DNA of 64,000 bases from Candidatus Rokuibacteriota bacterium (lineage in GTDB: Bacteria; Methylomirabilota; Methylomirabilia; Rokubacteriales; CSP1-6), in the NCBI GenBank assembly GCA_003221695.1, contig QHSX01000054.1, positions 1 to 64,000 on the forward strand, in the 5' to 3' direction. Each line of letters opens with the position of its first letter. Position 1 is the first letter of the stretch. Below, piece by piece: positions 1 through 64,000 of this stretch. Position numbers and translations under genes: made by a program. The notes beneath the pieces were generated by a model, which searched no databases, was not told the DNA's origin, and saw only the letters and a program-made list of their open reading frames with translations.

Positions 1-330
1 GGACCACCCGCCATCGCGGCTATCGGGTGAGCCAACGTCGGCGGAAGCGCGTCGAGGAGATCTTCGGCTGGCTCAAGACCGTCGGCCTGATGCGAAAGAC
101 CCGTCATCGCGGGACCCGCCGCGTGGACTGGATGTTTACCTTTACCTTGGCCGTCTACAACCTCGTTCGGATTCGAAACCTCACGTCCCAAACAGTATGA
201 CGGGGAACGGACAGGGCCTGACGATCGCAGATCGGCCGGCAGCCGGACGCCGCGCGGGTCGCCCGCGGGGCCTCCGCTGGACCGAGTTGAGAACAACAGT
301 GCCGTCGTCATTCGCTTTTTCAGCAGCCTG
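1..330 (+). mobile_element. Right end of an IS5-like insertion sequence
   Basis: The window opens inside a transposase reading frame that stops at 198-200 and is followed by 130 bases of non-coding sequence. At 316-330 lies TTTTTCAGCAGCCTG, which resembles the terminal inverted repeats of IS5/IS4-type elements. It is directly followed by CTAG at 331-334, a plausible duplicated target tetranucleotide. The left end and second inverted repeat are outside the window, so the boundary at 330 is inferred from one end only. The TAG stop of the neighbouring minus-strand gene falls inside this CTAG, so the insertion abuts, and may have reshaped, the 3' end of that gene. Confidence 0.6.
3..200 (+). CDS. 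IS5/IS4-type transposase, C-terminal fragment (5' end outside window)
   Basis: Only the last 65 residues are visible. They include RKRVEEIFGWLKT followed by RKTRHRG and VYNLVRIRNL, the usual C-terminal end of IS5-family DDE transposases. The R-x3-E-x6-K spacing of the IS4/IS5 signature is present, and its E would be the third catalytic acidic residue; the usual upstream Y is replaced by Q. The frame runs to a normal TGA stop, so the visible part shows no decay. Whether the element is complete cannot be judged here. Confidence 0.8.
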   Translation, partial: TTRHRGYRVSQRRRKRVEEIFGWLKTVGLMRKTRHRGTRRVDWMFTFTLAVYNLVRIRNLTSQTV

Positions 331-837
331 CTAGTTGAAGTAGCGCTCCAGGGCACGACTCATCTTCTGGTCCAGTCGCATCGGGGCGTACCGAAGTGGA
401 GCGACGAACGGCAGGAACGGTGCGCCGGGCCCGTAAACCTCTTTTACGAGGTCACTGAGAAGAGGGCACTGCTGCGGCGGGGGTGCATGAACGACCCTGC
501 ACGGCCACCCGTAAGGCCACGCGCGGTATTCGTCGATCGGGTCACGGTCTTGATAGTCTCGCTCCGAGCGCCCCGCCGGGAGCGGGACGAGTTGAACAGT
601 GCCGACGACCCGGCCGAGCTTCTCCGCGAGGTCATACGCCTTGGCCGGTGCGTCGGCGATGTAAATCGCGACGAGGCCGGCGGTCCCCATGAGTTCGTCC
701 GCCATCTCGCGAATGCGTGTCAGGCCCGTCTCGGGGACAGAAATATGCCTGCAGTCCTCGCCGAACCGATACCGTGCCTGGAGCCAGCGGATCGGGCACC
801 GCGCGTCGGCTGGAGGCGACGGGATGTGCCTGCTCAT
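331..837 (-). CDS. Hypothetical protein, possibly PUA/EVE-like fold
   Basis: This 168-residue protein starts at an ATG whose last two bases overlap the TGA of the upstream membrane sensor gene (ATGA), so the two are probably co-translated. I do not recognise the family. The middle part, with KLGRVVGTVQLVPLP and a later YGWPCRVVHAPP, has the short beta-strand pattern of PUA-like or EVE-like RNA/modified-base binding folds, but this is only a resemblance. There is no signal peptide or membrane segment. The gene ends in the CTAG that borders the insertion sequence at 330, so its native C-terminus may have been changed by the insertion. Confidence 0.65.
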   Translation of the reverse strand: MSRHIPSPPADARCPIRWLQARYRFGEDCRHISVPETGLTRIREMADELMGTAGLVAIYIADAPAKAYDLAEKLGRVVGTVQLVPLPAGRSERDYQDRDPIDEYRAWPYGWPCRVVHAPPPQQCPLLSDLVKEVYGPGAPFLPFVAPLRYAPMRLDQKMSRALERYFN

Positions 838-1646
838 CTCGAACGCTGATCGACCGCCTCGGCGCCCGTGCGGTCGGTAATGTCGATCACGATTCCTTCG
901 ACGAGACCGTCGGCCTCGCGGATGCTCGCGAAGACCGTGAGCGGCGCGCCGTCGTTCCGCCACCAGTGGAGCTCCCGGCTGCAGACGAGACCCCCCGGCG
1001 TGAGCGATGCCGTCAACTCCTGCCACTGCACGGGGTCGAGGAAGAGGTCTGTCAGACTCCGCGCCAGAACCTGCTCGGACGAGGCGGCGCCGAGGAGGCG
1101 CGCGAAGAGATCGCTGCACTCGACGATCCGTCCGTCGCGCCGCGCGCGGAATACCCCCCCGAGGCGCGCGATCTGCTGCCGGTAACGCTCGGCCGAGGTA
1201 TACAGCTCGTCCGCGATCGTCGCGAGCTTGGCAGACACCGCTTCCAAGGTCCTCCGCTCCTCGATCTCCCGCCGGAGCTCTCGGGCGACCGACTCGGCGC
1301 GACACTGCGCATCCAGCAACCGAGCGTTCATGGCGCTGACGAGAAGACCGACGCTCACGAATAGGAGGACTCCTACGAGGTCCCCCGGGTCCCGGATCGT
1401 CAGTGAGTGGGCCGGAGACAGATAGAGAGAGGTGATCGCGACTCCGGACAGGAGCGTCGTGAGGAGTCCGGCGCCGAAGCCGCCAAACCAGGCGCTCAAA
1501 ATGACCGCGGGATAGAAGGGCAACAGGAGGTGGTGTTGGCTCCAGTGCGGCGCCATCCCGAGGCTGGTCAGGAACGCGAGTCCCGCCAGGATCACGGCGA
1601 GGCCGTAGCGAGACAACACCCAAAGGGAGCTGGCTCGAGAGCTCAC
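834..1646 (-). CDS. Membrane sensor with DUF4118-like and PAS domains
   Basis: The reading frame extends upstream, but the likely start is the GTG at 1646-1644, preceded by GGAGG at a good distance; this gives 270 residues. Residues about 11-108 form four closely spaced hydrophobic segments typical of the DUF4118 (KdpD-like) sensor region. A charged, probably coiled-coil stretch follows at about 115-160, then a PAS-like domain at 160-258 ending in GIVIDITDRT. No HisKA, HATPase or GGDEF output domain follows; the protein stops after the PAS domain. A role as a stand-alone sensor that acts on a partner is inferred. A candidate sigma-70 promoter lies just upstream. Confidence 0.75.
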   Translation of the reverse strand: MSSRASSLWVLSRYGLAVILAGLAFLTSLGMAPHWSQHHLLLPFYPAVILSAWFGGFGAGLLTTLLSGVAITSLYLSPAHSLTIRDPGDLVGVLLFVSVGLLVSAMNARLLDAQCRAESVARELRREIEERRTLEAVSAKLATIADELYTSAERYRQQIARLGGVFRARRDGRIVECSDLFARLLGAASSEQVLARSLTDLFLDPVQWQELTASLTPGGLVCSRELHWWRNDGAPLTVFASIREADGLVEGIVIDITDRTGAEAVDQRSR

Positions 1647-1680
1647 AAACCCTCCGCCCGTGCCGTCACAGACGGGATGG

Positions 1681-1709
1681 AGAGTAGGCGATGGGTAAGG
1701 TCGCGTCAA
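1681..1709 (-). promoter_or_regulatory. Candidate sigma-70 promoter for the sensor gene
   Basis: On the minus strand TTGACG (1709-1704) is followed by a 17-base spacer and TACTCT (1686-1681). The -35 matches five of six consensus bases and the -10 three of six. A transcript from here would start some 30 bases before the GTG at 1646. The 1647-1884 gap is less GC-rich than its surroundings and also holds a GTTGT-GG-ACAAC inverted repeat near 1809-1820, a possible operator for the divergent gene pair. Confidence 0.4.
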
Positions 1710-1884
1710 TTCATTTTTTTTCCGGGCAACCCTCGGTGTCGGCCAGAGAAAATGGGGTAATCCTCCATCCGACGCCCGCGAGAGCGCGTCAGATCGTGCA
1801 ATTTTTCTGTTGTGGACAACGGTGGAAATGTGGGTAATTGACGACCGACTTGGTGTGTTTCGCTGACTTCGGCCAGAGGGTAGC

Positions 1885-3027
1885 ATGGGGCCCGCGACGA
1901 TGAAACGCGTCCTCATCCTCACTGCCAGCTACGGCTCCGGCCACAACGCCGCGGCGCAGTGTCTCGCGCGGGCCTTCGAGCGCGAGGGGTGTGGGGTCAC
2001 GGTCGTGGACCACTTCCGTGAGCTGGTCTCCCCGCTCTTCGAGCGCGCCTCGCGCGCGCTCTACCACGCGATGCTCCGCCGCGCGCCCGTGCTCTGGGGC
2101 ATCGGCTACGCGCTCGGCGACTGGATGGCGAGCGACTCGCCGCTGGCCCTGGGCGTCACGCGCCTGGGCGCCCGACGGCTCGGGCCGCTGCTCGATTCGC
2201 TCCGGCCGGACGCGGTCGTGACGGTCCACGCCACGCCCGCCACCGCGATGTCCGCGCTGCTCGCGGAGGGCCGGCGCACGCCGCCCCACACCACTGTCGT
2301 CACCGACTTCGTCGCGCACAGCCAGTGGATCGCGCGCCACATCGACTGCTACTGCGTCGCGGCCGACGAGGTGAAGCACGAGTTCATCGCCCGCGGCATC
2401 CCCGCGCAGCGGATCGTCGTGACCGGCATGCCTGTCCGCGCGGAGTTCGCCGAGCCGGAGGACCCCGCCGCCGCGCGCGCCGCCCTCGGGCTCGGGGCGC
2501 GGGTCCCCGTCGTGCTCGCCATGGCGGGCTCGCGCGGCTCGTTCGGTCGCTTGCCCGACGTCGGGCGGGCCCTCGACGCCCTCGAGCGGCCACTCCACGG
2601 GCTCCTCGTCGCGGGCCACGACACGAGCCTCAGGCGAAAGCTCGAGCGCCTCACCGACGGCTCGCGCGTCCGGACACTCGGCTACGTGGAAGACGTCCGT
2701 CGACTCATGGCGGCGGCCGACCTCTTGGTGACGAAGGCCGGCGGCCTGACGCTCGCCGAGGCGATGGTGGCCGAGGTGCCTATCCTTGCCTACGGCTCGC
2801 TGCCCGGCCAGGAGCGCCGCAACGAGCGTTTCGCTGCCCGCGCAGGAGTAGCGCTCGTCGCGCGCTCCTACGTCGAGCTCGTTCACCTGCTCGACCGCGC
2901 GCTCGGCGATCCCGACCTCCTCGAGCGGCTGCGCGCGCGGATCCGCCGCCTCCGGCGGCGCGACGCGACCCAGCGGGTCGTCTCCGCAGTGCTCGAGCCG
3001 CTGGGACAGCCGACGGGGCGGCCGTGA
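1885..3027 (+). CDS. GT28/UgtP-like diacylglycerol glycosyltransferase
   Basis: The 380-residue protein resembles the MGDG synthase / UgtP group of the GT28 family, which transfers a sugar from a nucleotide donor to diacylglycerol or a related lipid on the cytoplasmic face of the membrane. The N-terminus carries the family signature YGSGHNAAA (residues 16-24), and the C-terminal Rossmann half has VTKAGGLTLAEAM, the donor-binding region. No transmembrane helix is evident, as expected for a peripheral enzyme. The start at 1885 is preceded by GAGGG; a second ATG at 1900 is an alternative. It overlaps the following deacetylase by GTGA, suggesting joint work on a glycolipid or sugar carrier. The exact lipid acceptor is unknown. 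Confidence 0.82.
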   Translation: MGPATMKRVLILTASYGSGHNAAAQCLARAFEREGCGVTVVDHFRELVSPLFERASRALYHAMLRRAPVLWGIGYALGDWMASDSPLALGVTRLGARRLGPLLDSLRPDAVVTVHATPATAMSALLAEGRRTPPHTTVVTDFVAHSQWIARHIDCYCVAADEVKHEFIARGIPAQRIVVTGMPVRAEFAEPEDPAAARAALGLGARVPVVLAMAGSRGSFGRLPDVGRALDALERPLHGLLVAGHDTSLRRKLERLTDGSRVRTLGYVEDVRRLMAAADLLVTKAGGLTLAEAMVAEVPILAYGSLPGQERRNERFAARAGVALVARSYVELVHLLDRALGDPDLLERLRARIRRLRRRDATQRVVSAVLEPLGQPTGRP

Positions 3028-3731
3028 TCCTGACGCGGCTCGGTGTCGCCGCCGCCGTCGGATGGGCGGCGTATGCGTGGGGCGCCCACCTACTCGCGCT
3101 CGGCTGCGTGTGGCGCGGCAGCCACGCGACCCGGCGTGTGGCGCTCACGTTCGACGACGGTCCCGATCGCGACTGGACGCCACGCGTTCTCGACCTCCTC
3201 GCCGGGCGCGGGGCGCGCGCGTCGTTCTTCCTGGTGGGCGAGCGTGCCGTGCAGGTCCCGGACGCCGTGCGCCGCATGGTCGGCGACGGCCACGAAGTCG
3301 CGAGCCACGGCTGGTCGCATCGGTCCCTGTGGCTCTGCGGCCCGCGGCGGACCGCAGAGGAGATCGACCGGGCACACGCGACGCTGGCCGAGCTCGCAGG
3401 ACGCGAGCCACGTCATTTCCGTCCCCCGTGGGGGATGGTCAACGCCGCGATGTTCGGCGCGCTCCGCCGCCGTGGCGAGCGGTGCGTGTTCTGGTCGCTC
3501 CAGCCCGAAGGGCTCAGGCCCGTGGCGGCGGAGGACCAGGTGCGGCACGTCCTACGCCGCGCCCACTCCGGAGCCATCGTGGACCTGCACGACGCCGAGG
3601 GACCCTGGCGCGCGCCCGAGCGCCTCGTCCAGGCCCTCCCCGCGATGATCGACGGGCTCCGGGCGGCGGGCTACGAGCTCACGACGGTCACCGAGCTTCT
3701 GGAGAAACCCCCCGCCAGCGCATCGGCGTAA
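3024..3731 (+). CDS. NodB-type polysaccharide deacetylase family protein
   Basis: This 235-residue protein starts at a GTG that overlaps the stop of the glycosyltransferase. An N-terminal hydrophobic segment (residues 5-29) probably anchors it in the membrane. The NodB fold motifs are clear: TFDDGP at 42-47 with the catalytic and metal-binding aspartates, SHGWSH with metal ligands H95 and H99, RPPWG at 133-137 and DLHD at 187-190. Such enzymes remove N-acetyl or N-formyl groups from amino sugars. ArnD, which deformylates a lipid-linked aminoarabinose, is in this superfamily. The nearby ArnT-like and ArnE-like genes on the opposite strand make a lipid-linked substrate attractive, but this is inference. 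Confidence 0.85.
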   Translation: MILTRLGVAAAVGWAAYAWGAHLLALGCVWRGSHATRRVALTFDDGPDRDWTPRVLDLLAGRGARASFFLVGERAVQVPDAVRRMVGDGHEVASHGWSHRSLWLCGPRRTAEEIDRAHATLAELAGREPRHFRPPWGMVNAAMFGALRRRGERCVFWSLQPEGLRPVAAEDQVRHVLRRAHSGAIVDLHDAEGPWRAPERLVQALPAMIDGLRAAGYELTTVTELLEKPPASASA

Positions 3732-3742
3732 CCACCTCTCGA

Positions 3743-3829
3743 GCGCGGGCTTTGCCCGCGCAATCGGTTTGCGGGCCAGGCCGCCGCGCGTAATCCGTGG
3801 GGGGGGTCGGGGGGAGCGGCGGCGCTCCC
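3743..3829. terminator. Two hairpins between convergent genes
   Basis: The gap between the convergent deacetylase and ArnT-like genes holds two perfect inverted repeats. GCGCGGGC / GCCCGCGC at 3743-3761 has a three-base TTT loop. GGGAGCG / CGCTCCC at 3812-3829 has a four-base loop. Neither is followed by a clear T-run on either strand. They could act as bidirectional, U-poor terminators or RNA-stabilising hairpins. Confidence 0.45.
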
Positions 3830-3840
3830 ACTGACGGTGA

Positions 3841-5550
3841 CTAGGGCGGCTCGTTGACCCAGAGCCACCGGCCGCCGTCGGCGAAGACGAGCCGCGCACC
3901 TGGAAGCGCCGCAACGACACTCGCCTCGGGGGGACGCACGCTCACGACCCACACCCGGGCGGTCCCCCAGGCCGTCGCAAGCCGCGCCGCGTCCCAGAAC
4001 GCGTCGCGTGCATCACGGCGGCGCGCTCCGAAGGCCAGCACGCTCTTCTGACCCTCGAGGATCACGGGGCGGCGGCCCGAATACCATTCGAGCGCGCCCG
4101 AGTTCTCGAGCGGGCCCTCGTGGACGATCAGATCCCCCGGCCTGGCGCGCCGAACGAGCTCGAGGCCCATCCCCTGCGCCGCGCGGTGGGCGGAGACCAG
4201 GCTGAGCGCGGCGGCGACCAACGGCAAGAGCGCGAGCATCGGGGCGAGGACGGCGAACGCGGCGACGCGTGGGCGCGCCCACGCGCCGCCTCCTACGAGG
4301 ACGCAGGCGATGGACGTCACGGCGCCCGCCGCGAAGACGAGGGCGGCGTCGCCGAGGAGAGGTTGGAACTCCGCGAACGACGGCAGCGGCGCCCCCTGCC
4401 CAGCCGCCGCGCTCTTGCGCGTGGCGACGTCCGTGGCGCGCAGGACCGACTCGAGAAAGTGACTCCCGTCGCTCACCCAGAAGAGCCCGCAGACCAGCGC
4501 GAGCGCGGCGAAGACGAGCGCATGGGCGACGACGAGACGCCGGCCGCCGTGAAACTCCCAGCCGCGGGCGGCGAGGAGGGCGACCGCGAAGTAAGCGGGC
4601 AGCCCGTAGTGCGGCAGCCGGAACGGGGAGAGCGCCGCCAGCGCGATGCCGCCGACCGCCCAGAGGGCGAGGGCGACCCACGCCGTCTCCCGAGGATCGC
4701 GCCACGCGCGCTGCCGGACGAGTGCTCCGAGCGCGGCGCCGGCCGAGAGGATCCACGGTGCCGCGCCCAGGAGCGCGACCGCCAGGAACTGCGCGACCGA
4801 GAGGGGCACGTCCTCGTCGGGGAACTGGCGGGCCCGCGCCACGTTGAGCACGTGGTTGTCGATCACCGTGTACCAGACGAACCCCGGCGTGCGTCGCTCC
4901 ACCGCCGGCCACCACCCAAAGCCGAGCACGAGGCACGCGAAGACGCCCGGCAACGGAAGCCAGCGGCCGAACGGCCGCGCCCGGCGCGCGAGCGCGAGCG
5001 CCGTGCCGATGATGAGTGGCGGCGCCAGCGCGCCGATCGGGTCCTTCGCGAGCCCCGCCACGCCGAAGACCGCGAGGCCCGCCGCGACCCGCCCGCGCCG
5101 TCCCTCGGCGACGCCCGTGAGGACGAGCGCGAACCCCCAGGCGAGCGCGGCGACGAAGAGCGTCTCGGGGCGGACGTAGCGTGCGAAGGCAAAGAACCCC
5201 ACGCTCGTCAGGAGCGCCATCCCGGCGACGAACCCGCCGAGCGCGCCGAGCAGCCGTCCGCCGAACCACGCCGTGGCCGCGACGCCGGCGAGGGCGGAGA
5301 GCGCGGGCACCGCGCGCGCCACCGTCTCACTCGGCCCGGCGAGGGCCAGCGCGCTGGCGACAAGCGCATAGAGGAGCGGCGGCTTGTCCACGTAGCGGAC
5401 GCCGCCGAGCGTCAGCGTGACCGGATCGCGTGAGCGCAGAAGCTCGCGCGCGATCTCGACGTGCATGCCCTCGCCCGGATCGTCGAAGGGCGCCAGCCCG
5501 AGCCCTTCGAAGACGAGCGGCGCCGCGGTCGCGACCGCGAGCGCCGCCAC
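3841..5550 (-). CDS. ArnT-like (GT83/PMT_2) membrane glycosyltransferase
   Basis: This is a polytopic protein of about 569 residues with ten or more hydrophobic segments. The first loop after the first helix carries FDDPGEG, corresponding to the acidic motif of GT-C glycosyltransferases. A long soluble C-terminal part follows. ArnT-type enzymes use undecaprenyl-phosphate sugars on the periplasmic side to modify lipid A or other lipids. The open frame extends to 5793, but that part is low-complexity and antisense-like. I chose the GTG at 5550-5548; a CTG at 5577 overlapping the upstream stop is an alternative, and the start is uncertain. It is the last gene of the long minus-strand array and follows the small ArnE-like gene, a natural functional pair. 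Confidence 0.78.
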   Translation of the reverse strand: MAALAVATAAPLVFEGLGLAPFDDPGEGMHVEIARELLRSRDPVTLTLGGVRYVDKPPLLYALVASALALAGPSETVARAVPALSALAGVAATAWFGGRLLGALGGFVAGMALLTSVGFFAFARYVRPETLFVAALAWGFALVLTGVAEGRRGRVAAGLAVFGVAGLAKDPIGALAPPLIIGTALALARRARPFGRWLPLPGVFACLVLGFGWWPAVERRTPGFVWYTVIDNHVLNVARARQFPDEDVPLSVAQFLAVALLGAAPWILSAGAALGALVRQRAWRDPRETAWVALALWAVGGIALAALSPFRLPHYGLPAYFAVALLAARGWEFHGGRRLVVAHALVFAALALVCGLFWVSDGSHFLESVLRATDVATRKSAAAGQGAPLPSFAEFQPLLGDAALVFAAGAVTSIACVLVGGGAWARPRVAAFAVLAPMLALLPLVAAALSLVSAHRAAQGMGLELVRRARPGDLIVHEGPLENSGALEWYSGRRPVILEGQKSVLAFGARRRDARDAFWDAARLATAWGTARVWVVSVRPPEASVVAALPGARLVFADGGRWLWVNEPP

Positions 5551-5573
5551 GGCGAGCGCCGCACCTGCGCGCG

Positions 5574-5945
5574 TCAGGTGCGCGAGACCAGGACCGCGCC
5601 GGCCGCGATCAGCACGATGCCGGCCCAGCGGGCCGGCGTCACCGGTTCGGCGAGGAGAAGGCGGGCGAGGAGCGCGACCACGATGTAGTCGATCGCCGTC
5701 AGCGGAAGCACCTGGCTCACGTTCGCCCGCGAGAGCAGGGTCAAGTACATCACGAAGAACGTCGCCTGGAGCGCCACGCCGAGAAGCAGCCACGGGCTCG
5801 AGACCGCACGGACAATCATCCCGCCCACCATCGACGACGGCGCCTCGGTGAGGTCGCCGACCGTCTTCATCCCCTTCGAGAGCAGGACGTGACCGGTGCC
5901 GCCGATCACGACAGCGATCAGGACGAGCACGAAGGTCTTCAGCAT
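5574..5945 (-). CDS. ArnE/EmrE-like small four-helix transporter
   Basis: The protein has 123 residues and four hydrophobic helices, the size and layout of the small drug/metabolite transporter superfamily. Its ATG shares its A with the TGA of the upstream gene (TGATG), indicating translational coupling. Members of this fold include SMR drug pumps and ArnE/ArnF, which move undecaprenyl-phosphate-aminoarabinose across the inner membrane. Because an ArnT-like transferase follows and a polyprenyl-phosphate-type GT2 lies upstream in the same array, a flippase role for a lipid-linked sugar is more likely than drug export. The sequence alone does not decide this. Confidence 0.72.
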   Translation of the reverse strand: MLKTFVLVLIAVVIGGTGHVLLSKGMKTVGDLTEAPSSMVGGMIVRAVSSPWLLLGVALQATFFVMYLTLLSRANVSQVLPLTAIDYIVVALLARLLLAEPVTPARWAGIVLIAAGAVLVSRT

Positions 5946-6358
5946 CAGAACGACCTTCCGATCGCCGCGAGCACCTCGCGCTCGACCGCCTGGTCCGGGG
6001 TCGCGACTGGCTCGTCGCTGTCCATCCAGAGGATGCGCTCGCGCCTGAATACCGTGCGCTCCACCGTGATCGTCGTCCGGTTCTCCCCGTCCGCTTTGAG
6101 GTGGACCCGCAGCCGGTGGCGCGTGCCCTTGGCGTAGACGCCGTAGTCCTCGCCGTCGAGCTTGCGCGAGTCGGTGGTGATCCAGCCGATCGAGCGGTCG
6201 ACCTTGTCGAGGTCCCAGCCGAGGACCTTGAGCACTTTCTCGGCGATGGACCACGCCCGGTCGAGCGTCACCGGAAAGGTCTGGGAGGCCGACCCCGCAT
6301 CGACGGGCGCAACGAGCGCCACGACGAGTGTCGCCAGCACGAACGCGACGATCCTCAT
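5945..6358 (-). CDS. Small exported protein, BamC/NlpB-like
   Basis: The start is the ATG at 6358-6356, preceded by GGAGG about eight bases upstream; the frame upstream of it is spurious. The 137-residue product begins with a clear signal peptide (residues 1-20, cleavage probably after VDAGSA). The mature part has a conserved-looking alpha/beta pattern with FPVTLDRAWSIAEKVL near its start. This resembles the helix-grip repeat of BamC and related small periplasmic proteins, in which a residue stretch after Trp packs over a sheet. No lipobox is seen. A periplasmic partner role for the ABC transporter encoded just upstream is plausible but unproven. Confidence 0.62.
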   Translation of the reverse strand: MRIVAFVLATLVVALVAPVDAGSASQTFPVTLDRAWSIAEKVLKVLGWDLDKVDRSIGWITTDSRKLDGEDYGVYAKGTRHRLRVHLKADGENRTTITVERTVFRRERILWMDSDEPVATPDQAVEREVLAAIGRSF

Positions 6359-6386
6359 TTCGGAACCTCCGGGGCTCAAGGGCGAC

Positions 6387-7052
6387 TCACGCTTCCAGCA
6401 CTCCACCCCGCAGCCGGTAGACCGCCGTGGCGCCCATCGCCGCCTCCGGGCGGTGGCTCACGACGACGACCGCGGCGCCCGCGCGCGCCCGCCGTCGGAG
6501 CGCGTCGAAGATGACGGCGCCGTTGGCGTCGTCCAGATTGCCGGTGGGCTCGTCGGCGAGGAGCAGCGGTGGGTCGTTCAGCACCGCCCGGCAAAAGGCG
6601 ATCCGCTGCTGCTCGCCCCCCGACAGCTCTTGTGGGTAATGGTCCTTCCGTTCGAGCACGCCGAGCTCGTCGAGCAGTACCTGCGCTCGCCGCCGAGCCT
6701 CCGTGCGGTCGCGCCCGGTGTAGCGCGCCGCGAGCACGACATTTTCGAGTGCGGTGAGTGACGGCAGCAGCAGGAACGACTGGAAGACGAAGCCGACCCA
6801 CCGCCCCCGTGCGCGGCTCTTCGCCGAGCGCGAGCGCACGCTGACGCAGACGTTCTCGTATGTGATCTCGCCCGCGTCGGCGTCTTCGAGGAGCCCGAGG
6901 ACGCTGAGGAGCGTGCTCTTGCCGGAGCCCGAGTGCCCGACGACCGCGACCAGCTCGCCGTCCTTCACCGTGAGGTCCACGCCGCGGAGAACCGGGATCG
7001 GCTCGCCCGAGGGGGCCCGGTACGACTTCACGAGGCCGGACGCGCGCAGCAC
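6387..7052 (-). CDS. ABC transporter ATP-binding protein (LolD/MacB type)
   Basis: The 221-residue ATPase has Walker A GHSGSGKS at 39-46, a Q-loop VFQSF, the signature LSGGEQQR, Walker [13 protein letters not shown] and the switch His in VSHRP. The [10 protein letters not shown] form is characteristic of the LolD/FtsE/MacB class, which extracts or exports lipids, lipoproteins or small hydrophobic molecules rather than importing solutes. It lies 9 bases after the FtsX-type permease gene in the same direction. In this context it may release a lipid made by the ketosynthase genes. No dedicated MacA-like adaptor is present in this array. Confidence 0.88.
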
Positions 7053-7061
7053 GGCGCCGCG

Positions 7062-8243
7062 CTACGCGCCCCGCCGGATGGCCTCGGCCGGCGAGAGGCT
7101 GGCGACGCGCAAGGTGGCCCACGCCGCCGCGGCGGCGCCCAGGAGGACCGAGAAGGCGAACGCCCCCCCGAGGAGGCGCGTCGAGAAGTGGAAGAGCTGC
7201 TGGCCCGAGCGGCCCGCCCACACGTCGATGGAACTTCCGAGCAGAATCGCGAGCCCGACGCCGGCGGCGCCACCGCACACCGTGACCACCAGCGCCTCGC
7301 CCAAGACCTCGCGCGCGAGGTCCAGGTCCGTCGCGCCGAGTGCCTGCTTGACGCCGAAGTCGCGGATCCGCTCGAAGATCGCCGCCGCCATGGTGTTGGC
7401 GAGCGAGAGGCCGCCGATCACGAGCGCGAGCACGCCGATTCCGACGAGCAGCGCCGCGAAGAACGCGGTCGAGGCGCGGAGCAGTCGCGACAGCTCGCTC
7501 GGAAGCTGCACGTTGACGTCGGGCACCTCGGCCATGATCCGTCGGGCGACCGCGTCTGGGTCCGCGCCATCGCGCCAGCCGACCGCGACGCCGGTGTTGA
7601 GGTCGCCGGCCGTGAGCGCCGCCGCGCCCGACGCGAGCAGGGTCCGGAGCAGGCGGTCCTTCGCCACCCACTGCTCCCGGGCGTCCTCGATCGGGACGAA
7701 CACGAAGCGGTCGGGCGCCGTCAGCATGCGCTCGAGGATCCCGACGACCTCATACGTCGCGCCCTCGAGCGCGAGCCCCGAGCCCACGCCAAGGCCGTGC
7801 GAGGCGGCGAACGCGGCCCCGACCACGGCCCGGTGCCGGTCGCCCGCGCGCAGATACCGGCCGACGCGCACCGGCAGCGCGCGGTAGTAGCGGTTCGGCA
7901 TCGGCACCGAGAGGTCGAGCCCGAGGACCAGCTCCTGGGTCAGGGTCATGAACTGCGACGTGGAGGGGTCCAGCGGGAGCATGACCTGGGGCTGCACCCC
8001 CGCGACGCCCGAGACCGCGGAAATCTTTTTGATTGTTGCCGCCGGCAGGAGACCGCCCGCCGTGAAGCCCGCGCCCATTCCCATCCCCCGCCCGGCCACG
8101 GAGATCTGGCCGAGGACGAAGCGGTCGCCGCCCTCGATGAAGCGCACGATGCGCTCGCTCATGGCGCCCAGCGTGACGAGACCGGCGACGCCGATCGCGA
8201 TCCCGGCGATCGCGAACGCGTACCCGCGAAGAATTCTCAGCAC
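7062..8243 (-). CDS. FtsX/MacB-type ABC transporter permease
   Basis: This 393-residue protein has one N-terminal helix (about residues 8-27), a large extracytoplasmic region, and three C-terminal helices. This is the MacB_PCD plus FtsX layout of type VII ABC systems. SLANTMAAAIFERIRDFGVKQALGAT is the typical region after the second helix where the permease contacts the ATPase. The GTG start at 8243 lies within the last partial unit of the 44-bp repeat array, only a few bases downstream of it. The ATPase gene follows, so the two form one transporter. Confidence 0.85.
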   Translation of the reverse strand: MLRILRGYAFAIAGIAIGVAGLVTLGAMSERIVRFIEGGDRFVLGQISVAGRGMGMGAGFTAGGLLPAATIKKISAVSGVAGVQPQVMLPLDPSTSQFMTLTQELVLGLDLSVPMPNRYYRALPVRVGRYLRAGDRHRAVVGAAFAASHGLGVGSGLALEGATYEVVGILERMLTAPDRFVFVPIEDAREQWVAKDRLLRTLLASGAAALTAGDLNTGVAVGWRDGADPDAVARRIMAEVPDVNVQLPSELSRLLRASTAFFAALLVGIGVLALVIGGLSLANTMAAAIFERIRDFGVKQALGATDLDLAREVLGEALVVTVCGGAAGVGLAILLGSSIDVWAGRSGQQLFHFSTRLLGGAFAFSVLLGAAAAAWATLRVASLSPAEAIRRGA

Positions 8244-8250
8244 GCCGCGG

Positions 8251-8432
8251 CTCGTACGCTCCGGTTCACAGACTCGCCTCGCCTGCGGCTGCGGCTCGTA
8301 CGCTCCGGTTCACAGACTCGCCTCGCCTGCGGCTGCGGCTCGTACGCTCCGGTTCACAGACTCGCCTCGCCTGCGGCTGCGGCTCGTACGCTCCGGTTCA
8401 CAGACTCGCCTCGCCTGCGGCTGCGGCTCGTA
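8251..8432 (-). repeat. Four 44-bp tandem repeats at a gene junction
   Basis: Four head-to-tail copies begin at 8251, 8295, 8339 and 8383 with a partial fifth at 8427; I see no difference between copies. There are no spacers, so this is not a CRISPR. Read on the minus strand each unit contains TACGAGCCGCAG, then GCGAGGCGAGTCTGTGA, then CCGGAGCG. The array fills the space between the end of the halogenase-like gene and the permease start. It belongs to the same family as the arrays at 15.2, 27.9 and 51.4 kb. Confidence 0.9.
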
Positions 8433-9707
8433 CTACCACTCCAAACGTGACGCTACGGGCTGGCCGGCCCGCCGTCGCACCCAGACGTTCACACGCGCGA
8501 TCGAGAACAGGATCGCCAGCGACGCTCGCGTGCGCCACGACATGCGGAGGAAGGCGCCGCCCGAGAGCACGCTCAACACCGCGTCGAGCATGCCGAAGGC
8601 GGTCCTGGGCTGGAGAAAGAGCTCGAGGAACGCGGGCTCGTAGTACTTGTGGATGAACCGGAAGAACGGGTGGAGCCCGCCCCAGACGCGGCGCTCGTAG
8701 TCCGCGAAGCGCCGGGCGTCGAAGCGGCCGTCGGCCAGGGCGCGGTCGATCGAGCGCGCCGCCAGCTCGCCCGACTGGAGCGCGATGTGCACTCCACCCG
8801 AGAAGATCGGGTCCACGAACGCGATCGCGTCGCCGACGACGAGGAACCGGTCGCCGACGACGGGACGGTTGCGGTACGAGAAGTTCGCCTCGCTGTGGAC
8901 CGCCGTGACCTGTCGGGCGCCCGCGAGGCCTTCGGCAACGCGCTGGCACCGCCGGATCATCTCGGCGTAGAGCGCATCGCGCATCCCGCCCCAGTCGTGC
9001 ACCGTCCGCGCGTGCATGACGCAGCCGACGCTCGTCCGGTCGGCGGCGAGCGGGATCCACCAGAACCAGCCGTGCTCGAAGACATAGATGCGGATGTTGC
9101 CCTCGTCCGGCGCGGGGGCGCGCCAGGCGCCCTGCCAGTGGGCGAAAATCGCTACCTTGCCGAGGTTCGGGATTCGCTCGCGTTCTCCGACCGTCTGGGA
9201 GAGCAGGCCCGCTCGGCCAGTCGCGTCGACGAGGAAGCGCGCGCGTACCGGGGTCCGCTGGCCGTGGCTCTCGGCCGTGACCGTGACGCCGTCGGCATCG
9301 AAGGCGACGGCCTGCACCGTCGCCGGCTGGCGGACGTCCACACCCAGCTTCTTCGCGTGCTCGAGCAGGAGCGCGTCGAACTCCGCGCGCGGGACCTGAT
9401 AGGCATAGCTCGGCCAGGGCTTGTCCCGAAGGAAGTAGAACGTGTGCTCGAGCCCCGACTCCTGATCGTGGAAGGTCGCGCCATACTTCACCTGGAACCC
9501 ACGCTCGGCGATCGCCTTGTGGACGCCCAGCCGATCCAGGATGGGAAGCGTCGCCGGCAGCAGCGACTCGCCGACGTGGAAGCGCGGAAACGGCTCGCGC
9601 TCGACGACGAGCACGCGGCGCCCGGCCAGCGCCAGGAAGGCGCCGGTGGCCGAGCCGGCCGGCCCGCCGCCTGCGACGACCACGTCGTAGCGATCAGCCG
9701 ACGTCAC
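8433..9707 (-). CDS. FAD-dependent oxidoreductase, flavin halogenase-like
   Basis: The 424-residue flavoprotein starts at a GTG that overlaps the stop of the upstream GT2 gene. It has the FAD dinucleotide motif GGGPAGS at 13-19, PRFHVGES at 41-48, the region VKYGATF with K74, and GWFWWIP at 213-219. The last matches the WxWxIP motif of flavin-dependent halogenases, which blocks the monooxygenase reaction and favours halide use. K74 aligns roughly with the active-site lysine of that family. The C-terminal domain is like those of CmlS/CndH-type halogenases and geranylgeranyl reductases. Homologues occur in brominated or chlorinated aryl polyene and polyketide clusters. Halogenase activity is inferred; a reductase role cannot be excluded. 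Confidence 0.8.
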   Translation of the reverse strand: MTSADRYDVVVAGGGPAGSATGAFLALAGRRVLVVEREPFPRFHVGESLLPATLPILDRLGVHKAIAERGFQVKYGATFHDQESGLEHTFYFLRDKPWPSYAYQVPRAEFDALLLEHAKKLGVDVRQPATVQAVAFDADGVTVTAESHGQRTPVRARFLVDATGRAGLLSQTVGERERIPNLGKVAIFAHWQGAWRAPAPDEGNIRIYVFEHGWFWWIPLAADRTSVGCVMHARTVHDWGGMRDALYAEMIRRCQRVAEGLAGARQVTAVHSEANFSYRNRPVVGDRFLVVGDAIAFVDPIFSGGVHIALQSGELAARSIDRALADGRFDARRFADYERRVWGGLHPFFRFIHKYYEPAFLELFLQPRTAFGMLDAVLSVLSGGAFLRMSWRTRASLAILFSIARVNVWVRRRAGQPVASRLEW

Positions 9708-10645
9708 CGTGGCGCCTCCGGCGGCACCGCCAGCGGCATGAGGGTGGTCGGTTCGGGCTCGCCCGCGAGGTCGAGCCGGGCCTGCGAGCAGAGCCTCTCG
9801 ACGAGCGGCGTGACCACGTCGGGAAGCCGGCGTGGCATCAGCGCCTGCAGGGCAAGGAGAAAGAGCAGCGCGGGCGCCGCCAGCGTGGCGCCGGCCGCCG
9901 CCGCGGCCCGCCGTCGGCGCGGGTGGCGCCACCAGCCGCCGACCGCCGCCTCGCGCGCCCAGCGCGCCGCGACGCGGCCAGCCAGGTACGCGCCGATGGC
10001 CGCACCGTCACCGACCGGACGGAACCGGCTGCGCCGCCGCGCCCGTGCAATCGCCCGTACCGGCACTTCGCGCACCTGCCAGCCGCGGCCCGCGGCGGCG
10101 ATCAGCACCTCGGTCTCCAGCACGAAGCCGCCGTGCCTCAGCTCGACCGCGTCGAACAGCGCGACGGGGTAGGCCCGGTAGCCGGACTGCGTGTCCTCGA
10201 GCTTGAGCCCGCTCGCCCAATAGACGAAGAATCCCGCCACTCGGATCGCGTTCAGCCGGTCGGGCGCGAGCGCGCCCGGCTCGCCGAGGCGGCTCCCGAT
10301 CACGATCGCCCGCGGCGCGCTCTGCGCGGCGCCGAGCACGGCGGCGAGGTCCTGCGGGTCGTGCTGCCCGTCGCCGTCGAGCGTGACGACGACCGACGCG
10401 CCGCGGCTCCGCGCCGCGGCGATGCCTGTCCGGATCGCCTGGCCCTTGCCGAGGCGCCGTGGGTGGCGGAGGAGGTCGGCGCCGGCGGCGCGCGCGGCCC
10501 CCGTGCTCTCGTCCTCCGAGCCGTCGTCCACGACGAGCACGGGTGCGTGCGCTCGTGCAGCCGCGACGATCTCGCCGATCGTCTCCGCCTCGTTGAACAC
10601 CGGAATGACGATCAGTGGAGCGAACGTCGCGAGGTCGCTAGACAT
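9704..10645 (-). CDS. GT2 glycosyltransferase, polyprenyl-phosphate sugar synthase type
   Basis: The 313-residue protein starts within the end of the degenerate ketosynthase gene (8-base overlap). Motifs are PVFNEAETIGE near residue 14, VVDDGSED for nucleotide binding and TLDGDGQHDP with the DxD metal site. The order and spacing match dolichyl/undecaprenyl-phosphate mannose or ArnC-type synthases. The C-terminal part has a basic region and one or two hydrophobic helices (about 235-270) that would hold it at the membrane. It probably loads a sugar onto undecaprenyl phosphate for later transfer by the ArnT-like enzyme in the same array. The sugar is unknown. Confidence 0.8.
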   Translation of the reverse strand: MSSDLATFAPLIVIPVFNEAETIGEIVAAARAHAPVLVVDDGSEDESTGAARAAGADLLRHPRRLGKGQAIRTGIAAARSRGASVVVTLDGDGQHDPQDLAAVLGAAQSAPRAIVIGSRLGEPGALAPDRLNAIRVAGFFVYWASGLKLEDTQSGYRAYPVALFDAVELRHGGFVLETEVLIAAAGRGWQVREVPVRAIARARRRSRFRPVGDGAAIGAYLAGRVAARWAREAAVGGWWRHPRRRRAAAAAGATLAAPALLFLLALQALMPRRLPDVVTPLVERLCSQARLDLAGEPEPTTLMPLAVPPEAPR

Positions 10646-11672
10646 CGTGGGTGGCCCGACCACGGTTTCGTACGACCAGCGCGACGTGGGTGCCACCGCG
10701 AGCGACCGCGTGGACCAGCGCCGGCCCGCCCGAGGCGTCGTCGAGCGCCGCCGCCGCGACCGCGAGCGCTCCGAGACCGGCGTGCCGGCCCGTGCGCGAC
10801 GCGAGCGCCGTCTGCGGCGGCCGCGCGGGCCGAAGCGCCTCCGTGAGGATCGCCTGCTCCCAGCGATCGCGTGGTCCGTCGCCGCTCGCCGAGACCCAGA
10901 CGCGGCCGACGTCGCCCGAGGTCGCCCCAGCCTCGTCCAGCGCCGCCGCGATCGCCCGCGAGGCGGCGTCGCGACCCACGCCGTACGGCCGCGCCCTGAT
11001 CGCGCGCCACGAGGCCCCCGCGATCTCGCCGAGCACACGGGCGCCGCGGGCTTCCGCCACGTCGAGCGACTCGAGGAGGACGAAGCCGGCGCCTTCGCCG
11101 CGTGTCTCACTCGGCGCGCCCCCGTCGGCGAGCAGCTCGGCCAGGATCGAATCGAACTCATCGACGCCGCCCGCGAGCACCGCGTCCGTGCGCCCGGCGC
11201 GAACGGCGGCGGTCGCGCGAGCGATGGCGAGCTCGCCGGCGACCGTGGGCGCGTTGAGCGTGAGTGACAGTTCACGCGCGGTCACGGCGATGGCGGTGGC
11301 TGCCGCCATTGTGTTCATGACCGTGTTCGGAAAGAGCAGCGCCGAGAGGCCCCCGGGCCCACGGCGCAGGTAGCCGTCGACGAACGCGATCGTCGAGCGC
11401 ACATCACCGAACTCGGCGCCGATCACGAGCCCGAGCCCGGCGCCGGGGCCGAGCCCGGCGTCCGCGAGCGCGATCCGCGCCGCCGCGACGGAAAGCTGGC
11501 AGATGCGCGAGAGTCGCCGGGCCTCCGTCTCGTCGACGAGCCCGTCGAGCGCGGAGCTGCGGACGGAGACCACCGGAGCGCCGCTCGACGCCAAGAACGC
11601 CCGGACGTGCTCCCGGCCGCCGGTGACCGGGCCCGTGACGACACCGACGCCCGTGACGACGACACGCGCCAT
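10638..11672 (-). CDS. Degenerate ketosynthase, chain-length-factor-like
   Basis: At 344 residues this is shorter than a normal KAS II (about 410). It begins with the typical RVVVTGVGVVTG, but the nucleophile region that should read like TACASG is LTLNAPTVAG (137-146) with no cysteine. The HGTxT histidine region is replaced by SASGDG. One histidine remains in TGRHAGLGA, at the place of the GHT motif. Loss of the cysteine in a KS-fold protein encoded next to an intact KS is the hallmark of a chain length factor in type II polyketide synthases and aryl polyene systems. I infer that it pairs with the KS at 11675-12850, which ends 2 bases before it starts. Confidence 0.75.
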   Translation of the reverse strand: MARVVVTGVGVVTGPVTGGREHVRAFLASSGAPVVSVRSSALDGLVDETEARRLSRICQLSVAAARIALADAGLGPGAGLGLVIGAEFGDVRSTIAFVDGYLRRGPGGLSALLFPNTVMNTMAAATAIAVTARELSLTLNAPTVAGELAIARATAAVRAGRTDAVLAGGVDEFDSILAELLADGGAPSETRGEGAGFVLLESLDVAEARGARVLGEIAGASWRAIRARPYGVGRDAASRAIAAALDEAGATSGDVGRVWVSASGDGPRDRWEQAILTEALRPARPPQTALASRTGRHAGLGALAVAAAALDDASGGPALVHAVARGGTHVALVVRNRGRATHDV

Positions 11673-11674
11673 CG

Positions 11675-12850
11675 CTACGCCCGACCGAAGAGCAGCGTCA
11701 CGTTCTGCCCGCCGAAGCCGAAGGAGTTCGAGATCGCGTACTCGACAGGAGCCTCGCGGGCGACGCGCGGCACGCAGTCGAACGCCACGTCGGGATCGGG
11801 CGTCTCGAGGTTCGCCGTCGGCGGGACTACCTCGTGGACCAGCGCCAGGACGGTCGCGACCGCCTCGAGGGCACCGGCCGCCGCCATGGTGTGGCCGATC
11901 ATGGACTTCGTCGAGCTCACGAGGAGTTGCCCGGGGCCGAACACCTCGCGGATCGCGCGCGCCTCGATCCGGTCGTTCTGCGGCGTGGCCGTACCGTGCG
12001 CGTTCGCGTAGCCCACGGCCTTGGGAGCGAGCCGCGCGCGCTCGAGCGCCGTCGCCATCGCGCGCACCATGCCCTCGCCGTCCGGGTGGGGGGCGGTCAC
12101 GTGATAGGCGTCCGTCGTCATCCCGTGCCCGGCGAGCGTGGCGTAGATCCGGGCGCCGCGTGCGCGCGCCCGCTCCAGGTCTTCGAGCACTACGAACGCG
12201 GCGCCCTCACCGATGGACAGGCCCCGCCGGTCACGATCGAACGGGCGGCACGGCTCGGGACAGAGGAGCTTCAGCGCATTGAAGCCCATGAAGCAGATGC
12301 GCGTGAGGGCGTCCACCCCGCCCGCGAGGGCGGTGGCGACCACGCCGTCGGCGATAAGATCGGCGGCGAGCGCCACCGACGCGGCCCCGGAGCTGCATGC
12401 CATCACGACGGTCTCGCGCGGCCCCTCGAGCCCGAGCGCGTTGCCGAGCGCCTCGGCGTGCGCGAATGGGAGTGTCGAGCGGGGCGTCGGCCGGGACGGC
12501 GGCCGAGACCCTCGGTAGCGCTCCCAGTACCACGCCTCCGCCTCCAGCATCCCGCCGCCGACCGCGCCAACGACGAGCGCCGCCTCGGCGCGCTCGACGC
12601 GCGAGAGCCCGGCGTCCTCCAGCGCTTCCCGCGCAGCGGCGAGCGCAAAGCGATCGGCCCGTGAGCGCCGCAACGAGCCGCCGATCCCGTTGGGCACCTC
12701 GGCGGCGATCCGGCACCGAAAACCTTCGGTCTCGATGAGCGTGACCGGACGGATCGCACAGACGCCCGCGCTCAAGCCGTTCCAGTACGCCTTGGTGCCG
12801 ACGCCGAACGGGCTCACGACTCCGAGACCGGTGACCGCGATTCGTCTCAC
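11675..12850 (-). CDS. Beta-ketoacyl-ACP synthase (KAS II type), intact
   Basis: The 391-residue enzyme has a complete Cys-His-His triad: VMACSSGA with C152, NAHGTATPQND with H285, and KSMIGHTMAAAG with K315 and H320. The usual C-terminal NSFGFGGQN is also present. It would condense an acyl chain with malonyl-ACP. The GTG start overlaps the TGA of the upstream ACP gene (GTGA), so the carrier protein and synthase are translationally coupled. Two bases separate it from the chain-length-factor-like gene downstream. This tight order (ACP, KS, CLF-like) is the minimal type II PKS arrangement. Confidence 0.9.
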   Translation of the reverse strand: MRRIAVTGLGVVSPFGVGTKAYWNGLSAGVCAIRPVTLIETEGFRCRIAAEVPNGIGGSLRRSRADRFALAAAREALEDAGLSRVERAEAALVVGAVGGGMLEAEAWYWERYRGSRPPSRPTPRSTLPFAHAEALGNALGLEGPRETVVMACSSGAASVALAADLIADGVVATALAGGVDALTRICFMGFNALKLLCPEPCRPFDRDRRGLSIGEGAAFVVLEDLERARARGARIYATLAGHGMTTDAYHVTAPHPDGEGMVRAMATALERARLAPKAVGYANAHGTATPQNDRIEARAIREVFGPGQLLVSSTKSMIGHTMAAAGALEAVATVLALVHEVVPPTANLETPDPDVAFDCVPRVAREAPVEYAISNSFGFGGQNVTLLFGRA

Positions 12851-13122
12851 GCGGCCTCCGTCCTCGCCGTGATGAAGCGAGCGAGCGTGTCGAACGACAG
12901 GAAATGCCTGGTCAGGTCCTGCGACTCGTCCATCACGATCCCGAAACGCTCCTCGATCGCGATCGACAGCTCGATGAAGTCGAGCGAGTCGAGACCGATC
13001 GAGCCCTCGACACCCTTCGGCAGCGTCGTCTCGAGCGTCATGTCGGCCGCCCGACGCTGGTCGAACTTGAGGCGCGTCACGAGGATCGTCCGGAGCTCGT
13101 CGAGGACTTCCTTGGGATCCAT
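12847..13122 (-). CDS. Acyl carrier protein
   Basis: This 91-residue ACP has the phosphopantetheine attachment serine S46 in GLDSLDFIEL. The fold is helix I (residues 3-18), the loop, the DSL motif, helix II with acidic residues, and helices III and IV. The start is the ATG at 13122-13120, preceded by AGGAGG with a short spacer. The longer upstream frame is an antisense-like low-complexity extension. It lies between the ketosynthase-like gene at 13130 and the intact KS, and is the only carrier protein seen in the cluster. Confidence 0.9.
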   Translation of the reverse strand: MDPKEVLDELRTILVTRLKFDQRRAADMTLETTLPKGVEGSIGLDSLDFIELSIAIEERFGIVMDESQDLTRHFLSFDTLARFITARTEAA

Positions 13123-13129
13123 CGCCCTC

Positions 13130-14020
13130 CTAGGGGGTCTCCCAGACGAGGCCCGCGCGCCGGCCGCGCCACTCGCCCGTGAGCCTGAGCGGGCCCGCGC
13201 CGCCGCTCGCACGCGCCAGGGCCAGCGCGATCAACGGCGCGCAGGCCAGCGTCTCGCCCGCTCGGACGCGCACGAGCGCCTCGAGTGGTGACGGCGTGGA
13301 CGCCGGCGCGTAGGTGGCCCGCCGCGGGCCGGGGACGAGCAGCGCGCACGCCGCCGACTCCACGAGCGGCGGCCGGAGGAGCCAGCGCCCGCGCGCCCAG
13401 AGCGGTTCGCACTCCGCGAAGGTCTCGACCGCGAGGACGAGCGCGCGCCGGCATTGGCCACGGCCCAGCAGGAGGGTCGCCTGCCAGAGGCCGTCGATCA
13501 TCGCGCTCGCCCCCCCGAGCAGGATGACATAGGGACCGGTCAGCCCGAACTCGATCGCAACCTCCGCTGGCACCGCCGACGGCGCGGTGTACGGGAAGTG
13601 AAGCGTGTTTGAAGCAACGGGGCCAGCGTGCGCCTTTCTCAGGCCACCCACGCTGTGTTCCGTCCTCGCGGCCCCCGCTCCAACAGATACGGCGCCCGCT
13701 CCAACGTCCGCGGCCTCCGCGACGATGAAATCGTGATTCGCGGAACCGTACGCGGCCGCCGTCACGTAGACCAGCGCCGTCTCCCCGCCGCGGATCTCCT
13801 CGCGCCCGAGGCTCGCCTCACGCAGGAGCGCCTCGACGGCCGCGACGCCGAGCAGGCACTCGCGTGTGGCGCGGCGGAACCGCTCGCCGACCAGGGACGG
13901 TCGAAGCGCGGCGATGACCCGCCGGCCGCCCGCCGCCCTCGCGGCGTCCGAAGGCAGCGCGACCACGCTCTGCCCCCACCCCGTCACCACGCCGACCGCC
14001 GCGACCTCGGTGCCGGTCAC
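13130..14020 (-). CDS. Truncated, degenerate ketosynthase-fold protein
   Basis: The 296-residue protein begins with VAAVGVVTGWG, like the first strand of ketosynthases, and keeps the overall order of the N-terminal KS half. The nucleophile region is GGASAMIDG (169-177) with no cysteine, and the C-terminal half with the two histidines is missing or unrecognisable. It starts with a GTG overlapping the upstream KS stop. It is distinct from the chain-length-factor-like protein at 10638. It may be a structural partner of the KS at 14017-15180 or a thiolase-fold protein with a different role. I am sure of the fold only at moderate level. Confidence 0.65.
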   Translation of the reverse strand: MTGTEVAAVGVVTGWGQSVVALPSDAARAAGGRRVIAALRPSLVGERFRRATRECLLGVAAVEALLREASLGREEIRGGETALVYVTAAAYGSANHDFIVAEAADVGAGAVSVGAGAARTEHSVGGLRKAHAGPVASNTLHFPYTAPSAVPAEVAIEFGLTGPYVILLGGASAMIDGLWQATLLLGRGQCRRALVLAVETFAECEPLWARGRWLLRPPLVESAACALLVPGPRRATYAPASTPSPLEALVRVRAGETLACAPLIALALARASGGAGPLRLTGEWRGRRAGLVWETP

Positions 14021-15180
14021 CGTCCATCCCCCTCGAGGACGAGCGCGGCATTACACCCGCCGAAGCCGAGCGAGGTGGAGAGGCTCACCCTCGGGCGGAC
14101 CGCGCGCGGCGCGGTCGCCACCAAGTCCAGCTCACATTCCGGGTCGCGCTCCTCCAGGCCGACCGTGGGCGGCACGACGCCCTCGCGCGATGCGAGCAGG
14201 CACATGACCGCCTCGAGCGTCGCCGCCGCACCCATCGTGTGCCCGAGGGCGCCCTTGATGGCGTTGACGGGGATCCGCTCGGCGTGCGCGTCAAGCACGC
14301 GCCTGAGCACGGCGGCCTCCACCCGGTCGTTGAGCGGCGTCGCGGTGCCGTGCGCGCTCACGAAGTCGATATCGGCGACCCCGACCTCCGCCTGGGCGAG
14401 CGCCTCGCGGATCGCGCGCTCGAGGCCGCGCCCGTCGGGATCGGGCGCCGCGACATGGGCGCCGTCGCTCGCGCTCGCGTGGCCGAGCAGCCGCCCGAGG
14501 CGCCGCCCGCCCGCGTCGCGGTCGCGCGCCATCAGCACGAGAGCCGCGCCCTCGCCGAGCAGGAGGCCGCTGCGCCGACGGTCGAAGGGCCGCGCGCGGT
14601 CCCGCGTGAGCGACCTGAGCGCATCGAAGCCGCGCATGACGAAGCGGCAGAGGATGTCGTAGCCTCCAGTGACGACCAGGTCCGCCGCGTCCGACCGCAA
14701 GAGATCCGCCGCGACGCCGAGCGCGGTGGCGCCCGACGCACAGGCCGTGGAGACGGTCATCACGGGTCCACGGGCGCCGAGCCGCCGCGCGAGCGCGGAC
14801 GCGGGCCCGTCGTAGAGCGCGGCCGCCGCCCGACGCGCGCTGGGGTCACGCGCCAGCGCCTTCTCGCCCTCCTCCACGCCGCCGAGCGCGGTCCCCAGGA
14901 CCACGGCGACGCGGGCGGGCGGGGCGTCGAGGGACGCCCGCGCGCGCAGGTCGTCGGCCGCGGCGAACAGGAGCTGGGAGGCGCGACAGTCCCCCTGTCG
15001 CTCCCGCTTGAGCTTTTTAATCTCGCCGCCGAGGCGGACGCGCAGGTCGTCCACCGGGAAGCGCTCGATGCGTGAGATGCCGTCCGTCCCGATGACGAGC
15101 CCGGACCAGAAGGCGTCGAGATCGGCGCCGATCGGCGTGACGGCTCCCGCCGCGACGATGGCGACCGGTTCAGTAATCAC
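14017..15180 (-). CDS. Beta-ketoacyl-ACP synthase (KAS II type), second intact copy
   Basis: The 387-residue enzyme has the intact triad: STACASGAT with C147, SAHGTATPLND with H277, and IKGALGHTMGAAA with K309 and H314. The C-terminal TSLGFGGCN is conserved. It differs clearly from the other KS in this cluster and so is not a recent duplicate. Its GTG start at 15180-15178 is the last element of a GAGGCGAGTCTGTG repeat end, so the repeat supplies the region just upstream of the start, including a GAGG that could serve as ribosome binding site. The following gene overlaps by GTGA. Confidence 0.9.
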   Translation of the reverse strand: MITEPVAIVAAGAVTPIGADLDAFWSGLVIGTDGISRIERFPVDDLRVRLGGEIKKLKRERQGDCRASQLLFAAADDLRARASLDAPPARVAVVLGTALGGVEEGEKALARDPSARRAAAALYDGPASALARRLGARGPVMTVSTACASGATALGVAADLLRSDAADLVVTGGYDILCRFVMRGFDALRSLTRDRARPFDRRRSGLLLGEGAALVLMARDRDAGGRRLGRLLGHASASDGAHVAAPDPDGRGLERAIREALAQAEVGVADIDFVSAHGTATPLNDRVEAAVLRRVLDAHAERIPVNAIKGALGHTMGAAATLEAVMCLLASREGVVPPTVGLEERDPECELDLVATAPRAVRPRVSLSTSLGFGGCNAALVLEGDGR

Positions 15181-15365
15181 AGACTCGCCTCGGGCGTCGG
15201 ACGCCCTACGGCTCGCACGGCCACGTTCACAGGCTCGCCTCGCCTGGGGCTACGGCTCGCACGGCCACGTTCACAGGCTCGCCTCGCCTGCGGCTGCGGC
15301 TCGCACGGCCACGTTCACAGGCTCGCCTCGCCTGCGGCTGCGGCTCGCACGGCCACGCGCGGGCA
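15181..15365 (-). repeat. 44-bp tandem repeats plus a hairpin-bearing copy before a KS start
   Basis: Units begin at 15211, 15255, 15299 and 15343 (the last partial), spaced exactly 44 bases as in the 8.3-kb array, with a related but different sequence. Read on the minus strand the repeat core is GTGCGAGCCGCAG followed by GCGAGGCGAGCCTGTGA. The copy next to the KS gene (15181-15217) instead carries a GGCGTC-C-GACGCC hairpin between the two halves and ends in the start codon. No spacers are present. Confidence 0.88.
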
Positions 15366-15373
15366 GGCCACGC

Positions 15374-16159
15374 TCAGAGGAACCGCGAGTAGTACATTCG
15401 GAAGACCCGGATCGCGCCGGGCTCGGTGTCGTAGACGCGGGTCGCCCAGAAGCGCCCCGCGTCACGCTCGAAGGTGACGATCCCCGGCGCGTCGGGGTCG
15501 TTCGGATCCCAGACGACGAAGTCGACAAACGCGCCCCTGTCGCGCGACTCGAACGCGACGACGGTGTGGTTCAGCTCGGGCTTGGGCCAGTTGGTGACCA
15601 GGAGCTGAACGAGTCGCCCCGCGCGCAGCTCGCTCACGATCTCGTGCGCAACATTCGCCTGGTGGTCGCGGGTCGCCCAGAAGGTGACCCGCCAGTTGGT
15701 CCAGTGCACGAGGGTCCAGAAGCGGGCGCCGAGCCCTTCCTTCACCGTCGCCTCTTCCGCCCGCGAGAACTCGCGCAGGTTGGCGTAGCCGGGGATGACG
15801 ATCCGCTCGTCCGCTGGCAACGCGGGCCGCCACACCGAGAGCGCCGCGACCTGTTGCACGAGCGCCATGTAGCCGTCGTGATCGAGCGACGGGAGCGCGG
15901 GATCGAAGCGTGCGAACTGGCTGAACTGCCGGAGACCGCGGGCCAGCACGAAGCAGTAGTTCGCGTAGAGGTTGGCCTCGCCCTGGTGACGCGCGCGGAT
16001 GAGATTCGCGAACGCGAAGGTGTCGCTCGCGAACGCGAACTCCGGCGCGGCTGCCCACGCGTCGGCCGCCCCCTCGGGCGGGGGACCCCAAAGCGGTCCA
16101 CTGGCGCACGCCGCCGTGACGAGCGTGACACCGAGGAGGACGGCGAGCCGGGCCTTCAC
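15374..16159 (-). CDS. Lipoprotein with papain-like cysteine protease features
   Basis: I start this at the GTG 16159-16157, giving 261 residues; the frame is open to 16213 but a promoter candidate lies there. The N-terminus is a lipoprotein signal with lipobox VTAAC. The mature part shows a Cys in ANYCF after EANLY, a His in LNHTVVAFES and DPNDPDAPG about 20 residues later. This order (Cys, then NHxVVA, then DPNDP) is typical of a papain-like/C39-like family of unknown exported proteins. Role inferred: periplasmic hydrolase or acyltransferase acting on the product of the ketosynthase cluster. It is the first gene of the minus-strand array. Confidence 0.6.
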   Translation of the reverse strand: MKARLAVLLGVTLVTAACASGPLWGPPPEGAADAWAAAPEFAFASDTFAFANLIRARHQGEANLYANYCFVLARGLRQFSQFARFDPALPSLDHDGYMALVQQVAALSVWRPALPADERIVIPGYANLREFSRAEEATVKEGLGARFWTLVHWTNWRVTFWATRDHQANVAHEIVSELRAGRLVQLLVTNWPKPELNHTVVAFESRDRGAFVDFVVWDPNDPDAPGIVTFERDAGRFWATRVYDTEPGAIRVFRMYYSRFL

Positions 16160-16183
16160 GCGGCTACTCAAATTCAATGCCTT

Positions 16184-16213
16184 ACGGTAAATGGCACCGT
16201 ACGCCATCGTCAA
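16184..16213 (-). promoter_or_regulatory. Candidate promoter of the 12-kb minus-strand array
   Basis: On the minus strand TTGACG (16213-16208) is followed after 18 bases by TACCGT (16189-16184). The -35 matches five of six bases and the -10 three of six. It lies in the short divergent gap between the lipoprotein and the dihydroorotate dehydrogenase-type gene and is the only promoter-like site I found before the array. It supports the start choice at 16159. Confidence 0.35.
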
Positions 16214-16248
16214 GGACCGTGTGTGCTATTCTCGACCGGTCCCGCCGA

Positions 16249-17235
16249 ATGAGCCGCGTCATCGGAGCGCTCTACCGTCTTCTCTACGACGGCATCCTCT
16301 GCCGCCTCCCGGAGCCCACCGCGGTCGCGCTCGGCCAGACGGCGCTGCGCCTCCTGCCGTGGGACCGGCTCTCGGTCTTCCGCCTCGACGACCGGCGGCT
16401 CGCCGTCACCCTCGGCGGCGTGCGGCTGCCCAACCCGCTCATCCTCGCGGCGATGTACTACGATCCGCGGATCCTCCGCCGCGCGATGGGCCTCGGCTTC
16501 GGCGCCGTCACCACCAAGTCCATCACGGTCGATCCGCGACCCGGCCATCCCGCGCCCAACCTGGCGCGCGTCCGGACCGCGGCGGGCCCGGGGCTCGTCA
16601 ACTGCAACGGGTTTCAGAACCCGGGGCTCGAGCGCTTCCGCGCCACCCTCGCTCGGCTTCCGCATCGCGTGCCCCTCATCGTGAGCGTGGCTGGCGAGTC
16701 CGTGAGCGACTATGTCACGCTCGTCACAGCGCTCGGCCCGGCGGCTGACCTGGTCGAGTTCAACATCTCGTCGCCGAACACGCGGCTCGTCTACGAGTGG
16801 AGCAAGAAGCCACGCGAGCTCGTGGCCCTGCTCCGGGCGGTACGGGCCGCCACGAACAAGCCCCTCATCGTGAAGCTCTCGCCCGACTTCGCCGACGCGA
16901 ACGAGTTCGAGATCATCCCGGCGGCCCTCGAGGCGGGGATTCGCATCGTCAATTACGGCAACACGCGGTCGGTCGAGGACCGTCGCCTTTCGCAGGGATC
17001 GGGCGGGCTCTCCGGGCCCGAGATCTTCCCCGTGACGCTCGAGAATCTGCGTCGGACGCGCGCGCGCTTCGGCCGAGAGCTCGAGATCATCGCCACCGGT
17101 GGGGTGGACTCGCCGGAGAAGGCGCGCCGGTTGCTCCGCGAGGGGGCGACCGCCGTCGGCTACTTCACCGGATTCATCACGCGCGGTCCTATTCTGGCGC
17201 GCGAGATCCTAGAGTCCCTCCGCGCCGATCGCTGA
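16249..17235 (+). CDS. pyrD: Dihydroorotate dehydrogenase-type flavoprotein
   Basis: Starting at the ATG 16249 the protein has 328 residues, similar to class 2 PyrD. Family features: TTKSITVDPRPG near residue 88, LVNCNGFQNPG, the catalytic-base region FNISSPNTR with Ser as in class 2 enzymes, VKLSPDF with the FMN lysine, and IATGGVDSPEKARRLL at the phosphate site. The N-terminal helix (VIGALYRLLYDGILCRLP) resembles the membrane-associating helix of quinone-dependent enzymes. It would oxidise dihydroorotate to orotate in pyrimidine synthesis. No other pyr gene is nearby, so a related flavoprotein role remains possible. The open frame upstream to 16177 is probably not translated. Confidence 0.75.
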   Translation: MSRVIGALYRLLYDGILCRLPEPTAVALGQTALRLLPWDRLSVFRLDDRRLAVTLGGVRLPNPLILAAMYYDPRILRRAMGLGFGAVTTKSITVDPRPGHPAPNLARVRTAAGPGLVNCNGFQNPGLERFRATLARLPHRVPLIVSVAGESVSDYVTLVTALGPAADLVEFNISSPNTRLVYEWSKKPRELVALLRAVRAATNKPLIVKLSPDFADANEFEIIPAALEAGIRIVNYGNTRSVEDRRLSQGSGGLSGPEIFPVTLENLRRTRARFGRELEIIATGGVDSPEKARRLLREGATAVGYFTGFITRGPILAREILESLRADR

Positions 17236-17568
17236 GGGGCGCGCCGAGGGCATGAAAAATGTACACAGCTTATCCACTTGTCCACATCTATCCACCGGCG
17301 ACGAAATCGCCCGGGTGGATGCGCTCTCGCGGCCGGGGCCGCGAAATATGACGATCCATTGGTCCACGAAGAGCACCACCCCAAAGATTCGCCGATTCCA
17401 CGCGGCCCGGAGCCTCGCGCCGCGCGTGCGCGCGCATTTCTAGCGGACAAACGAATCCTTGACACTTAAATCACGACGCTCGTAAGGTTGGCAGGCCATG
17501 ATCTTTGCCCAACAGCCGTCCCTCGGTCACTCCCGACCGGCGCAGCGTAACCAGAGGTCAATGCGACG
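17236..17568. other. Non-coding gap with a DnaA-box-like cluster
   Basis: This 333-base gap holds three closely spaced DnaA-box-like sites. TTATCCACT (17270-17278) and TTGTCCACA (17278-17286) each match eight of nine bases of TTATCCACA. CTATCCACC (17288-17296) matches seven of nine. All are in the same orientation, 8-10 bases apart. A promoter-like TTGACA lies at 17459. I see no long AT-rich stretch and no dnaA, dnaN, gyrB or parAB gene nearby. The rest of the gap shows nothing recognisable. Confidence 0.5.
17459..17488 (+). promoter_or_regulatory. Candidate sigma-70 promoter
   Basis: A perfect TTGACA (17459-17464) is followed after 18 bases by TAAGGT (17483-17488), which keeps the T, A and final T of the -10. 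The next gene on this strand starts at 17569, leaving a leader of about 75 bases. The -10 is weak, so activation may be needed. Confidence 0.35.
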
Positions 17569-17811
17569 ATGGAAGGCAGTCGGAAACCGCTCGCAAAGGT
17601 GGAAGGGCGGCGGCGCCTGCGCTTGAGCGGCGTTACCGTCGCATGGCGCGGCACGCCGAACCTCGACGATTGGGTGGCGTACATCGTGAACGGCACTCGA
17701 TCGAAGAAGCTGATCCTCGCGGACCACGCCAGCGAGCGGAAGGTGAAGACGCTTCTCTCCCGTCTGCAGGCCCTGCCGAAGAAGGGGATCGAGAAGCTGG
17801 CGAAGGGCTGA
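17569..17811 (+). CDS. Small basic hypothetical protein
   Basis: This 80-residue protein starts at ATG 17569 with a GAGG about ten bases upstream. It is rich in Lys and Arg and contains a central VTVAWRGTPNLDDWVAYI and a C-terminal KVKTLLSRLQALPKKGIEKL. I do not recognise it. There is no signal peptide, helix-turn-helix motif or metal-binding cluster that I can see. It stands alone between a candidate promoter and a convergent VOC gene that ends 6 bases after it. The codon pattern fits a real gene, but its reality is not certain. Confidence 0.5.
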   Translation: MEGSRKPLAKVEGRRRLRLSGVTVAWRGTPNLDDWVAYIVNGTRSKKLILADHASERKVKTLLSRLQALPKKGIEKLAKG

Positions 17812-17817
17812 GGCGCC

Positions 17818-18267
17818 TCAGAGCTCGAGCGGCTCGACGGTCGCCACCGCGGCCGGGTCCTCCCGCCAGATCGCGGGATCGGTGTCCACGAACAGCTCGA
17901 GTCCGTGGCCGTCCGGATCGGTCAGGTAGATCGACTTGCTCACGCGGTGGTCGGCGAGCCTCAACGGGGTGACCCCGTGGGCCTCGAGGTGGGCCTTGGC
18001 CGCACGGAGCTCTTCGAGCCGGTCGCCGATCTTGAGCGCCACGTGGTAGAGCCCCACGGCGTCGCTCGCCGGCGCGGCAGCGTGCTTGCCGACCTCGAGG
18101 AGTGCGAGGTCATGGTGGTTCGCGCCGGTGGCCGAGAAGAAAGCCATGCGGTTCCGGTACCGGGCCACCTCCTTCAGGCCGATCACCTCCCGGTAGAACC
18201 GCGCCGACCGCTCGAGGTCCCGGACCTTGAGGACGACGTGTCCCACGCCCCTCGGGTTGATCCCCAT
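17818..18267 (-). CDS. VOC-family (glyoxalase/extradiol dioxygenase-like) metalloprotein
   Basis: The 149-residue protein is one vicinal oxygen chelate module of two beta-alpha-beta-beta-beta units. The likely metal ligands are H10 (in VGHVVLKV), H75 (in LYHVALKI) and E125 (in HGLELF). ANHHDLALLE around residue 50 and YLTDPDGHGLE are typical of the catechol-2,3-dioxygenase-like branch. Such single-module proteins act as dioxygenases, isomerases or resistance proteins; the substrate is not evident. The ATG at 18267 is used because the frame beyond it is antisense-like. It lies 6 bases downstream of the radC stop and probably shares its transcript. Confidence 0.82.
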   Translation of the reverse strand: MGINPRGVGHVVLKVRDLERSARFYREVIGLKEVARYRNRMAFFSATGANHHDLALLEVGKHAAAPASDAVGLYHVALKIGDRLEELRAAKAHLEAHGVTPLRLADHRVSKSIYLTDPDGHGLELFVDTDPAIWREDPAAVATVEPLEL

Positions 18268-18272
18268 GGCGC

Positions 18273-18947
18273 CTAGATGATACCGCGTTCGGCGAGACTG
18301 ATGAAGCGGCCGTGGCCGATCACCAAGTGATCGTGGACACGGAGCTCCAGGAGGCGAGCGCACTCGACGAGCTGGCGCGTCAGGCGAATGTCCTCGCGGC
18401 TCGGCGTCGGGTCGCCGCTCGGATGGTTGTGGAGCAGGATCACCGAGGCCGCCGACTCGAGGATGGCCGGCTTGAACACCAGGTACGGATGAACCAGGCT
18501 CGCCGACAGCGTCCCCTCGGAGATGACGCGATCCCGCAGGAGCCCGTTCTGCGCGTCGAGCAGCGCCACACGGAAGACCTCGCGCGTGAGGTCCTCCATG
18601 AGCGGCGCGAACGCCGCGTAGGCCTCGGCGGGGCTCGAGAGGACGATGCGCACGCCCGGCCGGCGCGCCCGGAGCCGTCGTGTGAGCTCGAACGTCGCGG
18701 CCAGGCGCGCGGCCTTTGCGGGCCCGACGCCCGCGACCCCCGCGAGCTCGGTCACGTCGCGCGCGGCGACCTCCGCGAGCGAGCCATAGGCCGCGAGCAT
18801 CTCGCGCGCCACGTCGACCGCGCTCCGGCCGCGCGTGCCCGACCCGAGCTGGATCGCGAGGAGCTCGGCATCGGCCAGCGCCTCCGGCCCGTTCCAGTAC
18901 AGGCGCTCCCGCGGGCGCTCGGCCTCGGGCCACCGTTCGATCGTCAT
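18273..18947 (-). CDS. radC: RadC-family JAB1/MPN domain protein
   Basis: Using the ATG at 18947 the protein has 224 residues and begins like other RadC proteins (MTIERWPEAERPRERL); an ATG at 19004 is a longer alternative. An N-terminal helix-hairpin-helix part has VAGVGPAKAARLAA. The C-terminal JAB domain carries the metal motif HNHPSGDPTPSRED with the H-x-H-x(n)-S-x2-D ligands and an upstream Glu in SEGTLSASLVHP. Despite its name, RadC has no established role in radiation repair; a nuclease or deubiquitinase-like hydrolase activity is suspected. Confidence 0.9.
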   Translation of the reverse strand: MTIERWPEAERPRERLYWNGPEALADAELLAIQLGSGTRGRSAVDVAREMLAAYGSLAEVAARDVTELAGVAGVGPAKAARLAATFELTRRLRARRPGVRIVLSSPAEAYAAFAPLMEDLTREVFRVALLDAQNGLLRDRVISEGTLSASLVHPYLVFKPAILESAASVILLHNHPSGDPTPSREDIRLTRQLVECARLLELRVHDHLVIGHGRFISLAERGII

Positions 18948-19072
18948 GAGGTTCCGTACGCCGACCGGCACGCCGACGTCAACGCGCAGATTTTGATACG
19001 GCATCGGACACCGCGCCCAGCGCGGCGCCCGCGCCCGGACCGTGGCACAATCGGCGCTCGGGAGGTGCGGTG

Positions 19073-20506
19073 ATGAGCGGGTTCGCCGACTTCGAGCGCT
19101 ACGACGCAGTGGGACTCGCCGACCTCGTCCGCCGCGGCAAGGTCACGCCGGCCGACCTGCTCGACGCCGCGATCGATCGCGTTGAGGCGCGCAATCCGGT
19201 CGTGAACGCCGTCGTCATCAAGCTCTACGACTACGGCCGCCGCGCGATCGCCGACGGCCTGCCCGACGGCCCGCTCCGCGGTGTGCCCTTCCTCGTCAAG
19301 GATCTGACGGCATCGATCGCGGGCGTCCCGATGACGCGTGGCTCGAAGTTCTTCGCCGGCTCACCGCCGCCCGCCGCCGACAGCGAGCACGTCCGGCGCC
19401 TCAAGCGCGCGGGCCTCGTCATCTTCGGCCGGACCAACACGTGCGAGATGGGGCTCTCCCTCACCTGTGAGCCGCAGCTCCATGGGCCGACGAAGAACCC
19501 GTGGGATCCGACACGCATCTCCGGCGGCTCGAGCGGCGGCGCCGCCGCCGCGGTCGGCGCGCGCATGCTGCCGACGGCTCACGCGACCGACGGCTTCGGC
19601 TCGATCCGTGCCCCCGCGGCGTGCTGTGGGCTCGTAGGCCTCAAGCCGACGCGCGCCCGCAACACGATGGCGCCCTACCTCGGCGAGGGCCTCGGCGGCC
19701 TCTCCGCCGAGCACGCGGTGACGCTCACGGTTCGGGACTCGGCGGCGCTCCTCGACGCGACGGCCGGGGCGGCCCCTGGTGACCCGTATGCCGCGCCGCC
19801 GCAGGCGCGGACGTTCCGGGAGGAGGTGGGCGCCGACCCCGGCGCCCTCAGGATCGCCTTCACCTCGCTCGCGCCGAACGGCGCCAAGGTCGAGGCCGAG
19901 AGCTCGCGCGTCCTCGTCGAGACCGCGAAGCTCTGCGCCGATCTCGGCCACCGCGTCGAGGAGGCGGATCCGGAAGTCGACCGCGCGGCCGTCGTCCCGA
20001 CCTTCATGACGATCGTCGCGGCGAACACCGTCGTGAATTTGGGAACCCACCCGACCGCGGGCCGCCCGCCGCGGCCCGACGAGGTCGAGAGGATCACCTG
20101 GGGGACGGCGAAGCTCGGCGAGAAGGTCAGCGGCGCCGACTACGTCCGCGCGATCCAGACGGCCCACCGCCTCGGTCGGCAGATGGCCGCCTTCCACGCG
20201 CGCTGGGACGTCTTGCTGACGCCGGGGCTCGCGACCCTACCTCCGAAGCTCGGCTGGATCGACATGATGATGGACGACGTGGACGAGTACTGGCGGCGCG
20301 TCTTCGCCTTCTCGCCGTTCACGGTCTGGTTCAACTTGACCGGCCAGCCGGCGATCGTCCTCCCGCTCGGGCGTTCGGCCACCGGCCTGCCCGTCGCCGT
20401 CCAGCTCGTCGCGCGCGGCGGGGATGAGGCGACGCTCTTCCGCCTGGCCGCGCAGCTCGAGGCGGTGCGCCCGTGGCTCGACCGGAGACCGGCCCTCGTC
20501 GGCTAG
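19073..20506 (+). CDS. Amidase signature family protein
   Basis: The 477-residue enzyme has the Ser-Ser-Lys amidase layout: Lys in VPFLVKDL, the glycine/serine-rich RISGGSSGGAAAAV and the nucleophile region ATDGFGSIRAPA. In most amidases the last motif reads DTGGSIR or DGGGSIR; here a bulky Phe replaces one Gly just before the nucleophilic Ser environment. GGAGG lies just upstream of both GTG 19070 and ATG 19073. The C-terminal half has FSPFTVWFNLTGQPAIVLP, typical of amidases acting on small carboxamides. Substrate unknown. No GatB or GatC gene is nearby, so a tRNA amidotransferase role is unlikely. Confidence 0.85.
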   Translation: MSGFADFERYDAVGLADLVRRGKVTPADLLDAAIDRVEARNPVVNAVVIKLYDYGRRAIADGLPDGPLRGVPFLVKDLTASIAGVPMTRGSKFFAGSPPPAADSEHVRRLKRAGLVIFGRTNTCEMGLSLTCEPQLHGPTKNPWDPTRISGGSSGGAAAAVGARMLPTAHATDGFGSIRAPAACCGLVGLKPTRARNTMAPYLGEGLGGLSAEHAVTLTVRDSAALLDATAGAAPGDPYAAPPQARTFREEVGADPGALRIAFTSLAPNGAKVEAESSRVLVETAKLCADLGHRVEEADPEVDRAAVVPTFMTIVAANTVVNLGTHPTAGRPPRPDEVERITWGTAKLGEKVSGADYVRAIQTAHRLGRQMAAFHARWDVLLTPGLATLPPKLGWIDMMMDDVDEYWRRVFAFSPFTVWFNLTGQPAIVLPLGRSATGLPVAVQLVARGGDEATLFRLAAQLEAVRPWLDRRPALVG

Positions 20507-20516
20507 CGCGGGCGCG

Positions 20517-21158
20517 GTGAGCGAGGATGCCGGTCAGGCCGACCTCGCGGCGAAGTACGACCGCATCGCCGAGAAGTACGCGGCGGCCTTCTTCGACGAG
20601 CTGGAGAAGAAGCCCTTCGACCGCGCCCGGCTCGATCGCTTCGCGGCGGCGGTCGCCGGCCGCGGCCGGGTGGGGGACGTGGGCTGCGGGCCCGGCCACG
20701 TCGGGCGTTATCTCGCGGCGCGCGGCGTCGACGTCTTCGGCCTCGACCTCTCGCCCCGGATGGTCGAGCTGGCGAGGCGCCGCAATCCCGGGATCCCCTT
20801 CGAGCAGGGCGACATGCTGGCCCTGGCGCTCGCCGACGCGTCGCTCGCGGGGATCGTCGCCTTCTACTCGCTGATCCACCTCGCACGCGACACGGTCGCG
20901 CGCGCCCTCGGTGAGCTGACGCGCGTCCTCGTCCCGGGCGGCCGGCTGCTGATCGCGTTTCACGGGGGCTCGGGCCACGTTCACGCGGAGGACTGGTTCG
21001 GCGAGAAGATCTCGATCACCGCCACGCTCTTCGAGCCCGACGAGATGCGCGACTACCTGGAGGCGGCGGGACTCGCCGTGGACGACGTCACCGCGCGCGA
21101 CCCCTACGACTTCGAGTATCCGACCCGCCGCGTCTACGCCGCGGGAACGAAGCGGTAG
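20517..21158 (+). CDS. Class I SAM-dependent methyltransferase
   Basis: Starting at GTG 20517, 11 bases after the amidase stop, the protein has 213 residues. Motif I is VGDVGCGPGHVGRYLA, followed by the acidic end of strand 2 in VFGLDLSPRMVELA. The post-motif region EQGDMLALALADASLAG and LVPGGRLLIAFH complete a Rossmann methyltransferase of the Methyltransf_11/25 type. The substrate is unknown. Its last 25 bases overlap the convergent metallo-beta-lactamase gene, an overlap of two real coding ends. Confidence 0.82.
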   Translation: MSEDAGQADLAAKYDRIAEKYAAAFFDELEKKPFDRARLDRFAAAVAGRGRVGDVGCGPGHVGRYLAARGVDVFGLDLSPRMVELARRRNPGIPFEQGDMLALALADASLAGIVAFYSLIHLARDTVARALGELTRVLVPGGRLLIAFHGGSGHVHAEDWFGEKISITATLFEPDEMRDYLEAAGLAVDDVTARDPYDFEYPTRRVYAAGTKR

Positions 21159-21982
21159 CCGCCGTCCCCGCGGACGATGAAGCCCGCCGTCGGGAAATGC
21201 GCGGCCAGAATCAGGACGCCGGAGTCGGCGTGGACCTCGACGAACGCACGGCGCGTGTCGCGCGCCCGCGCGGGGTCGTCGCAGAAGCGGCTCGACCACT
21301 GCGGCTCGGCGACCTGCACCGTGCGATGCATGAGGTCACCGGAGAAGACCGCGTCCCCCGCGGACGTGCGGAGGCGGACCGCGACGTGGCCCGGCGTGTG
21401 TCCCGGCGTCGGCTCGAGGCGGAGCCACTCGTCCACGGTGTAGTCGGCCTCCACGAGGGCCGCCTGGCCCGCCTCGACGACCGGCACCACGCTGTCGGCG
21501 ATGCACGCGTCCTTCTCGTGCCGCCAGAACTCCCACTCCTCGCCCGCGAAGACGTAGCGCGCATTCGGGAACGTCGGCACCCAGCGGTCGCCCACGCGCC
21601 GCGTGTTCCAGCCGACGTGGTCCACGTGGAGGTGCGTGCACAGGACGACGTCCACCTGTTCGGGCGTCACGCCCGCCGCGCGCAGGTCGTCGAGGTACGA
21701 GCCCCGGCGCATGTGCCAGGCGGGCGAGTCGTCGCGCGGCTTGTCGTTGCCGATGCCCGTGTCGATCAGCACGGTGTGGCGGGGCGTCCTCACGACGTAG
21801 GTGCCGATGCGCGAGCCGAGGTCGCCGGTCCGGTCGTCCCAGAAGTGCGGCCGGAGCCAGTGGTGGTGGCGCGCGATCACGTCTGGCGTTGCGTCCGGGA
21901 GCATGGACAGGGTCGGGAACGACGAGCGGTCGAGCTCGATGACGCGGCTGACGGTGACGTCGCCAAGCGTGAGCGGGCTCAT
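21134..21982 (-). CDS. MBL-fold metallohydrolase (lactonase-like)
   Basis: The 282-residue protein has THLHVDHVGW (metal motif HxHxDH at 117-122), a later His in TPGHTPGHVAV, Asp in VFSGDLMH and a C-terminal AAHFPTAGF with the last His. The layout matches the AHL lactonase/quercetin-like MBL group that opens lactone or ester bonds. Its ATG overlaps the TGA of the upstream LLM monooxygenase gene (ATGA). Linkage to a monooxygenase that could make lactones and to an enoyl-CoA hydratase suggests a shared catabolic route. This is inferred from position only. Confidence 0.85.
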   Translation of the reverse strand: MSPLTLGDVTVSRVIELDRSSFPTLSMLPDATPDVIARHHHWLRPHFWDDRTGDLGSRIGTYVVRTPRHTVLIDTGIGNDKPRDDSPAWHMRRGSYLDDLRAAGVTPEQVDVVLCTHLHVDHVGWNTRRVGDRWVPTFPNARYVFAGEEWEFWRHEKDACIADSVVPVVEAGQAALVEADYTVDEWLRLEPTPGHTPGHVAVRLRTSAGDAVFSGDLMHRTVQVAEPQWSSRFCDDPARARDTRRAFVEVHADSGVLILAAHFPTAGFIVRGDGGYRFVPAA

Positions 21983-23022
21983 GCGAACCGTGGCATCACC
22001 TTTTCGCCGAACAGGCGCATGGACCTGACGATCCGGTCGTGGGGGACGCCGCCGCGGTTGAACGATCCCATGAGGTATGTGAGGCCGAGGGCCTCGTGAT
22101 GCTGGCGGATCTTGTCGGCGACCTCTTCGGGGTCGCCGCAGATCGCCGCCTGCTCGAGCGCCCGCTCGTCGGAGAGCGCGAGCAGATTCTCGCGCACGCG
22201 TCTGTAGAACTTGTACTGCTCGGGCGGGACGCCGGCGGAATCGGCGATGAGGTCGGCCTGGGTGCGAAAGAACCACCGCGTCGGCTCTCTGAGATCGTCC
22301 CGCGCCTGCTTCGAGGTGTCGGCGACGTGGATGATCTTGTTCATCGCGATGTCGCCGCCCGCGTCGGTCCCGTGGGTCTCGCGCCACGCCGCCCGGTAGG
22401 CGTCGAAGTTCTTCCGGAGGATGTCCCACGGCGTGAAGGAGGGCGCGGTCAGGATCTTGAAGCCCTTTCGCGCGGCCAGCGTATAGGTGTCGGGGGAGAC
22501 CGCCGCCGTCCAGAAGGGCGGGTGCGGCTTCTGCAGGGGTCTCGGCAGGACCCGGACGTCGCGCACGGTGTAGAACTCGCCCTCGAACGTCACGCGTTCC
22601 TCGGTCCACGCGCGCCGAATGACCTCCAGGCACTCGTCGAACCGCTCGCGCGTCCGCTCCATCGAGACGCCGAATCCGCGGAACTCCTTGGGCTGGTAGC
22701 CGCGCCCGAGGCCGAAGTCGAGCCGCCCGCCCGAGAGGATGTCGACCATCGCCCATTCCTCGGCGATCCGGAGCGGGTGCGCGAAGGGCGCCACGACCAC
22801 GGAGGTGCCGATCCGCACGCGCCGCGTCTCGCGCGCGATCGCCGCGGCGAGGACCGCGAGCGACGGGCAGATGCCGTAGGACGAGAAGTGGTGCTCCGCG
22901 AGCCAGACCGCCTCGAAGCCCAGCTCGTCGGCCAGCCGCGCTTCCTCGAGCGCATCGGCATAGACTCCGGGCTCGGTCTGCCAGTCACGGAACGTCAGGA
23001 GCTCCTGGATACAGAACCGCAT
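21979..23022 (-). CDS. LLM-class (luciferase-like) flavin monooxygenase
   Basis: The chosen ATG at 23022 gives 347 residues, the usual size. Family landmarks are LADELGFEAVWLAEHHF near residue 30-46, RIGTSVVVAPFAHPLRIAEEW, LSGGRLDFGLGRGYQPKEF and PHPPFWTAAVSP. These enzymes use reduced flavin (FMNH2 or F420H2) to oxidise long-chain aldehydes, alkanes or sulfonates in a TIM barrel. No flavin reductase gene is adjacent. It is followed by an ATGA-coupled MBL hydrolase and preceded closely by an enoyl-CoA hydratase. Confidence 0.88.
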   Translation of the reverse strand: MRFCIQELLTFRDWQTEPGVYADALEEARLADELGFEAVWLAEHHFSSYGICPSLAVLAAAIARETRRVRIGTSVVVAPFAHPLRIAEEWAMVDILSGGRLDFGLGRGYQPKEFRGFGVSMERTRERFDECLEVIRRAWTEERVTFEGEFYTVRDVRVLPRPLQKPHPPFWTAAVSPDTYTLAARKGFKILTAPSFTPWDILRKNFDAYRAAWRETHGTDAGGDIAMNKIIHVADTSKQARDDLREPTRWFFRTQADLIADSAGVPPEQYKFYRRVRENLLALSDERALEQAAICGDPEEVADKIRQHHEALGLTYLMGSFNRGGVPHDRIVRSMRLFGEKVMPRFA

Positions 23023-23029
23023 CGACGCC

Positions 23030-23803
23030 TCACTCTCCTCGAAAGTCCGGCGTGCGCTTCTCGAGCATCGCCCGCACGCCCTCCCGAGCGTCACGACTCC
23101 GTCGTGCCTGTGCCGCCAGCGTGTCGAGGTCGGCGTGGGCGATCCCCTCACGCGGCGCGAGGGCGCGGAGGATCGTCTGCTTCATCCCCTGGAGCGACAG
23201 GGGCGCGTTCGCGGCGATCGTCCGCGTCACCTCGCCGACGACGCGCTCGAGCTCGGCCGCCGGCGTGACCTCGTGGACCATCCCGATCTCGTATGCCCGC
23301 CGGGCCGTCAGCGGCCGACCGACCATCAAGATTTGACGCGCCATCGCCGGGCCGACGATCTCCACGAGCTTCTGCCCGAGCGCGAACGGCACGACGAGCC
23401 CGAGCCGTGCCAGCGGCATCGCGAAGCGGGCGTGCTCGACCGCCACGCGGAGGTCGCAGTGGAGCGCCAGCTCCAGGCCGCCGGCGAACGCGTCGCCGTG
23501 GACGACGGCGAGCGTCGGGTGGCGGCACTGCTCGATCCGCCCAAGGACGGTCAGGACGCTCGCCTCCGGATCTGCCTGGGCGTCCTGCTGGCGCGCGAGG
23601 TCGTCGAGGTCCATTCCCGCGCAGAACGCGGGCCCGGCACCGCGGAGGACGACGACCCGCACCGCCGGGTCGCCCTCGAGCCGCTCGAAGGACGCGGCGA
23701 GGCCGTCGAGCAGCGCGCGGTTCAGCGCGTTCCGCTTCGCCGGGCGGTTGAGCGTCACCGTCCCGACGCCGTCGGCGACCGTGCACAGGAGTTCGTCGCC
23801 CAT
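23030..23803 (-). CDS. Enoyl-CoA hydratase/isomerase family protein
   Basis: From ATG 23803 the protein has 257 residues. It has the crotonase fold signature: NRPAKRNALN near the start, the oxyanion-hole stretches GAGPAFCAGMDLDDLA and GDAFAGGLELALHCDLRVA, and a trimerisation C-terminus. The GGLEL position that carries a catalytic Glu in classical hydratases has a Glu here. The second Glu site reads LARLGLVVPFALGQKL, unlike the usual ExxxG, so the reaction may be isomerisation or hydrolysis. It is the first of three closely spaced genes with LLM monooxygenase and MBL hydrolase. Confidence 0.85.
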   Translation of the reverse strand: MGDELLCTVADGVGTVTLNRPAKRNALNRALLDGLAASFERLEGDPAVRVVVLRGAGPAFCAGMDLDDLARQQDAQADPEASVLTVLGRIEQCRHPTLAVVHGDAFAGGLELALHCDLRVAVEHARFAMPLARLGLVVPFALGQKLVEIVGPAMARQILMVGRPLTARRAYEIGMVHEVTPAAELERVVGEVTRTIAANAPLSLQGMKQTILRALAPREGIAHADLDTLAAQARRSRDAREGVRAMLEKRTPDFRGE

Positions 23804-23822
23804 CGTGTACGTCCCCCCGCGA

Positions 23823-24539
23823 CTACGCGAGCGAGCCCACGACCAGGCGCTCGTGGAGCATGCTGAGCATCTCGTCCACGGCGGCGCACTGCCAGACGTG
23901 GAAGAACGGCGAGTCCAGCAGCTCGAAGAAGAGCCGCTCACCCCGTTTCCGGGTCTCGTCCTCCGTCTCGCCCGGCCGCGGCGCGCGCAGGTGGCCGACG
24001 ACCCGGTCCTTATGGTAGATCGCCGGGTACTCGACGTAGCGGCACAGGTACTCGAGCGCCTTGGTATAGAAGACGACCACCGGGATCGATTGCCAGGACT
24101 GGCCGTTCTTCACGTTCAGGAACTCGGCCATGAGCTCCGCGTTGCTGTCGGGCGCCTCGGCGAGCGACGGGGTCTGGCTCCGGCTGAAGCGCTGCCCGTC
24201 GCGGCGGAAGATCCTGAGCTCCATTCCGCCGGCCTCCGCGAGGCGCGCCAGCATCGGGAGGTCTCGCCGGCAGTCCGACGACCACTCCTCGGCGATCATC
24301 AGGACCTTGGCGGGGCCGTTCGGCTGCGCCGCGAGCCATCGGATCGCCGCGGCCTGCGCGTCGGTCAGCCGCGCAGACTCGTAGGCCTTCCGGAGGTACC
24401 CGCTCCAGTCCCGGCGCGCGGCGCCCTGCGAACCCTCGCGCTTGAGGTTCTCGGGGGTGCCGACGTAGGCGACATACTGGTCGAAGCTCATGCCCCTGGC
24501 GAACCGCTCGGGCGTGACGACGCTCTGCCGCGTCTCCAT
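23823..24539 (-). CDS. Thioredoxin-like fold protein, single-cysteine active site
   Basis: The 238-residue cytoplasmic protein has a thioredoxin-like core around residues 75-185. The active-site region is EEWSSDCRRDLP, where the first cysteine of CxxC is lacking: one Cys is preceded by Ser-Asp. A cis-Pro region IPVVVFYTK is seen later. The N-terminal 70 residues are a helical extension (SFDQYVAYVGTPENL). The single Cys suggests a monothiol or bacilliredoxin-like role rather than a dithiol reductase. It is 19 bases upstream of the enoyl-CoA hydratase start in the same direction. Confidence 0.7.
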   Translation of the reverse strand: METRQSVVTPERFARGMSFDQYVAYVGTPENLKREGSQGAARRDWSGYLRKAYESARLTDAQAAAIRWLAAQPNGPAKVLMIAEEWSSDCRRDLPMLARLAEAGGMELRIFRRDGQRFSRSQTPSLAEAPDSNAELMAEFLNVKNGQSWQSIPVVVFYTKALEYLCRYVEYPAIYHKDRVVGHLRAPRPGETEDETRKRGERLFFELLDSPFFHVWQCAAVDEMLSMLHERLVVGSLA

Positions 24540-24600
24540 GAGGGCCTCCCTGTCGTTGGGCGAACTCTAGCACGAGCCTCGGATCGCGACGCGGTTTCGA

Positions 24601-25110
24601 CTAGCCGCCGGCGACGGTCGTGAGGCCGGCCACGATCTGCGCCCCGGGTAGGCGTCGTAGGGCCTCGGGCGAGGTCCGGATCTTCGACGCGCGGCTCCCG
24701 CCGCCCAGGATGAGCCATGGCAGGTCCATGAGCGTGTCGTCGACGTAGATCGGCAGCCCGGCCGGCAACGCGAAGACCGTCACGCCGCCGAGCATCATAC
24801 CGATGAGCGCCCTCGTCTCGTCCGCCGAGGCGAACGAGAGCCTCGCGACCCCCAGGAGCCGCCGCACGACGTGGTTCACGTCGAGCCGGCGCGTCGCCTT
24901 GACCACGCAGGCGGCGTACTGCTTGGGTTCTTTCTTCGAGGCGACGACGAGCGTGTTCGCCGAGTTCTGGAGCGGCACGCTGTATTTCTCGCAGAACCGT
25001 CCGGTGTCGGCGTAGTCGGGGTCGATCGGCCAGACCTCGTACGGTACGCCGAGGCCGTCGAGGACCTCGACCACGCGCCGCTCCACGTCGTCCGCGGTCG
25101 CGTCGGACAT
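24601..25110 (-). CDS. YbaK/EbsC-type aminoacyl-tRNA deacylase
   Basis: The 169-residue protein has the YbaK/ProX fold, which removes mischarged amino acids such as Cys from tRNA-Pro. Characteristic parts are a conserved Lys in VVKATRRLDVNHVVRRLLG, LSFASADETRALIGMMLGGVTVFALP and the closing LILGGGSRASKIRTSPEAL. It lacks a synthetase domain, so it is a free-standing editing factor. The gene stands alone; the gap to the divergent oxidase gene is about 80 bases. Confidence 0.8.
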   Translation of the reverse strand: MSDATADDVERRVVEVLDGLGVPYEVWPIDPDYADTGRFCEKYSVPLQNSANTLVVASKKEPKQYAACVVKATRRLDVNHVVRRLLGVARLSFASADETRALIGMMLGGVTVFALPAGLPIYVDDTLMDLPWLILGGGSRASKIRTSPEALRRLPGAQIVAGLTTVAGG

Positions 25111-25193
25111 CGTGTGTCCTCCCGGCGCGAAGGTATCACGACGGGGACGTCCTTGACGCGCCCGCGGGTCTCCGCTAACTTTCGGTCAGTCTG

Positions 25194-26279
25194 ATGGCCT
25201 CCAATCTCGGCGACAAGTTCTCGACGCTCCACGAGATCGTCCGGGCGGCGCGCAACAACCTGGCGCCCGGCCCCTGGGACTACCTGATGGGCGGCGCGGA
25301 GACCGAGACGACGCTCAAGCGCAACCGGCTGGCGCTCGACTCGATCGCGTTCCGGCCGCGCGTCCTCCGCGACGTCTCGAAGATCGACACGACCTCCACG
25401 CTCTTCGGCCGGCCCGTGCGCTTACCGCTGATGCTAGCGCCGATCGGATCCATCGAGACCTTCGCCGACGGCGGCGGCGCGACGGCCGCGAGGGCGTCCG
25501 AAGAGTTCGGCGTGCCCCAGATGCTCAGCTCGGTCTGCAGCCCCGGCCTCGAGGCGGTCGCGGCGGCGGCGAACAACTTCCGGATCTTCCAGCTCTACGT
25601 CCGCGGCGACGACGCGTGGGTGGACGACTGGGTGAAGCGCGCCGTGGACGGGGGCTACGCGGCGTTCTGCCTGACCGTCGACACGGCGACCTACAGCCGG
25701 CGCGAGCGCGACCTCGCCCGGCGCTTCGTGAAGCCGTGGCGGACGCGCGCCGGCGGCTTCGAGTTCCAGGCGGGGCTCAGCTGGGACCACGTCAAGCGCT
25801 TCAAGGACACCCACTCGATCCCGCTCGTGCTGAAGGGCATCGCGACGGCCGAGGATGCGACGCTCGCCGTCGAGCACGGCGTCGAGGGCGTGTACGTCTC
25901 GAACCACGGCGGGCGCCAACTGGATCATGGCCGGGGCGCGATCGAGGTGCTCCCCGAGGTCGTCCGGACGGTCGGCGGTCGCGCGACGGTCCTCGTGGAC
26001 GGCGGCTTCATGCGCGGGACCGACGTCGTCAAGGCCCTCGCCCTCGGCGCCCAGTCGGTCGGGATCGGGCGCCTGGCCTGCTGCGGTCTCGCCGCCGCCG
26101 GCCAGGCCGGCCTCGTCCGCGTGCTCGAGCTGCTCGAGGACGAGATCCGGATCGCGATGGGGCTCCTTGGGGTGGACCGGCTCGCGGCGCTCGACCCGTC
26201 GCACCTGCACCCGGCGACGCCCGTCGGCCCAGCGCGCGCGACCAGTGCCTTCCCGCTGCTGGACGAGGAAGGCTATTGA
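25194..26279 (+). CDS. FMN-dependent alpha-hydroxy acid oxidase
   Basis: The 361-residue protein is a TIM-barrel FMN enzyme of the lactate/glycolate oxidase family. MLAPIGSIETFADGGGATAARA at the N-terminal part binds FMN, LVLKGIATAEDA carries the FMN lysine, SNHGGRQLDH holds the catalytic His and substrate Arg, and VDGGFMRGTDVVKALALGA binds the phosphate. It oxidises an L-2-hydroxy acid with oxygen or another acceptor. Absence of membrane helices argues for the soluble oxidase form. A small gene and an amidase follow in the same direction, so an amide-to-hydroxyacid pathway is possible but speculative. Confidence 0.88.
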   Translation: MASNLGDKFSTLHEIVRAARNNLAPGPWDYLMGGAETETTLKRNRLALDSIAFRPRVLRDVSKIDTTSTLFGRPVRLPLMLAPIGSIETFADGGGATAARASEEFGVPQMLSSVCSPGLEAVAAAANNFRIFQLYVRGDDAWVDDWVKRAVDGGYAAFCLTVDTATYSRRERDLARRFVKPWRTRAGGFEFQAGLSWDHVKRFKDTHSIPLVLKGIATAEDATLAVEHGVEGVYVSNHGGRQLDHGRGAIEVLPEVVRTVGGRATVLVDGGFMRGTDVVKALALGAQSVGIGRLACCGLAAAGQAGLVRVLELLEDEIRIAMGLLGVDRLAALDPSHLHPATPVGPARATSAFPLLDEEGY

Positions 26280-26296
26280 CTGAGAAGGAGGACGAC

Positions 26297-26503
26297 GTGA
26301 CCCTCGACGAGGTGCGCGCACGCATGAAGGCCGCGGGGATCGAGATCGCCGAGAACCGCCTGGAGATGGTCCGCCGCCTCCTGTCTGACGCGCTCGCGCC
26401 GATCCACGCCGTCGACTCGCGGGCGGCGCGGACCCTCGAGCCCGCGGTCATGTTCGACGCGATCCGGAGCGCCGAGCCACGGCGGGACGACGATGACGAG
26501 TGA
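26297..26503 (+). CDS. Small hypothetical protein before amidase
   Basis: A GTG at 26297 with AAGGAGG six bases upstream opens a 68-residue frame that overlaps the start of the amidase by 11 bases. The product is acidic at its end (RRDDDDE) with a helical body, IEIAENRLEMVRRLLSDALAPI. The strong ribosome binding site and overlap argue for a real gene. Small proteins of this size and charge often precede amidase genes in soil bacteria, possibly as subunits, in the manner of GatC-like proteins; no GatC motif is visible. Function unknown. Confidence 0.6.
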   Translation: MTLDEVRARMKAAGIEIAENRLEMVRRLLSDALAPIHAVDSRAARTLEPAVMFDAIRSAEPRRDDDDE

Positions 26504-27881
26504 CGACCTCGCGTACGCGACGATCGCCGACATCACGAACCACTACCGGCGCCGCGCGCTGTCCCCGGTCGAGCTGACCCGGGCGCTCCTCGACCGGATC
26601 GAGCGGCTCGACCCGACGCTCCACGCCTTCGTCACGGTCACGGCCGAGCGAGCGCTGGCCGACGCCAAGCGCGCGGAGGCGGCGCTCGGGCACGGCCAGG
26701 ACGCGAGCCCCCTCCTCGGCATTCCCGTCGCCTACAAGGACATCTACGCCACGCGCGGCATCCGCACCACCGCCGGCTCCGCCCTCCTCGCCGACTGGGT
26801 TCCCGAGGACGACGCGACCTGCGTGACGCGGCTCCGGGAGGCTGGCTCGGTGATGCTCGGCAAGCTCATCACGCACGAGTTCGCGTTCGGCATCCAGTTT
26901 CCGGGCCATCGCTTCCAGCCCGCGAAGAATCCGTGGAACCTCGACCATATGCCCGGCGGATCCTCGAGCGGCTCGGCCGTAGCGCTCGCCACCGGGCTCG
27001 TCGGGGGTGCGCTCGGCTCGGACACGGGGGGCTCGATCCGCGGTCCCGCCGCGTTCTGCAACATCGTCGGCCTCAAGCCCACCTACGGGCGCGTCAGCCG
27101 CGCGGGCGTCATCACGCTCTCCTGGACGCTCGACCACACGGGCCCGATGGCGCGGACGGTGGAGGACTGCGCGCTGCTCCTCCAGGGGCTCGCCGGCCAC
27201 GATCCGGCGGATCCGGCGTCGAGCCGCGAGCCGGTCGCGGACTATGCCGCGCCGCTCCGTCAGGGGATCCGCGGGCTCCGTGTCGGCGTGCCGCGCGCGT
27301 ACTTCCTGGAGGGCGTGGACGCCGAGGTCGAGAAGGCGTTCGAGCAGGCGCTCGCCACGCTCCGCGAGCTCGGCGCCGCGGTCACCGACGTCGAAATCCC
27401 GTCGATCCAGACCTCGTGGGCCTTCCTCGCGATCCTGATGGCCGAGGCCTTCGCCTATCACGAGCGCGACGTGCGCGCCCATCCCGAGCTCTACGGCGAC
27501 GTCCTGCGCGAGCGGGTCCTCGCGGGCGGGCTCATCCTGGGCTCCGAGTACGTCCAGGCCCAGCGCCTGCGCTCACGGCTCCACGCGGAGATGCTCGAGG
27601 TCCTGGGCCGCGTGGACGTCCTCGCGACCCCCACGACGCCGAAGCCGGCGCCGACGTTCGCCGCGGTGTGGGACCCGAGCTTCGGGTTTCCGAAGAGCAA
27701 CATGCCGCCGTTCAACATGACGGGGGTCCCGGCGCTCGCGGTGCCCTGCGGCGTCTCCTCCGAGGGGCTGCCGCTCTCACTCCAGATCGCCGGACGGCCA
27801 TTCGACGAGGCGACGGTGCTGCGCGTCGGCCACGCCTACGAGCGGGCCACCGAGTGGCACCGACGCCGTCCGAGAATCTGA
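26493..27881 (+). CDS. Amidase (GatA-like amidase signature)
   Basis: The 462-residue enzyme has VAYKDIYATRG with the catalytic Lys, HMPGGSSSGSAVALA with the cis-Ser, and GSDTGGSIRGPAAFC with the nucleophilic Ser, a complete Ser-cisSer-Lys triad. LKPTYGRVSRAGVITLSWTLDHTGPMARTVEDCALLL is the strongly GatA-like region (quoted here in parts: LKPTYGRVS and DHTGPMARTVED). No gatB is close, so it is more likely a catabolic amidase or hydrolase than part of GatCAB. It overlaps a small acidic gene by 11 bases and is followed by a junction repeat. Confidence 0.88.
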   Translation: MTSDDLAYATIADITNHYRRRALSPVELTRALLDRIERLDPTLHAFVTVTAERALADAKRAEAALGHGQDASPLLGIPVAYKDIYATRGIRTTAGSALLADWVPEDDATCVTRLREAGSVMLGKLITHEFAFGIQFPGHRFQPAKNPWNLDHMPGGSSSGSAVALATGLVGGALGSDTGGSIRGPAAFCNIVGLKPTYGRVSRAGVITLSWTLDHTGPMARTVEDCALLLQGLAGHDPADPASSREPVADYAAPLRQGIRGLRVGVPRAYFLEGVDAEVEKAFEQALATLRELGAAVTDVEIPSIQTSWAFLAILMAEAFAYHERDVRAHPELYGDVLRERVLAGGLILGSEYVQAQRLRSRLHAEMLEVLGRVDVLATPTTPKPAPTFAAVWDPSFGFPKSNMPPFNMTGVPALAVPCGVSSEGLPLSLQIAGRPFDEATVLRVGHAYERATEWHRRRPRI

Positions 27882-27888
27882 CCATGGC

Positions 27889-27945
27889 AGTGCGAGCCGC
27901 AGCACGTCGTGGGGCTGGGGCCCCACCGTGCGAAGCGAGCCTATG
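27889..27945 (+). repeat. Single copy of the junction repeat with a large hairpin
   Basis: This element reads GTGCGAGCCGCAG, then a hairpin, then CGAAGCGAGCCTATGA, the last containing the nitroreductase start codon. The hairpin is GTGGGGC / GCCCCAC at 27909-27926 with a four-base loop, extended outward by CACG / CGTG arms around a TC bulge. It matches the layout of the repeats at 15.2 and 51.4 kb in the two halves, but has a different hairpin sequence. Confidence 0.75.
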
Positions 27946-28572
27946 AATCCTGACCACGCGCGGCTCTCCATGCCCGTCGGCGAGACCATGTTCACCCAGC
28001 GCTCGATTCGGGGCTTCCGGCCCGACCCGATTCCGACGGAGGACATCCGGCTCATCCTCGAGGCCGCGTCCAAGGCGCCGAACGGTGGCAACCGTCAGAT
28101 CGCGCGTTTCCTGGTCGTGACGGACCGGGCGCTGATCCGTGAGTTCGGCAAGCTCTACCACGAGGCGTGGTGGGCCAAGCGCTGGGACGAACGCCGCTGG
28201 ACGAAGCTCGAGGACATCCCGCCCGAGGACAGGAACTATCGCGCCGCCGCGCAGCTCGCCGACGAGATGAAGGACGCGCCGTGCGTCGTGCTGGCGCTGG
28301 CCGTCCCGCCGGGCGGCGCCAACTCGGTCATCCCCGCCTGCCAGAACCTCATGCTCGCCGCGCGTGCCCTCGGCATCGGCTCGGTGCCGACGACCCTCCA
28401 CGCCAAGGTGATGGACCGCTTCCACGCACTGTTCGGGATCCCCAGGGACGCGAGCTTCCACTTCGCGATCCCGCTCGGCTATCCTCGCGGAGCCTTCGGC
28501 GGGAGCCGGCGCCAACCGACGTCGGCGACGACCTTCGTGAACCGCTGGGGCACCGCGCCGCCGTGGGCGTGA
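27943..28572 (+). CDS. Nitroreductase family protein
   Basis: The ATG at 27943 gives 209 residues. The N-terminal MFTQRSIRGFRPDPIP and the FMN-binding EAASKAPNGGNRQIARF are typical of NfsB/BluB-like nitroreductases. The usual C-terminal region is IPACQNLMLAARALGIGSVPTT. These homodimeric FMN enzymes reduce nitro, quinone or iodinated aromatic substrates with NAD(P)H. The substrate is not evident. The region just upstream of the start, including a purine-rich CGAAGCGAG that would act as ribosome binding site, is provided by the junction repeat. Confidence 0.85.
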   Translation: MNPDHARLSMPVGETMFTQRSIRGFRPDPIPTEDIRLILEAASKAPNGGNRQIARFLVVTDRALIREFGKLYHEAWWAKRWDERRWTKLEDIPPEDRNYRAAAQLADEMKDAPCVVLALAVPPGGANSVIPACQNLMLAARALGIGSVPTTLHAKVMDRFHALFGIPRDASFHFAIPLGYPRGAFGGSRRQPTSATTFVNRWGTAPPWA

Positions 28573-28574
28573 GC

Positions 28575-28591
28575 GGCCGCAAATTGCGGCC
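28575..28591. terminator. Palindromic hairpin after nitroreductase
   Basis: GGCCGCAA-A-TTGCGGCC is a near perfect palindrome two bases after the nitroreductase stop. As RNA it would form a six-pair GC stem with a five-base AAATT loop. There is no T-run, so it would be a weak or factor-dependent terminator. Confidence 0.45.
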
Positions 28592-28647
28592 TCGAACCAA
28601 AGCGTGGTAGCCTTCCTCCGGGCAACGCCCACGAGGAGGAGACCGCT

Positions 28648-30522
28648 ATGGCGTCCGGCGTCACCGCCAAGATCCTGCACGTCGATCTGAGCGCCCGGCA
28701 GACGCGCGTCGAAGAGATCCCCGAGGTCACGGTCCGCAAACACCTGGGCGGCGGCGCCCTGGCGTGCCATCTGCTGCTCCGCGACATGCCGGCCGGCGTC
28801 GAACCCCTCGGCCCCGACAACGTGCTGGTCTTCATGACCAGCGTCATCAACGGCCTGTCGCTCTCCGGCACCAACCGTTACACCGCCGCGGCCAAGTCAC
28901 CGCTGACAGGCGGCTACGGCGAGTCGGAGGCCGGCGGCTGGTGGGGCCCCGAGCTGCGCGCGGCGGGGTTCGATGGCGTGACGGTCCGCGGCCGGTCGGA
29001 GACGCCGACGTACCTCTGGATCAAGGACGGCCAGGTCGAGTTCCGGGACGCCCAGCCGTACTGGGGAAAGCTCTCGGGCGAGGTCCAGGATGGCCTCGAG
29101 GCCGAGCTCGGCGACAAGCGGATCCGCGTGCTCCAGACCGGGATCGCTGGCGAGCGGGGCGTGCGGTTCGCCGCGATCGTGAACCAGCTGAAGCACTTCC
29201 ACGGCCGGGGTGGCCTCGGCGCGGTGATGGGCGCGAAGAATCTCAAGGCGATCGCCGTCCGCGGCTCGAAGCCTCCCGCCGCGGCGGACAAGGAGAAGGC
29301 GAAGGGCCAGCTCGTCTGGTTCAAGGAGCACTACGACCGCGCCAAGGACCGCTTCCACCAGCTGGGCTCCGCGAGCGCGGTGCTGGCGCTCGAAGCGGGC
29401 GGCATCCTGCCCACGCGCAACTTCCGCGACGGCTCGTTCGAGGGGGCGCGCGCCATCAGCGGCCAGACGATGCGCGACACGATTCTGGTCAACCGTGGCA
29501 CGTGCTACGCCTGCGCCGTCGCGTGCAAGCGCGAGGTCGAGGTGAAGGAGCTCGGCGTGACGCCGAAGTACGGCGGGCCCGAGTACGAGACGCTCGCGGC
29601 CTCCGGATCGCTCTGCGGCGTGAGCGACATGAACGCCCTCGCGCTGATCAACCAGCTCTACGCGCAGTACGTGCTCGACTCGATCTCGACGGGCGCGGTC
29701 GTCGCCTTCGCGATGGAGTGCTACGAGCACGGGATCATCACCCCGTCGATGACGGGTGGCGTCGAGCTCACGTGGGGCAACGCCGACGCCGTGATCCAGC
29801 TCGTCCACCTCATCGGCCGCCGGGAGTCCATCGGCCGGCTCCTCGGTGAAGGCGTCAAGCGCGCCGCCCGCGAGCTCGGTCGGGGTGCCGAGCGATTCGC
29901 GCTGCACGTCAAGGGGCAGGAGCTGCCCATGCACGACCCGCGGGGCAAGAAGGGGCTCTCCCTCGCCTACGCGCTCTCGCCGACCGGCGCCGACCACATG
30001 GAGGCGCCCCACGACCCGCTCTACGCGGGCTTCCATCCCCAGGGCCACCCGCTCGGGGTGCTCGGCCTCATCGAGCCACTCGATCCGCTCTCGCTCGACG
30101 CCAAGAAGGTGCGTGCGTTCTTCGAGACGCAGAAGGTCTGGAGCGCTTACAACTCGGTCGGGATGTGCGACTTCGTCGGCGCGCCCCTCAACGGGCTCGA
30201 GCTCCAGCCGATGGTCGACTACATCAACGCGGTCACCGGCTGGAACATGAGCCTCTACGAGCTGATGAAGGTCGGCGAGCGCAACAACACGCTCGCGCGC
30301 CTGTTCAACTGTCGCGAGGGCTTCACGCCCGCGGACGACGTGCTGCCCCAGCGCCTCCACGAGGGCATCGGCAACGGCGCGCTGAAGGGCCAGAAGATCG
30401 ATCCGGACGAATTCTTCGCGGCGCGGCGAACGTACTACGAGATGGCGGGCTGGAGCCCCGAGACGGGCGAGCCGACCGCGACGAAGCTCGCAGAGCTCGG
30501 CCTGCACGACGTCATCAGGTAA
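28648..30522 (+). CDS. Aldehyde:ferredoxin oxidoreductase family protein
   Basis: The 624-residue protein spans the full AOR family length. The N-terminal domain has HLGGGALACHLL and SLSGTNRYTAAAKSPLTGGYGES, binding the tungstopterin. The 4Fe-4S ligands are GTCYACAVAC (Cx2Cx3C, about residues 285-293) with the distal Cys in SVGMCDF. AGGAGG precedes the ATG at 28648. Such enzymes oxidise aldehydes to acids with ferredoxin and need W (or Mo) and low potential. The gene stands alone, with no ferredoxin, MoaD or HycB-like partner next to it. Its substrate may be an aromatic or aliphatic aldehyde. Confidence 0.9.
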   Translation: MASGVTAKILHVDLSARQTRVEEIPEVTVRKHLGGGALACHLLLRDMPAGVEPLGPDNVLVFMTSVINGLSLSGTNRYTAAAKSPLTGGYGESEAGGWWGPELRAAGFDGVTVRGRSETPTYLWIKDGQVEFRDAQPYWGKLSGEVQDGLEAELGDKRIRVLQTGIAGERGVRFAAIVNQLKHFHGRGGLGAVMGAKNLKAIAVRGSKPPAAADKEKAKGQLVWFKEHYDRAKDRFHQLGSASAVLALEAGGILPTRNFRDGSFEGARAISGQTMRDTILVNRGTCYACAVACKREVEVKELGVTPKYGGPEYETLAASGSLCGVSDMNALALINQLYAQYVLDSISTGAVVAFAMECYEHGIITPSMTGGVELTWGNADAVIQLVHLIGRRESIGRLLGEGVKRAARELGRGAERFALHVKGQELPMHDPRGKKGLSLAYALSPTGADHMEAPHDPLYAGFHPQGHPLGVLGLIEPLDPLSLDAKKVRAFFETQKVWSAYNSVGMCDFVGAPLNGLELQPMVDYINAVTGWNMSLYELMKVGERNNTLARLFNCREGFTPADDVLPQRLHEGIGNGALKGQKIDPDEFFAARRTYYEMAGWSPETGEPTATKLAELGLHDVIR

Positions 30523-30535
30523 GTCCCGAACACAC

Positions 30536-30567
30536 GCGAGGCCATCGGGTCACCCCGATGGCCTCGC
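30536..30567 (+). terminator. 14-bp perfect stem hairpin after AOR
   Basis: GCGAGGCCATCGGG (30536-30549) and its exact complement CCCGATGGCCTCGC (30554-30567) flank a four-base TCAC loop, starting 14 bases after the AOR stop. No T-run follows on the plus strand. It is the strongest hairpin in this part of the window and should stop or protect the AOR transcript. Confidence 0.6.
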
Positions 30568-30622
30568 AGACCGAAAAATACCGCCAGTACCTGCTGCATT
30601 CGAATCTCTCCCAGGTTAGAAG

Positions 30623-30710
30623 GTTCGTTTCGTCCCTGATTTCCGGAAACGAACAATGATTTCCGGAACCCGCCGGGGTCCTATTGGAAGGACCAGGGTT
30701 TTTTTCCGGA
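30623..30710 (+). promoter_or_regulatory. Inverted repeats and TTCCGGAA boxes upstream of the polysaccharide locus
   Basis: GTTCGTTT (30623-30630) and AAACGAAC (30647-30654) form an 8-base inverted repeat around 16 bases. The palindrome TTCCGGAA occurs three times (near 30641, 30661 and 30705). This stretch is far less GC-rich than its surroundings. It lies before the UDP-glucose dehydrogenase gene and looks like an operator/promoter region, although one T-rich hairpin inside it is a terminator. Confidence 0.5.
30677..30705 (+). terminator. Intrinsic terminator
   Basis: GGTCCT (30677-30682) and AGGACC (30689-30694) form a six-base stem with loop ATTGGA, followed by AGGG and a run of seven T (30699-30705). 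This is a textbook Rho-independent terminator on the plus strand. It lies 86 bases or more before any start of the next gene. It may end read-through from the AOR gene, or attenuate the downstream locus if a promoter lies before it. Confidence 0.65.
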
Positions 30711-30790
30711 ACTTGTAGGTCATTCTCGGATTGCTTCCGCGACGGATTGCGGGCATGCTTCGTCGCGTTGTCGTGAATGGTCTTGCGATA

Positions 30791-32185
30791 ATGCGCCGCA
30801 CGAAAATGCGTCGGACGGACCCGGGAGGTATTACGTCGAACCAGATTCTCGGAATCTTCGGGACCGGCTACGCGGGGCTGGTGACCTCGGTGTGTTTCGC
30901 CGAGCTGGGCCACACGGTCACCGCGATCGACAAGGATCACGACGTCGTGGCGCGGCTGTCGGACGGGACGCCGACCATCCACGAGCCCGGCCTGCAAGAG
31001 TTGCTGACCGGGAATCTGGAATCCGGCAGGCTCAGGTTCACCACAAAGGCCGAGGACGCCGTGGTCGGGTCCGACATTGTGTTCCTCTGCGTGGGGACCC
31101 CGCCCCGCGCCGACGGACGCGCCGACCTCTGCCAGGTCGAGGAAGTCGCTCGCACGATCGCGCCGCTGCTGGACGGCTACAAACTGATCGTGGAGAAGAG
31201 TACGGTTCCTGCGCGTACCGCCTACTGGGTCGACTGGACGATCCGGCGCCTCGCCGGACCGAACCGCGAGTTCGACGTCGCCAGCAATCCGGAGTTCCTC
31301 CGCGAGGGCACGGCGGTGCAGGACTTCCTGAAGCCGGACCGGATCGTCATCGGCGCCGACACCGAGCGAGCCCGATCGCGGTTGCTCGACCTCTACCGGA
31401 AGGGCTTCCACTGCCCGATCGTCGCGACGAGCGTGACGACCGCCGAATTGATCAAGCAGACGGCGAACGCGTTTCTCGCGACCAAGATCTCGTTCATCAA
31501 TATGGTGTCCGACCTGTGCGAGGAGCTTGGCGTCGACGTGGCGACCGTCGCCCGGGGCGTCGGCCTCGATCCGAGGATCGGCAGTCACTTCCTCAACGCG
31601 GGCCTCGGCTTCGGGGGCTCCTGCCTGCCCAAAGACCTGAACGCGCTCATCACGGTGGCCGAGGACAACGGGGTCGACGTCGCGATGCTCAGAGAGGTCG
31701 AGCGCATTAACACCGCCCGTGTCGAGCGACTGCTCGCGAAAGTCGATCGGGCGTTGTGGGTGCTGCCGCAAAAGGTCATCGGCGTCCTGGGGGTGGCGTT
31801 CAAGCAGGACACGGATGACATTCGCGGGGCGCCGAGCCTCGGGATCATCCCGCGACTGCATAGCGCCGGAGCCATCGTGCGCGTCTACGACCCCGCCGCT
31901 GCACAGAATATCCAGAAGCTGTATCCGCCGAATGACCGCCTCGCCTATGTGGCGTCGGCTGTCGAGGCAGCTCGTGGGGCCGACGCGCTGGTCATTCTCA
32001 CCGACTGGGACGAGTTTCGCTCGCTGGACCTCGGCGGGATCCGGTCGCTCATGCGCACCCCGATCATCGTCGACGGGCGGAACCTGTTCGAGCCGGCGCG
32101 GATGCGGGCGGCCGGGTTCGAGTACCACAGCCTCGGCCGTGGGGAAGCGACCCTTCGCACGGTGCCGCGGCGGGTGCCCGTGTGA
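30791..32185 (+). CDS. ugd: UDP-glucose 6-dehydrogenase
   Basis: The protein has about 464 residues. NAD binding is by [18 protein letters not shown], the conserved [12 protein letters not shown] follows in the middle, and the catalytic Cys lies in [14 protein letters not shown]. It oxidises UDP-glucose to UDP-glucuronate with two NAD+. Starts at ATG 30791 or 30806 are possible, neither with a good ribosome binding site; TTG 30731 and ATG 30755 also stay open in frame. The next gene starts at a GTG overlapping its stop and would use its product. It is the first gene of a plus-strand locus that runs to at least 40.8 kb. Confidence 0.9.
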
Positions 32186-33168
32186 GCGCCCGCAGCGGGT
32201 CGCCCGCGACCGTGTTGATCACCGGAGCCGCCGGGTTTCTGGGCTCGCACCTCTGCGACCATTTTCTCGCTCAAGACTGGCACGTCGTTGGGGCCGACAA
32301 CCTGCTGACTGGGGCGGCCAGGAACCTGGCCCATCTCGCTGGCGACACCCGGTTCCGGTTCCTGCGGCAGGACGTCACGAAGCCGTTCGTCATCGATGAC
32401 CCCGTCGACCTCGTCCTGCACTTCGCCTGTCCTGCCAGCCCCAGAGACTACCTGCGGCATCCCATCCACACCCTCAAGGTCGACAGCGTTGGTGCGCTCC
32501 ACACGCTCGGGCTGGCGAAGGCTCACCACGCTCGCTATCTCCTGGCCTCCACCAGCGAGGTGTACGGCGATCCCCAGGTCCACCCGCAGCCCGAATCGTA
32601 CTGGGGCCACGTGAACCCGCTCGGTCCGCGTAGCGCGTACGACGAGGCCAAGCGCTTCGCCGAGGCCTTGACGATGGCGTACCACCGCTCGCACGGGCTC
32701 GATGCCCGCATCGTCAGGATCTTCAACACGTACGGCCCCCGCATGCGCGCTGGGGACGGTCGCGTGATCCCGCAGTTCATCACCCACGCACTGGCGGGGA
32801 TCCCCCTGCCCGTTCACGGCGACGGGCGGCAGACGCGGAGCTTCTGCTTCGTCGACGATTTGGTCGAGGGCATCTACCGGCTCGCCACCTACGACGGACT
32901 GGCGGGCGAGGTGTTCAACCTGGGCAACCCCGAAGAGATCACCTTGCTCGAGCTGGCCGAATCTGTCGCCTCGCTCGTCAAGACCCCCCTCGACCTCGTC
33001 CACCTGCCCCTGCCGCAGGACGATCCCGCGCGTCGGCGGCCGGACATTCGCAAGGCCCAGGCCGGACTGGGATGGAGTCCGACCGTGCCCCTCCGAGAGG
33101 GACTGCGGCGAACGATCGAGTGGTTCGCGAGCGTGGCGCCCGCGCAAGACGACCGCATCTCGGCATAG
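32182..33168 (+). CDS. UDP-glucuronate decarboxylase-like SDR epimerase
   Basis: The 328-residue extended SDR has the NAD motif [12 protein letters not shown] near residue 14, [27 protein letters not shown] and the catalytic YDEAK. The CPASP-x-Y-x3-PI-x-TLK stretch is typical of UXS enzymes that turn UDP-glucuronate into UDP-xylose. The adjacent dehydrogenase makes exactly that substrate and the GTG start overlaps its stop. Together they would supply UDP-xylose or a related pentose, also the route by which ArnA starts aminoarabinose. A different epimerase outcome cannot be excluded. Confidence 0.85.
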
Positions 33169-33178
33169 GGGGGCCGGC

Positions 33179-35752
33179 GTGTCAATCGCCCCTCCAGCCA
33201 ACGCGACCACGACCGATGGATTGCCCGCTCCGGCGATCACCCCGGACCTCGCCCGCGCGAGCGCGCCGACCCGCGTCCCTGAACTCGTCCGGCCGCGCGC
33301 GGGGGGCAAATTCCTTTTTGCCGGCGACGCGAAGCTCTACGTTCGCGGCGTGAGCTACGGGGCGTTTCGTCCCGACGCGAGCGGCCACGAGTACCACGAC
33401 CGGGACCTCATCGAGCGGGACTTCGCGCAGATGGCGGCGAACGGAATCAACACCGTCCGCATTCCGCACACGATGCCTCCCCGTTCCCTCCTCGACGCCG
33501 CCGGACGGCACGGCCTTCGGGTCATGGTGGGGCTGTCCGCCGAACAGTACCTTGGCTTCCTCATCGATCGGAAGAAGAGCGTCTCCGAGATCGAAGCGCT
33601 GGTCCGCGCGAAGGTCCGGGAGGTCGCCGGTCATCCGGCGCTCCTGTGCTACGCGTTGGGCAACGAAATCCCGGCCCCGATGGCGCGCTGGCTCGGCCGC
33701 CGAAGGATCGAGCGCTACCTCAAGCGGCTGTACCGCGCGGTCAAGGCGGAAGACCCTGACGGGCTCGTGACCTACGTAAACTACCCCACGACGGAGTACC
33801 TCCACCTTCCGTTCCTCGACCTCGTGTGCTTCAACGTCTACCTCGAGTCGCCGGAGCGGTTCGAGGCGTACCTCGCGCGCCTGCAGAATATCGCCGGGGA
33901 GCGGCCGCTCCTCATGAGTGAGCTCGGGCTCGACGGCCTGCGCAACGGCGACGGCGTCCAGGCGCGCTCCCTTGACTGGCAGGTGCGGACGGCGTTCGCG
34001 GCCGGATGCGCCGGCGTGGTCGTGTTCTCTTGGACCGACGAGTGGTACCGGCAGGGCCACGACGTCGAGGCCTGGGCCTTCGGCCTCACGCGCGCCGACC
34101 GGTCGCCGAAGCCCGCCCTCGACGCGGTCCGAGGGGCGTTCGCCGAGCTGCCGTTCCCGCCGAACCTGCCGTGGCCACGGATCTCGGTGGTCGTGTGCAC
34201 GTACAACGGCGCGCGCACCATCCGCGACTGTCTCGAGGGATTGCGGCGACTCGTCTACCCCGAGTACGAGGTCATCGTGGTGGACGACGGCTCCACCGAC
34301 GCGACCGCGGCCATCGCGCGCCAGTACGACTGCCGACTGATCCAGACCGAGAACCGCGGCCTGGCCAGCGCGCGCAACACGGGCCTCGGGGCGGCCACGG
34401 GCGAGATCGTCGCCTACATCGACGACGACGCCTACCCCGACCCGCACTGGCTCACCTATCTCGCGGCCACCTTTCTCTCCACGCCGCACGCCGCGGTGGG
34501 TGGACCGAACCTCGCCCCGCCGGGCGACGGACCGATCGCCGAGTGCATCGCGCGTGCGCCGGGCGGGCCCGTTCACGTCCTCCTGAGCGACCGTGAGGCG
34601 GAGCACCTCCCCGGCTGCAACATGGCGTTTCGCAAAGCCCGCCTCGAGGCGATCGGCGGGTTCGACCCGCAGTTCCGCACCGCCGGCGACGACGTGGATG
34701 TGTGCTGGCGGCTCGAGGAGCGAGGCTTCACACTGGGCTTCAGCGCCGCCGCCATGGTCTGGCACCATCGGCGGAACTCGGTGCGCACCTACTGGAAACA
34801 GCAGATCGGGTACGGCCGGGCGGAAGCCCTGCTCGAGCGGAAGTGGCCCAAGAAATACAACGGCTCGGGGCACGCCCGCTGGGCCGGCCGCATCTACGGC
34901 AACGGGCTGACACGGGCGCTCCGCTGGCGCCGGGCGCGCGTCTATCACGGCATCTGGGGCGTCGCGCCGTATCAGTCCCTCTACGAGCCTGCCCCGAGCC
35001 TTCTCGGTTCACTGCCCCAGATGCCGGAATGGTATCTGGCGGTCGCGATCCTGATGGCACTGTCGACGGTGAGCTTGATCTGGAGCCCTCTCAAGCTCCT
35101 GCTGCCGCTGCTCCTCGGCTTCGTCTTACCGCCGCTGGCGCAGGCGTCCCTCAGCGCGGCCCGTGCTTCCTTCAACGACGCGCCGCTTCACGGTGCGGCC
35201 CGGCTCAAACGGCGGTTGCTGACGGCCGCGCTCCACCTGCTCCAGCCGCTGGCGCGCCTGCGTGGCCGGCTGCAATACGGCCTGGCGCCCTGGCGGCGGG
35301 GGTCGCCGGGGCTCGCGGCGCCCTGGCCGCGGACTTTCGCCCTCTGGAGCGAGCGCTGGCGCGACCCCGACGAGAGACTCCGGCGGATCGAAGCGGACCT
35401 CAGGGCCGCCGGCGCCGCGGTTCGGTGCGGGGGCGACTATGACCGCTGGGACCTCGAGATCAGTGGCGGGCCGTTCGGCTCTGCCAGGCTGCTCATGGCC
35501 GTCGAGGATCACGGCGCGGGTACGCAGCTCCTCCGCCTCCGCTGGTGGCCGCGCGGCTCTCGTGGCGGGGTCGCCCTCACCGCCCTCTTCGCGGCCCTCG
35601 CGGGCGGCGCCGCCGCGGCTGGGGCGTGGGCCGCCGGAACGATCCTCGCGGCAGTCACCCTCGCGCTCGGTCTCTGCGTCGTCCTCGAGTGTGCCGGCGC
35701 CGCCGCTCTCATCGCCCGGACCGTCAGGCGGCTAGGGACAGGAGGCACCTGA
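33179..35752 (+). CDS. Glycoside hydrolase domain fused to GT2 glycosyltransferase
   Basis: The 857-residue protein joins two enzymes. Residues about 45-320 are a GH2/GH5-like TIM barrel with GNE (161-163) at the acid/base position and SELG with E248 at the nucleophile position. Residues about 333-570 are a GT2 domain with VVVCTYNG (337-344), DDGS (369-372) and DDDAYPDP with its DxD-like metal site at 415-421. A hydrophobic segment near 620-660 and another at about 797-845 would anchor the C-terminus. No signal peptide is seen, so both catalytic domains would be cytoplasmic. Coupling a hydrolase or transglycosylase with a polymerase suggests chain-length control or carrier release. GGG at 33170 precedes the GTG start. 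Confidence 0.85.
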   Translation: MSIAPPANATTTDGLPAPAITPDLARASAPTRVPELVRPRAGGKFLFAGDAKLYVRGVSYGAFRPDASGHEYHDRDLIERDFAQMAANGINTVRIPHTMPPRSLLDAAGRHGLRVMVGLSAEQYLGFLIDRKKSVSEIEALVRAKVREVAGHPALLCYALGNEIPAPMARWLGRRRIERYLKRLYRAVKAEDPDGLVTYVNYPTTEYLHLPFLDLVCFNVYLESPERFEAYLARLQNIAGERPLLMSELGLDGLRNGDGVQARSLDWQVRTAFAAGCAGVVVFSWTDEWYRQGHDVEAWAFGLTRADRSPKPALDAVRGAFAELPFPPNLPWPRISVVVCTYNGARTIRDCLEGLRRLVYPEYEVIVVDDGSTDATAAIARQYDCRLIQTENRGLASARNTGLGAATGEIVAYIDDDAYPDPHWLTYLAATFLSTPHAAVGGPNLAPPGDGPIAECIARAPGGPVHVLLSDREAEHLPGCNMAFRKARLEAIGGFDPQFRTAGDDVDVCWRLEERGFTLGFSAAAMVWHHRRNSVRTYWKQQIGYGRAEALLERKWPKKYNGSGHARWAGRIYGNGLTRALRWRRARVYHGIWGVAPYQSLYEPAPSLLGSLPQMPEWYLAVAILMALSTVSLIWSPLKLLLPLLLGFVLPPLAQASLSAARASFNDAPLHGAARLKRRLLTAALHLLQPLARLRGRLQYGLAPWRRGSPGLAAPWPRTFALWSERWRDPDERLRRIEADLRAAGAAVRCGGDYDRWDLEISGGPFGSARLLMAVEDHGAGTQLLRLRWWPRGSRGGVALTALFAALAGGAAAAGAWAAGTILAAVTLALGLCVVLECAGAAALIARTVRRLGTGGT

Positions 35753-35757
35753 GGATC

Positions 35758-38591
<2,834 letters not shown>

Positions 38592-38595
<4 letters not shown>

Positions 38596-39746
38596 GCCTG
38601 ACCGTCTGCCTTGCGCCGGCCAACACAATGGCGTACCCGAATGGCGGCGGCCATCTCTGGGTCTATCTCCAGTGGGCCCTTGCGCTGCGAGCCCTGGGCT
38701 GCCCGGTGATCTGGCTCGAGGTACTCGATCCGGGAAAGCCCCTGGAGGCGACGAAGGCCAACGTCGCGGCCTTGCGGGATCGTCTGGATCGATATGGCCT
38801 GGCCGAGTCCCTCGCGCTCTGTTCGCCGAACGGCGCGCCGCCGCCACAAGACCTGGCTGCGCGGGTCCTCGATCTCGAGGCGGCCGCGCAGGCCGACCTG
38901 CTCATCAATCTCTCGCACTTGCTTTCGGCCGCGGTTGTCCGGCGGTTCCGGCGCGCGGCGCTGGTCGACACGGACCCGGGGCTCCTGCAGATCTGGATGA
39001 CCCGAGGCGACGTGCGGCTGGCGCCGCATGACATCTATTTCACCATCGGCGAGACCGTCGGGACCCCAGCGGCCCGCTTCCCCCACTGTGGCCTCCGCTG
39101 GCACTACACGCCACCGCCGGTCTTCCTACCTGAGTGGCCACCGGCCCCGGCGGACTCAACCGCGCCCTACACGACGGTTACGCACTGGTGGGGAAGCAGA
39201 TTCGAGTTCCAGGGGCGGACCATTAATGAGGAGAAGCACGTCTCCTTCCTGGACTACAAGGAGCTGCCGTCACGGACATCTGCCGGGCTTGAGCTCGCGG
39301 TGTGCCTCGGGGAGCACGACGAGCAGTGCCGGCGGCTGATGGAGCCTGCGGGCTGGAGGCTTCGGGAGGCGTGGGATGTGAGCTCAACCCCAGAGGCTTA
39401 CCGCGCCTACATCCAGCGCTCGCGAGGCGAATTCAGCTGCGCGAAGCCCGCGTATGTGACCCTTCAGACCTCATGGCTGAGCGACCGCACCCTTTGCTAC
39501 TTGGCGAGCGGCAAGCCCGCCATCGTTCAGCATACTGGTCCCAGCCGGATCCTGCCAGACGCGGAAGGCCTGTTCCGGTTCCGCAGCCTCGACGAAGCCG
39601 CCCGCGCGCTCGCCGCCGCCGAGGCCGACTACGAGCGGCACTGCCGGCTGGCTCGCGCGCTGGCGGAGGAGCACTTCGACGCGCGCCGGGTCGTCGGGCG
39701 GGTCCTGGAGCGGGCGCTCGAGCGTGGGGCGAGGTCGGCCGCATGA
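38592..39746 (+). CDS. Putative glycosyltransferase (GT-B like)
   Basis: The 384-residue protein starts at an ATG overlapping the fusion's stop (ATGA). The N-terminal region GGGHLWVYLQWALALRALGC and the C-terminal TLCYLASGKPAIVQHTGPS followed by GLFRFRSLDEAARAL resemble GT-B glycosyltransferases, where the second stretch binds the nucleotide sugar. It is not a standard GT1 or GT4 by eye. No membrane segment. It is bracketed by the two APH-containing genes and coupled to both by overlaps, so all three likely act on the same product. Confidence 0.65.
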
Positions 39747-40810
39747 ACGAGGTGATCGAGCTGCGCAGAGGCCTTCGGAGCGCGCTGGAGGCGACCGGCG
39801 AGCCGGGATGGGCCGAGCTGTGCGAGTCCTTGGAGGCGCTCCTGGACGGCGCCGACCCGGCCGACCGCGGCGCCGGGCTCCCGGTCGTCAGCGTCCGGCT
39901 TCTCAAAGCACGAGTTTATCGGCTCGAGATCGAGACCCGCGGCCCGTGGCGCACCGCCGTGATCAAACGGCTGGAGCCGACCCGGGCAGAACGTAACCGG
40001 CAGCTCGCGGAGCGCTGGCTGCCCGCCCTCGGGCTGGGCGATCGGTGCGCGCGGCTGCTGGCCGTAGCGGCCGATCGCCGCGGCGAGAGCGTTTGGCATA
40101 TCTATGAAGACCTCGGCGACGACACGCTCTCGGCGCGGCCCGCTCTCGAGCGGGTGGACGCGGCAGTCGACCTCGTCGCCGAGCTGCACACGCGCGCCGC
40201 CCGCCACCCCGTGCTGCCTGACGTGCGCCGATACGGTGGCGACCTCGGAATGCCGTACTTCGTCTCGAACGTGGGTGACGCCATCGCGGCGCTCGAAGCG
40301 CTCGCGGCATCCGGGATCGAGACCCCGCCGGAGCACGCGGGGCTCCCAGACCGTCTGCGCAAGCGGCTGATCGGGCTCCTGGCCGAGGTACCCCGGCGGG
40401 CCCGGGCCTTTGAAGACGCCGCCGGGCCGGATACGCTCCTCCACGGCGACCTCTGGACGACCAACATCTTCGTGAGCGGAAGCGCCGAGGGGCCGCGCGC
40501 GCGGCTCGTCGACTGGGACCATGTGGGTGTCGGGCCGTTCAGCTACGATCTCTCCACGTTTCTTTTCCGGTTCCCGGCGGCCCTGCGGCCGCGGATTCTG
40601 GAGCGCTACCGGAATGCCGTGTCGCGCGCGGGCTGGCGGCTGGCCTCGCCGCCGAAGCTCGATTTCCTCTTCGACACGGCCGAGAGAGCGCGCTACGCCA
40701 ACCGCGTCATCTGGCCGGTGCTGGCGCTGCTCCAGGACAACGCCGAGTGGGGATTCCCCGAGCTCGCCGAAGTCGAGCGATGGTACCAAGCCCTCGAGGG
40801 GCTCCCGTGA
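39743..40810 (+). CDS. APH-type phosphotransferase
   Basis: The 355-residue protein, coupled by ATGA to the putative glycosyltransferase, is a full aminoglycoside/choline-kinase-like enzyme. The Lys region is WRTAVIKRLEPTRAERN, the catalytic Brenner motif is LLHGDLWTTNIF, and VDWDHVGVGPFSYDLSTFLF holds the metal Asp. The locus thus encodes two kinases of this superfamily, one fused to an exporter. Possible substrates are a sugar, a choline-like head group or a peptide; nothing in the sequence decides. It is not evidence of antibiotic resistance. Confidence 0.8.
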   Translation: MNEVIELRRGLRSALEATGEPGWAELCESLEALLDGADPADRGAGLPVVSVRLLKARVYRLEIETRGPWRTAVIKRLEPTRAERNRQLAERWLPALGLGDRCARLLAVAADRRGESVWHIYEDLGDDTLSARPALERVDAAVDLVAELHTRAARHPVLPDVRRYGGDLGMPYFVSNVGDAIAALEALAASGIETPPEHAGLPDRLRKRLIGLLAEVPRRARAFEDAAGPDTLLHGDLWTTNIFVSGSAEGPRARLVDWDHVGVGPFSYDLSTFLFRFPAALRPRILERYRNAVSRAGWRLASPPKLDFLFDTAERARYANRVIWPVLALLQDNAEWGFPELAEVERWYQALEGLP

Positions 40811-40835
40811 CGACCTCCGTGCCGGAGGACACTAC

Positions 40836-42269
40836 ATGATCACTATGATGAGCCGCGCCCTATCGCTTCCCCTGGTCGTCGTCGCGGTCGGAGCCGGGGT
40901 CTGGGGCTACCTCTACGCGCAAGACGAGGGGGGCGCCCCAAAGTACCGGACCGAGCGGGCGGAGCGTGGACCGATCGTCGCCGCAGTCTCGGCGACGGGC
41001 AACCTCAACGCCGTCACGACGGTGCAGGTCGGCACCCAGGTCTCGGGCCAGATCAAGGGGCTCTACGCCGATTTCAACTCCGTCGTGCGTAAGGGCCAGG
41101 TGATCGCCAGGATCGACCCCGCGACCTTCGAGGCGAAGGTCAAACAGGCTCGCGCCGACGTGGATTCTGCCAAGGCGAACGTCCTCAACCAAGAGGCCCA
41201 GGTCGAGCGCGCGCGGGCGGAGGTGGGGAACGCGCGGTCGGCGCTGGCCGAGGGCAAGGCGCAGACGGCGCGCGCGCAGGTGGCGGTCGCCGACACCAAC
41301 CGTGACCTCGGCCGGAGGGCAGAGCTTTTCCAGCGCACGCTGATTCCCAAGAGCGAATACGACACGGCCCAGGCCGCCTATGACGCCGCCGTCGCTATGC
41401 TCGACGCTGCGCGCGCCAAGGAGGAGTCGCTCGCCGGCGCCATCGGGTCCGCCCAAGCACAGCTCCGCGTCGCCGAAGCGATGTTGCAGGCCGCCCGCGC
41501 GCAGGTGGAGCAGAAGGAAGCGGCGCTGTACCAGGCGAGCCTCGATCTCGAGTACACCACGATCCACGCGCCGGTCGACGGCGTGGTGGTGTCGAGGGCG
41601 GTGGATGTCGGGCAAACGGTCGCGGCGAGTCTGGCGGCGCCGACCCTCTTCACCATCGCTCGAGACCTGACGAAAATGCAGGTCGAGGTGAGCGTCGACG
41701 AGGCTGACATCGGGCGTGTCCGGGTCGACGGGCCCGCGAAGTTCACGGTGGACGCCTTTCCGGGCGAGACCTTCAACGGCCGGGTCGTGCAGGTCCGCAA
41801 GGCCGCTCAGATCGTGCAGAGCGTCGTCACCTACACCGTGATCGTCGCTGTCGACAATCCCGACGGGCATCTCCTGCCGGGGATGACCGCGAATGTGAAG
41901 CTGATCGTCGCCGAGAAGCCGAGCGTGCTCAAGGTCGCGAACGCAGCCTTGCGGTTCCGGCCGCCCGGAGGAGAGACCAGGCCCAAGGAAGGCAAGTCCA
42001 AGGACGACAAGTCCAGGGAACGCAAGTCCAAGTCGGAGCGCTCCACGGGCGACGACGGGCGGAGTGGCGTTGGCGGGCGGGTGTGGATTCGGGGCCCGGA
42101 CGGCGAGCCCCAGCCCGTGGCGCTCAGGCTCGGCCTCACCGACGGCAGCGCGACCGAGGTCCTCGGAGGCGACCTCAACGTGGGGCAAGAAGTCATCGTC
42201 GGCCATGGTGGTAGCGGTAGCGGGAAGAAAGCGCGCAAGGGCGGGAGCGCGCCCAGCATCGGGCGCTGA
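40836..42269 (+). CDS. macA: MacA/HlyD-type periplasmic adaptor
   Basis: The 477-residue protein starts at ATG 40836 with GGAGG seven bases upstream. An N-terminal helix anchors it, followed by the barrel-lipoyl halves, with VSATGNLNAVTTVQVGTQVSGQI and YTTIHAPVDGVVVSRAVDVGQTV around a long coiled-coil hairpin (about residues 95-235, heptad Ala-rich). The C-terminal portion has an unusual Lys/Ser/Glu-rich linker (KSKDDKSRERKSKSER). It would bridge the MacB permease and an outer membrane channel; no TolC gene is here. It is first of a three-gene efflux set. Confidence 0.88.
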   Translation: MITMMSRALSLPLVVVAVGAGVWGYLYAQDEGGAPKYRTERAERGPIVAAVSATGNLNAVTTVQVGTQVSGQIKGLYADFNSVVRKGQVIARIDPATFEAKVKQARADVDSAKANVLNQEAQVERARAEVGNARSALAEGKAQTARAQVAVADTNRDLGRRAELFQRTLIPKSEYDTAQAAYDAAVAMLDAARAKEESLAGAIGSAQAQLRVAEAMLQAARAQVEQKEAALYQASLDLEYTTIHAPVDGVVVSRAVDVGQTVAASLAAPTLFTIARDLTKMQVEVSVDEADIGRVRVDGPAKFTVDAFPGETFNGRVVQVRKAAQIVQSVVTYTVIVAVDNPDGHLLPGMTANVKLIVAEKPSVLKVANAALRFRPPGGETRPKEGKSKDDKSRERKSKSERSTGDDGRSGVGGRVWIRGPDGEPQPVALRLGLTDGSATEVLGGDLNVGQEVIVGHGGSGSGKKARKGGSAPSIGR

Positions 42270-42272
42270 GCC

Positions 42273-43010
42273 ATGGCGCTGATCGTCACCGAGGGGCTCA
42301 CGAAGGACTATCCACTCGGCCCACACACGGTTCATGCGCTCCGTGGCCTGACGGTCGAGGTCGAGCGCGGCGAGTTCGTGGCGGTGATGGGCCCCTCCGG
42401 CTCGGGGAAGTCCACCTTCATGAACCTTCTCGGCTGTCTCGACTCGCCCACGGCCGGCCGGTACGTCCTGGACGGCGAGGATGTCGCCGGCCTCTCGCGG
42501 TCGGAGCTCGCACGGATCCGCAACCGCAAGATCGGGTTCGTCTTCCAGACATACAATCTCCTGCCCCGGACGAGCGCCCTCGAAAACGTCGAGCTCCCGC
42601 TGATCTACGCGGGGCTGGCGGCCGGAGCGCGGCGCACGCGCGCGCGCGAGCGGCTGGCCGCGGTCGGGCTCGAGGATCGCGCCAACCATCATCCGAGCCA
42701 GCTCTCGGGGGGGCAGCAGCAGCGTGTCGCCATCGCACGCGCGCTCGTCAACGACCCCGCAGTACTGCTGGCCGACGAGCCGACGGGCAACCTCGACACC
42801 CGGACCAGCGTCGAGATCCTCGTCCTCTTGCAGCAGCTGAACCGCCAGGGCATCACGATCGTCCTCATCACTCACGAGCCGGATATCGCCGAGTATGCGA
42901 GTCGGGTGCTGACGTTTCGCGACGGCCGCCTGCTGCGCGACGAGCCGGTCCGGTCGCCGCGGGACGCCGCCCGAGCGCGGGCGCTTCTCGGGGAGGAGGC
43001 GGTGGCGTGA
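42273..43010 (+). CDS. macB: MacB-type ABC transporter ATP-binding protein
   Basis: This 245-residue ATPase has Walker [10 protein letters not shown] (40-48), Q-loop VFQTYNLLP, signature [16 protein letters not shown], Walker [12 protein letters not shown] and switch His in ITHEPDIA. It is the separate ATPase half of what in E. coli is one MacB chain. It lies 3 bases after the adaptor gene and overlaps the permease by GTGA. The substrates of such systems range from macrolides to lipopeptides and heme precursors; the nearby polysaccharide locus may supply the actual substrate. Confidence 0.9.
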
Positions 43011-44236
43011 ACGTCTGGGAGAGCGCCCGGAGCGCCCTCCGCGCGCTGCGCGTGAACAAGCTCCGCAGCGCATTGACGATGCTGGGCATCATCATCGGCG
43101 TGGGCGCCGTGATCGCCATGGTGGGCGTGGGCACGGGGGCGCAGGCGAGCGTGACCGAGCGGATCGAGAGCCTCGGGACCAATCTCATCATCGCCACGTC
43201 CGGCAGCGTGACCTCGAGTGGCGCCCGCCTCGGCCAGGGCACCCAGTACACGCTCACCGAAGACGACGCGGTTGCCATCGCGCGCGAGATCCAGGTCGTG
43301 CAGGTGGCGGCGCCCTCCGCGAAGGGCAAGGGGCAGGTCGTCTTCGGCAACCTCAACTGGTCCACGGACATCTACGGCGTGACCGAGGATTATCTGGAGG
43401 CCCGCGACTGGCCGCTCGACTCCGGTCGACCGCTCGGGCCCGAGGACGTCGACGGCGCCACGAAGGTCGCGATCCTCGGGCAGACCACCGCCCTGAATCT
43501 CTTCGGTGACGCCGATCCGCTCGGCCAGATCATCCGGATCCAGAAGGTCCCGTTCACCGTGGTCGGGCTGCTGGACGCGAAGGGGGAGAGCTCCTACGGT
43601 TGGGATCAGGACGACGTCATTCTGATTCCGCTCTCGACGGCGAAGAAGAAGGTGCTCGGGACCCAAGGCAACCCTCGTTCGGTCAGGAAAATCGAGATCA
43701 AGATTTGGCCCGGTGAGGACCTGGCCGAGGCCGAGGCGCAGATCCGGACGCTTCTCAGACAGCGCCACCGGCTCCAGCCCGGCCAGGACGACGACTTCAA
43801 GCTGGGCAACCTGACGGACGTGCTCGAGACAAAGGAGCAGGCCGCGCAGGTCATGACCTACCTCCTGGCGGCCATCGCGTCGGTGTCGCTCCTGGTGGGC
43901 GGCATCGGGATCATGAATATCATGCTCGTGTCGGTCACCGAGCGGACGCGCGAGATCGGGCTCCGGATGGCGGTGGGGGCCGAGGGCCGAGACATCCTCA
44001 TGCAGTTCCTCGTCGAGGCCGTCACGCTCTCGGTGATCGGCGGCCTGATCGGTATCGCGGCCGGTCTCACCGGCTCGCGTGCGATCAGCTACTTCGCCGA
44101 GTGGCGGACGCTGGTCGCGCCGGATACGATCGTGCTGGCCTTCGGCTTCGCGGCCGCCGTCGGCATCTTCTTCGGGTTCTATCCGGCGAGGAAGGCGGCC
44201 CGCCTCGACCCGATCGAGGCGCTCCGTTATGAGTAG
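43007..44236 (+). CDS. macB: MacB-type ABC transporter permease
   Basis: The 409-residue permease has the first helix in [21 protein letters not shown] (residues 23-43), a periplasmic MacB_PCD domain (about 60-280) and three C-terminal helices with [23 protein letters not shown], the ATPase contact. GTG start overlaps the ATPase stop. With the two preceding genes it completes a tripartite type VII ABC system. Its last 8 bases overlap the start of the phosphoesterase gene. Confidence 0.9.
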
Positions 44237-45287
44237 CCACCGATTCGTCGTCGGCAGAATTCTGGCGACCCTCCTGGCCCTCGCCCTGGTACCCGCGCAC
44301 GGGCACGCACAGGGAGCGTTGGGCCCGATCCCTACGGACCCGAACGTGAAAGTCGCCTTCATCGGCGATAGCGGGAGCGGCGACGGGTTCCGACGCGTCC
44401 TCGAGCTCATCAAGTCCGAACGCGCCGATCTGGTTCTGCACCAGGGCGACTTTGACTACGCCGAGAACGCGCGTGGGTTCTTCCAGACGATCGACAGCGT
44501 TCTCGGACGTGATTTCCCATACTTCGCGTCAGTCGGAAACCACGACACCGACAACTGGCGGGAGAATTGCTGGGATCGAGACGGATGCTACGCTCGGTTC
44601 CTGAAGGCCCGCATGGCCCGCCTCGGCGTCACGCCGGACGATCCCGACCTCGACGATCAGATGTACTCAGTGACATACCGCGGGCTCAGGCTGGTCTTCG
44701 TCGGCGAGGGCGGCGTGCGCGCGGGGGACAAGCGCTACGCTCCGTATATTCAGAAGCAATTGGCGACCGACGCTCATCTCTGGAAAATCTGCAGCTGGCA
44801 CAAGAACCAGCGCGCCATGCAGGTCGGAGACAAGGACGACGAGACGGGGTGGAGCGTCTACGAAACTTGCAAGGACCTTGGCGCCATCATCGCCACGGCC
44901 CATGAGCACAGCTATCAGCGGACCCGGACGCTGACCAGCATCAGAGATCAAGTCGTCGATGCGTCGTGTCCCGACCCCAACGCGATCTGCATCGCCAGGG
45001 GAAATCCCGGGAAATCCTTTGTCTTCGTCTCGGGCCTGGGAGGACAAAGCGTGCGGGAGCAGGTGCGCTGCCTTCCCGCCACGTTCCCGTACGGCTGCAA
45101 AGGAGAGTGGGCCAAGATCTACACCACTAACCAGGGGGCGACGTTCGGCGCACTCTTCGTCGTCTTCAATGTCGACGGCGATCCCACCAGGGCGCAGGGG
45201 TACTTCAAGAACATCGACGGGCAGATCGTCGATCGATTCGATATCACGGTCGACGCGAGCGGAGCCAAGAACCGTGCGCGCCGGTAG
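44229..45287 (+). CDS. Secreted metallophosphoesterase (purple acid phosphatase-like)
   Basis: The 352-residue protein begins with a signal peptide ending near AHGHA (residue 28). The calcineurin-like core has FIGDSGSGDGF, VLHQGDFDY, SVGNHDTD (GNHD motif), ICSWHKN and TAHEHSYQRT, supplying the metal ligands in the right order. Several Cys in the mature part may form disulfides, fitting a periplasmic location. It overlaps the MacB permease end and so probably belongs to the same transcript. It may release phosphate from an exported product, matching the two kinases upstream; this link is inference. Confidence 0.82.
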   Translation: MSSHRFVVGRILATLLALALVPAHGHAQGALGPIPTDPNVKVAFIGDSGSGDGFRRVLELIKSERADLVLHQGDFDYAENARGFFQTIDSVLGRDFPYFASVGNHDTDNWRENCWDRDGCYARFLKARMARLGVTPDDPDLDDQMYSVTYRGLRLVFVGEGGVRAGDKRYAPYIQKQLATDAHLWKICSWHKNQRAMQVGDKDDETGWSVYETCKDLGAIIATAHEHSYQRTRTLTSIRDQVVDASCPDPNAICIARGNPGKSFVFVSGLGGQSVREQVRCLPATFPYGCKGEWAKIYTTNQGATFGALFVVFNVDGDPTRAQGYFKNIDGQIVDRFDITVDASGAKNRARR

Positions 45288-45289
45288 GC

Positions 45290-46039
45290 TCAGGCGCCGA
45301 CGCCGACGACCCGCGGCAAGAGCTCGCTGATCGAGCCCCGCAGGACGGCATCGGCCAGCTCGTCCATCTCGGTCGGCTCCGCGTTCACGATCACCACACG
45401 CGCCCCCGCCTCCTTGGCGACCGGCACGACGCCCGCGATCGGCCATACCGAGAGCTTCGTGCCCACCGCGAGCAGGAGATCAGAGCTCCGTGCGGCGCCC
45501 TCCGAGCGCGCGAGGTCCCCGGACACCAGGCCCTGACCGAACGAGATCGTCGCGGTCTTGAGGATTCCGCCGCACGAGCGGCACGGCGGGTCCGCCTCGC
45601 CCGCCCGCACGCGCGCGAGCACGCGCTCGGTCGGCGCGCGCTCGCCGCAGCCGAGGCAGAGGACCTCGTGCAGGGTCCCGTGGATCTCGATCACGCGCTC
45701 GGGCGAGGAGCCGGCGGCGAGATGGAGCCCATCGACGTTCTGGGTGATCAGCGCGTGGAGCTTGCCCCGGCGCTCGAGAGTCACGAACGCCAGGTGGCCC
45801 GCGTTCGGCTTGGCCTGCCACGCGGGCGACTCGAGCCGGCTCCGCCAGGCGCGCCGGCGGACGTCGGGGTCGGCGAGATAGTGCTGGAGCGTCGCGAGCT
45901 TCTCGGCGCCGGGGTTCCGCGTCCACACGCCCTGCGGCCCGCGGAAGTCGGGGATCCCGGAGTCGGTCGAGATCCCGGCGCCCGTCAGCGCCACGACGCG
46001 CTCCGCCCCGTCGATCCAGCGGCGGACGGTTTCGATCAT
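45290..46039 (-). CDS. cobB: Sirtuin-type NAD-dependent protein deacylase
   Basis: The ATG at 46039 gives 249 residues, the normal bacterial sirtuin size. It has GAGISTDSGIPDFRG (20-34), ITQNVDGLHLAAG, the catalytic His in IHGTLHE, and four Zn cysteines as CLGCGE and PCRSCGG. The C-terminal VGTKLSVWPIAGVVP and VIVNAEPTEMD complete the Rossmann fold. It removes acyl groups from lysines using NAD. The C-terminus converges with the phosphoesterase gene two bases away. The upstream frame extension is spurious. Confidence 0.93.
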   Translation of the reverse strand: MIETVRRWIDGAERVVALTGAGISTDSGIPDFRGPQGVWTRNPGAEKLATLQHYLADPDVRRRAWRSRLESPAWQAKPNAGHLAFVTLERRGKLHALITQNVDGLHLAAGSSPERVIEIHGTLHEVLCLGCGERAPTERVLARVRAGEADPPCRSCGGILKTATISFGQGLVSGDLARSEGAARSSDLLLAVGTKLSVWPIAGVVPVAKEAGARVVIVNAEPTEMDELADAVLRGSISELLPRVVGVGA

Positions 46040-46117
46040 TTGAGCTCGTACTGGCGCATACCCCCAAGAGTCTAGCCGAGTGCATCGCTCGACAGGCGTG
46101 GTAGATTGCCGAACGTC

Positions 46118-48439
46118 ATGATCGGTGCCTCTCCCCGCCGTACCGAGGATCGCCGCCTGCTCGTAGGCGGCGGGCGCTTTGTCGACGACCTCACACGGGA
46201 GGGCATGCTCCACCTGGGCGTCGTACGCAGCGTGGAGGCGCACGCGCGGATCACCAAACTTGTCCTCGACGAGGCGCGCGCACTGCCGGGCGTCGTCGCG
46301 GCGTGGAGCGCGGCCGAGCTCCCCGAGACGGCCCGGCCGATGCCGAGCGCCTATGGCGCCGTCCGCAAGGGCCGCCCCTGGAGCCAGCCGATCCTCGCGA
46401 AGGACCGCGTGCGCTACGTCGGCGAGCCGGTCGCCGTCGTGGTCGCCGAGAGCCCGTACCGCGTGGCAGACGCCCTCGAGCTAGCACGCGTGGGCTACGA
46501 GCCGCTCCCGGCCCTCGCGACCGTCGAGGCGTCCCTTGCCTCCCCCACGCGCGTGCACGACGGCTGGCCCGACAACACCGCTCTCGGCGTCAGCGGCGCC
46601 ATCGGCGACGCGGAGCTGGCGCTCGCGACCGCGGACGTCGTGATCCATGAGACGTTCAGGCACCCGCGGCTCGCCGCGGTGCCCATCGAGACGCGCGGCG
46701 TCCTCGCGTATCGCGACGCCGACTCGGGCGCGCTCGTCGTCTGGTCGTCGTGTCAGAACCCTTACAGCGTCCGGGACATCGTCGCCGCCGCGCTCGAGCT
46801 CCCCGCCGAGGCCGTGCGCGTCCTCGTCCCCGACGTGGGCGGCGCCTTCGGTCCCAAAGGGTCCGTCTATCCCGAGGAGGTCCTGGTCGCCGCGGCGGCG
46901 GTGCGCCTCGGGCGGCCCGTGAAGTGGATCGAGACGCGACGCGAGGACTTCGCCAGCCTCGGCCACGACCGCGAGCAAACCCACCACGCCCGCATCGGCT
47001 TCGGCCGCGACGGCACGATCGTCGCGATCGATGACCGGTTCTTCGCCGATGTGGGCGCCTACCCGGCCCAGGGCGACGGGCTCACGGCGAACACGGTCAA
47101 CCACCTGCCCGGGCCCTATCGCGTCGCGCACTACCGGAACGCCGGCACGAGCGTCGTCACCAACAAGACGCTGAACGCGGCGTACCGCGCCGCCGGCCGC
47201 CCCGAGGCGGTGCTCGTCATGGAGCGGCTCATGGATCTCGGCGCGCGCCGCCTCGGCCTCGATCCCGCCCAGATCCGGCGGCGCAACCTGGTGCGGCCCG
47301 ACGAGATGCCCTACCGCCCGGGCCTCACCTACAAGGACGGCGTCCCGATCAGCTACGATCCCGGCGATTTTCCGCGCGCCTTCGAGCGCGCGCTCGGTCT
47401 CCTCGGCTACGACGACTGGCGACGGCGCCAGACCGCGCAGGCCGGCACGGCGCGCCGCATCGGCGTCGGTCTCGCCTGCTACGCGCAAGGGACCGGGCTC
47501 GGACCCTACGAGGGCGCGACGGTGCGCGTCGACCCGAGCGGCAAGGTCTACGTCCTCATCGGGGTCGCGGCGCAAGGTCAGGGCCACGCGACCACGCTCG
47601 CCCAGATCGCGGCGACCGAGCTGGGCGCGGCGTTCGAGGACGTGATCGTCAGCGCGGGCGACACGGCGCTCTTCCCGTTCGGCATGGGCACGGGCGGGAG
47701 CCGCGTCATTGCCAACGCCGGGCCCGCCGTCGCGCGCACCGCACGCGAGGTGCGCGCGCGGGCCGCGCGCGTCGCCGCCGAGCTGCTCGAGTGCGCCCCC
47801 GAGGATGTGCGGATCGAGGCGAGCCGGGCCTTCGTCGTCGGCGTGCCGGCCCGCTCCGTCGGCCTGGGCAGGCTCGCCCACGCCGCGGTCAAGTCCAAGG
47901 CGCTCCGTACCCTCGGCGAGCCCGGGCTCAACGCCTGCACCTACTTCCATCCCGAGACGGTCACGTGGGCGTTCGGCACGCACGCGGCCGTCGTGGAGGT
48001 CGATGTGGAGACGTGCGCGGTCCGGCTCCTCGCCTATGCGATCGTCCACGACCCCGGCCGCGCGATCAATCCGACGATCGTCGAGGGCCAGCTCCAGGGC
48101 GGCGCTGCCCAGTCGATCGGCGCCGGGCTCATGGAAGCGGTCGTCCACGACGAGCACGGCCAGCTCCTGACCGCGAGCCTCATGGACTACGCGATCCCCA
48201 AGGCCGATCAACTCCCACCGCTGCCGGTCGCCCTCGAGGCGCACCCCTCGGTGATCAACCCCCTCGGCGTCAAGGGCGTCGGCGAGAGCGGCGCCATCCC
48301 CGGCGCCGCGGCGATCGCGAACGCGGTCGAAGACGCGGTCGCCGACCTCGGCGTGGTCGTCCGCGAGGTCCCGGTGACGAGCGCGCGGCTGTTCGACGCG
48401 CTCCACCACGTGGCCACGGGTGGTAAGATTTCCCCGTGA
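46118..48439 (+). CDS. Molybdenum hydroxylase large subunit (xanthine/CO dehydrogenase family)
   Basis: The 773-residue protein is a full large subunit with N-terminal Ald_Xan_dh_C domain and MoCo-binding domains. Landmarks are VPDVGGAFGPKG, AAYRAAGRPEA (where CoxL form II has AYRGAGR), GVAAQGQGHATTLAQIA and the catalytic Glu in VKGVGESGAIPGAAAI. It needs a 2Fe-2S subunit and usually an FAD subunit, neither of which is encoded here. ATG 46118 is chosen over TTG 46106. The likely substrate is a purine, aldehyde or aromatic; the AYRAAGR variation argues against CO. Confidence 0.88.
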   Translation: MIGASPRRTEDRRLLVGGGRFVDDLTREGMLHLGVVRSVEAHARITKLVLDEARALPGVVAAWSAAELPETARPMPSAYGAVRKGRPWSQPILAKDRVRYVGEPVAVVVAESPYRVADALELARVGYEPLPALATVEASLASPTRVHDGWPDNTALGVSGAIGDAELALATADVVIHETFRHPRLAAVPIETRGVLAYRDADSGALVVWSSCQNPYSVRDIVAAALELPAEAVRVLVPDVGGAFGPKGSVYPEEVLVAAAAVRLGRPVKWIETRREDFASLGHDREQTHHARIGFGRDGTIVAIDDRFFADVGAYPAQGDGLTANTVNHLPGPYRVAHYRNAGTSVVTNKTLNAAYRAAGRPEAVLVMERLMDLGARRLGLDPAQIRRRNLVRPDEMPYRPGLTYKDGVPISYDPGDFPRAFERALGLLGYDDWRRRQTAQAGTARRIGVGLACYAQGTGLGPYEGATVRVDPSGKVYVLIGVAAQGQGHATTLAQIAATELGAAFEDVIVSAGDTALFPFGMGTGGSRVIANAGPAVARTAREVRARAARVAAELLECAPEDVRIEASRAFVVGVPARSVGLGRLAHAAVKSKALRTLGEPGLNACTYFHPETVTWAFGTHAAVVEVDVETCAVRLLAYAIVHDPGRAINPTIVEGQLQGGAAQSIGAGLMEAVVHDEHGQLLTASLMDYAIPKADQLPPLPVALEAHPSVINPLGVKGVGESGAIPGAAAIANAVEDAVADLGVVVREVPVTSARLFDALHHVATGGKISP

Positions 48440-48545
48440 GCCCTCCTCGAGTCGCCATCCGTGTCATCCGGCCGGGTGACCGGAACCGCGAACCCAGACT
48501 TCCTCGACATATTGTCCGCGTTCTCGAAGGGCGGGAGGTGTAAGG

Positions 48546-50876
48546 GTGGCGACTCCGAGACTCATGGGCGCAGAGGTCAAGCGCAAGGAAGACCCGCGGC
48601 TGATCACGGGCCGCTCGACCTATGTCACCGACGTCGTCCTGCCTGGCATGCACCACGTCGCGTTCGTGCGGAGCCCTCACGCTCACGCGCGCATCCGGAA
48701 GATCGACGCCTCCGCGGCGTCGCGGCGTCCCGGCGTGCTCGCGGTCGTCACCGGCCAGGACATCCGCACCCGCTGCGCGCCCCTGCCGCTCGAGGGTGCC
48801 AGCGCCGAAGGCAGCGGCCCCGGCGGCGACAACATCGGCCGCAAGCACTACCCGCTCTCGGTGGACCGGGTGCGCCACGTGGGCGAGGCGGTCGCAGCGG
48901 TGGTCGCGACCTCGGAGGCCGCGGCGGTGGACGCCGCCGCCGACGTCGTGGTGGACTGGGAGCCCCTGCCCGTCGTGACCGACCCGTTCGCGGCGATGGC
49001 GGCGGGAGCGCCGCGGGTCCACGACGACGCTCCCGAGAACGTCGAGCACCGGAACGCGATCAAGGCGGGCGATCCCGACGGCGCCTTCGCGCGCGCCCGT
49101 CGGGTCGTCACGCAGCGCATGGTCAGCCAGCGGCTCTGCGGCGTGCCGCTCGAGCCGCGCGCCACGGTCGCCGCACCCGACCCGGCCACGGGCGGCATCG
49201 TCGTGTGGGCCACGACCCAGGCGCCCCACAGCCTCAGGAACGATCTCGCGACGGCGCTCCGCCTGGATCAGAACCTCGTCCGCGTGATCGCGCCCGAGAT
49301 CGGTGGGGGCTTTGGGGTAAAGTTCGGCCTCTACCCGGAAGATGCGACGCTCGCCGTGCTCGCCCGCCTCTACGGGAGGCCGCTCCGCTGGGTCGAGACG
49401 CGTCTCGAACACATGCTGGCGACGACGCACGGGCGCGCCCAGGTCGCCGACCTCGAGGCCGCGGTCGAGGACGACGGCACGATCACGGCGTTGCGTATGC
49501 GCGTCACGGCCAACATCGGCGCCTACGCGGTCTTCACCTTCATCCCCGACCTCACGCTCATGATGGGCGTCGGGGTCTACAAGATCCCGAACATCGACCT
49601 CCAGTCCACGTGCGTCTTCACCAACACGACGACCGTCGCCGCCTACCGCGGCGCCGGTCGTCCCGAGGCGGCGTACTATCTCGAGCGCCTCATGGACATC
49701 GTGGCGCTGGAGCTGGGGAAGGCGCCCGAGGAGGTGCGCCGCAAGAACTTCATCCCGCCGAGCGCGTTTCCCTACAAGGCGCCCACCGGCCAGAACTACG
49801 ACAGCGGCGAGTACGATCGTGCCCTGACGAAAGCCCTCCAGCTCGCGCGCTACACCGACCTTCGCAAAGAGCAGCGCGAGCGGAGCGCACGCGGCGACCG
49901 TCACCTGCTCGGTATCGGCGCGTCGTGCTACGTGGAGATGTGCGGCTTCGGCCCCTTCGAGTCGGCCGTCGTGCGCGCCGAGCCCGGCGGTACGGTGACG
50001 GCGATCACGGGCACCTCGGCGCACGGTCAGGGGCACGAGACGACGTTCGCCCAGATCATCGCCGACCACCTCGGGGTGGACTTCGACAAGATCGTCGTCC
50101 GCCACGGCGATACCCTCAACACCCCGATGGGCAACGGCACGGGTGGGAGCCGCAGCCTCGCCGTCGGCGGCTCCGCCATCCTCCAGGCCGCCCTCCGGGT
50201 CCAGGACAAGGCCCGGCGCATCGCCGCCCACATGCTCGAGGCGGCGCCCGTGGACGTCGTCTACGCCGACGGCCGCTACCAGGTGAAGGGCGTACCCGAT
50301 CGCGCGCTCGGCTTCGCCGAGATCACGGCCCGCGCTTACTCGGGCGAGCTGCCACCCGACCTCGAGGCGGGACTCGAGGCGACGGAGTTCTTCCGCCCGC
50401 CCCAGCTCGTTTATCCGTTCGGCGCGCACGTCGCGGTGATCGAGCTCGACACGGAGACTGGACGCGTACGGGTCCGCGACTTCGTGGCGGTGGACGACTG
50501 CGGGGTGCGCATCAGTCCGCTCATCGTCACGGGCCAGGTCCACGGCGGGCTCGCGCAGGGAATCGCGCAGGCGCTCCTCGAGGAGCTCGTCTACGGTGAG
50601 GACGGCCAGCTCGTGACGGGCACCCTCATGGACTACGCGGTGCCTCACGCCGACGACCTGCCCCGGTTCACGACCGATGCGACCGTCACGCCCACGCCCC
50701 ACAATCCGATGGGCGCCAAGGGCATCGGCGAGGCGGCGACGATCGGCTCGACGCCGGCGATCGTCAACGCCGTCGTCGACGCGCTCCGACCCTTCGGCGT
50801 GCGGCACCTCGACATGCCGCTGCGCCCCGAGCGTATCTGGCGGGCGGTCCCACGCCGCCCGAGCGTGACGGCGTGA
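48546..50876 (+). CDS. Molybdenum hydroxylase large subunit, CoxL form II-like
   Basis: This 776-residue paralogue starts at GTG 48546 with GGGAGGTG upstream. It has PEIGGGFGVKFG, the form II signature AYRGAGR, ITGTSAHGQGHETTFAQI and catalytic Glu in KGIGEAATIGSTPAI. Form I CODH would show AYxCSFR instead, so CO oxidation is unlikely. It follows the first large subunit after a 106-base gap that contains nothing recognisable. Two tandem large subunits without small and medium subunits suggest shared partners encoded elsewhere. A 5-hydroxyisourate hydrolase gene is adjacent, so a purine oxidation role is possible. Confidence 0.9.
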   Translation: MATPRLMGAEVKRKEDPRLITGRSTYVTDVVLPGMHHVAFVRSPHAHARIRKIDASAASRRPGVLAVVTGQDIRTRCAPLPLEGASAEGSGPGGDNIGRKHYPLSVDRVRHVGEAVAAVVATSEAAAVDAAADVVVDWEPLPVVTDPFAAMAAGAPRVHDDAPENVEHRNAIKAGDPDGAFARARRVVTQRMVSQRLCGVPLEPRATVAAPDPATGGIVVWATTQAPHSLRNDLATALRLDQNLVRVIAPEIGGGFGVKFGLYPEDATLAVLARLYGRPLRWVETRLEHMLATTHGRAQVADLEAAVEDDGTITALRMRVTANIGAYAVFTFIPDLTLMMGVGVYKIPNIDLQSTCVFTNTTTVAAYRGAGRPEAAYYLERLMDIVALELGKAPEEVRRKNFIPPSAFPYKAPTGQNYDSGEYDRALTKALQLARYTDLRKEQRERSARGDRHLLGIGASCYVEMCGFGPFESAVVRAEPGGTVTAITGTSAHGQGHETTFAQIIADHLGVDFDKIVVRHGDTLNTPMGNGTGGSRSLAVGGSAILQAALRVQDKARRIAAHMLEAAPVDVVYADGRYQVKGVPDRALGFAEITARAYSGELPPDLEAGLEATEFFRPPQLVYPFGAHVAVIELDTETGRVRVRDFVAVDDCGVRISPLIVTGQVHGGLAQGIAQALLEELVYGEDGQLVTGTLMDYAVPHADDLPRFTTDATVTPTPHNPMGAKGIGEAATIGSTPAIVNAVVDALRPFGVRHLDMPLRPERIWRAVPRRPSVTA

Positions 50877-50906
50877 GGAGGGGCCGGTGAGACCCCCTCC
50901 GACTTT

Positions 50907-51281
50907 TTAGCTCCCCCGGTAGACCGTGTAGCTCCACGGCGAGACGAGCAGCGGCACGCTGTAGTGCGCCGCCGGGTCAGTGATCGCGAAGCGCAGCGGG
51001 ATCTGGTCGATGAACGGCGGCTCCGTCACGGCGGCGCCGACGGCCTTGAAGTACGCGCCCACGTGAAATGTGAGCTCGTAGCGGCCCGGGTGCATCTCGC
51101 CCGCGGCGAGCAGCGGCGCCTCGGTGCGCCCCTCGGCGTCGGTGGTCATCGTCTTGACCCGGCGCGGCCGGCCGTCGGGCCCGATCACCGCGAGGTCGAT
51201 GCGCAGCCCGGCCGCCGGACGGCCGTGAGCTGTGTCGAGGACGTGCGTGGTCAGCGTGCCGGTAACGCGACCGGCGGTCAC
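50907..51281 (-). CDS. 5-hydroxyisourate hydrolase (transthyretin-like)
   Basis: The 124-residue protein has TTHVLDTAHGRPA (11-23) with the active-site His of the family, an Arg in the second strand region, and the diagnostic C-terminal YRGS (121-124). It hydrolyses 5-hydroxyisourate formed from urate by urate oxidase. No urate oxidase, OHCU decarboxylase or allantoinase is in the window. It converges with the molybdenum hydroxylase gene pair, whose ends are 31 bases away, and suggests that those could act on purines. Confidence 0.92.
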   Translation of the reverse strand: MTAGRVTGTLTTHVLDTAHGRPAAGLRIDLAVIGPDGRPRRVKTMTTDAEGRTEAPLLAAGEMHPGRYELTFHVGAYFKAVGAAVTEPPFIDQIPLRFAITDPAAHYSVPLLVSPWSYTVYRGS

Positions 51282-51645
51282 TGTAGCGGGGTCCGCGAGA
51301 CCGGGGCCATCGGTGGGTGGCCTGAGACGAGGTGCGACCCGGCTCCGTTCTGCTTCGCGCTTCTCATTCCATCGGGGGTCCGCGAGACCGGGGCAAGCGG
51401 TGGGAGTGCGAAGCCGCAGCGCGTCCGACGCGTGAGGCGAGCCTGCGTGAGTCGGCCTGAGACAAGGTGCGACCCGGCTCCGTTCTGCTTCGCGCTTCTC
51501 ATTCCATCGGCCGTCCGCGAGAGCGGTGCCATCGGTGGGAGTGCGAAGCCGCAGCGCGTCCGACGCGTGAGGCGAGCCTGCGTGAGTCGGCCTGAGACGA
51601 GGTGCGACCCGGCTCCGTTCTGCTTCGCGCTTCTCATTCCATCGG
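51282..51645 (-). repeat. Three-copy repeat block of 87-135 bp that includes the msrA 3' end
   Basis: Units begin at 51291, 51378 and 51513 and run to about 51645, giving periods of 87, 135 and 135. The first lacks an internal 48-base part. Each ends with a copy of the sequence holding the msrA stop region (CCGATGGAATGAGAAGCG on the minus strand). The 48-base insert, in the second and third units, is the junction repeat: GTGCGAAGCCGCAG, hairpin CGCGTC-C-GACGCG, then TGAGGCGAGCCTGCGTGAG on the plus strand. No gene is visible here. Confidence 0.85.
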
Positions 51646-52236
51646 ACGGTCGCCGACCGAGGCGAGGAGCCCGGTCGGGCACTTGACGCCCGTTCCGCCG
51701 AGCCCGCAGTAGCCGCCTGGATTCTTGGCGAGGTATTGCTGGTGGTACGCCTCGGCGTAGTAGAACTCGGGCGCGTCGAGGATCTCGGTGGTGATGCGGC
51801 CGTAGTCCGCCGACGACAACGTTCGCTGATACGCGTCGCGTGTCGCCTCCGCGAGGCGGCGCTGCTCGGCAGTGTAGACGTAGATTCCCGATCGGTACTG
51901 GGTGCCGACGTCGTTGCCCTGGCGCATGCCTTGCGTCGGGTCGTGGCTCTCCCAGAAGAGCCGGAGCAGCGTCGCGTAGCTCACGAGCGTGGGGTCGAAG
52001 ACGACACGCACGACCTCGGCATGGCCGGTGAGACCACTGCACACCTGCGCGTAGTCGGGGTCGGGCGTGACCCCGGCCGCGTAGCCGACAGCCGTCGAGA
52101 AGACGCCAGGGGTCCTCCAGAAGACCCGCTCGGCGCCCCAGAAGCAGCCCATCCCGAACATGGCCAGCTCGAGCCCTTCCGGAAACGGGGGGACGAGCGG
52201 ATTGCCGTTGACGTAGTGCGCGCGGTCCACCTGCAT
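51634..52236 (-). CDS. msrA: Peptide methionine sulfoxide reductase MsrA
   Basis: The ATG at 52236, with GAGGAGG upstream, gives 200 residues. GCFWGAE (C31 is the catalytic Cys), TGHAEVVRV and [17 protein letters not shown] are diagnostic of MsrA. Two further Cys near the end (GYCGLGG and VKCPTG) may be the recycling pair. It reduces methionine-S-sulfoxide in proteins or free form. The last codons and stop lie in a sequence that is repeated in the block downstream, so the C-terminal tail DRPME derives from or seeded that repeat. Confidence 0.92.
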
Positions 52237-52273
52237 GGCATCCTCCTCGAGAACGATGCTACCATCCGCCATC

Positions 52274-53698
52274 ATGGCCATCGAGGGGAAGAAGCTCGGC
52301 GAGTTCGTCCAGCGCACGTGGGACGCGGCGATCGTCCCCGCGCTCACGGAGTACGTCCGCATCCCCGCCAAGTCGCCGATGTTCGACCGCGAGTGGGCGG
52401 AGCACGGCCACCTCGACCGCGCCGTGGCGCTGATCGAGACGTGGGCGCGGTCGCGGACGATCGACGGGCTGCGGGTGGAGGTCGTCCGTCTCGACGGGCG
52501 CACGCCCGTCCTCCTCATGGAGGCCCCCGGAGCGAGTGGCGAGACCGTGCTCCTCTACGGCCACTGTGACAAGCAGCCGGAGATGGTCGGCTGGGCGGCA
52601 GGGTGCGGCCCGTGGACGCCCGTGCGCCGCGGCGACAAGCTCTACGGGCGCGGGGTCGGCGACGACGGGTACGCCGCCTTCGCCGCGCTGACGGCGATCG
52701 AGGCGCTCCAGGCGCAGCGCGCGCCGCACGCGCGGTGCGTGGTGTTGATCGAAGCGTGCGAGGAGAGCGGGAGCTACGACCTGCCCTTCTACGTGGACGC
52801 GCTCGCCGACCGCCTGGACGCGCCGAGCCTCGTCGTGTGCCTCGACTCGGGCTGCGGCAACTACGAGCAGCTCTGGTCCACGACCTCGCTCCGCGGCGTC
52901 GTGGGCGGGGTGCTGACCGTCGAGGTCCTGAGCGAGGGCGTACACTCCGGGTCGGCGAGCGGCATCGTCCCCTCGAGCTTCCGCATCGCGCGCCAGCTCC
53001 TCTCACGCCTCGAGGACGAGCGCACAGGCGAGATCATCCCGCGCGACTTCCACGTCGAGATCCCACGGGCGCGTGTCGCCGAGGCGCGCGAGGTCGCGAC
53101 GGTGCTGGGCGACGACGTCTTCGCTCCCTTCCCGCTCGTCCCCTCCATGCGGCCCGTGAGCGCCGACCCGCTCGAGCTGATCCTGAACAACACCTGGCGA
53201 CCCGCTCTCGCGATCACCGGCGCCGCGGGGCTCCCGCTGCCCGCCGACGGCGGCAATGTCCTGCGCCCGACGACGTCTTTGAAGTTGTCGCTCCGGATCC
53301 CGCCGACGTGCGACGCGCGGCGCGCCGTGCGCCGGCTCAAGGAGCTCCTCGAGGCCGATCCGCCCTACGGCGCCCGGGTCACGCTGGAGACCTACGGGGA
53401 GAGTGGCCACGGTTGGGACGCGCCGGCGATGAGCCCGTGGCTCCTCGAGTCCGTAGACCGCGCGTCCATGACGTACTTTGGCAAGCCGGCCATGCTCCAC
53501 GGAATCGGTGGCTCGATTCCGTTCATGAGCATGCTGGGCGAGCGGTTCCCCCGGGCGCAGTTCCTGATCACGGGCGCGATGGGCCCCGGCTCCAACGCCC
53601 ACGGGCCGAACGAATTCCTCCATCTCCCCACGGCCGTCCGGGTGACCGCGTGCGTCGGTCAGGTCCTCGCCGACCACCACCGCGCCGCGATCCGCTAA
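52274..53698 (+). CDS. M20-family metallopeptidase
   Basis: From ATG 52274 the protein has 474 residues (ATG 52256 is an alternative). The di-zinc ligands are seen in [12 protein letters not shown] (His, Asp), [11 protein letters not shown] (bridging Asp), [12 protein letters not shown] (the catalytic Glu and ligand Glu), LVVCLDSG (Asp) and [10 protein letters not shown] (His). A dimerisation lid domain lies between. It resembles M20 dipeptidases such as the carnosinase/PepV group. The gene is divergent from msrA. No ribosome binding site is evident. Confidence 0.85.
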
Positions 53699-53708
53699 AC
53701 GGTGCTTG

Positions 53709-54335
53709 ATGACGGCGCCGACGGTGGTCCTCCTCGTCCGCCATGCGCTCACCGCCACGACGGGCGCGGTGCTTCCGGGTCGGGCGCCGGGGCTGCACCT
53801 CTCGGACGAGGGGCGCCGCCAGGCGGACGCCGCCGCGCGGCGCCTGGCCTCGCTCCCGAAGATCACGGCGCTCTACGCCTCGCCTCTCGAGCGCGCCCGC
53901 GAGACCGCGGCCGCGATCGGCCGGACGCGCGGCCTCGCCGTCCGCGTCGAGCGCGGACTCAGCGAGCTCGACGTCGGCGCCTGGACCGGCCGGTCGCTGA
54001 AGCGGGTCGCGCGCAGGCCCGAGTGGCGAGTCGTTCAGCGCCATCCGAGCGGCTTCCGCTTCCCGGGGGGCGAGTCGTTCACCGAGATGCAGGCGCGGAT
54101 CGTGTCCGCCCTGGCGCGACTCGTCGAGCGTCATGCGGGCGCCGTCCTCGTCGCGGTGTCGCACGCCGACCCGATCAAGGCCGCGGTCGCCCACGCCCTC
54201 GGCGCGCACCTCGACCTCTTCCAGCGTATCGCGATCGGACCGGCCTCGATCACCGCGATCGCGTACCGTCTGGAGGGTCCCCTGGTCCTCACGATCAACT
54301 CGATGGATGGCGACCTCGCAGGGCTCGTCGCGTGA
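53709..54335 (+). CDS. MSMEG_4193-type histidine phosphatase family protein
   Basis: The 208-residue protein has VVLLVRHALT with R12/H13 (phospho-histidine site), SPLERARETA, the acidic ELDVGAWTG and VSHADPIKAAVAHALG with the second His. RHA replaces the usual RHG, as in the MSMEG_4193 family of putative phosphomutases. It is followed, with overlaps, by DUF3090 and SCO1664-type genes, the conserved three-gene cassette known mostly from Actinobacteria. The cassette's function is unknown. Confidence 0.85.
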   Translation: MTAPTVVLLVRHALTATTGAVLPGRAPGLHLSDEGRRQADAAARRLASLPKITALYASPLERARETAAAIGRTRGLAVRVERGLSELDVGAWTGRSLKRVARRPEWRVVQRHPSGFRFPGGESFTEMQARIVSALARLVERHAGAVLVAVSHADPIKAAVAHALGAHLDLFQRIAIGPASITAIAYRLEGPLVLTINSMDGDLAGLVA

Positions 54336-54838
54336 AGAGCCCGTCATTCGACCTGGAGGCTCCCGACCACTTCACCGCGGGCGCCCTCGGCTCGCCGGGC
54401 GAGCGCGTCTTCTATCTGCAGTCCCGCGAGGCTCGTCAGGTCGTCACCCTCAAGTGCGAGAAGGAGCACGTCGGCGCCCTCGCCGACTACCTCTCGGGCC
54501 TCCTCACCCAGCTCGGCGGCGCCGGCGCGGAGGCGCTGCCCGAGGCCTCGTTCCTCGAGCCGGCCGAGCCGGCGTGGGCCGTCGGCGCGATCGGCGTCGG
54601 GTACGACGAGCGCCGTGACCGCGTCGTCGTCGTCGTGAACGAGCAGCTCCAGGAGGAGCGCCAGGCCGAGGAGCCGGCGACGGCGCGCTTCCAGATCAGC
54701 CGTGTCCAGGCGGCGGCGTTCGTCGAGCGCGCGCGGGCGCTCATGAAGGCGGGTCGGCCGGTCTGCCCGTTCTGCAGCGGGCCCAGGGACGCGGGCGGCC
54801 ACGTGTGCCCGAGGACGAATGGCCACAACGTTCACTGA
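54332..54838 (+). CDS. DUF3090 family protein with zinc ribbon-like tail
   Basis: The 168-residue protein starts with a GTG overlapping the phosphatase stop. The body (residues 5-130) has FDLEAPDHFTAGALGSPGERVFYLQ, typical of DUF3090. The end is CPFCSGPRDAGGHVCPRTNGH, where Cys/His may bind zinc. It is always found with the SCO1664-type protein in this cassette. Function unknown; binding of a small nucleotide or metal has not been shown to my knowledge. Confidence 0.85.
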   Translation: MKSPSFDLEAPDHFTAGALGSPGERVFYLQSREARQVVTLKCEKEHVGALADYLSGLLTQLGGAGAEALPEASFLEPAEPAWAVGAIGVGYDERRDRVVVVVNEQLQEERQAEEPATARFQISRVQAAAFVERARALMKAGRPVCPFCSGPRDAGGHVCPRTNGHNVH

Positions 54839-55520
54839 CGCCCTGCTCACGCGCGGCCGGATCACGCTCCGCGGGCGCATGCCGGCGAGCTCGAACGCGA
54901 CGTTCCTCGCCGAGCTGGACCTCGACGGGGCGGCCGGGCTCGCCGTCTACAAGCCCGCGCGTGGCGAGCGGCCGCTCTGGGACTTCCCGCCGGGCCTCTT
55001 CACGCGGGAGCTGGCGGCGTATCTTCTGTCGGAGGCGCTCGGCTGGGGGCTCGTCCCACCGACCGTGCGCCGCGAGGGGCCCTACGGCGAGGGCTCGCTC
55101 CAGCTCTTCGTCCCCGCCGACTTCGAGCAGCATTACTTCACCCTCCGCGAGCACCCCGCGCACCACGAGCGTCTCAAGCGGATCTGCGTGTTCGACCTCG
55201 TCGCCAACAACGCCGACCGGAAGGCCGGCCACTGCCTGCTCGCCCCGGACGGCACGATCTACGCCGTCGACAACGGCCTCTGCTTCCACGTCGAGCCGAA
55301 GCTTCGCACCGTCATCTGGGATTTCGGTGACGAGCCGATCCCGGCGGGGCTCCTCGCGGACCTCCGAGGCTTCCTCGCCGCGCCCCTTCCCGCGGAGCTC
55401 GCCGCGCTCCTCGCTCCCGCCGAGCGCGTGGCGCTCGAGGGCCGGGCCCGCGCCCTCGCCGAGGACGGCCGCTTCCCGACCGACGCGAGCGGGGTCCGCT
55501 ATCCCTGGCCCTTGGTGTAG
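54819..55520 (+). CDS. SCO1664-family (PI3/4-kinase-like) protein
   Basis: The 233-residue protein overlaps the end of DUF3090 by 20 bases. A kinase-like arrangement is seen: AVYKPARGERPLWDFP (Lys), the helix FTRELAAYLLSEALGWGLVPPT, VFDLVANNADRKAGHCLL (catalytic loop with NNADRK) and YAVDNGLCFH (metal Asp). This is the signature of the SCO1664 family distantly related to HipA/PI3-kinase-like enzymes. It may phosphorylate or bind a substrate handled by the phosphatase encoded in the same cassette. Confidence 0.85.
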   Translation: MATTFTDALLTRGRITLRGRMPASSNATFLAELDLDGAAGLAVYKPARGERPLWDFPPGLFTRELAAYLLSEALGWGLVPPTVRREGPYGEGSLQLFVPADFEQHYFTLREHPAHHERLKRICVFDLVANNADRKAGHCLLAPDGTIYAVDNGLCFHVEPKLRTVIWDFGDEPIPAGLLADLRGFLAAPLPAELAALLAPAERVALEGRARALAEDGRFPTDASGVRYPWPLV

Positions 55521-55561
55521 CGGCGGGCAAACGCGCTACACTCACCACACGCGAGGAGCCT

Positions 55562-56461
55562 ATGGACACGGTCGGCTTCATCGGATTGGGGACGATGGGG
55601 ATGCCCATGGCGACGAACCTCGCCAAGGCGGGCGTGCCGCTGGTCGTCCACGACGCGAACCCCGTCGCGGCCGCGGCGGCGGCGACGGTCCCCGGCATCG
55701 CCGTGGCCGACTCGCCGGCGGCCGTCGCGGCGCGGAGCACGGTCCTCTTCACCTGCCTGCCGAACGACGCGATCGTGCGCGACGTCTACCTCGGGCCCGC
55801 CGGGATCGCGACGGAGGCGAAGGCGAGCCTCGTCACCTGCGACTGCTCGACGGTGAGCCCGGAGACGACGCTCGCGGTGGCCCAGGCGCTCGCGGCGCGG
55901 GGCGTGTCCCACATGGATACGCCGATGCTCGGCTCCAAGCCTCAGGCGGTCGCGGGCGAGATCTTCTTCATCGTGGGCGGCGACCCGGCGAAGGTCCGAA
56001 CGGTCGCGCCCTACCTCGAGCGCATGGGCCGGCTCCACATGTACGTGGGTGGCGCCGGCATGGCCAACCGCGTGAAGCTGATCCACAACGGCCTCGGCGC
56101 GGTGACCGCGGTCGCCGTCGCCGAGGCGCTGGCGGTCTGCGTCCAGTCGGGCGTGGACCCGTCCGTCTTCTACGAGGTCGTGCGCAACGGAGGCGGGATG
56201 GCGTACGGCACGTACTTCGAGCGCCGCGCCAAGCGAGTCCTGGACGGCGACTTCACGCCGACGTTCGCGCTGGAGCTGATGAAGAAGGACGCGGGGCTCG
56301 CCCTCGACCTGGCGCGTGCGGTCAAGGTGCCCGCACCGATCCTGGAAGAGACGAAGCGCACGTACGACGAAGCCGTCGCGGACGGGTGCGGCAAGGAGGA
56401 CTTCTCCGCCGTCACCCACGTGATCGAAAAGCGGATCGGACGGCGGCTTTCGGCCAAATGA
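55562..56461 (+). CDS. 3-hydroxyisobutyrate dehydrogenase-type oxidoreductase
   Basis: The 299-residue protein has the NAD(P) motif GFIGLGTMGMPMATNLAKAG (residues 5-24, shown here within twenty), DCSTVSPETT, the catalytic Lys in NRVKLIHNGL and KKDAGLALDLARAV at the C-terminal domain. The family includes tartronate semialdehyde reductase and beta-hydroxyacid dehydrogenases. GGAG precedes the ATG. The next gene starts by overlapping its stop (ATGA). Substrate not evident. Confidence 0.88.
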   Translation: MDTVGFIGLGTMGMPMATNLAKAGVPLVVHDANPVAAAAAATVPGIAVADSPAAVAARSTVLFTCLPNDAIVRDVYLGPAGIATEAKASLVTCDCSTVSPETTLAVAQALAARGVSHMDTPMLGSKPQAVAGEIFFIVGGDPAKVRTVAPYLERMGRLHMYVGGAGMANRVKLIHNGLGAVTAVAVAEALAVCVQSGVDPSVFYEVVRNGGGMAYGTYFERRAKRVLDGDFTPTFALELMKKDAGLALDLARAVKVPAPILEETKRTYDEAVADGCGKEDFSAVTHVIEKRIGRRLSAK

Positions 56462-57186
56462 CGACCACGGACACGCCTCAGCGTGGCCTGCGGGTGCTGA
56501 TCGTCGAGGACGAGCAAGCCCTGCGCGACGTCTTCCGCGACTTCGTCGCCGGCCTCGGCTACGAGGTGGTCGCCGTCGCGAGCGCGGAGGACGCGCTCGA
56601 GAAGCTCGTGAGCGAGCACCCGCACACAATTCTGCTCGACGTCCGCCTGCCCGGCATGAGCGGCCTCGATTTCCTCGAGCTCCCCACGGTCCGCGACTCG
56701 GGGGTGCCGATCGTCGCCATCTCGGGCGTCGCCACCGAGTCGCAGGCGCGCGAGTGCCTCAAGCGCGGCGCCCTCGAATTCATCCGTAAGCCCGTCACGC
56801 TCGAGCGCCTGAGCGCCGTGCTCGCGTACGTGGAGCCCTTCGCCCGCGCGCGAGCAGAGAGCGAGCAGGAGCGCGGCGTCGACCGTCGGCCGGCGCCGCG
56901 TGCGGCTGTCGACCTCCCCGCGCGTCTCGTGACGGAGAAGGGCGTGCCCTGGGAGAGCACGTGCACCGAGCTCAGCGCCACCGGGATGAAGGTGGTCACG
57001 CGGGCGCGTCTTCGGCCGGGCCACGCGGTGAAGGTCGCGTTCACGCCGCCGGGCGGCGGCGCGCCGCTCGACGCGGTCGCGCTCGTGGTGCGCGTGGACA
57101 AGGCCGGCACGGCGCTCTGGTTCCTCGATCTCCTGCCCGCCGAGATCCAGCGGCTTCACGCGCTCGTCGACCGCCTCCGACTCTAG
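56458..57186 (+). CDS. Response regulator with REC and PilZ domains
   Basis: The 242-residue protein has an N-terminal receiver domain (residues 11-125) with acidic pocket EDE (17-19), phosphoacceptor D61 in LLDVRLPGMSG and Lys in FIRKPVTLERL. After a charged linker the PilZ domain (about 142-240) shows DRRPAPRAAVDLPARL, where the Arg cluster is the c-di-GMP site, and ELSATGMKV replacing the D/N-x-S-x2-G motif with an E. A cognate kinase is not adjacent. It joins phosphorylation to c-di-GMP sensing. Start by ATGA overlap with the previous gene. Confidence 0.85.
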   Translation: MTTTDTPQRGLRVLIVEDEQALRDVFRDFVAGLGYEVVAVASAEDALEKLVSEHPHTILLDVRLPGMSGLDFLELPTVRDSGVPIVAISGVATESQARECLKRGALEFIRKPVTLERLSAVLAYVEPFARARAESEQERGVDRRPAPRAAVDLPARLVTEKGVPWESTCTELSATGMKVVTRARLRPGHAVKVAFTPPGGGAPLDAVALVVRVDKAGTALWFLDLLPAEIQRLHALVDRLRL

Positions 57187-57189
57187 CCC

Positions 57190-58284
57190 GTGACGCCTCC
57201 GCTCCCCGAGCCCCGGCCCGCCGACCCGCCGACGCCCGCCGAGAACGTCTCGCTCGCGCGGTACTGCACGCTGGGCGTCGGCGGCCCGGCGCGCTACTTC
57301 CTGGAGGTGCGCGACGAGACCGGGCTCCTCGACGGGCTCGCGTGGGCGCGGCGTCACGGGCTCCCCTTCCGCGTTCTCGGCGGCGGCTCGAACCTCGTCG
57401 TCGCGGACGAGGGAGTCGTGGCCCTCGTCGCGAGGATCGCGCTTCACGGCGTCGCGTCGCGCGAAGTGAACGGCGCGGTGGAGCTGACGGCGGCGGCCGG
57501 CGAGCCCTGGGACGACCTCGTGCGCGCGAGCGTCGAGCGCGGCTGGGCGGGGCTCGAGTGCCTGAGCGGCATCCCCGGCCTCGTCGGCGCCACGCCCATT
57601 CAGAACGTCGGGGCCTACGGTCAGGAGGTGAGCGACACGGTCACGACGGTGCGCGTTCTCGACTCGGAGGGCGGCGAGATCCGCACGCTCACCGCCGCGG
57701 AGTGCGGCTTCGGGTACCGCGACAGCCGCTTCAGGAGCGTCGAGCCGGAGCGCTGGGTCGTGCTGGCCGTCACGTACCGGCTCCGGCCCGGCGGCGCGCC
57801 CACCGTGCGCTACGCCGACGTCGAGCAACACCTGGCGGCCCGCCGGGTCGCCGTCCCGACGCTCGCGGACGTGCGCGAGACCGTGCTCGCCATCCGCCGC
57901 TCGAAATCCATGGTGCTCGATCCATGCGACCCGAACCGCCGGAGCTGTGGGTCCTTCTTCACGAACCCGATCGTCAGTGCCGCCGACTGCGCACGCGTCG
58001 AGGCCCTGGCGCGCGACCCTGCCATGCCGCGCTGGGTCCAGCCCGACGGGCGCGTGAAGCTCTCCGCCGCCTGGCTCATCGAGCGCGCCGGCTTCAGGCG
58101 CGGCGACGCCGACAGGGCCGTCGGTCTCTCCACGCGCCACACGCTCGCCGTCGTCGCGCACGAGGGCGCGCGGGCGCGCGACGTCGTCGCCTTCGCGGCG
58201 AAGCTCCAGGCCCGCGTGCTCGAGCGGTTCGGCGTCCGGCTCACGCCCGAGCCGGTCTTCTGGGGGCTCCCCGCGCTCAGGTGA
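57190..58284 (+). CDS. murB: UDP-N-acetylenolpyruvoylglucosamine reductase
   Basis: The 364-residue FAD enzyme of peptidoglycan precursor synthesis. Evidence: NTLGVGG-like CTLGVGGPARYF, VLGGGSNLVVADEG, LSGIPGLVGATPIQNVGAYGQE, the Tyr/Arg region GYRDSRFR and the catalytic Ser in RRSCGSFFTNPIV. The C-terminal lobe with KLSAAWLIERAG follows type I MurB with the full domain 3, and the DPCDPNRRS insertion is typical. GTG start. It is separate from other mur genes and is followed by an overlapped lipoprotein gene. Confidence 0.93.
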   Translation: MTPPLPEPRPADPPTPAENVSLARYCTLGVGGPARYFLEVRDETGLLDGLAWARRHGLPFRVLGGGSNLVVADEGVVALVARIALHGVASREVNGAVELTAAAGEPWDDLVRASVERGWAGLECLSGIPGLVGATPIQNVGAYGQEVSDTVTTVRVLDSEGGEIRTLTAAECGFGYRDSRFRSVEPERWVVLAVTYRLRPGGAPTVRYADVEQHLAARRVAVPTLADVRETVLAIRRSKSMVLDPCDPNRRSCGSFFTNPIVSAADCARVEALARDPAMPRWVQPDGRVKLSAAWLIERAGFRRGDADRAVGLSTRHTLAVVAHEGARARDVVAFAAKLQARVLERFGVRLTPEPVFWGLPALR

Positions 58285-58817
58285 GCGACCGGCGGCCCCT
58301 CGTCGCCCTCGCCCTCGCGTTCGCGGCGTGCGCGACGACGCCAGCGGCGCCCCCCGCTCTTCGCTGGGAGGCCGATCTCGAGGCCTACCGCGCCCACCGG
58401 GCGCGGCTCGCCGCCGACGTCCGGCAGGTCCTGGACGATTTCCAGGCGCTCCGTGCCGAGTCGAGCTTCCCCGGTCTCGAGGACAAGATCGCGACGCTCG
58501 CGGCGCGCGTGCGGCAGGGCGAGGAGGCCGACGACGAGCAGGCGCTCACGCGGGGACTGTGGTCGCTCTCGCTCGGCGAGCTCGGCCTCTTCCAGCGCTA
58601 CCTCGCGCTCTCCAGTCGCGTCGTCGAGCTCGAGGCCGTCGACGCCGAGCTCGAGGCCGCGCGGCTCGACCTCTGGCTCCGACGGCTCACGCTCGGCCTC
58701 ACCGAGGCGCCCGGCGCCGATCCGATCGAGCGGCCGGCGCCGGCGCCGTTCGCGTGCGCGCGCTACCCGGTGGGGCGCATCGAGTTCTTGAGCTGTCGCG
58801 GCCCCCTCACGCCTTGA
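58281..58817 (+). CDS. Small lipoprotein, coiled-coil rich
   Basis: Translated from GTG 58281, overlapping murB by four bases. The 178-residue product begins with a short lipoprotein signal (LALAFAAC, lipobox FAAC) and continues with an Ala/Glu/Arg-rich, likely helical body (residues 30-145, LARAR-type heptads). The end has FACARYPVGRIEFLSC. I do not recognise the family. Its last 11 bases overlap the convergent MBL gene. Confidence 0.6.
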   Translation: MSDRRPLVALALAFAACATTPAAPPALRWEADLEAYRAHRARLAADVRQVLDDFQALRAESSFPGLEDKIATLAARVRQGEEADDEQALTRGLWSLSLGELGLFQRYLALSSRVVELEAVDAELEAARLDLWLRRLTLGLTEAPGADPIERPAPAPFACARYPVGRIEFLSCRGPLTP

Positions 58818-59826
58818 GGAAGCGGTGGACGCCATCGGCGCCGACCTGGCGCACGACGCGGCCGTCCTCCTCGAGGAAGCGCAGGTGGGCGAGCGCCTCG
58901 CCCAGCGCGAAGGCGAGCTGGTGGGGGTCGAGCTCGCGGCGGAACAGGACGGGGACGAGCTCGGCGGCGCTCCGCGGCTCGACGAGCGCGTCCACCGCCT
59001 CGCCGAGCCGCGCCGCGTGGTGGTCGCGGAGCTGGTCGAGGCGGGTGTGGAGACCGCGGAACGGCAGGCCGTGCGACGGCAGCACGAGCGTCGCCGCGGG
59101 CAGCGGCCGGAAGCGGTCGAGCGAGTCGAGATAGAGCCGGAGCGGGTTGGCCATCGGCTGCTCCGGCCACACGCTCACGTTGGTGGTGATCTTCGGCAGG
59201 ACCTGGTCGCCCGAGATCAGCACGTCGGCGGCGCGGCAGGAGAGACACGCGTGCTCCGGGGCGTGGCCGTACGCGGTCACGACCTCCCACCGCCTGCCGC
59301 CGATAGCGAGCGCGTCGCCGTCGCAGATCCGTTGAAACTCAGGGGCGAGCGTCGGCACGAGCTTCGGGTACGGGTTCAGCCGGCCTGCGAGCGCTCCGAG
59401 CGCGGCCTCCGCGCAGCCGTGGCGCCGGTAGTGCGCGAGGCGTCGCTCCAGGGTCGCCGCGTCGCGGGAGAGCCACGCCCACTGGGCGTAGAGCCACTCG
59501 GCCTGTGTGCACCAGAGCCCCGCCCGCCAGCGCTCGGTGAGCCAGCCCGCGTTCCCCATGTGGTCGGGATGGAAGTGGGTGACGACGACGCGCGTGAGCG
59601 GGCGGCCGCCGAGCGTCTCGGTGAACACGCGCTCCCACAGGGCGCGCGTCTCCTCGAGCCCGATCCCCGTGTCCACGGCCGTCCACCCCGCGCCGTCCTC
59701 GAGGAGCCACAGGTTGATGTGGTCCAGCCGGAAGGGGAGCGGCATGCGGAGCCACTTGATGCCTGGGAGAACGTCGACGACCGTCCCGGGGCGGGGCGGC
59801 TCGGTCCACGGATGGTCGAGGCCCAT
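58807..59826 (-). CDS. MBL-fold metallohydrolase (LACTB2-like)
   Basis: The 339-residue protein has VVTHFHPDHMGN with HFHPDH at 84-89, TAYGHAPEHACL, ISGDQVLP and LPSHGLPFRGLHTRL with the later His. A C-terminal winged-helix-like region follows (HHAARLGEAVDALVEPRSAAEL). This matches LACTB2/beta-lactamase-like hydrolases that also carry a C-terminal helical domain, acting on thioesters, RNA or glyoxalase-like substrates. It probably starts its own transcript; the upstream gene ends 14 bases away. Confidence 0.85.
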   Translation of the reverse strand: MGLDHPWTEPPRPGTVVDVLPGIKWLRMPLPFRLDHINLWLLEDGAGWTAVDTGIGLEETRALWERVFTETLGGRPLTRVVVTHFHPDHMGNAGWLTERWRAGLWCTQAEWLYAQWAWLSRDAATLERRLAHYRRHGCAEAALGALAGRLNPYPKLVPTLAPEFQRICDGDALAIGGRRWEVVTAYGHAPEHACLSCRAADVLISGDQVLPKITTNVSVWPEQPMANPLRLYLDSLDRFRPLPAATLVLPSHGLPFRGLHTRLDQLRDHHAARLGEAVDALVEPRSAAELVPVLFRRELDPHQLAFALGEALAHLRFLEEDGRVVRQVGADGVHRFLKA

Positions 59827-59840
59827 GAACCCAGTCTACG

Positions 59841-60422
59841 CTACGCGCGCGGCTTCACCCACGTCTCCGACCAGGCCAAGCACGCGCTCGATCCCTGACG
59901 GTCGCCGCGCATCTCCGGCCAGGGCCGGCCGGTCGCGAAGCGCCCGTTCAGCTCGACCTCGGCCCCGCGCGCGGGGAAGAACGTGCTGAAGACGCCGAGC
60001 GGGCGGTTGTTGAAGCCGGGCGGCATGGTGAGGACGAAGGGCTCGATGCAGTCGTACCATGTGAGACGCATCCGGTCGGTGGCGGAGGCGATCGTTTCGA
60101 CGACGGTCGAGCGTGGGTCGCCCGCGCGGCCGAACTCGGCCGCGACCACCGGCAGGCTGGCGTCGGCGAACGCGGGGAAGAGCAACGCCTCGATCGTCCG
60201 TTGGAGCCAGCGGGTCACCGCGAGGTTGTCGCCGTAGATCCGCACCTGGCCGCCCGTCAGCTCGCCCTGGGCGAAGAGCGCGTGGCCCGTCCCCGCGGGG
60301 CACCAGAGCACGCGCCAGTGGCTGAAGCGATCGGACGGGGTCTTACCGCCGTCGTGGCTCAGGCGGACGAACGAGTTCTCGCCGGTCATCAGGACGTTGT
60401 TGGGATCGACGGGCGGGGTCAC
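59841..60422 (-). CDS. Conserved-looking partner of molybdopterin oxidoreductase
   Basis: A GTG at 60422 overlapping the oxidoreductase stop begins a 193-residue protein. It has no signal peptide or cofactor motif. Visible elements are SHWRVLWCPAGTGHALFAQGELTGGQVRIYGDN (here in short: WCPAGTGHALF and VRIYGDN) and MRLTWYDCIEPFVL. I do not recognise the family. Being tightly coupled, it may be a second subunit or specific chaperone of the enzyme, or act on the same metabolite. Confidence 0.65.
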   Translation of the reverse strand: MTPPVDPNNVLMTGENSFVRLSHDGGKTPSDRFSHWRVLWCPAGTGHALFAQGELTGGQVRIYGDNLAVTRWLQRTIEALLFPAFADASLPVVAAEFGRAGDPRSTVVETIASATDRMRLTWYDCIEPFVLTMPPGFNNRPLGVFSTFFPARGAEVELNGRFATGRPWPEMRGDRQGSSACLAWSETWVKPRA

Positions 60423-62455
60423 GTCGCGGCGACCTCCACGCGCGCGTCGTTGAAGCACGCGCCCTCCGAGATGTCCGCGTGGTGCGCCGGGCAGAGCGCC
60501 GATACGGTCTGGCCGTTGTCGCTGGTGGCGAGCCAGGCGCCCTTGAGCGTCGCGACGACGCCGCGCGGTACCGCATCGCTGACCCTGAGCGGCAGGTGGA
60601 TCTCGCCGAGGTCGTTCCACACGCGGACGCGCACTCCGTCTCGGAGGCCGCGGGCGCGAGCGTCGTCGGGGTGCATCTCGAGCGGGGGTATACCGTCGGC
60701 CACGTGGAGCCCGCCGAACGTGGAGGTGATGCGGCGGTCGGACGCCGGCGAGATCAGGGTCAGCGAGTACCGTGACTCGACGGGCCGCCAGCTCGGCAGT
60801 CGCGCGTCGTACTTTCGCTCGAGGTACGCGGACGCGAGCTCCACCCGTCCCGACGGCGTCTTCGGGAAGACGTTCTTGAAGAGGATCGCATCCTCGCCCT
60901 CGACCGTCATCGCGAGCGCGCGCTCGGTGGGGAGCCGGCTCGGCCGTACCCCCGCGAGGCGTGGGTCGTCGGGGTCGAGGGCATCGTCCATCAGCTCGGC
61001 GTCGCTCGCGCGGAAGACCGGGTCGGTGAAGCCGAAGCGCGCCGCGAGCCGGCGGAAGATCTCGGTGTTCGGGAGCGCCTCGTTCTGGGGCGGGATCACG
61101 GGCTCGGCGCGCTGGAGCCAGTGCTGGCCGTACGCCGGGTAGAGGTCGGCGTGCTCGAAGTGGCTCGCCGCGGGCAGGACCACGTCCGCGTATTTCATGC
61201 TGTCGGTCATCACGACGTCGGCGCCCACGACGAAGAGATCGTCGCGCGCGAGCCCCCGCCGGAGCCGGTTCGCGTCTGGGTGGACGACGACGGGGTTGTG
61301 GTTGTAGATGAACACCGCCTTGATCGGCGGGGCCAGCGATGCGTCGAGCAGGTGGCGCCCGACGTCGATGATGTTGAGCGTGCGCGTGCCCGCCGGCACG
61401 AGGTCCGGCCGCGCGAGCCGCCCGGGCGTCTTCGGGAACGCGAAGGACGCGCCGTTGACGAGCCCGCCGCCCGGCACGCCGAACTTCCCGGCGAGCGCCG
61501 GCAGCGCGAAGATCGCTCGGATCCCGCTGCCGCCGTTCTGGTTGCGCTCGAGCCCGTTGCCCACGCTGATCGCCGCGGGGGCGAGCGTGTGGTACCACTC
61601 GGCGAGCGTCTCGACGTCGCCCCGGTCAACACCGCAGATGCGCGCGGCATCGGCCGAGCTGAAACGACGCGCGAGCGCCATGAACTCGTCGACGCCCTCC
61701 ACGTGGCGCCCGACGAACGCGCGGTCGATCCCGCCGCGGCGCTCGAGCTCGGCGGCGACCGCCCAGGCCAGCACCACGTCCGTCCCCGGCCGGAGCGCCA
61801 GGTGGAGGTCGGCGCGCCGGGCGATCACGGTCCGCCGCGGGTCGACGACGACGAGCCTCGCGCCCGCCTTCCGCGCGCGGTTGATCCAGGGCATGAGGTG
61901 GAGGTTCGACCAGGTGACGTTGTTGCCCCAGACGACGATGAGCCGGGCGTCGGCGACCTGCTCGGGCCGAATGCCAGGGACCGGGCCGAAGGTTCCGACC
62001 CACGCCTCGGTGCGGATCCCGCCGCAGAGCGGTCGCCGATCGAGGAGGCTCGCGCCCAGCTTGTGGAAGAACCGGAGGTCCATCGAGCCGCCGGCGAGCA
62101 TGCCATGCGGGCCCGCGTAGTTGAGGGGCAGAATCGCTCCCGGGCCGTGGGCGGCGATCACCGCGGTGAACCGGGCGTGGATCAGGTCGAGCGCCTGGGA
62201 CCATGTGATAGGCTCGAAGCGCCCCTCGCCTCGATCGCCTACGCGCCGGAGTGGCGTGCGGAGGCGTCCGGCCCCGTGGACGAACGCCGGGTATTCCTGC
62301 GGGACCTTCGCGCAGAGCACGCCGTCCGTGTACGGGTTGGCGTGCGAGCCGCGAATCCCGACGACGCGGTCGTCCTCGACCGTGACCGTGAGGCTGCAGG
62401 TGTCGGGGCAATCGAGCGGGCAGACGCTTGGTCGTTCGACGCTCATGGCCGCCAT
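60419..62455 (-). CDS. Molybdopterin oxidoreductase (Mo-bisPGD family)
   Basis: The 678-residue protein (ATG 62455; ATG 62446 also possible) starts with the iron-sulfur motif VCPLDCPDTCSL and a later LCAKV, giving Cx3Cx3C...C ligands. The molybdopterin domains show NYAGPHGMLAGG, the region PLCGGIRTEAW near the expected Mo ligand, VVWGNNVTWSN, VVVDPRRT and a C-terminal dinucleotide-binding domain. No twin-arginine signal is seen, so it is cytoplasmic. It lacks adjacent electron-transfer subunits. The pattern is like the BisC/acetylene-hydratase-like group; the substrate is unknown. Confidence 0.88.
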   Translation of the reverse strand: MAAMSVERPSVCPLDCPDTCSLTVTVEDDRVVGIRGSHANPYTDGVLCAKVPQEYPAFVHGAGRLRTPLRRVGDRGEGRFEPITWSQALDLIHARFTAVIAAHGPGAILPLNYAGPHGMLAGGSMDLRFFHKLGASLLDRRPLCGGIRTEAWVGTFGPVPGIRPEQVADARLIVVWGNNVTWSNLHLMPWINRARKAGARLVVVDPRRTVIARRADLHLALRPGTDVVLAWAVAAELERRGGIDRAFVGRHVEGVDEFMALARRFSSADAARICGVDRGDVETLAEWYHTLAPAAISVGNGLERNQNGGSGIRAIFALPALAGKFGVPGGGLVNGASFAFPKTPGRLARPDLVPAGTRTLNIIDVGRHLLDASLAPPIKAVFIYNHNPVVVHPDANRLRRGLARDDLFVVGADVVMTDSMKYADVVLPAASHFEHADLYPAYGQHWLQRAEPVIPPQNEALPNTEIFRRLAARFGFTDPVFRASDAELMDDALDPDDPRLAGVRPSRLPTERALAMTVEGEDAILFKNVFPKTPSGRVELASAYLERKYDARLPSWRPVESRYSLTLISPASDRRITSTFGGLHVADGIPPLEMHPDDARARGLRDGVRVRVWNDLGEIHLPLRVSDAVPRGVVATLKGAWLATSDNGQTVSALCPAHHADISEGACFNDARVEVAAT

Positions 62456-62497
62456 CGTACTAGAATCGACCGTCATCGCGGAAGGGGGAACGCGACC

Positions 62498-63700
62498 GTG
62501 CTGCTCCAGGGAATCCGCGTGGTCGAGGCGGCCTCGATGGTGCTCGTGCCGTCGGCCGCCGCCATCCTCGCCGACTTCGGCGCCGAGGTCGTCAAGGTGG
62601 AGCCGCCCGAGGGGGACTACAACCGGAAGATGCACGAGCTCCCCACGCTGCCTCAGTCGGAAACGCCCTACTGCTTCCTGGTGGACAGCCGCTCGAAGCG
62701 GTCGATCGTGCTCGATGCGAAGTCGGCCGATGGCGTCGCGATCCTCCACAAGCTCGTGAGCACGTCCGACGTGTTCCTGACCAACTACCGTTCGCCGGCC
62801 CTCGAAAGGCTCAGGCTCCGCTGGGACGACCTGGCCCCGCTCAACCCGCGCCTGGTCTACGCGAGCGCCTCGGCGTTCGGCGAGGCGGGGCCGGAGGCGG
62901 ACAAGCCCGGCTACGACACCGTGGTCTACTGGGCGCGCTCGGGGCTCGAGTCGAGCCTCTTGACGCCCGAGGGGACGCTGGGCCAGCTCGCCGGGGGCGC
63001 GGGCGATCACCCGACCGCGCTCGCGCTCTTCGGCGCCGTCGCGCTCGCCCTCTTCGCGCGCGAGCGCACGGGACGCGGCCTGAAGGTCGGGACCTCGCTC
63101 CTCGCCGCCGGCGCCTGGGCGAACTCCTGGAACATCCAGGCCCAGCTCTGCGGCGCCACGTTCCCGCCCAAGCTCCCGCGCTCGCAGGCGCGGACCTTCG
63201 GCGTCTACTACAGGACGCGCGACAGCCGGATGCTCAAGTTCGCCCTCGTGAACCCGGAAAAGCTCTGGGCGCCCTTCTGCCACGCGGTGGGTCGTCCGGA
63301 CTTGGTGAACGACCCGCGCTTCGCCGAGGCGGGTGCACGCCGCGCCCACGTCCAGGAGCTGATCGCGATCCTCGACCAGATCTTCGCGACGGAGGACGCG
63401 GCGCACTGGAAGGCGCGGCTCGAGGCGCACGACATCCCGTTCGCCGTCCTCCCCACGTACGCGGAAGTGGCGGGCGATCCGCAGATGCGCGCCAGCGGCG
63501 TGCTCGTCGACCTCGATCATCCGCGCTTCGGCCGGCTCGCGACCGTGGACAGCCCGATCAGCGTCGCGGGCGTCCCGAAGGCGCCGCCGCGCGCGGCGCC
63601 CGACCTCGGCGCGCACACGCGCGAGGTGCTCGGCGGCCTCGGCTACACGGAGCGCCAGATCCGGGACTTCCTCGCCCGGGGCGTCGCCGTCCAGGGATGA
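62498..63700 (+). CDS. CaiB/BaiF-type CoA transferase
   Basis: From GTG 62498 (GGGGG upstream) the protein has 400 residues. Class III CoA transferase features are the N-terminal GIRVVEAASMVLVPSAAAILADFGAEVVKVEPPEGD (in short: ADFGAEVVKVEPP), NYRSPALERLRL, YASASAFGEAGP and PGYDTVVYWARSGL, in which the Asp is the catalytic residue. The C-terminal DLGAHTREVL is also typical. It transfers CoA between carboxylic acids. It is divergent from the oxidoreductase and overlaps the following methyltransferase. Confidence 0.9.
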   Translation: MLLQGIRVVEAASMVLVPSAAAILADFGAEVVKVEPPEGDYNRKMHELPTLPQSETPYCFLVDSRSKRSIVLDAKSADGVAILHKLVSTSDVFLTNYRSPALERLRLRWDDLAPLNPRLVYASASAFGEAGPEADKPGYDTVVYWARSGLESSLLTPEGTLGQLAGGAGDHPTALALFGAVALALFARERTGRGLKVGTSLLAAGAWANSWNIQAQLCGATFPPKLPRSQARTFGVYYRTRDSRMLKFALVNPEKLWAPFCHAVGRPDLVNDPRFAEAGARRAHVQELIAILDQIFATEDAAHWKARLEAHDIPFAVLPTYAEVAGDPQMRASGVLVDLDHPRFGRLATVDSPISVAGVPKAPPRAAPDLGAHTREVLGGLGYTERQIRDFLARGVAVQG

Positions 63701-64000
63701 GCGTGACCGGCGCCGTCGACTGGGACCAGTGGCTCCGGCGCTGGGACGCCCAGCAGACCGTCTATCTCCCCGACCGCGAGAGCCGCTTCGACGCGATGCT
63801 CGACGTCGTGCAGGCGCTGTTGCCCGAGACGCTCGTCGCGCTCGACCTGGCCTCGGGCCCAGGCTCGCTGAGCCAGCGTTTGCTGCGACGCTTGCCCAAG
63901 GCACGGTGTATCGCCGTCGACCTCGATCCCGTGCTGCTTGCGATGGGCCGGGCGGTGCTCGGCAACTTCGGCCGGCGGCTCGCCTGGGTCGAGGCCGATC
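63697..64000 (+). CDS. SAM-dependent methyltransferase, 3' end outside window
   Basis: An ATG overlapping the CoA transferase stop opens a frame that runs off the window. The visible 101 residues include ALDLASGPGSLSQRLL (motif I) and CIAVDLDPVLLAMGR, a Rossmann SAM site. Its substrate cannot be judged from this part. Confidence 0.75.
   Translation, partial: MSVTGAVDWDQWLRRWDAQQTVYLPDRESRFDAMLDVVQALLPETLVALDLASGPGSLSQRLLRRLPKARCIAVDLDPVLLAMGRAVLGNFGRRLAWVEAD

Follow-up and report, generated by a model that had tools for sequence, protein, structure and literature searches.

The product of the Agrobacterium glucan synthase Cgs leaves via a type I ABC exporter. In the parts of the published accounts drawn on here, Cgs is a protein of ~300 kDa (PMC11842490) that elongates, trims and cyclises within one chain (PMC10901819, PMC11842490), and all of its soluble domains are cytoplasmic (PMC10901819). 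A second comparable system is the pseudomonad GH17-GT2 protein Orphan/NdvB, for which the portion of the description used here gives a periplasmic (modelled) GH17 domain and a proposed cyclic glucan product (PMC10237404). Among the hydrolases, GH157 acts on linear β-1,3-glucan and not on pustulan, a GH157 enzyme is predicted to lie at the cell surface, and GH158 is cited as a β-1,3-glucan enzyme, all according to the available sections of a single report (PMC10229575).

The protein described here, a GH-GT2 fusion, is encoded in a window of 64,000 nucleotides (the whole stretch of DNA that was analysed) from a Candidatus Rokuibacteriota bacterium. Like Cgs, it joins a glycosyltransferase and a glycoside hydrolase-type domain in one membrane protein and goes with an ABC exporter, whose gene here adjoins that of the fusion; unlike Cgs, in which a cyclase and GH94 stand behind GT84, it carries a GH157-like barrel in front of its GT2 domain. 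It has 857 amino acids against the ~300 kDa given for Cgs in the part of that account cited above, and the neighbouring ABC protein, at 278.8 bits, does not reach the 585.4 bits that the ChvA model requires. The pseudomonad system likewise unites an N-terminal TIM-barrel GH domain and a subsequent GT2 domain in a single membrane protein, and there the GH domain is proposed to shape the product; however, in the portion of its description used here a transmembrane region joins the two domains, whereas the hydrophobic segments of the fusion begin only at residue 616, and no GH17 family matches the fusion in Pfam at E up to 0.1, Glyco_hydro_2_C being found instead. The fusion protein thus belongs to neither the Cgs nor the pseudomonad group, and at most works like them. 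No description of this fusion was found in a search of titles and abstract beginnings of the open-access literature; subscription journals and preprints lay mostly outside that search, and a description may exist there.

We propose, with moderate confidence, that the fusion works as a cytosolic glycan synthase which is anchored in the membrane and carries its own processing enzyme, a retaining glycoside hydrolase that would act on the product of the GT2 domain before ABC export.

Architecture and membrane topology of the fusion protein

The preliminary description placed a glycoside hydrolase barrel and a GT2 domain in a single chain, and Pfam and AlphaFold both confirm this for exactly the reading frame at 33179-35752 (Table 1). 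The Pfam families found in its 857 residues are Glyco_hydro_2_C and glycosyltransferase families only: the Glyco_hydro_2_C TIM barrel matches residues 53-261 (E 5.8e-12, 45.8 bits, cut-off 21) and is followed by Glycos_transf_2 (PF00535) at residues 336-447 (E 6.2e-33, 114.5 bits, cut-off 23.3), with several GT2 models spanning residues 333-541. The AlphaFold models of the barrel alone (pLDDT 91.5, pTM 0.90) and of the whole chain built with 57 homologues (pLDDT 85.8, pTM 0.83) are confident. The whole-chain model sets the barrel at residues ~40-323 and the GT-A domain at residues 335 to ~555, and it shows residues 1-33 as disordered (pLDDT <50).

Table 1. Features of the fusion gene and of the genes around it (positions in the window)
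Feature	Position	Strand	Basis or remark
UDP-glucose 6-dehydrogenase-like nucleotide-sugar dehydrogenase (supplies UDP-GlcA)	30731..32185	+	TIGR03026, 435.7 bits, cut-off 189.8
NAD-dependent epimerase/dehydratase (SDR)	32182..33168	+	Pfam; ends 10 bp before fusion gene
GH-GT2 fusion gene	33179..35752	+	GTG start, 857 aa
GH domain, clan GH-A TIM barrel, residues ~37-323	33287..34147	+	Pfam, profile, fold
E163 codon, expected acid/base Glu (GNE, fourth strand)	33665..33667	+	Glu in 101/101 loci
E248 codon, expected nucleophile (SELG, seventh strand)	33920..33922	+	Glu in 101/101 loci
GT2 domain, residues ~333-560	34175..34858	+	Pfam, AlphaFold, conserved Asp motifs
First hydrophobic helical hairpin, residues 616-661	35024..35161	+	AlphaFold, hydropathy
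Small alpha/beta domain between hairpins, residues ~718-793	35330..35557	+	AlphaFold
Second hydrophobic helical hairpin, residues 795-854	35561..35740	+	AlphaFold, hydropathy
MsbA-type ABC exporter with C-terminal APH-like kinase domain, one chain	35758..38595	+	5 bp after fusion gene
Putative GT-B glycosyltransferase	38592..39746	+	No Pfam match; 4 bp overlap with ABC gene
Second APH-like kinase	39749..40810 (start approximate)	+	Pfam

The hydrophobic part of the protein consists of two helical hairpins in the AlphaFold model (helices 616-631/636-661 and 795-813/817-854), and averaged hydropathy rises at 621-654, 801-808 and 820-832 only. The fusion protein has no signal peptide, none of the 57 full-length homologues has a hydrophobic 12-residue stretch before the barrel, and there is no hydrophobic segment between the GH and GT2 domains; the missing signal peptide and the position of the membrane segments after both domains, which had been noticed from the single sequence, are therefore borne out. 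Since both catalytic domains precede the first membrane segment, the simplest reading of the sequence is that the GH and GT2 domains are both cytosolic. A cytosolic GH domain in a glucan synthase would not be unprecedented, given what the cited part of the Cgs description says of that protein (PMC10901819). A periplasmic GH domain in the style of the pseudomonad GH17-GT2 protein was considered for the fusion and rejected for want of a hydrophobic segment ahead of the barrel or separating it from GT2. If these placements are right, the combination of glycosyltransferase and glycoside hydrolase in one membrane protein exists in several builds: the GH domain lies inside in the present protein, and the pseudomonad model puts it outside.

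The glycosyltransferase domain and the linked export genes

The GT2 domain has the GT-A fold, the PF00535 match and the Asp motifs of its family, and D370, D415-x-D417 and D504-D505-V-D507 are invariant in 57/57 homologues. The processive GT2 synthases of the cellulose, chitin and hyaluronan type carry a QxxRW motif. This motif is absent from the GT2 domain of the fusion, where the homologue alignment shows K-Q-Q-x-x-Y-G at residues 540-546, so that Q541 and Q542 precede Y545-G546 in its place. The best NCBIfam match of the GT2 part is the mycofactocin glycosyltransferase MftF (TIGR03965), yet it reaches 157.1 bits against a cut-off of 280, and to our knowledge MftF has no GH domain; in the PDB, chondroitin synthase and an archaeal mannosyltransferase are among the closest sequences, the latter also near by fold (Foldseek). 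Because QxxRW is missing and the MftF match is far below its cut-off, elongation of a long chain stays putative, and short oligosaccharides are an equally possible product. The “polymerase” of the preliminary description is thus a putative one.

The first five genes of the cluster form a tight row, with gaps or overlaps of ≤10 bp, and a scan for sigma-70 promoters and terminators gave nothing above chance. Among the NCBIfam matches listed for the SDR protein (32182..33168), none reaches the cut-off that would give its subtype. The ABC protein (scanned against NCBIfam from 35755) scores highest with MsbA_lipidA (429.6 bits, cut-off 602), followed by lower values for the ChvA/NdvA exporter models (341 against a cut-off of 733 for NF010178 and 278.8 against 585.4 for TIGR01192); as every one of these scores is below its cut-off, they are not diagnostic of the exporter subtype. 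For the putative GT-B protein no PDB sequence resembled the product of 38592-39746 (best E 0.37), and a relative of it at another locus (L107:14318) has a Glyco_trans_1_2 match that is below cut-off.

The fusion and its link to export are conserved well beyond the window. In 79 of 81 loci (80 fetched plus the window) the GH and GT2 parts are open in one frame; the two exceptions are a locus cut by the contig end before GT2 (L073) and one with a frame break at the junction (L093). Among the 61 loci that could be tested for a neighbour (the window and every other locus with 2.5 kb or more of downstream sequence), an ABC exporter follows the fusion directly in 50 and within 6 kb in 55, an outer-membrane barrel gene of the TonB-receptor type lying between fusion and exporter at L067; no downstream exporter match was found in the other six (L066, L077, L078, L081, L090 and L110). 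GT-B genes are present downstream in 39/46 loci with at least 7 kb of sequence. The dehydrogenase and SDR genes stand upstream of the fusion in few loci (11/52 and 15/52, respectively), so they appear optional and do not imply the donor sugar. A second group from the same class, with barrels 43-45% identical, repeats the arrangement: in all seven loci examined GH-GT2 is followed by a same-strand ABC exporter, and GT-B genes occur in six of the seven within the stretch fetched.

Distance matrices calculated for 57 loci correlate between barrel and ABC exporter (r 0.70) and between barrel and GT2 (r 0.76), values that none of 2000 permutations reached; for pairs with >30% barrel divergence the correlations fall to 0.41 and 0.42. 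Such correlation is expected of genes that travel together, but shared descent alone could yield it and it is not proof of contact between the proteins.

The ABC scores and the GT2 motifs also bear on a different reading, in which GT2 and GT-B enzymes would build a lipid-linked oligosaccharide that the MsbA-type ABC protein flips, with the GH domain as a quality-control hydrolase that edits the glycolipid. It agrees with the MsbA_lipidA score being higher than those of the glucan exporters, with a GT2 domain that is not of the QxxRW type, and with the content of some clusters, which hold several GT-B genes together with pyruvyl transferase-like, aminotransferase and acyltransferase genes. Against it, the ABC scores on which the comparison turns are the non-diagnostic ones given above, and we regard glycolipid editing as possible but unlikely.

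Catalytic residues, family and proposed activity of the barrel

Both of the Glu residues that the preliminary description had put forward as catalytic are conserved: E163 and E248 are Glu in 57/57 full-length homologues and in 101/101 loci, a set that includes some contigs twice because they were fetched from two collections. The lack of conservation that the preliminary description had named as its refutation was therefore not observed. Over the same loci Y221 is kept in all 101 and N162 in 100. W285 is conserved in 94 and replaced by F or Y in the other seven; R94 is conserved in 96, K replaces it in one, one has a gap there and three do not cover it. All six residues are invariant in the 57-row alignment. 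In the profile alignment E163 falls on the Glu of the N-E pair of LaGH157 (N-E is also matched in GH2), and E248 falls on LaGH157 E224, which is Ala in entry 9g4n. The confident barrel, with N162-E163 at strand 4 and E248 at strand 7, has the features of a retaining enzyme of clan GH-A, so the domain is predicted to be retaining, with E163 the expected acid/base and E248 the expected nucleophile.

Glycoside hydrolase domains that have degenerated and kept a binding role do exist, and the barrel might likewise have lost its cutting activity and serve as a carbohydrate-binding scaffold or chain-length ruler. The variation of R94 and W285 in a few loci would fit this; however, in a domain freed from catalysis the loss of essential residues would be expected in some lineage, and both Glu and Y221 persist in every locus and N162 in all but one. 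We therefore consider a purely binding role improbable.

The family of the barrel, which had been left to a profile search, was settled only in part. A single-sequence search of PDB sequences gives GH158 first (E 6.3e-6), and a search with a 47-row profile gives GH157 first (9fz9, E 4.3e-18, covering profile positions 6-256 of 297), followed by a GH2 galacturonidase (7e-13), a GH2 glucuronidase (1.8e-11) and GH158 (5.3e-10). Fold comparison also has GH157 at the top (Z 31.8, rmsd 2.8, 296 aligned, 17% identity), but by the criterion of the tool itself the GH2 uronidases (Z 30.9 and lower) are tied with it. Foldseek gives GH157 a TM-score on the query of 0.82, against 0.72-0.79 for the uronidases among the matches listed, and in the whole-chain Foldseek search a GH5_18 structure ranks first. 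The nearest solved family is thus GH157 by profile, with GH157 and the GH2 uronidases tied by fold.

GH2 β-glucuronidases bind the uronate through an N-x-K (N-K-K) motif. The fusion shares the barrel fold and the Pfam name Glyco_hydro_2_C with the GH2 β-glucuronidases and galacturonidases, and a UDP-glucose dehydrogenase gene is nearby, so that a GH2 β-glucuronidase was a natural candidate. It was rejected on two grounds: in the profile alignment the N-K-K of 5c70 and 6u7i falls on W299-A-F301, whose W299 and F301 are present in 57/57 homologues, and the N-terminal β-sandwich domains of GH2 enzymes are absent, the barrel starting at ~residue 40, with no other domain family matched ahead of GT2 and residues 1-33 disordered, which leaves no room for them. 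Despite that rejection, the β-glucuronidases still tie with GH157 by fold.

With the GH157 and GH158 endo-β-1,3-glucanases the barrel shares its fold and both expected catalytic Glu, and because of this resemblance, its sole basis, our best guess from sequence for the substrate of the GH domain is a β-linked gluco-type chain, perhaps β-1,3; the tie with the uronidases and the first rank of GH5_18 make it a weak guess. The identity to LaGH157 is only ~17%, and the barrel here belongs to an apparently biosynthetic fusion whereas the cited GH157 and GH158 enzymes are degradative. The solved structures among the GH157, GH158 and GH2 relatives belong to enzymes that are degradative by name, which would suit a barrel that degrades an imported or recycled β-glycoside while GT2 works elsewhere, the two activities being joined for location alone, but we judge this improbable, since the fusion is kept in 79/81 loci with its link to exporter and glycosyltransferases and the genes inspected nearby are mainly biosynthetic (though the TonB-receptor-type barrel gene at L067 and GH38-like genes at L043 are present).

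The occurrence of the same arrangement in many bacteria with both Glu unchanged argues for the synthase with a built-in processing enzyme, a protein that probably builds a sugar chain and then trims or reshapes it before export. Its action could be as follows: at the inner membrane face, GT2 would use nucleotide donors to add sugars to a chain or acceptor, and the retaining barrel would attack the growing or finished chain so that a glycosyl-enzyme forms at E248 while E163 serves as acid/base. Passage of the cut piece to water would trim the chain to length or release it, and passage to another sugar hydroxyl would branch the chain or close it into a ring. Export of the finished oligosaccharide or glycolipid would then fall to the neighbouring ABC protein. 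At 857 residues, such a protein would be a compact test case for how cells fix a glycan's length or shape ahead of export.

The more specific suggestion that the GH157-like barrel is a cytosolic transglycosylase, closing rings or making branches on the GT2 product before ABC export in a separate and widely shared synthase design, is a tentative one to which we give a low probability. Were it true, the fusion would do by other means what Cgs-NdvA does, and would point to a family of exported, possibly cyclic, β-glucans across many uncultured soil lineages.

Distribution of the fusion across genomes

The source genome has one copy of the fusion; ten other matches there cover the GT2 part only, and no GT2-only paralogue sharing the C-terminal tail of the fusion was found in that genome. 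Within the same class the fusion occurs in 16 of 95 genomes (source genome included) and in 10 of 33 genera, and a phylum-level search took in the same 95 genomes; it is absent from three other genomes of the source's genus. When 84,980 species genomes were scanned, 111 barrel relatives were found, of which 80 were listed. Their contigs are labelled Rokuibacteriota, Gemmatimonadetes, Chloroflexi, Acidobacteria, several proteobacterial classes, Nitrospirae, Chlorobiaceae, Planctomycetota and others. The majority are metagenome bins, and some labels (including one archaeal) are probably wrong. Relatives also occur in two named isolates: Desulfoferrobacter suflitae DRH4, whose locus is L078, and Pleomorphovibrio marinus SW125, whose locus is L080. 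This patchy distribution suggests transfer between lineages.

If the proposed synthase is real, the cluster is the mark of a pathway for an exported glycan in many poorly studied bacteria of soil and water, among them at least two named isolates; the product of this pathway is without a name in the open-access literature searched.

Querying 72,556 plasmid records with the complete protein by tblastn gave matches in 995; as none of these covers 80% of the query, a plasmid-borne relative was rejected. Each of the 40 matches listed out of the 995 includes GT2 residues, and those among the 40 that reach furthest into the barrel span residues 218-529 (H35) and 258-534 (H36).

Two forms of the barrel and the exporter–kinase chain

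Near its third strand (residues 92–132 in the 57-row alignment of full-length fusion homologues), the glycoside hydrolase barrel occurs in two forms, exemplified by the window and locus L107: R-I-P-H-T with S-A-E-Q-Y in 31 of the 57 rows, and R-T/V-Y-T with P-W-E-Q-H in the other 26. Among the 61 loci tested (window counted), 22 encode an ABC exporter and an APH-like kinase domain as a single chain, and 11 others have a separate APH-like gene close to the exporter. Among the aligned rows, this single-chain form was found only with the R-I-P-H-T form of the barrel (17/31 versus 0/26 in the R-T/V-Y-T form), and the split between barrel forms, with ABC-APH in one form only, may be the mark of two products.

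Downstream protein family and accessory genes

Members of a family of ~380–410 aa, several of them often in tandem, probably represent GT-B glycosyltransferases that are as yet unassigned; most members tested gave no Pfam match, and a single one gave a weak GT-B match. The accessory genes vary among clusters, which suggests that decoration of the glycan differs between lineages.

Positions of exporter, putative glycosyltransferase and accessory genes
Feature	Position	Occurrence
ABC exporter + APH-like kinase domain, single chain	window 35758-38595	
~380–410 aa family, member	window 38592-39746	
~380–410 aa family, relatives (examples)	L080:14245-15465; L080:16354-17502	
YdjC-like deacetylase	L099:16466-17152	some clusters
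RimK-type ATP-grasp	L043:15045-16073	some clusters
Hexapeptide acyltransferases + DegT aminotransferase	L107:15490-17835	some clusters
Pyruvyl transferase-like protein	L080:15471-16358	some clusters

Second GH-GT2 group and flanking genes

A second GH-GT2 group within the same class, 43–45% identical, was found at loci L111–L117, and both groups co-occur in some genomes (G048, G049, G050 and G054).

Immediately upstream of the operon, window 28648-30522 holds, by eye, a candidate aldehyde ferredoxin oxidoreductase-like gene. Downstream, the genes at 40521-44236 look, again by eye, like a candidate MacA-type adaptor with ABC permease partners; these three clusters also lie behind the fusion operon in further Rokuibacteriota loci (L031, L036 and L037).
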